Of a stretch of DNA of 36,749 nucleotides, positions 1 through 36,749 are shown in pieces; the first letter of the stretch is position 1; each line of letters starts with the position of its first letter. The notes beneath the pieces are model-generated. The model was not told where the DNA came from. It saw only the letters and a program-made list of their open reading frames with translations, and ran no database searches. The stretch spans positions 1 to 36,749 of the forward strand of contig JAJEAH010000006.1 in assembly GCA_022824225.1 (NCBI GenBank), in the 5' to 3' direction. Position numbers and translations under genes: made by a program. Origin of the DNA: Chloroflexota bacterium. Lineage in GTDB: Bacteria; Chloroflexota; UBA11872; VXOZ01.

Positions 1-3
1 TCC

Positions 4-77
4 CTTCGACTATGCTCAGGGCGAACGGCTCCATTCCCACCAACCTCCCCTATCCGTTCGTGCTGAGCTTGCCGAAG
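4..77. repeat. Dispersed repeat pair in inverted orientation
   Basis: Two related repeat units face each other. One at 4-28 reads CTTCGAC-TAT-GCTCAGG-GCGAACGG; one at 54-77 reads CCGTTCGTGCTGAGCTTGCCGAAG, that is, the same theme reversed. They lie just beyond the 3' end of the minus-strand oxidoreductase gene (stop at 165) and could fold into a hairpin in its transcript. A related unit is at 10916-10946. Short intergenic repeats of this kind are common in several high-GC bacterial genomes; a function here is not shown. Confidence 0.6.
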
Positions 78-164
78 CACTCTTGTCCCGTTCATGCCGA
101 GTGCTCTACGTCGATTCCCTGTGGATCATGAACCATACCAGTAGACTCAACGGGTCATCAGTCT

Positions 165-1397
165 CTAAGCGGAGGCCGCCTCCAACTCTCGCGCCACAAA
201 GTCACCTATGTCAAGCCACTCGCCGTTGCGTCGGATCGACTCCTCCGCCGCCAGGCAGATCACGGTGCTTTCCATGCCGGCTTCCGGAGCCACCGGCGCC
301 GGCTTGTCATTTGCCACACAATCCAGGAACCGAAACGCCTGCGTCAGGTCGCCTGAATGCCCCGGCATATTGCTGTCGCGGCTCACGTGATAGACGGCCT
401 TGTCATTGAGCGGACGGCGGCCGTAGACCTCCACCGAGCCGCCCTTGACGATGATGCGCCCGTTGGCGCCGACCGCGTCCAAGACCGCACCCGGGCCCGT
501 GGAAGGCGGCGAGAAGAGACAGAGCTGCAGGCAGCCCTTCGCGCCGTTGGCATATTCCACCAGCACCCAGGCGTGGTCGATGATGTCGTTGTTCTCCGTC
601 AACACGTGCTGACCGCCGATGCCCATCACGCGTTGCGGTTTGGAATCGACAAACCAGTTGAAGAGATCGAAGCTGTGGCAGTCTTTCTCGTTGAGCGCGC
701 CGCCGCTCTGGGACTGGCTGTAGCGCCACGGCGTCGGCGCGAACGGCGGGCGTATGGTGCGCGCCAGGACCATCTGCGGCTGGCCGATCTGACCTGTCGC
801 CACAATCTCCCGGCCCTTCGTCACCGCCGGATTTGAGCGCTCGTTGAAGCCCATGAAGCACTTGCCGCCGCTGCGGTGGGCGGCGTCCACGATGGCTTGG
901 CAGTCCGCTACCGTAGTCGCCAGCGGCTTGTCGCACAGCACCCAAGCGCCGGTTTCCAACGCCCCGACGGCGATCTCCCTGTGCGTAAAGTTGGCGCTGA
1001 CCACGACCACGGCGTCCAGGTCGGCCTCGTCCAGCATGCGGCGGTAGTCGGCAAAGGCCTTCGGGGCATCCTGCCCGAATTCCTCGGTGAGAATCTCCCG
1101 AGCCGTCTCTAGGTGGTCTTCCTGCACGTCGCACACCGCTACGATGTCGGCCTTGAGATCCCGCGTTTCTACGATGCCGTATTCCTCGAGGCTGCGCGCA
1201 TACTGCTTGTACATCTCCTCGGGAAACGCAATGTCGCGAGACTCGCGCAACTCCGTGCCCCAATACGAAGTACGTTTCGTGTGGCTCCAGTGCCGGTCGG
1301 CGCCCAAGTAGGCGCGGCGGTCGACCTCGCTGAGCCAGCGCAGGTAGTTCTGGCCTCTGCCGCCAATACCGACAACACCGACGCGAATAGCGCTCAT
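165..1397 (-). CDS. Gfo/Idh/MocA family oxidoreductase
   Basis: A 410-residue NAD(P)-dependent sugar or polyol dehydrogenase-like protein, presumably cytoplasmic. The N-terminal Rossmann motif is GIGGRG at residues 10-15. The family's EKP motif appears as CDKPLA with the catalytic lysine at about residue 157, preceded by a typical NFTHREIAVGALETG segment. Between the first Rossmann strand and the VAVCD strand there is an unusually long insert of about 60 residues (30-85, rich in Tyr, Trp and Arg), seen in some subfamilies of this large group. The ATG start has a GAGGA ribosome site about 9 bases upstream. It lies 143 bases downstream of a sugar-binding lipoprotein gene on the same strand and may act on the imported sugar. 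The family is confident; the substrate cannot be read from the sequence. Confidence 0.9.
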   Translation of the reverse strand: MSAIRVGVVGIGGRGQNYLRWLSEVDRRAYLGADRHWSHTKRTSYWGTELRESRDIAFPEEMYKQYARSLEEYGIVETRDLKADIVAVCDVQEDHLETAREILTEEFGQDAPKAFADYRRMLDEADLDAVVVVSANFTHREIAVGALETGAWVLCDKPLATTVADCQAIVDAAHRSGGKCFMGFNERSNPAVTKGREIVATGQIGQPQMVLARTIRPPFAPTPWRYSQSQSGGALNEKDCHSFDLFNWFVDSKPQRVMGIGGQHVLTENNDIIDHAWVLVEYANGAKGCLQLCLFSPPSTGPGAVLDAVGANGRIIVKGGSVEVYGRRPLNDKAVYHVSRDSNMPGHSGDLTQAFRFLDCVANDKPAPVAPEAGMESTVICLAAEESIRRNGEWLDIGDFVARELEAASA

Positions 1398-1462
1398 AGT
1401 GGTAATTCCTCAATTTCTGGCCGCCGCACGGTGAAGCCAACTCTAGACTAGGCAACGAATAC

Positions 1463-1495
1463 GCATCTCCGCAGTCCATGGGTCTGCGGAGATGC
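1463..1495 (-). terminator. Perfect 12-bp stem-loop between two genes
   Basis: GCATCTCCGCAG (1463-1474) and CTGCGGAGATGC (1484-1495) are perfect inverted copies with a 9-base loop. No T-tract follows on the minus strand, so it is not a canonical intrinsic terminator. Its place, just after a solute-binding-protein gene and before a downstream gene, resembles hairpins that stabilise or partly terminate binding-protein transcripts in ABC-transporter operons. Confidence 0.55.
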
Positions 1496-1540
1496 AATTC
1501 TGGACTAAGCGGCTGCTACGGGCGCCGGACTACTGTGGCG

Positions 1541-2914
1541 CTAGCCCCTGCCAGTCTCTTGCAGGCGTGCGAGCCACAGGGCATCCAGTTCCCGCGCCAC
1601 CTCTTCCACGGAGGTCGTGCCCTCCCATATCTTCGGCAGCAACTCCTGAGCCGCCCCCTGGAATGAGACACCGTCCCAACTGTGTGAGAACGGCACGATG
1701 GCAAAGTCCGGGTTCTGCAGGAAAACATGCCGGTTTGCCGGTCGTTGCAGGTGCGTGTTCCAGAAATACTCGTTGGCCGCAATGTGCGCCGTCGGGGAGC
1801 CGGACACAAACGCCACCTCGCGCGCCAGCGCCCATTCGCCGCCGTCAGAGTTGCAGAACCACTTCAGCACTTCCCACGCCGAGTCAGCCGCATCGGTGTT
1901 GCTGAACATGCCGGCGCCGCCGGGAATGAAGAAGGTCACGCGGCCCTCCGGCCCTTGCGGCATGAGACCGATCTCAAAGTCCAGGCCCTCGACCCCGGCC
2001 AGCCGCACCGCAGCCCATTCCGGCAAAAAAGCCATGGAACCCATCCCCTGCGAGATGCCGTCTCTCCAGCCCAGCGTGGGATAGGGATGGACGCGGTCCT
2101 TCAACATCAAGTCGGCCAAGTACTGCAGAGCCGCGATCGAACCGGGTTCGGTGACCACGGACTTGGTATTCTCCTCGGTGAGAAAGCCGCCGCCGAACGA
2201 GCGCAGCACGTGGTCGAGACGCGCCAGGCGGAACTCCACGCCCCAGGCTTCCGGCTCGCCGTCGTTATTCGCGTCTTTGGTCAATTTGCGGGCGGCTTCG
2301 GTAACATCGTCCCAATTCCAGGTCTCGTCCGGCTCCTCTACACCGGCCTCGGCAAAGTGCTGCTTGTTGTAATACAGTCCCTCGGTGGCATAGTTCCAGG
2401 GCAAGCACCACAAGCCGCCTTCAGGCACCCGGTAGTAGTCGGTAACACGGGGATAGTAGTCCTCGATGTCGAATCCGGCGTCTGCCTTAGCATAGTCATC
2501 CAGATTGACGAGGTTGCCATCCACTGCGTAGTTGAGGTGCGGACCCGACATGTGCACCACGTCCGACGCCGCGCCGGCAGCCACGAAGATGCGGATGTTC
2601 TCTTGGTAATTGCCGGAGCCGGCCACAATCAGATTAATCTCGATGTTTGGGTTCTTTTCGTGGAATCCGGCCCGCAGCCGGTCGAATCCCTCTTGATTGC
2701 GGCCCGCGAACGGCCCGATGAAGAAATCCACTACGGTTATCTCGGCAGGTTCCGGCGCCTTTTCTTCTTCCTTGGGCGCCATGGCTTCCTGCTCTTCCGC
2801 AGCCGGGGCCGGCGTGGTCACCGTGCCGCACGCGGCCAGTCCCAGGATGCCAAGCGTCCCGCCCAGGCTCTGCAAGAGCCGACGCCGGTTCAATTCGACT
2901 GTGTTTGCGTCCAT
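1541..2914 (-). CDS. Extracellular sugar-binding lipoprotein of an ABC transporter (family 1)
   Basis: A 457-residue solute-binding protein, probably for an oligosaccharide, anchored outside the membrane. The N-terminus has a twin-arginine-like RRRLLQSLG stretch (residues 10-18) and a lipobox ending LAAC with the lipidated Cys at 29, followed by a Pro/Ala/Glu-rich linker to about residue 57. The mature domain shows the usual family-1 binding-protein pattern: GFHEKNPNIEINL, LPWNYATEGLYYNK, ETWNWDDVTEAARKLT, a GMGSMAF segment and a C-terminal LPKIWEG stretch. An in-frame upstream extension to 3244 is open but lacks coding character; the ATG at 2914 is chosen because GGGAGG lies about 8 bases before it and the signal peptide begins there. 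No permease genes are next to it in this window. Family confident, ligand unknown. Confidence 0.92.
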   Translation of the reverse strand: MDANTVELNRRRLLQSLGGTLGILGLAACGTVTTPAPAAEEQEAMAPKEEEKAPEPAEITVVDFFIGPFAGRNQEGFDRLRAGFHEKNPNIEINLIVAGSGNYQENIRIFVAAGAASDVVHMSGPHLNYAVDGNLVNLDDYAKADAGFDIEDYYPRVTDYYRVPEGGLWCLPWNYATEGLYYNKQHFAEAGVEEPDETWNWDDVTEAARKLTKDANNDGEPEAWGVEFRLARLDHVLRSFGGGFLTEENTKSVVTEPGSIAALQYLADLMLKDRVHPYPTLGWRDGISQGMGSMAFLPEWAAVRLAGVEGLDFEIGLMPQGPEGRVTFFIPGGAGMFSNTDAADSAWEVLKWFCNSDGGEWALAREVAFVSGSPTAHIAANEYFWNTHLQRPANRHVFLQNPDFAIVPFSHSWDGVSFQGAAQELLPKIWEGTTSVEEVARELDALWLARLQETGRG

Positions 2915-2956
2915 GCTGGCATCCTCCCAGGTGACATCAACACGCTTGAATTCACA

Positions 2957-2970
2957 CGTATAGCAGTATA
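2957..2970 (-). promoter_or_regulatory. Candidate -10 region for the binding-protein gene
   Basis: On the minus strand the sequence carries TATACT (2965-2970) and TATACG (2957-2962), 43-56 bases upstream of the ATG at 2914. No good -35 hexamer is visible at 16-18 bases, so this rests on the -10 match and position only. Confidence 0.3.
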
Positions 2971-3386
2971 CATGGGGGTCTCGTTGCATGCGACCTGATC
3001 GCACATGTTTCACACCTGGGGTACCTGCGCACGCAGGTCCGTCATGTGTCGCCACCGTGGCAGAGACGTACTCTAGGTAAACGTACCTCCAGCCGACGCA
3101 TGCCGCTCGTTTCGCTCGATTTTCAGGGAAACTGAGAATCCCGAAGCTCAAGACAATCTGCCAATTGCCAAGTCCCTGCCGCCAGCCCGGCCTAAACTCC
3201 GAATTCTGTATTCGCTGTACCAAGCTTAGAATCTGAGAAGTCACTTCGGCAGTGCGACGCGGGTGTTGCTCATTTTCCCAGCGGACCGGTCAGTCTTCCC
3301 TACAGCCTCCCTTGCTGCGGCCCCCTGTATGGCATAATGTGTAGCGCTGCAGCGCTGGCAACGTGGCTGGCGCTCACGGACTTGAT

Positions 3387-3690
3387 CTAGAGCAGCCGCG
3401 CCCTGGGCTGAACAAGACCGGCGGGCCGCCTCAGCGTGACCGCGCGTGAGTGGCTTGACGCGGAACCGGAATCACCCATATGCCCCAGCGGCCGTCTCCA
3501 CAACCACAAGCGCCGCGCCGTAAAACCGGGCCATGGCGCGCACCACGCCATGAATTTCGTTGGCATTCTCGGTCTACACATCGGGCTATTTCTCCTCAAC
3601 CTGGAGTACAGGTAGTTCGCGTATCCTTGGTCAAAGGCGGAGACGAGCACGTGAATCCTCTCGAACAGGCTAATCTGATGCTCCATCCGC
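3387..3690 (-). pseudogene. Decayed gene remnant with frameshift
   Basis: Two stretches with protein-like composition sit in different minus-strand frames. The upstream one (about 3686-3590) reads MEHQISLFERIHVLVSAF then DQGYANYLYSRLR. The next (about 3565-3475) reads ENANEIHGVVRAMARFYG then AALVVVETAAGAYG, with in-frame stops just before it. Together they look like a single gene broken by frameshift and stops. The second stretch recalls, from memory only, the EN..M(V/L)..A..FFGA segment of reductive-dehalogenase-like proteins; this is unverified and the fragment is too short to be sure. No intact copy is in the window. Confidence 0.3.
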
Positions 3691-3718
3691 TGTTTGCCCG
3701 CGCACCGACCGCGCGGCC

Positions 3719-4594
3719 ATGACCGTCCTAGCGCTGGCGCTCGTGCTTGCGGCGGCTCTTGCCCATGCTACGTGGAATCTCCTCCTGAAACGCAGCGGCA
3801 GACCCCTCATCTACACCTGGAACATCTGCGTTGCGGGCACCCTCGTTACTTTGCCGTTTGCCGCGTACTACCTGAGCCGAACTGAAATTTCACCCACCGG
3901 TTGGGGCTTCTTTGCAGGAACCGCCATAATCCACGCCTTCTACTTTGTGCTGCTCGCCCAAGCCTACGAGCACGGCGATCTTTCGATCGTGTATCCCCTG
4001 GCCAGAGGGGTCGGCGTTGCGCTCACGCCGATCGGTGCGGTGCTAATACTGGGCGAGCACATAAGTATCCCCCAAGGTCTTGGCATTGCGGGCATCGTCG
4101 CGGGACTTCTCATACTCCAGATTCCCCCAAATCTCTCGCGTCACACCCTCGCCGCACAGTTCCGACCGGCAGCCGGGCTCATATTTGCCGCCGTCACCGG
4201 CATGACCATCGCGACGTACTCGCTGTGGGACAAGGTGGGCGTGTCCCACGTGCCGCCGCTCATGTACGTCAGCGGCGCTTTTCTGGGTCCGGCGCTGGCC
4301 ATGTCGTGGCTGCTGCGCCGCCGCATCGACGAATTCTTGCAGGCATGGCAGGCGTTCCCGGTCACTATGGCCGCGGGCGCGGCGCTCTCGCCGCTGGCCT
4401 ACAGTCTCGCGCTGGTGGCGCTAACCATCACACAAGTGAGTGAAGTCGCGCCGCTGCGGGAGGTGGGAGTTGTCATCGGCACGGTCCTGGGCATCGTGGT
4501 ACTCGGGGAACGGTCGCCTGGGCCGCGCATTGGGGGCGCAACCGTGATTGCTCTCGGGGCAATCGTGCTCGCCTATAGCAGCATTGCCGCCTAG
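3719..4594 (+). CDS. EamA/DMT-superfamily membrane transporter
   Basis: A 291-residue integral membrane protein with about ten hydrophobic segments in two related halves, as in drug/metabolite (EamA) exporters. The first half starts LALALVLAAALAHATWNLLLKR, a hallmark N-terminal helix with the conserved H-x-x-W-N; the second half ends VVLGERSPGPRIGGATVIALGAIVLAYSS, the typical VLGE-x-x-x helix-10 pattern. The family moves amino acids, nucleosides, sugars or toxic compounds; the substrate cannot be told. The ATG at 3719 starts directly in the first helix but no clear Shine-Dalgarno is seen. It stands alone, with gene-poor DNA on both sides. Confidence 0.88.
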   Translation: MTVLALALVLAAALAHATWNLLLKRSGRPLIYTWNICVAGTLVTLPFAAYYLSRTEISPTGWGFFAGTAIIHAFYFVLLAQAYEHGDLSIVYPLARGVGVALTPIGAVLILGEHISIPQGLGIAGIVAGLLILQIPPNLSRHTLAAQFRPAAGLIFAAVTGMTIATYSLWDKVGVSHVPPLMYVSGAFLGPALAMSWLLRRRIDEFLQAWQAFPVTMAAGAALSPLAYSLALVALTITQVSEVAPLREVGVVIGTVLGIVVLGERSPGPRIGGATVIALGAIVLAYSSIAA

Positions 4595-5094
4595 CGGACT
4601 CGATTGCTTGCTCCGGTTTGCGATGCGCGGCGCGCGAGCAGGCGGCGGCAGCGCTTCGCAATTCGTGGTCGTTCTTCTCGGCGCGAATGCTTGGCCTGTC
4701 TTGAACGTGCCGCAGGGCCAGAGACCTGCGGCACCGGGGATGTCAAGCGAGTTTTGCCAGTCCTAGACCGATTCCCGGCCCATTCAACAGATGCAAGGCG
4801 AAGAGACGTGCCCTAAGGACAAGAGCACTCCGCAGCGTGGCGGCTTCTCCCTCTCCGGCGTCTCAGGGCGGTCACCGGAAAGTCTCCGGGTAGAGACGCA
4901 GAATGCAAACCTGCGCTACCGGAGTACGTCGCCGCGGCGACCCTGGACGCCGTGCCGACGTTGGTCGCCGTGTCGTCCTTGGGAACTCCCCCAGTCACAG
5001 ACTCACGCTTCTCACAAGCGACGTTGCCCGTTGCCGTGCTGCTTGAATCGCACGGCGTATCAGATGAGCCGATTCCGCGCGGCGTGCAGCCAAA
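4595..5094. other. Intergenic region, no gene seen
   Basis: About 500 bases between the convergent EamA transporter and the isomerase gene. The open frames here are short, overlap one another on both strands and show no conserved protein character. The only clear structure is the stem-loop at 4707-4734. Confidence 0.6.
4707..4734 (+). terminator. Perfect 10-bp stem-loop downstream of the transporter gene
   Basis: GTGCCGCAGG (4707-4716) pairs perfectly with CCTGCGGCAC (4725-4734) around an 8-base loop. It lies 113 bases after the transporter stop codon. It has no T-tract, so termination is a guess from position and stem strength. Confidence 0.4.
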
Positions 5095-5949
5095 CTACGC
5101 CGCTCCGGCCAGCACGGCGTCCAGCGCCTCTTTGGCGATGCTCACCGCCACGTCGCGCTCCTGGTTGCGAAACGCATCGTCGAAGATCTCGATGGCGACG
5201 TAGCCGTCGAAGCCGGTAGCGGCAACCGCCCTGAACCAGCCCCTGAGGTCGATAACGCCCTTGCCGGGCAGCACCCGGTCCGGGTCTTCCAAGCGTTCCA
5301 GGTCACTGTGCGGCGCGTCGTTCACGTGCAGATGCACGATGTCCTCCGACCGTAACGAGCGAATTTGCGCCAGATCACCGCCGCTGGTGAAGTAGTGGTA
5401 CGAATCGAGAATAAGGCCGACGTTCGGTCTGCCGGTTTCCCGCAGCAGCGTGATCGTATCGGGAACGTTGTTGATGAAAGCATGGGGTTCTTCCAGGCGA
5501 AACGTGCGCAGGCCGAGGAATTCCAGGCCGATGGCAATGCCGTGGGGTTCGGCCAGTTCCGCCAGAGCCGCCGTGCGGTCCCGCAAGATGCGCCCCGCCT
5601 CCGCGGCGGGCAGGGGGATGCGGTTGGGGAAGTACGTGCCGGTACGCCGGCACCCCACCGACGCCGCAATTGCGCAATTCGCCGCGAACCCAGCCAACGA
5701 CTGGGAGAATTCCGCTTCCGGCGCAAAGATGCCGGCACTCATCAGACCCATACACGACGGAGCGGCGTCGTGGGCGGCAAAGAGGTCGCGCACGGCCGCG
5801 GCGGACGTCTGCTCCACCAAAGCGCGCACCGCGCCAAACGACGCGTCCACTCCCGGAAATCCAAAGCGCTGCGCCAAGGTCAACATCTCTTCCAAAGTGT
5901 ATCCGGACTTCATGATCGAGCCATGCAGTGACGGTCGCGGCAAGGACAT
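5095..5949 (-). CDS. Sugar phosphate isomerase/epimerase-like TIM-barrel protein
   Basis: A 284-residue xylose-isomerase-like (AP-endonuclease family 2) TIM barrel, presumably cytoplasmic. The four expected metal ligands are visible: Glu143 in GLEFLGLR, Asp182 in LDSYHYF, His208 in HLHVNDAP, and Glu254 in VAIEIFDD. The SDLERLEDPDRVLPGKGVIDL stretch before the last strands is typical of the hydroxypyruvate-isomerase/tagatose-epimerase relatives. The ATG has GGAG about 10 bases upstream. It is the third gene of a minus-strand run after the M55 peptidase and PIG-L-like genes, 55 bases from the latter. Fold confident; the reaction is not determined. Confidence 0.88.
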   Translation of the reverse strand: MSLPRPSLHGSIMKSGYTLEEMLTLAQRFGFPGVDASFGAVRALVEQTSAAAVRDLFAAHDAAPSCMGLMSAGIFAPEAEFSQSLAGFAANCAIAASVGCRRTGTYFPNRIPLPAAEAGRILRDRTAALAELAEPHGIAIGLEFLGLRTFRLEEPHAFINNVPDTITLLRETGRPNVGLILDSYHYFTSGGDLAQIRSLRSEDIVHLHVNDAPHSDLERLEDPDRVLPGKGVIDLRGWFRAVAATGFDGYVAIEIFDDAFRNQERDVAVSIAKEALDAVLAGAA

Positions 5950-6004
5950 GCGATTCTTCTCCAGGACTATTCTACAGTTGCGGATTCAAGCCGCGGCCAG
6001 CTTC

Positions 6005-6967
6005 TCAGGCCTTCGCGGCGTAGTCAAACTCCCAAAACACTTCTTCCTCACGGAGCACCGTCGGCAGCGCCGGCCAGTCGGCGGCGCCGGTGCGCGCGGC
6101 ATAGAGGTCACGCGCCGCCACTTTTTCGGCCGGGTCGCCGACGGCAACGCGTTTGTCCGGCGGACTCTGCCCGTCACTCTCCAAGCCGTATGCTAGTACC
6201 AGCGCGTTTGGGGGGGCCGTTTCTCGCAGCGAGCGGGCAACGAGCCTCCCCGCGGCGGCCACCGTCTCGTCCCCGCTCTCGCGTGACGGCAGGTAAATCT
6301 CGCGGGGATTCAGTTCCACCAGCACGTCGTTGAGATCGCGCATAATGTGATTGAACGAATACGGAAAGCCAAAGCCCGATCGCAAGATGCGGTAGGGCGT
6401 AACGTTGGGATCGTGCACGCCGTCTTTTTCGGTATAGGGCGACCGGATGACGTGGTCGGGCGTGTTTTCGTCCAGCAGGTGCAAGACACCGTCGGGATAA
6501 GACAAGAATATGAGGTCTTCTGGGTCAATCCCATACGCGCTCGCCGCCACCTTGAGCGCCATTTCTTGGAGCACCGCCGCGCCGTGCAGATATTGGTGGG
6601 GGGCGGGTGTGGTGTCGGCAGGCAAACCGGCCAGCGCTTGAGCAACCGATGTCTGTGCGTCACCGTCTGTAAGGTAGACGACGACGACGCGCTTACCGTG
6701 CGCCAGCGCCTGGTTGATCGTGGCATGGGCCGCCACCACCACGTCGCCCGGCCGCGCGGCAAAGACGACGACGTCCGCCTTGGCAATCGGGTCGGCGTCT
6801 CCGGCGGCGGGCTCCGGCGCCGCAACGGCCGCGGGCCGGAGATTGGGCTGATTGCGCACGGCGTCGTAGAAGCGGCTTAGCCGCTCCTGGCTGCCGGCCG
6901 GGGCGCAGCCCGCCAGCCACAGAACAATGGGCGCAATCAGCAACCACCCACGCGCGCTGTTAGCCAT
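6005..6967 (-). CDS. PIG-L/LmbE-like lipoprotein lacking the metal-binding motifs
   Basis: A 320-residue predicted lipoprotein (lipobox LAGC, lipidated Cys21) whose body resembles the PIG-L deacetylase fold: a VVVFA strand followed by the motif loop, a helix with INQALAHGKRV, then VVVVYLTDGDAQT and a DLIFLSYPDG segment. PIG-L enzymes bind zinc with an AHPDDE motif and a later HxxH. Here the first reads ARPGDV (residues 71-76) and the later region reads RESGDETVAAAGRL (229-242), so the usual His/Asp ligands are missing at both places. It may be a binding protein or an enzyme with another chemistry. Its ATG overlaps the stop of the upstream M55 peptidase gene (TGATG), indicating translational coupling. 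The family call is moderate and the loss of motifs is directly visible. Confidence 0.7.
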   Translation of the reverse strand: MANSARGWLLIAPIVLWLAGCAPAGSQERLSRFYDAVRNQPNLRPAAVAAPEPAAGDADPIAKADVVVFAARPGDVVVAAHATINQALAHGKRVVVVYLTDGDAQTSVAQALAGLPADTTPAPHQYLHGAAVLQEMALKVAASAYGIDPEDLIFLSYPDGVLHLLDENTPDHVIRSPYTEKDGVHDPNVTPYRILRSGFGFPYSFNHIMRDLNDVLVELNPREIYLPSRESGDETVAAAGRLVARSLRETAPPNALVLAYGLESDGQSPPDKRVAVGDPAEKVAARDLYAARTGAADWPALPTVLREEEVFWEFDYAAKA

Positions 6968-7764
6968 CAGATTCTGCCCGCCAGCTCGATGAGACTGTCT
7001 CCCTTCAAACAGATCGTCGTGCCGTCGCGGCGCACGGCGCGGACACCGTCGCAGGGATAGGCGTCGGCGTGATCAGGGGACGTGTACTGCAAACACAGTT
7101 CATAGGGCGGCGCCACGGCAAACGGCGCAAGGTCCCGCCCACGCCGGACCGCCCGCGACGCCGCAGCCTGAATGCGCCTGTGCTGCTCGTCTATCGGCAG
7201 TATCTTCGCGGCATGGCGTCCCAGCCCAGACTTTACCTCCACAAACTCAGGACCGTCGCCCAGCAAGGCGCGGGCCTCGGCGCACAGCTTGTCGTCGCCG
7301 ACGACGAGACCAATGGGAACGCCGTAGACGCCTGCGCACGCGGCGCTCAAGCCCAGTTCACCGATAGGCAGCCCGTTCAGCCAAACATTGCTCCAGCGCG
7401 ACGAGCCCACGGTGTGGTCGCGAAACGCATGCAACGTGCCCTGCGCGGCGTGGTAGCCCAAGCAGAAGTAAACGTCTACGTCGGGCTCCAGCAGGGCGTG
7501 CTGGGGATAGGGCAGGTTTCCCATGTAGACCGCCGCGCGCGGATCGAGGTCCTCGATGACCATGTTCATGCTGCTGCCGTGATTGTCGTGCACGACCACA
7601 TCGGTGGCGCCGCCGCGAAAAGCCCCTTCCACGGCAGCATTCACCTCTGCCACAACCAGCCTGCGGCCCTGCTGGTATTGTCGTCCGCCCACGTAGCGGG
7701 AAATCTGCTCACGCAGGGCAACCCCGGCCAAGCCCTCCATGTCAACGCTCATGTACACTCGCAC
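6967..7764 (-). CDS. M55 family zinc D-aminopeptidase (DppA-like)
   Basis: A 265-residue protein matching Bacillus DppA, a decameric zinc D-amino-acid peptidase acting on D-Ala-D-Ala-type or D-Ala-Gly peptides. It begins MRVYMSVDMEGLAG, with Asp8 and Glu10 in the same numbering as DppA, then HDNHGSSMN (His59/His62), LGYHA (His105), a second His pair around 112-117, and GELGLSAACAGVYGVP (Glu136). The reading frame is open six codons further to a TTG, but the GTG at 7764 is preferred: it follows GGAGG by 9 bases and restores the family N-terminus exactly. It is translationally coupled to the PIG-L-like lipoprotein, suggesting a shared role in peptide or cell-wall fragment turnover. It has no signal peptide. 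Confidence 0.9.
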   Translation of the reverse strand: MRVYMSVDMEGLAGVALREQISRYVGGRQYQQGRRLVVAEVNAAVEGAFRGGATDVVVHDNHGSSMNMVIEDLDPRAAVYMGNLPYPQHALLEPDVDVYFCLGYHAAQGTLHAFRDHTVGSSRWSNVWLNGLPIGELGLSAACAGVYGVPIGLVVGDDKLCAEARALLGDGPEFVEVKSGLGRHAAKILPIDEQHRRIQAAASRAVRRGRDLAPFAVAPPYELCLQYTSPDHADAYPCDGVRAVRRDGTTICLKGDSLIELAGRI

Positions 7765-7951
7765 GCGCGCCTGCCTCCGCAAAACCGGTCGTTCCGTCTA
7801 GTATCGCCTACCACACGATTCTACGCTACACTAGAGAGAGGCGCCGCTCTGGGCTCCGTTCCGCTTCTGGGTTTCCACCGCGCGAGGGCGCTTTGCTCCT
7901 AGTCCGTATTCTGCCCCGCCTCACTTCTCAGCACCACCGGTATATTGTCCC

Positions 7952-8974
7952 ATGATTACGCCCGTGAGCCGCGTCCGCACGTGCATCATCGGCGCAGGAT
8001 CAAGCGCCCGCAAGCACATCATTGGCTGGCAGGGCGTGCCTGATGCTCACGTTGTCGCGATTGTGGACCTGGACGAGACCCGCGCCGCCGGACTGGCTGA
8101 GGAGTTTGGCATACCCACAGTTAGCACGAGCTATACCGCTATGCTGAAGCGCGCCGACGTCAACATCGTCTCGCTCTGCACACCCACAACGTGGCACGGG
8201 CCAATCGCCTTGGCGGCTGCCAACGAACACAAGCATGTCTTTTGCGAACGCGGCATTACGCACACACTGGACGAGTGCGACACGCTCCTGACGCGTGCGC
8301 AGCGCAACCGCGTCGCCGTGGGTATGAGTTTCCCGCGCCGCTTTCAGCCCAGCTTCTTGCGCATCCGCGAGATGCTCGATGGCGACGCCCTGGGCCGGCC
8401 CGCAATCTACCGCGCCCATTGCCTCATGCCGGCGGACGACGGCTCGCCTTGCACCCGGGCGTCGAAGGGAATGCACGTCTTCCTGGACCGGTTTGCCGAT
8501 CATTACGACTCGTGGTCGTGGCTTTTCCGCAGTGAAGTCGCTCAGGTGACGGCGCGCGGCTTCCGCTGGAGCGCACCACAAGCAGACGGGCGCAAGCGGC
8601 TCGCCGCCGCTCCCGATACCGGCGTGGCGCTGATCGAGTTTGCCAGCGGCGATCTTGGCGTTATCACTACCTCCTGTGGAATGCCCCAGGACTACAAGCC
8701 ACGCGTATGTGTGGAAGATGAGCTGATCGGTCCTCTGGGAACGTTCTCGCGCATTCAGGCAAACCAGTTCATTTACCGTGACCAGCGAGGCCGGGAGAAC
8801 GAAGTCGCATTTCAGGCCCAACCCGCGTATTCCCAGGCAATACAGGAATTCGCTTCCCGCATTCGGCGCGGCGAACCGCCGCGCGTTTCCGGGGATGACG
8901 GCAGGCGCGCCTTGCGCATCGGCCTGGCGATCTGCGAATCCATGGAGACCGGCGCGACGGTGGCATTGCGCTAG
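7952..8974 (+). CDS. Gfo/Idh/MocA family protein with altered EKP motif
   Basis: A 340-residue Rossmann-fold oxidoreductase-like protein. The dinucleotide site is CIIGAGSSARKH (residues 11-22), followed by VAIVDLDE and VSLCTPTTWHGPIALAAA. Where the family has EKP with the catalytic lysine, this protein reads CERGITHTLDECD (Glu99-Arg100-Gly101), so Lys is replaced by Arg and Pro by Gly. The C-terminal domain is otherwise normal: SFPRRFQPSFLRIREML, GRPAIYRAHC, HVFLDRFADHYDSWSWLF. It may still bind NAD(P) but work differently, or be a non-catalytic relative. It starts at ATG 7952, divergent from the M55 operon. Family confident, activity uncertain. Confidence 0.88.
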   Translation: MITPVSRVRTCIIGAGSSARKHIIGWQGVPDAHVVAIVDLDETRAAGLAEEFGIPTVSTSYTAMLKRADVNIVSLCTPTTWHGPIALAAANEHKHVFCERGITHTLDECDTLLTRAQRNRVAVGMSFPRRFQPSFLRIREMLDGDALGRPAIYRAHCLMPADDGSPCTRASKGMHVFLDRFADHYDSWSWLFRSEVAQVTARGFRWSAPQADGRKRLAAAPDTGVALIEFASGDLGVITTSCGMPQDYKPRVCVEDELIGPLGTFSRIQANQFIYRDQRGRENEVAFQAQPAYSQAIQEFASRIRRGEPPRVSGDDGRRALRIGLAICESMETGATVALR

Positions 8975-9111
8975 TGGCAGCGGAACAAACCTCGGCCAGC
9001 GATTGTTTGCGCGGTCGCCGCGCGGCCAAGGGAGATGGGGACCGGGCGCGACCGTCAAATCAGTTTGAATCGCATGAGCGCCGACAGGGACCGCGCTTCA
9101 CATGTCTTACT

Positions 9112-9210
9112 CCCGTCCATGGCCGGACGGGCCCGCAGACAACGGAAAAGGCGCATATCTCGCAACGCCAGTGCGTGTGCGCATAAGCGGCGCACACCCG
9201 GCTAAACCGG
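9112..9210 (+). promoter_or_regulatory. Hairpin-rich leader of the acetyltransferase gene
   Basis: Three perfect inverted repeats follow one another upstream of the start at 9238: CCCGTCC/GGACGGG at 9112-9118 and 9125-9131; GTGTGCGC/GCGCACAC at 9175-9182 and 9190-9197; CCGG/CCGG at 9198-9201 and 9207-9210. AGGGA at about 9225 is the likely ribosome site. The arrangement could be a structured leader, but no known riboswitch consensus is recognised and the promoter is not defined. Confidence 0.35.
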
Positions 9211-9237
9211 AGCAATGGAGAACAGGGACTGTTACTT

Positions 9238-10023
9238 ATGTCAACAGAAGAGCCTCGACCCCACATTACGAACGACGTGCTCGTCGAAGGCCTGCGCGAA
9301 CTTGGCCTTGCCGACGGTGATGTCGTCATCGTGCATTCATCTCTTTCTCGCTTTGGGTACGTGGAAGGCGGCGCGGACACGGTCGTGGACGCGCTGCTGG
9401 CGGCGGTGGGTCCTGGAGGGACGGTGGCCGTTCCTACTAGTCCGGTCACGTGGCGCGGGGGTTCGCACTTGGAGTACATCAAGGACAATCCCATCCTGGA
9501 TCTGCGTGTGACGCCCTCGAAACTTGGCGCCATCACCGAAGCGCTGCGGCGCAGGCCCGAGGCGCGCCCATCGCTATCCGCCTGCCACACCCTCCATGCC
9601 ATAGGCGCGCGCCGGGACTGGTTGCTCACCGGCGCAGAGACCGCGGTCTATCCCACCGGTCCCGGCACTCCGTGGCATAGGAACTGCACCGGCGGCGGCA
9701 AAGTGCTCTTGCTGGGCGTCGGCCAGCACAACAACACCACCATCCACACCATCGAAGAAACGGGCGGCGCGCCGATTCTCAGCAAGGAGGTCTACTATCC
9801 CATGGTGATCGACCTCCAGGGCCGTATCGTCACGGTACCCACGCGCGCCCATCTGCCAAATCATCCTCGCGCATTCGAGAAGATGGATGCGGTCTGCCTG
9901 GAGCACGGCATCATGCGCGTGGGCGCCATCGGCAACGCCACTCTTCGTCTGATCGAAGCCAAGCCGTTTCTGGAGATAGGCGTCGAGATTGTCAAGAAGG
10001 ACCCGCTCTTTCTGCTGGCCTGA
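9238..10023 (+). CDS. AAC(3)-family acyl-CoA N-acetyltransferase
   Basis: A 261-residue member of the Antibiotic_NAT fold (aminoglycoside 3-N-acetyltransferase-like), which transfers acetyl from acetyl-CoA to amino groups. Visible marks are VVIVHSSLSRFGYVEGGADTVVDAL (residues 29-53), GTVAVPT, SKLGAITEALRRRPEARPSLS, a YPTGPGTPWHRNC loop and KVLLLGVGQHNNTTIHTIE (154-173) with the conserved His170 and Glu173. Many environmental members are not resistance enzymes and their natural substrates are unknown, so a resistance role should not be assumed. The ATG at 9238 has AGGGA about 8 bases upstream. It is followed by fur with 158 bases between. Confidence 0.9.
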   Translation: MSTEEPRPHITNDVLVEGLRELGLADGDVVIVHSSLSRFGYVEGGADTVVDALLAAVGPGGTVAVPTSPVTWRGGSHLEYIKDNPILDLRVTPSKLGAITEALRRRPEARPSLSACHTLHAIGARRDWLLTGAETAVYPTGPGTPWHRNCTGGGKVLLLGVGQHNNTTIHTIEETGGAPILSKEVYYPMVIDLQGRIVTVPTRAHLPNHPRAFEKMDAVCLEHGIMRVGAIGNATLRLIEAKPFLEIGVEIVKKDPLFLLA

Positions 10024-10126
10024 CCGCCTGCCGGTACTCGTGCGCAGCCAACCGGCGCCTGAATTGCGGGGCGCTGTGTAGCCAGTTGCTCAATTCCCAC
10101 TCACGGCGACCTCCCCTCGTGGCATA

Positions 10127-10135
10127 TGCTATGAT
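10127..10135 (+). promoter_or_regulatory. Extended -10 promoter element of fur
   Basis: TGC-TATGAT is a good extended -10 (TGn plus hexamer) lying 47 bases upstream of the fur ATG. No convincing -35 is seen, as is common for extended -10 promoters. The same TGCTATGAT occurs at 25355-25363. Confidence 0.5.
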
Positions 10136-10181
10136 TAAATGGCTAGTGATTGGGTAGGAATTAGCTGTTGCGTTGTGTTGC

Positions 10182-10679
10182 ATGACTGAACCCAATAGAC
10201 CACGCGCCCCGAAAGGAAAGTCCACGTTGGCTGCCGCGCGCTCACAACTTGCCACGCCGAATGCCAAGCGTCTTCTGCGGTCGTCAGGCCGCCGCTTTAC
10301 GCGCCAGCGCGAGGCGATTTTGAAGATCATCCGTGAGCAGCCCGGTCATTTGGGCGCGGACGAGGTCTTTCAAATTGCGCGCCAGCGGGGTCACCGCGTG
10401 AGCCTTTCAACGGTCTACCGCACACTCGAACTCCTGCGCGAACAAGGCTTGGTGGAAGCGGCCAACCTCCAGCAAGACCACCGCCACTTCAAGGCCGCCG
10501 GCGATGGCGAGCACCACCACCTCGTCTGCACGTCGTGCGAAAAAGTGATTGAATTCAGCAGCCCGCACATCGAGCGTCTCAAACAGTCGCTCGAGGAAGA
10601 CCACAACTTCACAATCAGCAACTTGGAGCTTGAAGTCGGCGGGGTCTGCACCAAGTGCGCCAACGCCGCGAGCGGCTGA
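10182..10679 (+). CDS. Fur-family metal-responsive transcriptional repressor
   Basis: A 165-residue Fur/Zur/PerR-type regulator. A basic 30-residue extension precedes the winged helix: FTRQREAILKII (39-50), HLGADEVFQIA (56-66), and recognition helix VSLSTVYRTLELLREQGLV (73-91). The dimer domain keeps the metal sites: DHRHFK (His100, His102), EHHHLVCTSC (His111-113, Cys116, Cys119) and CTKC (Cys156, Cys159), so the structural Cys4 zinc site is complete. The sequence does not decide between Fe, Zn or peroxide sensing. An in-frame TTG three codons upstream exists, but ATG 10182 is preferred. No strong Shine-Dalgarno is seen, and an extended -10 lies 47 bases upstream. Confidence 0.92.
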   Translation: MTEPNRPRAPKGKSTLAAARSQLATPNAKRLLRSSGRRFTRQREAILKIIREQPGHLGADEVFQIARQRGHRVSLSTVYRTLELLREQGLVEAANLQQDHRHFKAAGDGEHHHLVCTSCEKVIEFSSPHIERLKQSLEEDHNFTISNLELEVGGVCTKCANAASG

Positions 10680-10687
10680 TGGATCCT

Positions 10688-10707
10688 GGCGCGCGGGCCC
10701 GCGCGCC
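10688..10707 (+). terminator. Perfect 20-bp GC palindrome just after fur
   Basis: GGCGCGCGGG is followed immediately by its reverse complement, starting 8 bases after the fur stop. As RNA it would form an 8-bp all-GC stem with a GGCC loop. There is no T-tract, so it is a candidate transcript-end hairpin rather than a textbook terminator. Confidence 0.45.
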
Positions 10708-10843
10708 CACTCCTCGCCAGCGCATACCCTCTGTGGGACGCCCCACGCTCATTTGCGCCTACCAGTGTTTACTATTCCCACCTCCGGCACTTCTCAGCCC
10801 CATGAGGGCCAGGCAACCGCACCCGGCTCTTGCCCCGCCGTAA

Positions 10844-11074
10844 GAGCCTGTTTACGATCGTTTTTTGCACGACCAACGTTCGCCCCCGAATCCAGTACGG
10901 AGCAGGCTCTGAGCACTTCGACAAGCTCAGTACAGGCTTGTCGAAGGGTGAGTAGAACCGCCGCAAGTCGGCAGATAGCCGTCGATGATTCGACAAGGGC
11001 TTCGCGCAGCCCTCAGCGCGAACGGCATTCATCAGCCTTGTAGACCCCCTCTAAAGATGATCGCAAACAGGCTC
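10844..11074. mobile_element. MITE-like element with 16-bp terminal inverted repeats
   Basis: The left end GAGCCTGTTTACGATC (10844-10859) and the reverse complement of the right end (11059-11074) agree at 15 of 16 positions. The 231-base interior encodes no protein and contains the palindromic repeat at 10916-10946 and a further partial repeat near 10990-11025. GAGCCTGTT-type ends resemble those of IS5-like elements. Target duplications are not clear (TAA on the left, AAA on the right). It sits between the convergent fur and gatD genes. Confidence 0.5.
10916..10946. repeat. Palindromic dispersed repeat unit
   Basis: CTTCGACAAGC (10916-10926) and GCTTGTCGAAG (10936-10946) form a perfect 11-bp inverted repeat with a 9-base spacer containing CTCAG-related sequence. 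It belongs to the same theme as the repeats at 4-77. Confidence 0.7.
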
Positions 11075-11086
11075 AAAGCCATCCGG

Positions 11087-11815
11087 CTAGCCTCCGGCCA
11101 CTTCCAGGCAGCGCTGGTGGGCCGCGTTCTCCAAGGCGTCATCTAGCGGCGGCAGCGTCGTGACGCCATAGCGGCGCTCCAGCGCGCGTCCCAACAGGTG
11201 GTCCGCGAAGGCGGGGTTCTTCGGCAAGAGCGAACCGTGTAGGTAGGTGCCATAGACGTTCAGCCGCTGCGCGCCTTCCGTGCCGTCTTCGCCATTGTTG
11301 CCAAAGCCGCTGACTACCCGTGCCAGCGCGGACGCGGGATCGCGCAGGTAGGTGCGTCCACCGTGATTTTCAAAGCCTACCAGCTTCTGACCCCGCCATT
11401 CGGTGATGACATTGCCGATGCACCGGGGCCGGTCGGCGCCGGGGTGGACGGTGTACGCGGGCAGCGCCTCGATGCCGCGCAGCTCAGCGCCCGTGTGGTC
11501 GCGGTAGAATTCCCCAAAGAGCTGATACCCGCCGCAGACCGCCAGCACGACGAGTCCATCCTCAATTGCGCTCCGCAATACCGCGTGCTTAGACTCAAAC
11601 AAGTCCTGTGAGGCCAGCAACTGCTCACGGTCTTGTCCGCCGCCAATGAGGAGGAGGTCGAGATCCCCGGCATCCGCCAGGGGGCCAGGATGGATGCCCC
11701 GCACTACCACGTCGATGCCGCGCCAGCGGCAGCGTCGTTCCAGGCAGATTACGTTGCCGCGATCGGCGTACATATTCATGAGTCGTGGATAGAGGTGTCC
11801 GATCACGAGTTTCAT
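11087..11815 (-). CDS. gatD: Lipid II isoglutaminyl synthase, glutamine amidotransferase subunit GatD
   Basis: A 242-residue class-I glutamine amidotransferase of the CobB/CobQ-like group. The nucleophile lies in LAVCGGYQLFGEFY (Cys94, the same number as in Staphylococcus aureus GatD), with the partner His193 in VYGTYLHGSLLPKNP. GatD releases ammonia from glutamine and passes it to MurT, which amidates the alpha-carboxyl of D-Glu in lipid II. Its start overlaps the stop of murT by 4 bases (ATGA), as expected for a stoichiometric complex. The C-terminus (LERRYG...ALENAAHQ) is normal, so the gene is complete. Confidence 0.95.
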   Translation of the reverse strand: MKLVIGHLYPRLMNMYADRGNVICLERRCRWRGIDVVVRGIHPGPLADAGDLDLLLIGGGQDREQLLASQDLFESKHAVLRSAIEDGLVVLAVCGGYQLFGEFYRDHTGAELRGIEALPAYTVHPGADRPRCIGNVITEWRGQKLVGFENHGGRTYLRDPASALARVVSGFGNNGEDGTEGAQRLNVYGTYLHGSLLPKNPAFADHLLGRALERRYGVTTLPPLDDALENAAHQRCLEVAGG

Positions 11816-13227
11816 GGTTCCGCCTCCCAGAATCGGCGTACGAGTCCCCGCTCAGCCCAAACGCTCCGCAACGCCAGCATTCCCGTGTAGGTTGCCAGCA
11901 CGAAGAGCGTGCCGCCGGGCGCTACGCGGGCCAGGGCTTCATCGAAGGCCTGGGCGATGGGCCGCGTAACGGTCACTTCCGCCGCGCCGGTGTACTTCAG
12001 GCGCACGGCCATGTCCTCCGCCCGGCGGCCGCCGGCGGTGAAGGTAGCGTCCGCCAGTTCTTCGAAGTCCACGTCCCATATCCAGGACACATCGTGTCCG
12101 TCCGCGGCCCTATCCTGAAGAATGGCCAGGATGTGCAGCGGACCCTCTTCTGCCACAAGCAGCCGCAAGACCTGGTTCGCGCCAACTGGATTCTTGATGA
12201 GAAGCAGCCACGCGGTGCGCCCTGATACCGCGACCGCTTCGGCGCGGCCAAAGGCGGGCGCGGTGTGTGCCAAGCCTTGGCGGATTGCCTCCGGTTTCAC
12301 CCCTACGTACCACGCCGCGCCGGCCGCTGCCAGCGCATTGTACACATTGTAGAGGCCCGGCACGCCTAGCGTGGCCTGCACGGTCGCTTCCGGGAAGGCC
12401 AGGGTTACGTCCGCGCCGGCCAAGCCGTGCAAGTCTACCTCAGTGGCGCGCACCGCACGCTCCGGGCGGCGCCAACCGCAGGCGTTGCACGTATAAGAGC
12501 CAAGGTGTCCGTAGTAGGCCGCGTTGTAATCCAAGGGCTGCGCGTCGCGCGGGCAGTAGTGGGAATCAGCCGCAAGTTCCACGCCCTCTCGCGCCAAACG
12601 CAGGTCGTCGAGCCCAAAGTAGTGCACCGGGCCGGCCGATTCTTCACCCAGGCTGGCCACCAGGGGATCGTCACCATTGAGGAGCAACGCCGTGGACTCC
12701 GTCAAGCGCGCAAATGCCGTCCGCAGGCCGGCGGCAATCGTCTGAACTTCGCCGTAGCGGTCGAGTTGGTCGCGAAAGAGATTGGTCACCACCACGCAGC
12801 GGGGCCGATGCTGCCGGAGCGCGTGCACGATCGCCGCTTCGTCCAGTTCGAGCACCGCCATACAGGTTGGCGCCAGCCGCAGCCTGCCGTGCCAGGCCGA
12901 ATGCTCGAGCAGCATGCTCAGCACGCCGCGCGTGAGATTCGAGCCGGTGGCATTGTGCAAGACCGGCTGCCCCGCCGCGTTCAGGATGTCGCGCAGCAGC
13001 GCCGCCGTGGTGGTCTTGCCGTTGGTGCCGGTGATGAATATGGCGCCCGCGGGCACCTGGTCAAGCAGGAATCCCAAGAGTGTGGGAGCGACGGACTCCG
13101 CTATCAGCCCCGGCAGCGCCGTGCCGCCGCCGCGCCGCAAACGGCGTGAGACCGCTCCCGCCGCGCGGGCAGCGAGAATCGCCAGGACCCTGCGTAGCGC
13201 GGAAAAAGAAAAGAGCGTATCCACCAC
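11812..13227 (-). CDS. murT: Lipid II isoglutaminyl synthase, Mur-ligase subunit MurT
   Basis: A 471-residue Mur-ligase relative. The ATP-binding loop is ITGTNGKTTTAALLRD (residues 65-80), then HNATGSNLTRGV (91-102) and VVVTNLFRDQLDRYGE (146-160). A zinc-ribbon insertion follows, and the C-terminal DUF1727 domain carries DGHDVSWIWDVDFEEL, whose Asp supports the GatD active site in known complexes. In well-known MurT proteins the ribbon has four Cys; here it shows Cys225, Cys247 and Cys250, and the fourth position is Asp228 (CPRD). The start is a GTG with GAGAAG upstream; the second codon is also GTG and cannot be excluded. It is followed by overlapping gatD and preceded by the c-di-AMP receptor gene 269 bases away. 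Confidence 0.95.
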   Translation of the reverse strand: MVDTLFSFSALRRVLAILAARAAGAVSRRLRRGGGTALPGLIAESVAPTLLGFLLDQVPAGAIFITGTNGKTTTAALLRDILNAAGQPVLHNATGSNLTRGVLSMLLEHSAWHGRLRLAPTCMAVLELDEAAIVHALRQHRPRCVVVTNLFRDQLDRYGEVQTIAAGLRTAFARLTESTALLLNGDDPLVASLGEESAGPVHYFGLDDLRLAREGVELAADSHYCPRDAQPLDYNAAYYGHLGSYTCNACGWRRPERAVRATEVDLHGLAGADVTLAFPEATVQATLGVPGLYNVYNALAAAGAAWYVGVKPEAIRQGLAHTAPAFGRAEAVAVSGRTAWLLLIKNPVGANQVLRLLVAEEGPLHILAILQDRAADGHDVSWIWDVDFEELADATFTAGGRRAEDMAVRLKYTGAAEVTVTRPIAQAFDEALARVAPGGTLFVLATYTGMLALRSVWAERGLVRRFWEAEP

Positions 13228-13330
13228 GTCCGCTTCTCATCGCACTTGACCCAACACCAAGGGCTAGTTCAGAAAGGAATAAGAGGGGCTGATCGAGAAA
13301 AGCACACGCGCAACCATGCCCACGCCCGCA

Positions 13331-13410
13331 TTGTGAACATACCGGCAAACGCACACACCTGCGAACGCACTTGCTTGCGGTAGCGCTTGCCGGCGAACAC
13401 CCGTTCACAA
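13331..13410 (-). repeat. Nested long inverted repeat upstream of murT
   Basis: An outer pair TTGTGAAC (13331-13338) and GTTCACAA (13403-13410) encloses an inner pair CCGGCAAACGC (13342-13352) and GCGCTTGCCGG (13383-13393; one mismatch). The loop contains short direct repeats of the form GCGAACGCAC. The element would fold in the transcript between the c-di-AMP receptor gene and murT. No T-tract follows, so an attenuator or processing site is only a possibility. Confidence 0.45.
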
Positions 13411-13496
13411 GCGCACCCATACCAAGCCAAGGAAGTTGCCGTGGGCCGCGCATGTGTCGTTTGCGCGGGCGGATCAAGGCGATATGGTTGCCCGGA

Positions 13497-13838
13497 TCAG
13501 AAGCGTTCGAACCGCTCGACGTCGAGCACGAATATGACCGCGCCGCCCACCTGCACTTCCACCGGATAGGGCATATAGAACTCGCCCGGTTCCATGGCTG
13601 GCGGCATGGGATTGATGTACTGCATGCGGGTCGTGCAATTGCGGCGTACGATGACCAGGACGTCGCTGACCCGTTCTTCCTCCACGCCAACTAGGACGGT
13701 GGCATTGCCCCGCCGCAAGAAGCCGCCGGCCGTATTGATGCGAGTCGCGCCGAAACCTTCCTGCACCAAGCTATCGATAAGATTCCCCGCATCCTCATCT
13801 TGCACGATCGCGACAACAAGCTTCATGCTATCGTCCAT
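13497..13838 (-). CDS. darA: Cyclic-di-AMP receptor, PII-like (DarA/PstA family)
   Basis: A 113-residue PII-like trimeric signalling protein that binds cyclic-di-AMP. The sequence follows the family closely: MKLVVAIVQDEDAGNLIDSL, then GFGATRINTAGGFLRRGNATVLVGVEEERV with the nucleotide-binding GGFLRxGN loop, and MPYPVEVQVGGAVIFVLDVERFERF at the C-terminus. The ATG at 13838 is chosen because GAGGAG lies 9 bases upstream; a second Met four codons in is where many relatives begin. It lies between icd (195 bases upstream) and murT-gatD on the same strand. The target it controls is not known from sequence. Confidence 0.93.
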   Translation of the reverse strand: MDDSMKLVVAIVQDEDAGNLIDSLVQEGFGATRINTAGGFLRRGNATVLVGVEEERVSDVLVIVRRNCTTRMQYINPMPPAMEPGEFYMPYPVEVQVGGAVIFVLDVERFERF

Positions 13839-14033
13839 GCTTAAATGCTCCTCGGCAAAGGTCTACGCGCTCTCGGCAGCGGGAGATCCGTGTTGCGTGC
13901 GGCCCCGCTCTGCCGCGCCGCCGCTTACCTGCGGTCATACGTCTCGCAAAAACCAGCCGCAAACCGCCGCGTTGCACGATTCGCAATTGTGGTCCGGCCA
14001 TCGGAAGTGCGCGGCCCCGGGCGTAGATGCGCC

Positions 14034-15113
14034 CTAGCCCAAGCGTTCGATGAGCGCATCAGCCACACCGGAGGTGGTGGCCGCAGTCGGATCGTTGCGA
14101 TCGGGCTTCATGTCGTAGGTTACGTGCTTGCCCTCCGCGATAACCTCGGCCATGGCCGTCTCCATGCGGTCCGCCGCCTCGCGTTCCCCCAGATGCCGCA
14201 GCATCATGACGGCGGAGAACATCTGCGCCATAGGATTGACCTTGTTCTGGCCCGTATACTTCGGCGCGCTGCCGTGAATCGGCTCGAACAGCGCCGCCTG
14301 ATCGCCAATGTTCGCGCCCGGCGCGACGCCCAATCCGCCCACCAATCCGGCACAAAGATCGGAGAGGATATCGCCGTAGAGATTCGGCATGACCATGACG
14401 TCGAACTGCTCCGGCCGGCGCACGAGTTGCATGCAGGTAGCGTCGACGATCATGTCCCAGAACTCAATCTCGGGATAGTCCTCGGCAACTTCGCGGGCCA
14501 CCCGCAAGAAGAGGCCGTCTGAGTGCTTCTGGATATTGGCCTTATGAATGGCCGTAACGCTCTGGCGACCGTTCGCCCGGGCGTACTCGAACGCAAACTT
14601 CACGATCCGCCGCGAGCCTTCCACCGAAATCGGCTTGATGGTGATGCCGGAATCCAGCGGGATATGGCTGCCGTGATGGTCGCGAATGAAGTGGATGAGT
14701 TCGAGCGCGTTGCCGGCGCCTTCCTCGAATTCGATGCCTGCGTAGAGGTCTTCCAGGTTCTCACGCACCACCACTATGTCAATTTCATCGAAACGTGACT
14801 GGACCCCCGGATAGCTCTTGCATGGCCGCAGGTTCGCGTAGCACTTGAGTTCCTTGCGCAACGTGACGTTCAGGCTGCGGAAGCCGGTCCCAACCGGCGT
14901 AGTGATCGGCCCCTTGATTCCCACCGTATTCCGGCGTAACGACTCGACAACGGACTTTGGCAGCAGTTCGCCCGTCTCCTCGAAGACGTGCAAACCCGCT
15001 TCCTGGACGTCCCAGGAAATGCCCACGTCCAGGGCCTCGACCACGCGGCACATGGCCTCTGTGATCTCAGGCCCCACGCCGTCACCCGGAATGAGAGTAA
15101 CCGTATAACCCAC
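14034..15113 (-). CDS. icd: Isocitrate dehydrogenase (isocitrate/isopropylmalate family)
   Basis: A 359-residue beta-decarboxylating dehydrogenase that converts isocitrate to 2-oxoglutarate in the TCA cycle. The substrate motif is RSLNVTLRKELKCYANLRP (from about residue 79), with the Ser-x-Asn of isocitrate enzymes; VVVRENLEDLYAG, AIHKANI and NLYGDILSDLCAG supply the other active-site and metal residues. The coenzyme region reads HGSAPKYTGQNKVNP: Lys285, Tyr286 and Val292 match the NADP-specifying positions of Escherichia coli Icd, and VTYD supplies a Tyr near 330, but the following Arg is not at the same spacing. NADP use is therefore likely but unproven. The GTG start is preferred over the TTG one codon earlier because GGAG lies 8 bases before it. 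Confidence 0.88.
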   Translation of the reverse strand: MGYTVTLIPGDGVGPEITEAMCRVVEALDVGISWDVQEAGLHVFEETGELLPKSVVESLRRNTVGIKGPITTPVGTGFRSLNVTLRKELKCYANLRPCKSYPGVQSRFDEIDIVVVRENLEDLYAGIEFEEGAGNALELIHFIRDHHGSHIPLDSGITIKPISVEGSRRIVKFAFEYARANGRQSVTAIHKANIQKHSDGLFLRVAREVAEDYPEIEFWDMIVDATCMQLVRRPEQFDVMVMPNLYGDILSDLCAGLVGGLGVAPGANIGDQAALFEPIHGSAPKYTGQNKVNPMAQMFSAVMMLRHLGEREAADRMETAMAEVIAEGKHVTYDMKPDRNDPTAATTSGVADALIERLG

Positions 15114-15497
15114 CAAGCAATCTCCTATATTCGTGCTCTAGATCGTCACGTTTCGCTGGCCGTCGCTGCGGCGCGACATCGGCAACTGCGCCACCGCCCG
15201 CTCGCGCCACACTGTAGGCGGCAGCAATTCAACCAAGGGGCGCCCGCCTCCTGGTTGGCGCGGCTCATGAGTGGCGCGGCCCCACGACAGCACCCAGATT
15301 CGCGGTCTGCCAAGCCGGCCCGGCTATACCCGGGGTACCGTCCGGCAAACCTGCTTCACCTTGCCATTCCTACCTCGCATTATATACTGAGACCAAGCGC
15401 CGCGCTATTTGCCGGGTTGCGTTGGTATTCGCGACGCCGTTGGCAGGGCCCTAGGCACGGACGCCGGATGCGCGGCCGTGATGGAGGAGCATGCACT
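15114..15497. other. Divergent intergenic region between icd and a membrane-anchored protein
   Basis: About 380 bases. An open frame on the plus strand runs through it into the downstream gene but lacks coding character. It holds the plus-strand promoter at 15361-15388 and a possible leader of about 100 bases. No other feature is seen. Confidence 0.55.
15361..15388 (+). promoter_or_regulatory. Sigma-70-type promoter for the small membrane-anchored protein
   Basis: TTGCCA (15361-15366), a 16-base spacer and TATACT (15383-15388) form a good consensus promoter. It would start transcription near 15395, about 100 bases before the GTG start at 15498. Confidence 0.55.
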
Positions 15498-15956
15498 GTG
15501 AAACAGAAGCTCACGTGGGTTTTCGTCATCGCGTTCTCAGGTCTGATTGGCCTGTTCCTGTTGTTGCTCACCGCGCCTCGCAACCACGCATACGATCCCC
15601 GGATTGATGAACGCAACACGTCGATAGTGACTGTGCGACCGCAGGAGTTTCTGGATTCCGTACTCACCCGCGCCGACGGCTTGCCCAAGCAAGACATCGA
15701 GTATTCCGAGACGGCAGGCGCACTGCCAGCGCGCGTACGCTACTATCCGGTACGGCGTTACACCGTCACGCGCGTGCGCATCCGCGCCCACGAACCCATC
15801 TGGCTCGACGCTTTCACGGTGGCGCCTACGTATGAGTACATCATCACGGCGGACGTGGAATACGCGGATCGAGACTTGCGCGAGATTAAGGTGACCATCA
15901 TCCGGCCGGGCATGTTTACGGGATTCTCGATTCGCACGTCGTTGTTCACGCCGTAG
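15498..15956 (+). CDS. Small membrane-anchored protein of unknown function
   Basis: A 152-residue protein of no family I recognise. One hydrophobic segment (about residues 5-25, LTWVFVIAFSGLIGLFLLLL) is followed by a basic/polar domain with alternating strand-like segments: NTSIVTVRPQEFLDSVL, ARVRYYPVRRYTVTRVRIRAHEP, YEYIITADVEYADRDLREIKVTIIRPG. This suggests a small beta-rich extracytoplasmic domain on a single anchor. The GTG start is fixed by GGAGGAG about 8 bases upstream. It has its own promoter, and its last 11 bases overlap the convergent glycosyltransferase gene. Confidence 0.72.
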   Translation: MKQKLTWVFVIAFSGLIGLFLLLLTAPRNHAYDPRIDERNTSIVTVRPQEFLDSVLTRADGLPKQDIEYSETAGALPARVRYYPVRRYTVTRVRIRAHEPIWLDAFTVAPTYEYIITADVEYADRDLREIKVTIIRPGMFTGFSIRTSLFTP

Positions 15957-16956
15957 GCGGCGGGGCGCGGGTGACGTCGTTGAGCCGCCGCTGCCGGCGC
16001 AGCACCGCGACAGGCGATGGCACGGGATCCAGGCGCGCTATCATCTCCTGCGGCGAGATGCGCCGCGGTGAACTGTGCCGCGTTCGCCCGGTGGTCACGT
16101 GGGATAATTTCCGCAGGGCGGCAACGCGCCCCTGGAGGGGCGCTAACGTACGGCCCGCGGCCATGGTCAGCGGCATCCCGGCCAGATCGTAGAAGAGCAC
16201 GGCGGGCAAGTACCGCAACAGCGCCGGCCGCGGATAGTTCTTCGCCAATAGCCAGACCTTGTTGCGCCCCAGGAACCGTAGCTTGAACGCCGAACCTTCG
16301 CGCGAGGTGCCGGAGTAAGCGTGGAGCACTGTGGCTTCAGGCACGTAGAGCGCCCGCCAACCGGCCCACTGCGCCCGCCATGCCAGGTCTACGTCTTCTA
16401 GGTACGCAAAGAAGCGCTCGTCGAAGAGGCCTATATCGTCCAGCATCTCGCGCCGATACAGCGCCGCGCCCCCCGAGGCGCCGAAGACCTCGGCGCGATC
16501 CGCGCCGGCCGCCAGCGGCTGGCCGCACAGGCGATCCCAGGCAAGGCCCGCGCGATCAACGACGATGCCGGTCGAGTTTATCAAGTCCGGCTGCTGCCAG
16601 AAGCACATCCGGGAAGCAAATGCGCCATGCTCGGGGTGGGCGTCCGCCGCCGCGACCAGCGAGGCCAGCCACCGTGGGTGCGGCTGGGTGTCATTGTTGA
16701 GCGGAGCCACGAATTCGGCCTTGGTTGCCCGGATGGCGGCGTTATTCGCGGCCGCAAAGCCAAGATTGCGCTCGTTGCGAATGACACGAACAGTTGGATA
16801 CGAGCTTGCAAGAAATTCGAGGGTTCCGTCGCCGGACCCGTTGTCTACAATCACCGTCTCGAAGTTAACGCCTTCTTGCGCCATCAGCGCCGGTAGGCAC
16901 TGGGCAAGGTGCCGGAGACCGTTCCAGGTGGGGATTATGACCGATACGCGGACCAT
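15946..16956 (-). CDS. GT2 family glycosyltransferase (rhamnosyltransferase-like)
   Basis: A 336-residue GT-A fold enzyme that adds a sugar from a nucleotide donor, probably to a lipid-linked glycan. The core is VSVIIPTWNGLRHL (4-17), VDNGSGDGTLEFL (37-49), NERNLGFAAANNAAI, the metal/donor motif PLNNDTQ (85-91) and the acceptor region FFAYLEDVDLAWRA. The pattern is that of WbbL-type rhamnosyltransferases, but donor specificity cannot be read. The ATG has AGAAGG about 5 bases upstream. It faces the nucleotidyltransferase-methyltransferase pair across a divergent 283-base gap. Confidence 0.9.
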   Translation of the reverse strand: MVRVSVIIPTWNGLRHLAQCLPALMAQEGVNFETVIVDNGSGDGTLEFLASSYPTVRVIRNERNLGFAAANNAAIRATKAEFVAPLNNDTQPHPRWLASLVAAADAHPEHGAFASRMCFWQQPDLINSTGIVVDRAGLAWDRLCGQPLAAGADRAEVFGASGGAALYRREMLDDIGLFDERFFAYLEDVDLAWRAQWAGWRALYVPEATVLHAYSGTSREGSAFKLRFLGRNKVWLLAKNYPRPALLRYLPAVLFYDLAGMPLTMAAGRTLAPLQGRVAALRKLSHVTTGRTRHSSPRRISPQEMIARLDPVPSPVAVLRRQRRLNDVTRAPPPTA

Positions 16957-16999
16957 CGCGCCTTCTCTTCCGGGTCAACTTTGCCTGCACATCTCATTC

Positions 17000-17005
17000 A
17001 CTATA
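17000..17005 (-). promoter_or_regulatory. Candidate -10 for the glycosyltransferase gene
   Basis: TATAGT on the minus strand at 17000-17005, 43 bases before the ATG at 16956. No clear -35 is seen. The divergent 283-base gap (16957-17239) holds no other recognised feature. Confidence 0.3.
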
Positions 17006-17239
17006 CAATTGAGCCGGGAGAGTAAGCGCTGCGACCGGTCGAAAACGGGGTGCTCGCTGCGCCAGGTGCGTTTGTAGAGTTTGTTCCGGGCGGGAACCGG
17101 ACACCACCGCATTCCCCGCGCTCTCCAACGGAAAGAACCTCACGGGAACTAGCTGGCAATCCGCACGCCAGACCGCACGCGCGAACCGCAACGTCTACCC
17201 AGTCCTCTAGGCAGTGCCGGGAGGACGCCAAGGAACAAC

Positions 17240-17941
17240 ATGCAAGCAATCATACTCGCCGGAGGCCTAGGAGAGCGGTTGCGTCCCTACACCGCCGACC
17301 GGCCCAAGACCATGGTGCAGGTAGCCGGGGCGCCAATCTTGGCCTATCAACTCGCGTTGCTGAAAGCCGCCGGTGTCGAGCGGTTCATCATTTCGTGCGG
17401 CTACCGCCATGATGTGATCGAGGACCATTTTGGCCGCGGCGAGGGCCTGGGAGTGCGCATAGACTACGCCATCGAGCGCGAGAAGCTCGGCACAGGCGGC
17501 GGCCTGAAGCTCGCGCTGGGACTGGCGGATAGGAGCGACCCGTATCTCCTTGCCACCAATGGCGATATTCTCACCGATCTCGACGTGGCTGCGCTGGTGG
17601 CCCTGCACCGGGAGAGCAACAACGTGGCGACGATTTCCCTCACCCAATTGCAGAGCCCCTACGGCATCGTGGAATCCGACGACGGGAATAAGGTGACCGC
17701 CTTTCACGAGAAGCCGCTGCTCCCGTATTGGCTAAGCGCCGGCTTCTACGTGCTTTCTCCGGACATCGAGGACTCGCTCCCCGACAAAGGCGACCACGAG
17801 CGCAGTACGTTTCCCCGCATCGCGGAGGCCGGCAAATTGGGCGCCTACAAGTCCAGCGGCTATTGGCGCGCCGTGGACACGGCCAAAGACCTCTCCGAAG
17901 CCGAGACTGAACTCGCCGCACACCCCTTACCCCATGTCTGA
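17240..17941 (+). CDS. Sugar-1-phosphate nucleotidyltransferase
   Basis: A 233-residue short-form nucleotidyltransferase (family of glucose-, mannose- and heptose-1-phosphate transferases) that activates a sugar-1-phosphate to an NDP-sugar. The nucleotide loop is LAGGLGERLRPYTADRPK (6-23), then LGTGGGLKLAL (83-93), the metal motif TNGDILTDLD (106-115), HEKP and a final WRAVDTAKDLSEAE. It lacks the left-handed beta-helix of GlmU-like forms. The ATG has AAGGA 5 bases upstream. The 3' end overlaps the methyltransferase gene by 8 bases, so the two are co-translated. Specific substrate unknown. Confidence 0.92.
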   Translation: MQAIILAGGLGERLRPYTADRPKTMVQVAGAPILAYQLALLKAAGVERFIISCGYRHDVIEDHFGRGEGLGVRIDYAIEREKLGTGGGLKLALGLADRSDPYLLATNGDILTDLDVAALVALHRESNNVATISLTQLQSPYGIVESDDGNKVTAFHEKPLLPYWLSAGFYVLSPDIEDSLPDKGDHERSTFPRIAEAGKLGAYKSSGYWRAVDTAKDLSEAETELAAHPLPHV

Positions 17942-18671
17942 ACAACCCACCACAGGCAAAAGCACCGGTTTCGATTACGATCCCTGGGAGCGGGACCTGG
18001 ACGGCGAGGCCCTCAAGCAGGCCATGCAATTCTATTACGATGAGCGCGCCGGTGAGTACGTCGACTGGTTTCTGCGCACGGGGCTCTACGATCGGCCCGA
18101 AACCAATCAAGCGTTCCTGGCCGGTCTGCGCAAGCTCGAAGAGAGAGTCACCGCCTTTGGGCAGGGGCGTGTGCTGGAAGTCGCCTGCGGAATTGGTTGG
18201 TGGACTTCGCTCCTCGCCCTGGCCGGACGGGAAGTCATCGCCCTGGATTACGGCCCCCGCATGCTACGGGAGTGCCGCAAGCGACTGGACGTCAACGAGA
18301 CTGATGCCGCGCTGGTGCGCGGAAACGCCTATGCGCTGCCACTTGCCGACAACTCAGTCGATAGTTGCTTTTTTGGCTTCTTCTTCAGCCACGTGCCCCA
18401 CGAAGACGTGGCCCCATTCCTGCGTGACGTAGGTCGCGTCGTGTGCCCGGGCGGCAGCGTGTGCATTGTCGATTCCAGCTTGCCGCACCTTGACCAAGTC
18501 GAGACCGAGGTCCAGACCCGCCCTTTACGCGACGGCTCCCTCCATCCGGCCCTTAAGGTGTACTACGGCGTGCAAGGTCTGACCCAGGTGCTGGCGCCCT
18601 TTGCCGACCAACTAGAGGTCGAGAAGGTGGAAGGCCTATTCGTGTCCGCCACGTACCGGACGCCCGTCTAG
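17934..18671 (+). CDS. Class I SAM-dependent methyltransferase
   Basis: A 245-residue Rossmann-like methyltransferase. Motif I is VLEVACGIGWWTSLLA (80-95), then VIALDYGPRMLRECRKRL with the acidic Asp that binds the SAM ribose, AYALPLADNSVDSCFFGFFFSHV as motif II/III, and LRDVGRVVCPGGSVCIVDS as the post-motif region. The acceptor is unknown; overlap with a sugar nucleotidyltransferase suggests a sugar or glycan O-methylation role, but small-molecule targets are equally possible. It ends 74 bases before the convergent propeller lipoprotein gene. Confidence 0.88.
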   Translation: MSEQPTTGKSTGFDYDPWERDLDGEALKQAMQFYYDERAGEYVDWFLRTGLYDRPETNQAFLAGLRKLEERVTAFGQGRVLEVACGIGWWTSLLALAGREVIALDYGPRMLRECRKRLDVNETDAALVRGNAYALPLADNSVDSCFFGFFFSHVPHEDVAPFLRDVGRVVCPGGSVCIVDSSLPHLDQVETEVQTRPLRDGSLHPALKVYYGVQGLTQVLAPFADQLEVEKVEGLFVSATYRTPV

Positions 18672-18745
18672 TCCGGACCCGTGTGCACGGGCGAGCCCAC
18701 GTCACTGGGTTGCCGTTGCGGGCGGCGATACGGCCCCGCGTGGGA

Positions 18746-20563
18746 CTACTGATCGGGCGGCGGCAAGAGCCAGGCAAAGAGGCGGTTTTCGTGGTCTAGG
18801 GCCACTAGCAGGCTGCCATCCGTTGCCACGGCAAAATCTCGAATTGGCGCCAGTGGGCTCACCGCGCCCAAGATGCTCCCATCGAAGCGCAGCACAACCA
18901 GACGGATGTCTTCGGAGAGCCCAACCAAGTAGTCGCGATTGGCCACGATCCGCGTAACCGACATGGCGTCCTGGGTCCAGAGCCTCCGGCCGTCCTGGTA
19001 GAAAGCCGTGATGCCCTGCGCGCCGCCGACGTAGATAATGTCTCCCGGCTGAGACACGGTCAGCGCGCGCCCGCGCGCGGACTCCTGCCACTCGATACGT
19101 TGCGTAGCGATGTCGAACTGGCTGACGTGCCGGTCGGTGAGCACGACGAGCTTCCGATCGATCCCGGCGAACGTGACCCCGATGACCGGTTCGGCCAAGT
19201 CGGCGCCCATCTGCTTCTCGCCGCGTTCATTGAGCACAAGGACGTGGAATCTGCCTTCACCATTGGCTCCCAATGCGACGGGTGTCCCATTGGACGCAAG
19301 ATCGAAACTGTTGACGCCCAGCGATCCCGGCGTCACCCAGGCCAGGCCGCCGCGGTCAAAGCCAAATACTTGCCCCATGCCGCCTTCATTGGACGTAGCC
19401 GCGACCATGAATTGCCCTTGGCTGCCGACGGCGGCCCGCTCCAAGATGACGTCATACGCATCCAGGGCTTCGTGCCACGCCAGGACACCGTCGCCACCGA
19501 GAAACTGAGCGCCGACACCGGCGGCAAAGATCCCGTTACCTTCTCGCGTCGCCGCCATGGCAAACGTGGGCAGAGAGAAGCGCTCGATCCACTGGAGTTC
19601 GCCCTGCGCCGTGCGGCGCTCGATCGTCCCGCCGGTATCGCCGACCAACACGGCGCCGCCGTCAGGGGAGAGCGCGATGAACTGCGCGGGCCAATCCAGG
19701 ACGTGTGACCAGACGTGCTCTCGCCACGTGCGGCCCTGCACAGGCGCCAATTCCGAAACGCTGAACTCATAGATCGTATCGACATGGATAGCGGCCGGCA
19801 CGCCGCGGTCCTGCCACTGCGCCGCCGCCGCCTGGGCCTCCGAGGCAACGCGCAGCGGCGCCAGCCAGACTGTGACCGGGTCATCTTCTTCGACTGCCGC
19901 CCCAAACGAGGCTGCCGCGTTCACGGCGTCGCGAGCCTCTTCTTCGTTGGCGAATGGCCCCAGCGCGATGCGGTACGCCTCAACTTGACTGAATGAAACA
20001 TCCACGCGACCGGCTTGTTGATAGAGATCACGCAGCGCTGGCGCATCCGGCAGAGCGGTGGTCTCCAGGAACGCGCCTAGTTGCGCGTGCGCCTGCGTGA
20101 GTTGGTCGTAAGCTGCGGCTAGAGCGCCCTCGTCGCCGGCGTCCACGTAGCGGCGAAAGCCGCTGGCGGCGCGAGTCAGCGGATCGACCGCCGCCAGCAG
20201 TCCGTCAGACGCGCCGCCAGAACCGATGAGCGTGATGTCCACAACCTGCTGGGACAACGCCTGGATTTCAGGGACGAGAAAGTCAAGGGCAACGCGGTAG
20301 TCGCCGGGAGGCGAACCGTCGCGCAAGAATGCCAGGTTTTCGACATTGAGGCGCCGCAGTATGTAGATGGCGTCACGAGTAATGTGCGCCATGCGGGCGT
20401 TGGTCTGATCCGTGGCCGCGGTGGAACCTACGGCCGGGGCAGAGGACGAGCCCGAAGAACCGCAACCGGCGGCAAGCCCGAGCAGCAGCGTGACTACGGC
20501 CAGCGCACCCGCGATGCGGCCCGCGCCGGACAAGTCAGAAATGGACGTGACACTGCTAGGCAC
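18746..20563 (-). CDS. Lipoprotein with SPOR-like region and C-terminal beta-propeller
   Basis: A 605-residue predicted lipoprotein (lipobox LAAGC, lipidated Cys34, then a Gly/Ser linker). Residues 55-190 look helical. Residues 195-262 read as an alpha/beta repeat (YRIALGPFANEEEARDAV ... VWLAPLRVASEAQAAAAQWQ) like the SPOR peptidoglycan-binding domain. Residues 285-605 form repeated strands with the PQQ/WD-like pattern ALSPDGGAVLVGDTGGTIERR, SQGQFMVAATSNEGG, GDIIYVGGAQGITAFYQDGRRLWTQD, ending in a LFAWLLPPPDQ tail. The GTG start has AGGA 9 bases upstream. It lies 11 bases after the TPR gene, so the two form an operon. Function unknown; a wall-bound sensor or scaffold is an inference. Confidence 0.82.
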   Translation of the reverse strand: MPSSVTSISDLSGAGRIAGALAVVTLLLGLAAGCGSSGSSSAPAVGSTAATDQTNARMAHITRDAIYILRRLNVENLAFLRDGSPPGDYRVALDFLVPEIQALSQQVVDITLIGSGGASDGLLAAVDPLTRAASGFRRYVDAGDEGALAAAYDQLTQAHAQLGAFLETTALPDAPALRDLYQQAGRVDVSFSQVEAYRIALGPFANEEEARDAVNAAASFGAAVEEDDPVTVWLAPLRVASEAQAAAAQWQDRGVPAAIHVDTIYEFSVSELAPVQGRTWREHVWSHVLDWPAQFIALSPDGGAVLVGDTGGTIERRTAQGELQWIERFSLPTFAMAATREGNGIFAAGVGAQFLGGDGVLAWHEALDAYDVILERAAVGSQGQFMVAATSNEGGMGQVFGFDRGGLAWVTPGSLGVNSFDLASNGTPVALGANGEGRFHVLVLNERGEKQMGADLAEPVIGVTFAGIDRKLVVLTDRHVSQFDIATQRIEWQESARGRALTVSQPGDIIYVGGAQGITAFYQDGRRLWTQDAMSVTRIVANRDYLVGLSEDIRLVVLRFDGSILGAVSPLAPIRDFAVATDGSLLVALDHENRLFAWLLPPPDQ

Positions 20564-20574
20564 GACACGTCGTC

Positions 20575-21387
20575 CTAGATTTCGCCCTCCCCAATCGGCA
20601 CGTCCTCCAGCTCCACGAGATCGCTCTCCACGTCGGCCCAGTCGCCCGACTCCGGATTCCCCGCCAGCGTCTCACTCCCCAAGTCGACTGCCGACTGCCG
20701 CAGACGCGCCAGACGCAGACTCTGCGCGCGGCTCTGGTTCGGGAACGAGTGCCGGCCCACTTGGCTTGCGTGTTGGTAGGTCTCCTTTATGACAATGTAT
20801 ACGTCGCCTTGCTGGATGCCCACGACCGCGGCCGCATACCGATTGCCGGCTTCCATCAGCGCGGCCAGCCGCTGCGCCAGGGCGGCGCCAAGCTGACCAA
20901 GGGGCTGTCCGCCGCGATTCAAAACCCGCATGCTTCTGCCCTGCATCTCCAGACGCAGGGGTGCGCCGGGCAAAGCCAGCACGTCGCCCTGCTTCCCTGG
21001 CAGTGGCAGCACCTTAACGATGGTGGTCTTGCCAGACTCCGCAATGAATATATCCGCCGGCACGCGCGGGGTGGCGTCCTCATGGCCGCTTGCGCAATCG
21101 GCGTCAAAGGCGGTTTCCAGCCTCAGCAGATTGCGGGCGGCTATGGCGTTCCCTGGATCGAGGGCAAGCGCTTGGCGATAGCTCTCCTTCGCTTCCGGCA
21201 GGAGACCCAGCTCCCACTGCGCTTTACCCAGACGATTACGGGCGTCCACGTCATCCGGGCACTGCCGAACGATGGAACGGTTGATCTTCTCGGCTTCCGC
21301 CCAGCGCTGACGCGCGGCGCACTGGATGGCTTGCCGCACCCAGTACTCTTTGAAGCGGTTACGGTCGGTGCTCATAACTTGTGACAT
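20575..21387 (-). CDS. TPR protein with C-terminal HIRAN-like domain
   Basis: A 270-residue soluble protein. The N-terminus has two TPR units (RWAEAEKINRSIVRQCPDDVDARNRLGKAQWELG and LPEAKESYRQALALDPGNAIAARNLL, given here in pieces spanning residues 30-90). After a linker there is an alpha/beta domain with GDVLALPGAPLRLEMQGRSM, LGQLGAALAQRLAALMEAGNRYAAAVVGIQQGDVYIVIKET, which recalls HIRAN-like nucleic-acid-binding modules, though this is a weak resemblance. The acidic tail ends DVPIGEGEI. The frame is open to a GTG at 21402, but ATG 21387 is preferred because GAGG lies 9 bases before it. It is the first gene of an operon with the SPOR-propeller lipoprotein. Confidence 0.75.
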   Translation of the reverse strand: MSQVMSTDRNRFKEYWVRQAIQCAARQRWAEAEKINRSIVRQCPDDVDARNRLGKAQWELGLLPEAKESYRQALALDPGNAIAARNLLRLETAFDADCASGHEDATPRVPADIFIAESGKTTIVKVLPLPGKQGDVLALPGAPLRLEMQGRSMRVLNRGGQPLGQLGAALAQRLAALMEAGNRYAAAVVGIQQGDVYIVIKETYQHASQVGRHSFPNQSRAQSLRLARLRQSAVDLGSETLAGNPESGDWADVESDLVELEDVPIGEGEI

Positions 21388-21543
21388 GTCTCTCGGCCTC
21401 ACTCAAACAGGTGAAAACTGCGCGCGAAACTGCACGTAGCAGCACCGCGCGGACAACGCGAAATTGGAGGAATACCCCGAGCCGACGCACTGCTCCCCCA
21501 TTGACTCAAGCGGGAGCAATCTCCGGCTGCACGAACACTGCAT

Positions 21544-21575
21544 TTGACTTAAACTAGGGGGTAGTTACAAGTCAA
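21544..21575 (-). promoter_or_regulatory. Imperfect palindrome just inside the TPR-operon transcript
   Basis: TTGACTT (21544-21550) pairs with AAGTCAA (21569-21575), and inside them AACTA (21552-21556) pairs with TAGTT (21562-21566) around a five-G loop. It starts about 4 bases beyond the predicted transcript start of the TPR operon, where it could be an operator or a 5' hairpin. Confidence 0.5.
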
Positions 21576-21585
21576 TGCCCTCACT

Positions 21586-21613
21586 ACTATAGCATAGGAA
21601 ATCTCGGAGTCAC
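21586..21613 (-). promoter_or_regulatory. Extended -10 promoter of the TPR/SPOR-propeller operon
   Basis: On the minus strand: GTGACT (-35, 21608-21613), a 16-base spacer and TGC-TATAGT (extended -10, 21586-21594). The predicted start is near 21579, giving a leader of about 190 bases before ATG 21387. Confidence 0.5.
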
Positions 21614-21927
21614 TACCTGCGGCATGAAAAACACCGCGAGCGCCGACTTTTTTTCCTCCTCCGAGCCGGACGCCCGGTGCGCGGGGTAGCTGCGCTGATG
21701 TTCCAGCCACCACGTCCGGTGGGAGGACGCGTGTTGGCAGGAAGAGCGGACCCAACAACCGCTTGCGGCAGCGCCCGCGGGGAACTTTCTTTCACTGCCC
21801 AACGGCGGCTTGTCATTCTGGGGAAAGCAATGCACAGACTCAACCAAAGCACGACGGCCATTTGGCGCAGGCAACGAAACTACAGCCTGAGTGCCGGCTG
21901 GCGTCGCGACCCGGTCGGATACGAGAC

Positions 21928-22941
21928 ATGCGTGTTGGGCCTTTCAGTTCACCTCTCAGGGAAAGCGCTAAACGGGTGCCCGTAACCGCGAGCGTGCTCA
22001 TTCCGACGTGGAACGGCAAGGATCTCTTGCGGCCCTGCCTGGAGTCCCTCGCCAGGCAGACTCGCAAGGACTTTGAGGTCGTGGTGGCGGATAATGGGTC
22101 AACCGACGGCACACGTGATCTGCTGGCGCGGGAATTCGGCTGGGTCCGCGTCGTCGCCCTGGACCGCAACTATGGCTTTGCGCGGGGCGTTCATGCGGCC
22201 TATGAAGCCGCCGCGGGCGACTTGATCGTGCTGCTCAACAACGACACGGAAGCCGCCCCCATGTGGCTGGAAGAACTCGTGTCGGCCGCCGACGACCATC
22301 CCGAAGCGGACTACTTTGCGTCCAAAATCTACCTGCACCGGGACCGCACCCGTCTGCATTCAGCCGGCGACTACTATGGCTGTGACGGCGTGCCGGGCAA
22401 CCGGGGCATCTGGGAAAACGACGGTCCCGCCTTCAGCCAGCGCGGTTGGGTGTTTGGCGCGCAGGGAGCGGCCTGCGCCTTCCGCCGGAACCTGCTGGAG
22501 ACCGTCGGCTTCTTCGATGTCGATCTCGTATCCTACTGCGAAGACGTGGACCTCAACTGGCGCGCCAACTTGCAGGGCTTCCGCTGCCTCTATGTGCCCG
22601 AAGCGCAGATCTACCACCACGTTTCGGCCACCGGCGGCGGCGCGCTGGCCAGCTACTATTGCGGCAGGAACTTCATTGCGGTGGCGGTGAAAGACGTCCC
22701 AGGGTCCTTGTGGCGGCGATACTGGAAGCAGATTGTCGCGGCGCAGTTGCGCATCACGGTGCAGGCGCTGCGCAGCATACGCGGCGAAGCCGCCCGGGCC
22801 CGCTTGCGGGGACAACTCGCGGGTCTCGCGCTCGTCCCGCGCATGTTGCGCAAACGCCGGGACGTCCAAGACCGCATCTCGGCCGACTTGAGCGAAATCG
22901 AGGCGCTGATGGGCCCCCGGATTCTGCCTCTGGATGCCTGA
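21928..22941 (+). CDS. GT2 family glycosyltransferase
   Basis: A 337-residue GT-A fold enzyme of the same type as the gene at 15946-16956. It carries ASVLIPTWNGKDLL, VVADNGSTDGTRDLL, LDRNYGFARGVHAAYEAA, the donor motif LLNNDTEAAPMWL, and DVDLVSYCEDVDLNWRANLQGFR for acceptor binding; the C-terminus is a basic amphipathic helix region. The frame is open upstream to 21763 without coding character. ATG 21928 is chosen because it gives the same length as the relative; GTG 21976 would start right at the core and is possible. It opens the polysaccharide cluster. Donor and acceptor unknown. Confidence 0.88.
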   Translation: MRVGPFSSPLRESAKRVPVTASVLIPTWNGKDLLRPCLESLARQTRKDFEVVVADNGSTDGTRDLLAREFGWVRVVALDRNYGFARGVHAAYEAAAGDLIVLLNNDTEAAPMWLEELVSAADDHPEADYFASKIYLHRDRTRLHSAGDYYGCDGVPGNRGIWENDGPAFSQRGWVFGAQGAACAFRRNLLETVGFFDVDLVSYCEDVDLNWRANLQGFRCLYVPEAQIYHHVSATGGGALASYYCGRNFIAVAVKDVPGSLWRRYWKQIVAAQLRITVQALRSIRGEAARARLRGQLAGLALVPRMLRKRRDVQDRISADLSEIEALMGPRILPLDA

Positions 22942-23264
22942 AGGTCTCGCCAAGCGACTGCCAGGGCAGACTCACCGCGGACGCGGCAGCGCGTTTTTGC
23001 GCGCGTGGAAGTCGGCCTGCCCGGCACCGTTGAGCCAAGTTGGTGACGGCCCCCCATGAAAGGCGCCGCGGCCACGAGCGCCCTGACGGGTACGGTGCAG
23101 CCGCCGTCTGTTTCCCGGGGGCCGCCCACGGCGACTCCCCATCTGACGAGCCAGCGGCAAGCGAAGCACGTACAATGAAAGTGCAGTGGGTGTCCCGCCC
23201 CGAGGCGCGATGCCCCTGCCGCGAGGCGGCGCGCTGAGTGCAGTTCCAGGGAGTGGCTACGTAG
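22942..23264. other. Intergenic region, nothing recognised
   Basis: About 320 bases between the GT2 gene and the small CxxC protein. Open frames here are shadows of each other and none has conserved character. No promoter or repeat is convincing. Confidence 0.5.
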
Positions 23265-23630
23265 ATGAAGTTCTTCAAACGACTCTTGTCCGGGGCAGGC
23301 GGCGAATCCGACCCCGGTGACGACCCCAATCTGTTTTGGTATTACGTGCGCTGCGGCAGGTGCGGCGAGACCGTTGCCGTGATGGCGCGTAGGGGCTACG
23401 ACCTAGTGGAAGAGTACGAGGAATCCGGCGGCACCGATGCGCCTTCCGGCTACAGCCTCTACAAGGACGTCATGGGCCGCAGCGATACGTGCTTCCAGCA
23501 GATGCGCATCGAGATTCGCTTCAACACGAGCTACGAGGAGCAGAGCCGGCACATCGAGGGTGGCCGCTTCATCACAGAGGAAGAATTCCGGGCCTCCGCC
23601 AACGAAGCGGACCAAGACGAGCCGAAGTAG
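23265..23630 (+). CDS. Small conserved-looking protein with CxxC motif
   Basis: A 121-residue protein. Its N-terminal half has a zinc-ribbon-like YYVRCGRCGETVAV (Cys30, Cys33), and a third cysteine lies in SDTCFQQMRIEIRFN (Cys76). The C-terminus has RHIEGGRFITEEEFRASA and an acidic tail. From memory it resembles short zinc-ribbon hypothetical proteins found across Chloroflexota, which would support the taxonomic guess, but this is not verified. The ATG has GGGAG about 11 bases upstream. It sits inside the polysaccharide cluster, but with gaps of about 280-320 bases on both sides it is probably transcribed by itself. Function unknown. Confidence 0.72.
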   Translation: MKFFKRLLSGAGGESDPGDDPNLFWYYVRCGRCGETVAVMARRGYDLVEEYEESGGTDAPSGYSLYKDVMGRSDTCFQQMRIEIRFNTSYEEQSRHIEGGRFITEEEFRASANEADQDEPK

Positions 23631-23747
23631 TTGGGCGACGGGCGCAACCGGATTTATTCGGCTGGAAGGCGCGAAGCAAAATCTGGTGGGTGGGCTTCCC
23701 GTGAAGACAGACGCGCCAAGTTGCGCCCCGCGACCCCGGGTGAGCCG

Positions 23748-23766
23748 CCCGCCGTCTGCTGGCGGG
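23748..23766 (+). terminator. Stem-loop after the small CxxC gene
   Basis: CCCGCC (23748-23753) and GGCGGG (23761-23766) pair around a 7-base loop, 118 bases beyond the stop at 23630. No T-tract follows, so this is a weak terminator call. The remainder of 23631-23911 shows nothing recognisable. Confidence 0.3.
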
Positions 23767-23911
23767 TGACCGGTTTCCACGCGAGTGCCGCCGGTAGGCG
23801 CCTTCTGGCGCAGCTCAGTTCTTGGATTTCCCCAAGCCACATACTCCTGCAAATCTCTATCGCGATCGCAATAGCTACAACCAATTACGCACAGTTCAGC
23901 CCCGAACGGAC

Positions 23912-25354
23912 ATGAAGTTAGCGACAGTTACCATACTGCCGGCCGCTCTCCGGCGCACCGCCGCTCGCAGCCGCACCCCGACCACGGCGGCCCTCTTCGT
24001 GGCTGCGGCGCTCATCGGCGTCGCCATAGGCTGGGGCGCCGTCAGTCTCTCGCCATTCATACTCCTCTTCTTGCTGGTAGGGTTGGTGGGAGGTGTCGCG
24101 GCCGCCTTTGCGCCCGGCCTGGCCGTCATCGGCCTCATGGCAATTGTGTGGCTCTTGCCGTTTGGCACGTTGCCGTTTCGCGTCGGCTTTCGCTTCAGCT
24201 TTCTCGATCTCGCCACCGGAGCCCTGCTGGCGCTCTTTGCCTGGCAGGTTTGCACCCATCGCCAGCTCATTCCGGCCCGTCTTGTCACGTTGTCCGTACT
24301 GCTGTTCGCGAGCCTGCTGGTAGTCGCGGCGGGCAACGGCCTTCGGTTTGGCATGACGGAAGACGCCATTACCCATCCGGTCAAGCTTGTTTCCAGCGCG
24401 CTCTTGTTCATCGCGCTCAGCTCGTGGTTTCAATCTTACCGTGACATTGGGCGCGCCGCACTGTGGTTTCTGGCATTCGCGGCGGTTCAGGCGATTCTGG
24501 GTATCGTGCTGTACTTCCTGCCGGCGGGACAGACCATCAATCTCCTCTCGCAGTTGGGACGCGTTGGCTACCCCGTTGGCGCCGGTGTGCTGCGCTACAT
24601 TGCGGACACACCCCTGCTCCGCGCTACCGGCACCAGTGTCGATCCCAATCTGCTCGGCGGCGCCCTGGTGTTTGCCATCGCCTTCGGCGTCGCGCTCTGG
24701 GCGCACCAGCCGCGACGCTGGTGGGTGCTCGGCGTGATCGGGCTCTTCGCGCTGTGTTTGCTTCTCACGCGCTCCCGCGCCGCCCTCGTCGGCAGCGGAG
24801 CCGCAATCGCCGCGCTGACCGTGCTGCGCTATCGCGGTCTGCTCTGGTTCTACCCGGTGGGCGCACTTGCCATCGCGGTCCTGCCGCAGACCAGAAACAT
24901 GCTTCTCCACTTGCTATCGGGTTTTCGCGCGCAAGACCGCGCCGCCGCCATGCGCCTGGACGAATACGAAAAGTCTCTTCAACTCATCGGCGAGCACCCG
25001 TGGCTGGGCGTCGGCTTTGGCCCGCCGCCGACGCTGGATACGTTCTTGGGGGTTTCCAGCATCTACCTGCAGCTTGCCGAATACGGCGGCCTGCTCACGC
25101 TCGCCGCCTTCTGTGTGGCCGTGGGCGCCGTGCTCGCGAGCATGTGGCAGGGCTGGCGCGCGGGTGAGAACCTGGAGTGCGAGTGGGTAGTTCTTGGCGC
25201 CATGGCTGGCGTGCTGGGTGTGCTCGTGACCGGATTGTTCGACCACTATTACGTCTCCATACCCCATGTGGCAACGATGTTCTGGCTCGTTGCCGCGCTT
25301 GGCGTTGCCGCCGCGTGGGCCCGCCGGGTTCCCGCTGCCGACGGTCAGGTATGA
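23912..25354 (+). CDS. O-antigen ligase/polymerase family membrane protein (Wzy_C)
   Basis: A 480-residue integral membrane protein with about twelve hydrophobic segments and a large periplasmic-type loop near the C-terminus. The family signature is around LLLTRSRAALVGSGAAIAALTV and the later GEHPWLGVGFGP followed by SSIYLQLAEYGGLLTLAAF, the typical His/Gly-rich loop of WaaL/Wzy proteins. Such proteins join lipid-linked glycan units to a chain or acceptor outside the cytoplasmic membrane. The frame is open upstream to 23822; ATG 23912 is preferred since GGA lies about 5 bases before it. It is followed by glycosyltransferases on the same strand. Polymerase versus ligase cannot be told from sequence. 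Confidence 0.85.
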   Translation: MKLATVTILPAALRRTAARSRTPTTAALFVAAALIGVAIGWGAVSLSPFILLFLLVGLVGGVAAAFAPGLAVIGLMAIVWLLPFGTLPFRVGFRFSFLDLATGALLALFAWQVCTHRQLIPARLVTLSVLLFASLLVVAAGNGLRFGMTEDAITHPVKLVSSALLFIALSSWFQSYRDIGRAALWFLAFAAVQAILGIVLYFLPAGQTINLLSQLGRVGYPVGAGVLRYIADTPLLRATGTSVDPNLLGGALVFAIAFGVALWAHQPRRWWVLGVIGLFALCLLLTRSRAALVGSGAAIAALTVLRYRGLLWFYPVGALAIAVLPQTRNMLLHLLSGFRAQDRAAAMRLDEYEKSLQLIGEHPWLGVGFGPPPTLDTFLGVSSIYLQLAEYGGLLTLAAFCVAVGAVLASMWQGWRAGENLECEWVVLGAMAGVLGVLVTGLFDHYYVSIPHVATMFWLVAALGVAAAWARRVPAADGQV

Positions 25355-25363
25355 TGCTATGAT
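25355..25363 (+). promoter_or_regulatory. Extended -10 element between the ligase and GT4 genes
   Basis: TGC-TATGAT, identical to the element before fur, begins directly after the ligase stop and 75 bases before the GT4 start at 25438. No strong -35 is seen. It may start the downstream glycosyltransferase operon. Confidence 0.45.
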
Positions 25364-25437
25364 TGATAGAGGCGTACCCATCGATAGCTAGCCAAGACCC
25401 ACTTGCCGGGCACTGTTGCGCTTGAGCCGAGCAGCGT

Positions 25438-26541
25438 ATGAAGATCGGCATTGACTGCCGCCTGCACTATTACAATCGCGCGGGCATCGGCCGCTACATT
25501 CAGAATCTCATCAGGGAATTACCGCAGTGCGCCTTAGGCGACGAGATTGTGCTGCTGCAGAGCAGACGCGAGGGCGGGCCCATCGCTCAAGGACCGTCAC
25601 TGCAGTGCCGCAAAGTGGTCACGCCGGCGCATCACTCCTGGGAGCGCTGGCTCTTTGGCCTGGAAGTAGCCGCCAAGGGCATTGACGTGCTACATAGTCC
25701 CGATCACGTTGCACCGCGTCAGCACGGCTGGCAGAGCGTGGTGACGATTCAAGACCTCGCATTTCTGGCGCATCCGGAAGCGTACCGCGCCGATAGCTTG
25801 CACTACTATACGCAGGTCTTTCGCACGTTGGCCTCCGCTTCACACGTCATCGCGATTTCCGATTTTACGCGAGACGAAGTGCTGAACCGCGTTTCTATCG
25901 CGCCAGACAAGGTGAAGACGATTCGCCTGGCGGCAGACCCGCGTTTCGGTCCCCGGCCCGACGATGAGTGTCGCCGCGTGCGCGAAAAGCTCGAAGTGCC
26001 TGAGACCTACTTCCTGGTAGTCGGCACCATCGAGGAGCGCAAGAACCTGGTTCAGCTCCTTGCGGCCTACGCCCTGCTCCCCCGGTCAGACCGTCCGCAT
26101 CTTGTCTTTGCCGGCGGCAGCGGCTTCCACGCCGACAGAGTCTTGGAGGCAGTGCAGGCGCACCGGCTTGAGGACTGGGTCCGCTTCCTCGGCTTCGTCG
26201 ATGAAGCCGATCTGCCCATGCTCTATTCAGGCGCCAGGGCCTTGCTCTTTCCTTCGCGCTACGAGGGCTTTGGCTTGCCCATCTTGGAGGCAATGGCCTG
26301 CGGCTGTCCGGTGTTGGCTTCGAATCGCGGCAGCATGGCGGAGGTCGCCGGAGACGCCGCCATTCTTGTAGATCCCAACGAGGCGGAAGCCATGGCGGAA
26401 GGCATGCGGCAGATTCCTGAGCGGGGTCCGCTGCGTCAGGAACTCATTGCGAAGGGCCGGGCGCGGGTCAAGCAGTTTTCCTGGCGCACAGCGGCCGAAC
26501 AGACCCTGGCAATCTATCGAGAAGCCGCGGCAAGTCATTGA
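25438..26541 (+). CDS. GT4 family glycosyltransferase (first of a coupled pair)
   Basis: A 367-residue GT-B fold retaining glycosyltransferase. The N-domain starts MKIGIDCRLHYYNRAGIGRYIQNL, with the G-x-G-R-Y of the mannosyl/glucosyl relatives; the C-domain has FLVVGTIEERKNL (donor phosphate loop), DRPHLVFAGGSGFH, VRFLGFVDEADLPMLYSGARALLFPSRYEGFGLPILEAMACGCPVLASN with the E-x7-E motif, and SMAEVAGDAAILVDPNE. A Shine-Dalgarno GAG precedes the ATG. The stop overlaps the next gene's ATG (TGATG). It acts in assembly of the surface glycan. Confidence 0.93.
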   Translation: MKIGIDCRLHYYNRAGIGRYIQNLIRELPQCALGDEIVLLQSRREGGPIAQGPSLQCRKVVTPAHHSWERWLFGLEVAAKGIDVLHSPDHVAPRQHGWQSVVTIQDLAFLAHPEAYRADSLHYYTQVFRTLASASHVIAISDFTRDEVLNRVSIAPDKVKTIRLAADPRFGPRPDDECRRVREKLEVPETYFLVVGTIEERKNLVQLLAAYALLPRSDRPHLVFAGGSGFHADRVLEAVQAHRLEDWVRFLGFVDEADLPMLYSGARALLFPSRYEGFGLPILEAMACGCPVLASNRGSMAEVAGDAAILVDPNEAEAMAEGMRQIPERGPLRQELIAKGRARVKQFSWRTAAEQTLAIYREAAASH

Positions 26542-27749
26542 TGCGTGTGCTCTTTCTCACACCGCAGCCCCCGTGGCCGCCACACGTAGGCCCGGCGGTC
26601 CGCAACTATCAGCTTATTGCCGGCGCCGCTACGCGGCATCAGGTGTACGTGCTGTGCTTTGGCGACGCCGCTACGGACATGAGCGCTCTTGACGATGTAT
26701 GCAGTTGGGCGGGATGGGTGGCGCGCCCCCGCATTGCAAAGCGCGATCGCGTGCTCCACCTAGCGCGCGGCGCGGAACCTGATCTCGCGCTGCGCCTGCG
26801 CAGCCAAGCGTTTGCCGACCGTCTCCACTTCATCCTGTCGCACCAGGAGTTCGATGTGGTCCAGTTCGAAGGCTTGGAAATGGCCCCCTACTATACGGTC
26901 GCAAAAGAGGTGAGTCCCGGAAGTCTACGCATCCTCGATGAGCACAACGTGGAGTACCTGCTGCAAGAACGCATCGCGGAGATCTCACGCCCGGTGGGCC
27001 GCTGGTACTCCCGTGTACAGGCCCGGCGGCTGCGCGCGTACGAGGCCGACGCGCTTGCCGAAAGCCACGGCTGGATCGCCGTTTCCGAAGTAGACAGGTC
27101 TTTCATCGCGCCGCTTGCGGGCGACAAGCCCCACACGGTTATTCCCATTGGCATCGACCCCACTGCGCACGAGGCCGACGAGTATACGCTCGCGCCGACG
27201 CCCCGCCTCTTCTTCGCGGGCAAGCTGGACTACCGGCCCAATTTGGAAGGTCTGCGCTGGTTCTGCACGCGCGTGTGGCCCCTTATTCGCGCCCAAGCGC
27301 CCTCCGCGGAATTCACCGTTGTCGGCGCGGGCGCGGGCCACAGCCAGATGTGGCTCCGCCAGCCGGGCATACACGTGCTAGGCTATCTGGACGACAGGGA
27401 ATTCGCCCAGGCTCTTGGCAGCGCGTGGGTCGTCGTAGTGCCCATTCAGGCGGGCAGCGGCATGCGGGTGAAGATCCTAGAGGCTTTTCTCTGGGGAAAG
27501 CCGGTGGTCACAACGCAGCTTGGCATCGAGGGCATCGCGGCGCGGCCCAACGAGCACGTCCGCCTTGCCGATGCGCCGGACGCCTTTGCCGCCCACACCG
27601 TGGAACTCCTCCGCGACCGGCTGTTGGCACGGGAGCAAGGCCGAGCTGCCAAGCGGCTAGCCGAGACTCTCTATGACTGGCGGCGTTTTACCCCACGGCT
27701 ACTCGACTTCTACGCAGAATTGGCGGAGTTCCAGAACGCCCGTGCCTGA
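26541..27749 (+). CDS. GT4 family glycosyltransferase (second of a coupled pair)
   Basis: A 402-residue GT-B fold enzyme. It starts MRVLFLTPQPPWPPHVGPAVRNYQL; the C-domain shows PRLFFAGKLDYRPNLEGLRWF, FTVVGAGAGHSQM, GYLDDREFAQALGSAWVVVVPIQAGSGMRVKILEAFLWGKPVVTTQLGIEGIA, the classic E-x7-E donor motif region. The ATG is preferred over the TTG one codon earlier because its A is shared with the stop of the preceding gene. The 3' end overlaps the next GT2 gene by 8 bases. Donor and acceptor unknown. Confidence 0.92.
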   Translation: MRVLFLTPQPPWPPHVGPAVRNYQLIAGAATRHQVYVLCFGDAATDMSALDDVCSWAGWVARPRIAKRDRVLHLARGAEPDLALRLRSQAFADRLHFILSHQEFDVVQFEGLEMAPYYTVAKEVSPGSLRILDEHNVEYLLQERIAEISRPVGRWYSRVQARRLRAYEADALAESHGWIAVSEVDRSFIAPLAGDKPHTVIPIGIDPTAHEADEYTLAPTPRLFFAGKLDYRPNLEGLRWFCTRVWPLIRAQAPSAEFTVVGAGAGHSQMWLRQPGIHVLGYLDDREFAQALGSAWVVVVPIQAGSGMRVKILEAFLWGKPVVTTQLGIEGIAARPNEHVRLADAPDAFAAHTVELLRDRLLAREQGRAAKRLAETLYDWRRFTPRLLDFYAELAEFQNARA

Positions 27750-28695
27750 CGTCTCCCTCATATTCACCGTGCGCAACGAGGAGGCCGCGCTGCCCGCGCT
27801 GCTGCAATCGCTGCAAGGGCAGGAGCGCCCGCCGGACGAAATCATTATCGCCGACGGCGGATCAACTGATGGCACCCTGGCGGTGCTGCATGGCTTTGCA
27901 GATCAGCATCGCCAGGTCACCGTGCTAGAGGTCCCGGACCACAACATCGCCCAGGGCCGCAATGCCGCCATACGCGCGGCCAGCGGTGACATCATTGCCG
28001 TAACCGACGCCGGTGTCTCCCTGCCCGCCTACTGGCTGGCGGAACTGGTCCGGCCCTTGGAACAGCGGCCGGAAGTTGACATGGTGAGTGGGTTCTCGCA
28101 GGCGGATCCCCAGAACCGTTTCGAGGTGCTCTTGGCAGCGACCACGCTGCCGCTGGTGAGTGAAGTCCGCGAGGATTCGTACCTTGCTTCCAGCCGCACA
28201 GTGGCGTTTCGCAAGTCGCTCTGGGAACTAGTCGGCGGCTATCCCGAGTGGCTCGACTACAGTGAGGACGTGGTGTTCGACCTGAACTGCAAAGCGCTCG
28301 GCGCGCTCGTTGTCTTGCAGCCGGCGGCGACAGTTCGCTTCCGGCCCCGGCCGACCTTGCGCGCATTCTTCCTGCAGTACTATCGCTACGCCCGCGGTGA
28401 CGGCAAGGCAAACCTGTGGCCGGGACGCCATGCCCTCCGGTTCACCGCCTATGCTCTCGGCGGCATCCTGCTGTGGCAGGGCCGGCACAACCCGTTGTGG
28501 TGGCTCGTTCTCGGCCTGGCGGCGGTCGGCGCCACCCGCAAACCCATGCTGCGGGTGCTCACCGAGCCAGAGCCGCGCAGCATACCCAACTTGCTTGGGT
28601 CACTTAGTAGTATCCTAGGCTTGCGAATTGTAGGAGACATTGCAAAGATGCTCGGCTATCCGGTAGGAGTGTGGTGGCGATGCCGCAACCGCTGA
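27742..28695 (+). CDS. GT2 family glycosyltransferase
   Basis: A 317-residue GT-A enzyme. The core is VSLIFTVRNEEAALPALLQSL (4-24), EIIIADGGSTDGTLAVL (33-49), NIAQGRNAAIRAASGDIIAVTDAGVSLPAYWL and LDYSEDVVFDLNCKALG. Two to three hydrophobic segments lie at the C-terminus (FTAYALGGILLWQG, LVLGLAAVGA), suggesting membrane association. The GTG start at 27742 is chosen: it gives the family N-terminus and overlaps the preceding gene by 8 bases; the open frame upstream is just its shadow. The 3' end overlaps the next GT2 gene by 16 bases. Confidence 0.88.
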   Translation: MPDVSLIFTVRNEEAALPALLQSLQGQERPPDEIIIADGGSTDGTLAVLHGFADQHRQVTVLEVPDHNIAQGRNAAIRAASGDIIAVTDAGVSLPAYWLAELVRPLEQRPEVDMVSGFSQADPQNRFEVLLAATTLPLVSEVREDSYLASSRTVAFRKSLWELVGGYPEWLDYSEDVVFDLNCKALGALVVLQPAATVRFRPRPTLRAFFLQYYRYARGDGKANLWPGRHALRFTAYALGGILLWQGRHNPLWWLVLGLAAVGATRKPMLRVLTEPEPRSIPNLLGSLSSILGLRIVGDIAKMLGYPVGVWWRCRNR

Positions 28696-29597
28696 GTCCG
28701 CCTACCCCGGAACTATCGATCATCATTGTTACGCACAACGTGCTGGAACACCTGCGGCGGTGTCTCGCCACCGTCTATGCCAGTGACTTTCCCGCCGGCC
28801 TTGAGGTGTTCGTCGTAGACAACGGTACGGACGATTCACTGGCCATGGTGGCGGATGAGTTCCCAAGCGCAACGCGCGTGCTCGGGTCGCCGCACATCGG
28901 TTTCGCCGCCGGCAATAACCTCGCTCTGCCCCAGGCGCGCGGCCGCTACATACTGCTCCTGAATCCCGATACGGAACTGACGCCTTCTGCCCTGGCGGAC
29001 CTGTACGACGCGATGGAAGCGCACCCGCGGTGGGGCATCGTCGGCCCCAAGCTGCTGCGCGCCGACGGCAGCCTGGACCTGGCCTGCCGCCGGTCGTTCC
29101 CCACGCCGTGGAACGCGCTCATGAAAGCCAGCGGGCTGGCAAGACGATTTCCACGTTCGCGCATCGTAGCCGGCTACAATTTGACCTACGTCGACCCCAA
29201 TGAGAGCCATCCCTTGGACGCAGTAGTTGGCGCGTTCATGTTCATGCGCGCCCAGGCGCTGGCGCAGGCAGGGCCGCTGGACGATTCGTTCTTCATGTAC
29301 GGTGAAGACCTCGATCTCTGCTATCGTATTAAGCAAGCTGGTTGGCAAGTATGGTATTGGCCGGCGGTGGCGGTGCGGCACCTGAAAGGCGAGAGCAGCC
29401 GCCAGCGGCCGGGACGTATGACGTTCGAATTCTTCCGCTCCATGCACTTGTTCTATGCCAAACACCAGGCGCCACACAGATCCACAGTGCTGAACGTCCT
29501 CGTCGTCTCAGCAATTTGGCTGTTCTTCTGTGCCGCCATGCTGCGCGTGTGGACACGGCGCGGGTCACACCAGGCGCCGCGGTTGCCGTCGCTCTGA
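28680..29597 (+). CDS. GT2 family glycosyltransferase (rhamnosyltransferase-like)
   Basis: A 305-residue GT-A enzyme with LSIIIVTHNVLEHLRRCL, VFVVDNGTDDSLAMV, IGFAAGNNLALPQARGRYILLLNPDTELTP, VVGAFMFMRAQALAQAGPLDDSFFMYGEDLDLCYRIKQAGW and a C-terminal hydrophobic segment (VLVVSAIWLFFCAAML). ATG 28680 is preferred over the upstream GTG codons as AGGAG lies 10 bases before it. It ends 22 bases before the sugar-1-phosphate transferase start, so they share a transcript. Confidence 0.9.
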   Translation: MPQPLSPPTPELSIIIVTHNVLEHLRRCLATVYASDFPAGLEVFVVDNGTDDSLAMVADEFPSATRVLGSPHIGFAAGNNLALPQARGRYILLLNPDTELTPSALADLYDAMEAHPRWGIVGPKLLRADGSLDLACRRSFPTPWNALMKASGLARRFPRSRIVAGYNLTYVDPNESHPLDAVVGAFMFMRAQALAQAGPLDDSFFMYGEDLDLCYRIKQAGWQVWYWPAVAVRHLKGESSRQRPGRMTFEFFRSMHLFYAKHQAPHRSTVLNVLVVSAIWLFFCAAMLRVWTRRGSHQAPRLPSL

Positions 29598-29619
29598 GAG
29601 AAGGAGAGTAGGCAAGGTT

Positions 29620-31020
29620 TTGCGCAAAGACTTGACATTCCTCTTTGTGCCCTTGTGGTTTGCCCTCGACGCCCTCGCCGTGGCGCTGGCCGTCCTGCTG
29701 GCATACCACGTGCGCTTTACTCTTGGCTGGCCGCCGCCGGAAGAGAGCCACGCCATAGACGTCTACTACCGCCTCGGCTTGCTGTTGACCGCGGCGTACG
29801 TGGGCATCATGGTGCTCAACGGTCTTTACCGCACGCAACGCCACGTGCCCTCAGAAGAGTACTTCCTGAAGATCATCGCCGCCGTGGCCCTGGGCACCAT
29901 CGTAGCTGTGGGAATCTCCACCTTCTTCTGGCGCGAGGGGTTCGTGTACTCCCGCCTGCTCCTGGGCTATGCCGTCGTTCTCAGCACCTTCTTCCTGACG
30001 TTCGAGCGTGTTGCTTTCTCGCTCATTCGCGGCAGGCTGCACCAGAGAAACATGGGAACGGTGCGCACGGTCATCGTTGGGCACGGGGCCGGCAGCGAAT
30101 TCGTGCACGATCACTTGCGCCGCTTGCCGCAACTTGGCTACGAGGTCGTCGGGATCCTGGACGACAATCCCGACGACAACGCCCTGCGCCTGAACTACCC
30201 ACTGCTCGGCCGGCTGGACCTGTTGCCGAACGTGATCAGAGAGCATGACGTAAAAGAGGTCATCATCACGCTGCCGGAGCTCAATTCAAAGGACTTGCTC
30301 CACATCCTCGACCTCTGCCCCACGGAGAATGTGCGCATCCGCGTGCACCCCGACCTCTTTCAGTTCCTGGTAAGCACCGTGCAGGTGGATGAGATTTCCG
30401 GCCTGCCGCTGCTCACGGTCAAAGAACCACGGCTGGCCGCATGGCACCGCGTAGCCAAACGCACTATGGACGTCTTGGTAGCGGCCTTCACGCTGGTAGC
30501 GCTTTCCGGTCCGCTCCTGGTAGTTGCCTTACTCATCCGCATCGATTCAGCCGGTCCGACTTTCTTTATTCAAGAGCGCGTTGGGCGGGACGGCAAGGCA
30601 TTTCCCATCATCAAGTTTCGCACCATGGTGGACAATAATTCCGGCAAAGACGGCCGGGACTGGACCGTAGTTGACGATCCCCGGCGCACGCGCATCGGCA
30701 AGTTTCTGCGCCGGTTCTCCATCGACGAACTGCCGAATCTCATCAACGTCTTGCTGGGCCACATGAGCTTGGTGGGGCCGCGAGCGGAGCAGCCTCAGTA
30801 CGTCAGGCAGTTCAGCGTCGAAATTCCGCGCTACATGGAGCGGCACCGTGAAAAAGCCGGCATGACCGGCTGGGCCCAGGTGAACGGCTTGCGCGGTGAC
30901 GTCCCTATCGACCAGCGAACCCAGTACGACCTGTATTACATCGAGAACTGGTCGATCTTCTTTGATGTTCGCATCTTGCTGCGCACTATCATCGCGGTCT
31001 TCAAAGACCCGGCTTACTAG
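29620..31020 (+). CDS. Polyprenyl-phosphate sugar-1-phosphate transferase (WbaP/WcaJ type)
   Basis: A 466-residue membrane enzyme that starts glycan synthesis by moving a sugar-1-phosphate from an NDP-sugar to undecaprenyl phosphate. About four hydrophobic segments lie at residues 5-140, a Rossmann-like CoA_binding_3 region follows (TVIVGHGAGSEFVHDHL, VVGILDDNPDDN), and the catalytic C-terminus begins KRTMDVLVAAFTLVALSGPLLVVALLIRIDS with QERVGRDGKAFPIIKFRTM, RRFSIDELPNLINVLLGHMSLVGPRAEQPQYV and GMTGWAQVNGLRG. The TTG start at 29620 fits an AAGGAG about 13 bases upstream; the frame is open to 29530 in the preceding gene and the exact start is uncertain. The sugar is not determined. Confidence 0.92.
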   Translation: MRKDLTFLFVPLWFALDALAVALAVLLAYHVRFTLGWPPPEESHAIDVYYRLGLLLTAAYVGIMVLNGLYRTQRHVPSEEYFLKIIAAVALGTIVAVGISTFFWREGFVYSRLLLGYAVVLSTFFLTFERVAFSLIRGRLHQRNMGTVRTVIVGHGAGSEFVHDHLRRLPQLGYEVVGILDDNPDDNALRLNYPLLGRLDLLPNVIREHDVKEVIITLPELNSKDLLHILDLCPTENVRIRVHPDLFQFLVSTVQVDEISGLPLLTVKEPRLAAWHRVAKRTMDVLVAAFTLVALSGPLLVVALLIRIDSAGPTFFIQERVGRDGKAFPIIKFRTMVDNNSGKDGRDWTVVDDPRRTRIGKFLRRFSIDELPNLINVLLGHMSLVGPRAEQPQYVRQFSVEIPRYMERHREKAGMTGWAQVNGLRGDVPIDQRTQYDLYYIENWSIFFDVRILLRTIIAVFKDPAY

Positions 31021-31119
31021 CTTGGCCCATGGACGCTCGGATGCCACGCCTCGTCTGCGCGGCTACTCCGTAGCCGCCGCACGAGGCAATCGCCACAATA
31101 GACAGGGAGAAGAACGTCA

Positions 31120-32199
31120 ATGAAGATCACAGGACTTTCTCATCGGCAATACCAATGGCCGCGCCGCAAGCCCATCCGCAACGGTATGTTCACCTACACG
31201 GACGTCACGCTTTCGGTGGTGGAGATCCAGACGGACGCAGGTATAACCGGCCTGGGTCTGGGCGGCGTCAACCTAACGCTCTTCGAGCGCTTCACGCCGC
31301 TGCTCATCGGACAAGACCCGTTCAACGTCGAGCGCCTGTGGCACGCGCTCTGGGTGCCCAAGCTGGTCGGCAGGCGCGGCACGGAAACGCGCACGATCTC
31401 CACCCTCGACCTAGCCCTGTGGGACATTTTTGGCAAAGCCACGGGACAGTCTGTACATCGCCTGCTGGGCGGCTACGCCGAACGCATCCCCGTCTACATT
31501 GCCGGGGGCTATTATGAGGAGGGCAAAGGACTGCGAGAACTGGCGGCGGAAATGGAAGAGAATGTCCGCATGGGCGCCCGCGCGGTCAAGATGAAGATTG
31601 GCGGTGCGCCTATCAGGGAAGACGTGGAACGCGTGCGCGTGGTGCGAGAGGCCGTCGGCCCCGACGTGGAGGTAATGGTAGACGCCAACAATGCCTACCC
31701 CGCCCATGAAGCCATCCGCATTGCCGCGCAGATGGAAAAGTACGACATCTACTGGTTCGAAGAACCGGTGGGAGCCGACGACTACGCCGGCTGCGCCCGC
31801 GTGGCCCAGGCAACCACAATCCCCATCGCCACCGGCGAGAATGAATATACGCGATACGGATTTCGCGACCTCATCCAGCACCAGGCCGCCAGCATCCTCA
31901 ACGCCGACGCCAATATCTGCGGCGGCGTGACCGAATTCCGCCGCATCGCCGCGCTGGCAGCCGCCCATGACATCGCCATAGCTCCCCACGGTTCACAGGA
32001 CATCCACATTCACCTGGTCACGGCCATCCCCAATGGCCTGATACTCGAATACTACCGGGACACCGTGGACCCCATGTGGGGCAAGACGTTCGCGGAACCG
32101 CTCATGTTGGACGCCGACGGCATGCTGGCCCCGCCGGACCGACCGGGCTTTGGCATAGAGTTGAATGAGGATGCGCTGGCTGAATTCCGCGTTTCGTAA
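31120..32199 (+). CDS. Enolase-superfamily enzyme, mandelate racemase subgroup
   Basis: A 359-residue enolase-superfamily acid-sugar dehydratase or racemase. The full mandelate-racemase set is present at a constant offset of -7: Lys157 and Lys159 (VKMKIG), Asp188 (MVDANN), Glu214 (WFEEP), Glu240 (TGENEY), Asp263 (NADANICGG), His290 (IAPHGSQ) and Glu310 (LILEYY). Such enzymes abstract the alpha-proton of an acid sugar on Mg2+. The substrate, probably a sugar acid, cannot be read. The ATG has GGGAG about 10 bases upstream. It lies 99 bases after the polysaccharide cluster and precedes a PHP protein and a second enolase-superfamily gene. Confidence 0.93.
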   Translation: MKITGLSHRQYQWPRRKPIRNGMFTYTDVTLSVVEIQTDAGITGLGLGGVNLTLFERFTPLLIGQDPFNVERLWHALWVPKLVGRRGTETRTISTLDLALWDIFGKATGQSVHRLLGGYAERIPVYIAGGYYEEGKGLRELAAEMEENVRMGARAVKMKIGGAPIREDVERVRVVREAVGPDVEVMVDANNAYPAHEAIRIAAQMEKYDIYWFEEPVGADDYAGCARVAQATTIPIATGENEYTRYGFRDLIQHQAASILNADANICGGVTEFRRIAALAAAHDIAIAPHGSQDIHIHLVTAIPNGLILEYYRDTVDPMWGKTFAEPLMLDADGMLAPPDRPGFGIELNEDALAEFRVS

Positions 32200-32379
32200 G
32201 CCATGCTGCTCTGGGACGAGTCCGCCAGTGTCTGTTTCCCAATCAAGGGGCGCAGGCCGCTTGTCAGCGCTCCGGCATACCCAGGCCGGCGGCATTGCGG
32301 TACCAGGCATTGCGCTAGAATAGGTGATGCAGATCGACCCGAATCTCAATTCCCTCCAGCTTATTGAAAGCGAGAAGGC

Positions 32380-33270
32380 ATGCAGCCCACTGTGTTTCAG
32401 AAGCCCGGCAACTGGTATAAAGGCAACCTTCACACCCATTCCACGAACTCCGACGGCCTGTATCCTCCGGAGATGGTGTGCTTGTGGTATTGGACCATGG
32501 GGTACGACTTTCTCTCCATCACCGACCATCGGATTCTCACGCTCTTCGATTCGCCGCCTGTCCGGTCACCGGTGTTGATTCCCGGCATGGAGTTGAACGG
32601 CGATGACGCCCGCGCGGGAGGCGGCTATCACATTGTCGGTCTCGGGTTGAACGACATGCGCGAGCAACCAAGCGGCCTGGATGCCCAGGGCGCCATCGAC
32701 GCCATCCGGGCAGACGGCGGCTTGGCCGTTCTGGCGCATCCCTATTGGCTGGGTCACGTAACCACTGACCTCACCCACCTGGAAGGCGCTACCGGACTGG
32801 AAGTATTCAACTACGGCACGGACGTCAGCATCAACAAGGGCGATAGCACGTACCTGTGGGATGGGCTCCTCGATCGCAAGCGCCCACTGTTGGGTCTGGC
32901 CGTGGACGACACCCACTGGCGTCTGCCCGATGCCGGCGGCGGCTGGGTGATGGCGAAGGCCGCTGCCTGCACACCGGCGACCATGCTCGACGCCATCGCG
33001 GCCGGCGACTTCTACGCCTCGCAAGGCCCCGAAATCTACGACTTTTCCATAGAGGACGGCGTCGCCTCGGCCAAGACGTCACCGGTGCGCACCATCGCAT
33101 TCATGTCCGAGCGTTCCCACGGCTTGGCCATCCGCTCCGCGCAAGGCGACCCAATCACGTCCGCCCACTACTCATTGCGCAGCGAACACACGTACGTGCG
33201 CCTGGAATGCGTTGACTTTCGCGGCCGGCGCGCCTGGAGCAATCCAATCTGGCTCGATGGAAACGAGTAG
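32380..33270 (+). CDS. PHP-domain metal-dependent phosphoesterase-like protein
   Basis: A 296-residue PHP (polymerase and histidinol phosphatase) domain protein. Metal ligands are visible in NLHTHSTNSDG (His18, His20, Asp25), SITDH (Asp49, His50), GMELNG (Glu71), GYHIVG (His84), AVLAHPYW (His120) and AVDDTHWR (Asp176, Asp177, His179). The C-terminal 90 residues are beta-rich with ESER-type strands and fold like domains that follow PHP in carbohydrate-related proteins. Substrate unknown; the two flanking enolase-superfamily genes suggest a role in sugar-acid breakdown. The start is weakly fixed, since GAG lies about 6 bases upstream. It is 180 bases after its neighbour. Confidence 0.88.
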   Translation: MQPTVFQKPGNWYKGNLHTHSTNSDGLYPPEMVCLWYWTMGYDFLSITDHRILTLFDSPPVRSPVLIPGMELNGDDARAGGGYHIVGLGLNDMREQPSGLDAQGAIDAIRADGGLAVLAHPYWLGHVTTDLTHLEGATGLEVFNYGTDVSINKGDSTYLWDGLLDRKRPLLGLAVDDTHWRLPDAGGGWVMAKAAACTPATMLDAIAAGDFYASQGPEIYDFSIEDGVASAKTSPVRTIAFMSERSHGLAIRSAQGDPITSAHYSLRSEHTYVRLECVDFRGRRAWSNPIWLDGNE

Positions 33271-33287
33271 CGCGAGGAGGCAGTTGC

Positions 33288-34421
33288 GTGAAAATCGTTG
33301 ACGTTCGCGTACATCCGGTTGCCGTTTCCCGGCAATATGCCACGCTGACCTCCGGCGGCCAGGAAGGCCGGCAGAATCCGGACGCCGCGCCGGTGGATCT
33401 CTCCTACTTCTACATCCTGGAGGTTGAGACCGATTCCGGCATAGTCGGGATCGGCGAGATTTCCGACATCGACCCAGGCATGCGGCTGGTTGACGGGTCG
33501 CCGATGGACTTGACAAACGTGACCGGCAAACTGCGTTCACAGCTCGTCGGCCGCAGCCCGACCGATCTGGAACGTATGTCGTTGGAGGTAGACCAAGGCG
33601 GACTCGTAAACTGCGCCATTGACACCGCCTGCTATGACATCCTGGGCAAGGCCTATGGCGCCTCCGCCACTGCCTTGGCCGGCGGACACTTGCGCAAGAG
33701 CGTTTGGGTGTCCTGGGTTGCGTACATTCGCGAACCGGAGGCGATGGTACCGGAGATCGAAGAGAAGCTCGCGCAGGGCTTCGATGCCTTCAAGTTCAAA
33801 GTTGGCCGCGACATAGACATGGACGAAGCCCGCATCAAGCTGTTTCGCGAGATCGGCGGCTACGACTTGAATCTCAAGCTCGATGCCAATGCGGCCTGGG
33901 ACGTCGACGAAGCAATCTCCTACATGCGCCGGCTCGAAAAGTACAACCTCACCGGCATAGAAACGCCCATCGACAAGAACGACGTTGCCGGCATGGCCCA
34001 GGTGCGCCAGGCGATAGACACGCCAATTTTGGAACACGTCAGCACACAGGATTACGCGCTCGATCTCGTGCGCCATGAAGCCGTAGACGTGTTCAACGTC
34101 TCCACCGTGGGCTGCGGCGGCATCTACCGGGCAAAGAAGGTCATTGCCATCGCCGAGGCCGCCGGGCTGCACGCCCTGCTTGGCAGCACAGTGGAACTGG
34201 GCGTTGGAACGGCGGCGCAACTGGCGCTCGCCGCCTCTTCGTGGCGCATCGACTGGCCCTCGGACCTCATCGGCCCGCTCATGTATACGGACGACGTGCT
34301 GAATGAACCATGGGAGTGGGACAACGGCTACCTGCGCGTGCCGGAAGGGCCCGGCCTGGGTGTCTCCCTCGACCCACAGAAGCTCCAATCGCTGCATCAT
34401 GCGTTGCCTACCGCAAGATAG
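33288..34421 (+). CDS. Enolase-superfamily enzyme lacking the second-lysine motif
   Basis: A 377-residue enolase-superfamily protein. The capping domain (MKIVDVRVHPVAV...) and barrel are normal: Lys169-x-Lys171 (FKFKVG), Asp199 (KLDANAAW), Glu225 (GIETP) and Glu249 (ILEHVS) as metal ligands. The position that carries the second catalytic lysine in the muconate-lactonizing group reads NVSTVGCGGI (Ser272), and the His of the mandelate-racemase group is not at the usual place; GLHALLGSTVE instead follows the muconate-group pattern. It may be an epimerase-like or unusual acid-sugar enzyme. The GTG start is fixed by GAGGAGG 7 bases before it. It is 17 bases after the PHP gene, so the two are one operon. 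Confidence 0.9.
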   Translation: MKIVDVRVHPVAVSRQYATLTSGGQEGRQNPDAAPVDLSYFYILEVETDSGIVGIGEISDIDPGMRLVDGSPMDLTNVTGKLRSQLVGRSPTDLERMSLEVDQGGLVNCAIDTACYDILGKAYGASATALAGGHLRKSVWVSWVAYIREPEAMVPEIEEKLAQGFDAFKFKVGRDIDMDEARIKLFREIGGYDLNLKLDANAAWDVDEAISYMRRLEKYNLTGIETPIDKNDVAGMAQVRQAIDTPILEHVSTQDYALDLVRHEAVDVFNVSTVGCGGIYRAKKVIAIAEAAGLHALLGSTVELGVGTAAQLALAASSWRIDWPSDLIGPLMYTDDVLNEPWEWDNGYLRVPEGPGLGVSLDPQKLQSLHHALPTAR

Positions 34422-34570
34422 AGGGTGTGCGCTTCGGTCACGAGTCGAGGCGGTATCGGCAGGTGGACTCAAGATACTGATTGCGGTGGCAGTACGCTCC
34501 AAAACGCTTGCTTTGGTTCCTTCCGGGGTGAGACGCGCCAAGCCGTTGCCTACGTTGGTGTAACTCCATG

Positions 34571-34600
34571 TTGACTTGCCGGGCTCGCCGTTGCTATCCT
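34571..34600 (+). promoter_or_regulatory. Strong promoter of the rplU-rpmA operon
   Basis: TTGACT (34571-34576), an 18-base spacer and an extended -10 TGC-TATCCT (34592-34600) match the housekeeping consensus well. The start would be near 34607, giving a 92-base leader before the rplU GTG. The rest of 34422-34698 shows no other feature. Confidence 0.65.
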
Positions 34601-34606
34601 AAGTAA

Positions 34607-34698
34607 TGCAGGGCGGCATGGCCCCTTGGGTATGCGTGCGTTGCGCCCCGTTTTTTGCGGTTCGAGTGAGCTATGAATTGAGATTGACGAGGAACATC
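34607..34698 (+). promoter_or_regulatory. Possible rplU leader with T-run
   Basis: The predicted leader contains a GC-rich stretch followed by CCCCG and six T (34651-34656), then TGCGG. The T-run after GC could be part of an attenuator, and L21 leader RNAs are known in Firmicutes. I could not find a convincing long stem, so this is tentative. Confidence 0.25.
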
Positions 34699-35010
34699 GT
34701 GTTCGCAGTCGTAGAAATCGCCGGCAAGCAGTATCGCGTTAGTCCTGGCGACCGCATTGCGGTCGAGAGATTGGATGCGGAACCGGGCAGCGAAGTCACG
34801 CTGGATTCCGTCCTACTCACGTCAACCGACGATGGCGTGACTGTGGGCACGCCGGCGGTAGCCGGCGCCAGCGTCCGCGCCCAGGTGATTGCAGAACGAA
34901 AAGACCCGAAAGTTCACGTGCTCAAGTACAAGCGCAAGAATAGGTACCGCCACCTTTCCGGTCACCGCCACCAGCGCACCGTGTTGGAGATCGCTGACAT
35001 AAACACGTAG
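34699..35010 (+). CDS. rplU: 50S ribosomal protein L21
   Basis: A 103-residue L21, the usual length. It reads [24 protein letters not shown], then [15 protein letters not shown], and the conserved basic C-terminal [24 protein letters not shown] followed by LEIADI. It binds 23S rRNA in the large subunit. The start is GTG (34699), fixed by GAGG about 6 bases before it and the family N-terminus MFAVV; an open frame back to 34606 is not coding. It is followed by rpmA after 62 bases, the universal order. Confidence 0.97.
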
Positions 35011-35072
35011 GCAGCCGGCACATGGCCGTATGGCGTGAAGCCTACTTTACGCAGTCAAGGAGCGAATTCGAG

Positions 35073-35330
35073 ATGGCACAAAAGAAAGCCGGCGGCAGCA
35101 GCCGCAACGGCCGCGACAGCGCCGGCAGGCGGCTTGGCGTAAAATGCGGCGACGGTAAGCAGGTCCGGGCCGGCAACATCCTGGTGCGCCAGCGCGGCAC
35201 GCCAATCCGACCAGGTGAGAACGTCGGCATCGGCAAAGACCATACGCTTTACGCGCGGGTGGACGGCATCGTCAAGTACGAGACCTTTGGCCGCGACTTC
35301 AAGCGCGCCATCGTGGTGCCGTCGTCCTAA
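35073..35330 (+). CDS. rpmA: 50S ribosomal protein L27
   Basis: An 85-residue L27 with the conserved start [24 protein letters not shown], then [37 protein letters not shown]. Its N-terminal tail reaches the peptidyl transferase centre. No cleavable N-terminal extension of the Staphylococcus type is present. The ATG at 35073 has AAGGAG about 10 bases upstream; the frame is open to 35022 but upstream codons are not coding. It is 21 bases before tRNA-Ala. Confidence 0.97.
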
Positions 35331-35351
35331 GCACTGCACTCCGCACACTTT

Positions 35352-35423
35352 GGGCCGGTAGCTCAGTGGGAGAGCGCTGCGTTCGCATCGCAGAAGTCGG
35401 GGGTTCAAATCCCCCTCGGTCCA
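35352..35423 (+). tRNA. tRNA-Ala (anticodon CGC)
   Basis: A complete cloverleaf: acceptor GGGCCGG with CCGGTCC partner (pairs G-C, G-C, the alanine identity G3:U70, C-G, C-G, G-C, G-U), D arm GCTC-AGTGGGA-GAGC, anticodon arm CTGCG-TTCGCAT-CGCAG with anticodon CGC, a 5-base variable loop and T arm GGGGG-TTCAAAT-CCCCC. The discriminator base is A (35423). The following bases are CCC, so the CCA tail is not encoded. It decodes GCG. It lies 21 bases after rpmA. Confidence 0.95.
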
Positions 35424-36345
35424 CCCTTGAATGCCTGCGCCTCGTAGAACTCGAAATGTGTTGCGGGGCGCCAAACTGGCCATGTTGACCCTGGGCCGTT
35501 GAGACGCAATCAAGCGTCGCATTCCCCAAGAGACTGGCAGTCCCCCTCTTTAGGCGACCCGCCGGTATCCGGCACAACATGGCGGCGCGGTGGAACTTCC
35601 GCCACCGGCTCCCATTCCTCCAACTGGCGCAAATGCAACTCCCATCGGCCGTCAGCAGCCGGATCGCAGCGTTTCCCGCGCCGTGCCCAGCGGTGCCGGG
35701 CTATAATCCTGCGACTGCACGCACTGGATAGCCCAGGCATCCACGTGCAGGCCTTGGGCAAATGCAACGGCCCGGCGGCCCCTTCGGCGCGGCGAAAGGT
35801 AACACCCGGTATGGCAGACTCTCCCCGCGGCAAGTGCGCCGGTTGAGATTCACCTTACTGTGGCCAGATTGCCGGCGCTGCGGTAGTGAGACTCAGATGC
35901 CCAAAGTCATCCGGCTCTTGCACCATAGTAGACGCAGTGGGTGACAGAGAAAGCAAGGGAGACGTGCGTCCCGATCACGCCGATGGTTGAGGCGGCATGG
36001 TGCCATTCCGGGGCCTCCAAGAGGCCTAACGTAACACGTCTCGTTGCGCTCAAGGTCTATTATGGTACTCGACCCCGCACGCGGCCAGCTGACAGCCCGG
36101 AAGCGACGCCGCTGCCGCAGGGGAGCATTTGCCCCGGTGAGTAGACTCTTTTGCCGCAGCCGAACCGGCGGGCGCGGCGCGCACCGACCAGGACAAACCG
36201 GCCCCATACTTGGCATCGGTCCAGGCGCACGATTGGGTGATTCTCTCACGCAGCGCTTGACGCATGGCAGGGCGAATGTCGTGCCGGACGTAGGCGGCAA
36301 GTCCCTCACACCGGAATTAGTAAACTTGGGCTAGGCTATAGAGAT
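35424..36345. other. Gene-free stretch after tRNA-Ala
   Basis: About 920 bases with no convincing protein gene on either strand: the open frames are short, overlap on both strands and change frame. A perfect TATAAT occurs at 35702-35707 but without a -35. Some local inverted repeats are present, for example GGCCTC/GAGGCC at 36012-36026 with a 3-base loop. No rRNA, RNase P, tmRNA or SRP RNA consensus is recognised. No CRISPR or attachment site is visible, although tRNA 3' ends can serve as integration sites. Confidence 0.6.
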
Positions 36346-36380
36346 ATGAGTGTCAATATGCAAGGCAGTTCCCCGATTTG

Positions 36381-36730
36381 TCATTCTGAGGAGCGCGGCG
36401 ACGAAGAATCTAGGGAAGGGGAAGCCCTAGAATCCGCGAGCCCTGTTCGACGCTGCGCTCGGAATGACATTGGGTTAGTCGCTGCGCTCAGAATGACATT
36501 GATTGCCGTTCGGAATGACATAAGGGGTGCAGCGTTCGGCGTGGCATGGGCGCGTGCTGCGTTCGGCGTGGCATGGATGTGCGTTCCCTGTCTTTTGTCA
36601 TTCCGAGCACTGCGAGGAATCTAGCCCCCGCGCAACGTGCCGCCCGCTTGGCGCGGCTCCTTAGATTCCTCACTGCGCTCCGTTCGGAATGACATTGGAT
36701 TAGTCGCTCCGTTCGGAATGACATTCGATA
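36381..36730. repeat. Cluster of dispersed CATTCTGAG/GAATCTAG-type repeats
   Basis: The unit TCATTCTGAGGAGCGCGG followed by CGACGAAGAATCTAG opens the cluster (36381-36413). Variants in the reverse sense, ending GGAATGACA or CAGAATGACA, are at 36451-36470, 36481-36500, 36507-36520, and again at 36661-36695 and 36706-36723. One forward unit at 36598-36623 (CATTCCGAGCACTGCGAGG then AATCTAG) is inverted relative to 36661-36695. A tandem pair of GCGTTCGGCGTGGCATGG lies at 36532-36549 and 36559-36576. Reading these as proteins gives only artefacts such as CHSEERGDEES. Confidence 0.75.
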
Positions 36731-36749
36731 CACCCTTCGCGCTACCTCT

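Follow-up and report, generated by a model that had tools for sequence, protein, structure and literature searches.

Two adjacent genes of a Chloroflexota bacterium (UBA11872; VXOZ01) raise the question of whether a conserved gene pairing stands for a shared function of the two products. One gene encodes a protein with tetratricopeptide-type repeats (the TPR protein), the other a putative lipoprotein, here called LIPO, and an earlier, sequence-only reading had joined them in a wall-linked envelope complex with an intracellular partner. The window, that is, the whole stretch of DNA analyzed, comprises 36,749 nucleotides (positions 1 to 36,749 of contig JAJEAH010000006.1, assembly GCA_022824225.1). 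Both genes lie on the minus strand, both are real and conserved, and the ORF coordinates agree with the 11 bases that had been reported between them (Table 1). This gap is tied to the GTG start of LIPO; LIPO could instead start at a TTG 30 nt downstream, and in five relatives of the same genus, LIPO starts at a conserved position 41 to 42 nt past the TPR stop codon, where the window has TTG. For the TPR gene, an upstream GTG would give a protein of 275 aa. A scan for promoter-like sites, by consensus match only, found one upstream of the TPR gene (0.3 expected) and none between the TPR gene and LIPO; we infer that the two genes are co-transcribed.

Table 1. Features of the TPR-LIPO locus (window coordinates)
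Feature	Coordinates	Strand	Basis or remark
LIPO, lipoprotein precursor	18746..20563	-	605 aa from GTG
Signal peptide of LIPO, Sec-type, ends in lipobox LAAG-C (Cys34)	20465..20563	-	Cys invariant in homologues
N-terminal helical region of LIPO (mature 14-151)	20012..20425	-	Predicted helices (AlphaFold2)
SPOR domain of LIPO (mature 153-240, precursor 186-273)	19745..20008	-	Pfam, region profile, AlphaFold2
Beta-propeller of LIPO (mature 250-566)	18767..19717	-	32 predicted strands (AlphaFold2)
TPR protein	20575..21387	-	270 aa from ATG; Pfam TPR matches, conserved
HIRAN-like C-terminal beta domain of TPR protein	20773..21045	-	PF08797 matches in homologues
Promoter-like site GTGACT-16-TATAGT, TG before second hexamer	21586..21613	-	Upstream of TPR gene; consensus match only

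In a sample of 101 related genomes, LIPO was present in 30 and the TPR gene, as a single copy per genome, in 60. LIPO was found in the families f1 (the window's genus), f3, f4, and f5, which belong to the class of the window; more distant LIPO genes were found in f33 and f47, two families from a different class. The upstream flank of the pair carries, on the opposite strand, polysaccharide glycosyltransferases and a Wzy_C protein, and this polysaccharide cluster also adjoins LIPO in f3 and f4; downstream are a nucleotidyltransferase and a methyltransferase. Some other genes of the window deserve mention. Adjoining the Wzy_C gene is the gene of a 121-aa protein without a Pfam match (23265-23630, plus strand), one of 14 cluster members that occur in the polysaccharide loci of f1, f3, and f4. 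A cyclic-di-AMP receptor (PF06153) is encoded beside MurT and a GATase_3 amidotransferase (GatD-like; 11087-13838, minus strand), and these three are kept together within the genus. Furthermore, a PIG-L family protein (6005-6967, minus strand) has a lipobox-like start (MANSARGWLLIAPIVLWLAGCAP).

The designation of LIPO as a lipoprotein is borne out by its signal peptide, the lipobox Cys of which is invariant across 28 homologues (as read from the alignment), and the protein is presumably lipidated. The mature length is nearly constant in these homologues (563 to 582 aa), and no transmembrane helix is left after processing. An AlphaFold2 model computed from the 28-homologue alignment (pLDDT 87.6, pTM 0.70) predicts helices at mature residues 14-47, 53-80, 84-109, 112-135, and 141-151, in agreement with the alpha-helical region described before, and the 32 predicted strands of the C-terminal part are read as eight four-stranded blades. 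A PDB search with the LIPO sequence alone gave no match; in a Foldseek search of the PDB, BamB came out best (4imm; E = 3.8e-17; TM score of 0.73, normalized to the target), and the Pfam model PQQ_2 matches 18 of the 28 homologues. The propeller seen by the sequence-only reading is thus recovered. The two groups of LIPO sequences align with each other over all three regions (pairwise hhalign probabilities of 69% for the helical region, 97% for the SPOR region, and 98% for the propeller).

The best structural match could mean that LIPO, as a subunit of the BamB type, belongs to a machine for assembling outer-membrane proteins, since BamB, a PQQ_2 propeller lipoprotein, is like LIPO in being a lipoprotein with an eight-bladed propeller. 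However, no gene of the Omp85/BamA family (PF01103) was detected in the own genome or in 40 relatives (0 of 41), whereas the control set was positive in 7 of 14 genomes, and BamB, to our knowledge, has neither the SPOR nor the helical domain that LIPO has in addition. Membership in the BamB type was therefore rejected as very improbable.

The middle region of LIPO has the order of elements of a SPOR domain. According to AlphaFold2 and DSSP, a strand (153-171), a helix (174-183), two strands (190-192 and 197-200), a second helix (207-219), and a last strand (224-240) follow one another, which is the RNP-like strand-helix-strand-strand-helix-strand arrangement of SPOR domains, judged by the order of elements. 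The stretch singled out earlier as SPOR-like, residues 195 to 262, falls inside this region. The Pfam model SPOR (PF05036) scores the window protein at 20.7 bits as precursor and 20.9 bits in its mature form, against a gathering cut-off of 21, and matches 13 of 28 LIPO homologues at E values up to 0.1; among the f33 relatives, the first one scanned reached 31.4 bits, and six of six matched (best E = 9.1e-8). A profile of the SPOR region searched against the PDB found CwlC (1x60) as the best match, with an E value of 4.3e-5, and FtsN (1uta) with 0.007; a profile made from f33 only still found CwlC (E = 0.0014). Membership of this region in the SPOR fold is supported, and the ligand is a separate question, because the usual ligand contacts are missing. 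In RlpA, a conserved Gln and a conserved Arg contact the denuded glycan, and most of the other contacts are made via the backbone (PMC6895207). At the position of the Gln (FtsN Q251, RlpA Q270), mapped like that of the Arg via the CwlC and FtsN alignments and partly by hand, the window protein has Ala, and relatives have Val, Leu, or Thr; the position of the Arg (FtsN R285, RlpA R309) is Thr in the window protein.

It is therefore imaginable that the region has kept a SPOR-like fold but has given up glycan binding and now mediates contacts between proteins beneath the propeller. The missing Gln and Arg would fit this, as would the score of the window protein below the Pfam cut-off and the shortened SPOR region of LIPO in f5. 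On the other hand, a contact made mostly by the backbone asks little of particular side chains, true SPOR domains are poorly conserved in sequence (PMC6895207), and the f33 members keep stronger SPOR scores. We regard such a degenerate domain as rather unlikely, though to be reckoned with, and consider the SPOR domain of LIPO, as far as can be read from its sequence, likely to be cell-wall-binding.

The partner protein consists of TPR helices (residues ~1-99), a HIRAN-like beta domain (~115-205), and an acidic disordered tail (~226-270); an acidic tail follows the beta domain in most homologues. TPR_16, TPR_11, and TPR_14 are all above the Pfam cut-off. The AlphaFold2 model is less confident than that of LIPO (mean pLDDT 75.4, pTM 0.47) and predicts, for the beta domain, strands at 121-127, 143-149, 152-156, and 162-165, a helix at 168-179, and strands at 183-192 and 195-204. 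Because the protein has no signal peptide, it is predicted to be cytoplasmic. The Pfam scan gave no match of HIRAN (PF08797) to the window protein itself, but it did so for 3 of 23 homologues (best E = 0.0015), and the homologue of genome G166 reached 24.1 bits against a cut-off of 24.7. An hhalign comparison of the C-terminal region with a self-made HIRAN alignment was weak (raw E = 0.005, probability of 7%) but in register, and unrelated regions scored lower. A Foldseek search with the TPR model returned, among the matches listed, TPR-type helical proteins only. Of the claim that a TPR protein carries a HIRAN-like domain at its C terminus, the first part stands and the second survives as a remote likeness only. 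The domain differs from known HIRAN proteins (HLTF and bacterial ones) in its fusion to TPRs and an acidic tail, and most of the homologues lack the motif E-P-x-N-P-x-D-x-N-A of the HIRAN set. Nevertheless, the likeness in some members means that the protein is possibly linked to nucleic acids. In the G166 homologue (L142), which contains an insertion, the HIRAN-type motif (DDANAIDVY) is easier to recognize than in other members; this protein forms a bridge sequence to HIRAN.

In all 35 genomes found to have both genes, the two share a strand, with the TPR gene immediately 5' of LIPO. Six of these genomes belong to f1 and 29 to f33 and f47, two families of another class, and several of the f33/f47 loci permit a 4-base overlap of the TPR stop and the LIPO start. 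Where no locus was fetched, the pairing rests on match coordinates, and as the genomes are related, 35 is no count of independent events. The TPR-LIPO pair is therefore an old and repeatedly kept arrangement, and the linkage on which the sequence-only reading depended is found outside the window as well; a restriction of this linkage to the genus of the window, considered earlier, was rejected once the f33/f47 pairs had been found. Shortly 3' of LIPO, f33 has a 790-aa protein without a Pfam match (L106:8885-11257, plus strand, and its f33 homologues), which is homologous to the product of a 942-aa gene 3' of the TPR gene in L078.

The two genes also occur apart. A sensitive TPR profile found no TPR gene in 26 genomes of f3, f4, and f5, 24 of which carry LIPO, and in 15 of 15 loci examined in these families, LIPO follows directly after a miaB-like gene. 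Conversely, much of the phylum has the TPR gene but no LIPO: seven of nine f2 genomes have it, with no LIPO among the matches listed, and 20 TPR loci from lineages other than those with LIPO, searched for a diverged LIPO, yielded none. Elsewhere, a miaB-like gene of this kind often precedes the TPR gene, or the TPR gene has gyrA, a nifU-like gene, lon, uvrB, or rpsO/pnp nearby (neighbors identified from the start of their sequences and from the clusters to which they belong). The adjacencies miaB-LIPO, TPR-LIPO, and miaB-TPR were each seen pairwise in different lineages, and no locus with all three was found among those examined. LIPO after miaB without TPR and TPR after miaB without LIPO suggest that a miaB-TPR-LIPO cluster existed ancestrally and lost members lineage by lineage, which would be the simplest account.

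These distributions bear on the proposed envelope complex, in which LIPO outside and the TPR protein inside would be joined by a putative membrane protein. The recurrence of the adjacency in two classes is what such a complex would predict. However, with a TPR protein that has no signal peptide and a LIPO that has no membrane span after processing, a direct complex would be without a physical bridge; the two would reside on opposite sides of the membrane, no gene for a bridging protein accompanies theirs, either one is found in genomes that lack the other, and the neighbors of the TPR gene elsewhere are housekeeping genes. We consider the complex improbable and, since there is neither a common compartment nor a bridging membrane protein encoded alongside, favor LIPO as an independent wall-associated scaffold.

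Another way to read the pairing is that the TPR protein is a cytoplasmic helper, a chaperone or escort, of LIPO before Sec export that became dispensable and was lost where LIPO switched to Tat, a pathway for proteins that are already folded when exported. The invariant gene order in genomes with both genes and the possible stop/start overlaps in f33/f47 would suit a helper. Furthermore, a twin Arg precedes the hydrophobic core in 21 of 21 LIPO signal peptides examined from f3 and f4, compared to 0 of 6 in f1, and it is f3 and f4 that are without TPR. However, a protein that is common in genomes without LIPO is not dedicated to it; f5 is also without TPR, yet one of its two LIPO proteins has no RR; the correlation may reflect a single evolutionary event; the RR motifs were located by pattern and not by a signal-peptide predictor; and a HIRAN-like domain suggests a role with nucleic acid rather than in export. 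A helper of this kind appears unlikely to us, and we would give little credence to its full form, a TPR/HIRAN-like protein co-translated with a SPOR-propeller lipoprotein, aiding its Sec export and lost upon the switch to Tat. If true, a nucleic-acid-type domain would be used in lipoprotein biogenesis. Independently of this, the LIPO homologues of f3 and f4 (L007-L027) are of interest for combining twin-Arg and lipobox in their signal peptides, those of the window's genus being Sec-type.

The model that we prefer, with about even chances of being right, is that LIPO is a wall-associated scaffold lipoprotein and that the TPR protein, cytoplasmic and of older origin, stands apart from it. LIPO would leave the cytoplasm, acquire its lipid at Cys34, and stay anchored on the external side of the membrane. 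There, the helical region may act as a stalk, and the SPOR domain may engage glycan strands of peptidoglycan, perhaps those stripped strands that are concentrated where cells divide; the eight-bladed propeller could then offer a platform for wall or surface-glycan enzymes. LIPO would thus work like other SPOR localizers, with a presumed ligand and location. The TPR/HIRAN-like protein would be co-transcribed with LIPO because both descend from the proposed miaB-TPR-LIPO cluster, from which different members were lost in each lineage.

Like FtsN, DamX, DedD, RlpA, and CwlC, LIPO has secondary structure in SPOR order, a recognizable profile, and a predicted extracytoplasmic placing, and it would share with RlpA the lipid anchor. 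It differs from all five in the absence of the usual Gln and Arg contacts and in the position of the SPOR domain, which is in the middle of LIPO and at the protein end in the others; furthermore, we know of no beta-propeller in any of them. A literature search of limited coverage found no description of a SPOR-propeller lipoprotein. The combination that the sequence-only reading did not recognize is real and recurs in other families: LIPO is a new combination of known domains.

Envelope biology of the phylum is little known. Pfam SPOR was detected in only 2 of the 101 sampled genomes, by a search too insensitive to see the LIPO of the window. Given this rarity, a family of SPOR-like lipoproteins that spans two classes is a candidate wall or division factor, and the distribution of LIPO and TPR offers simple tests of whether genes stay paired because their products work together or because of the history of their operon.
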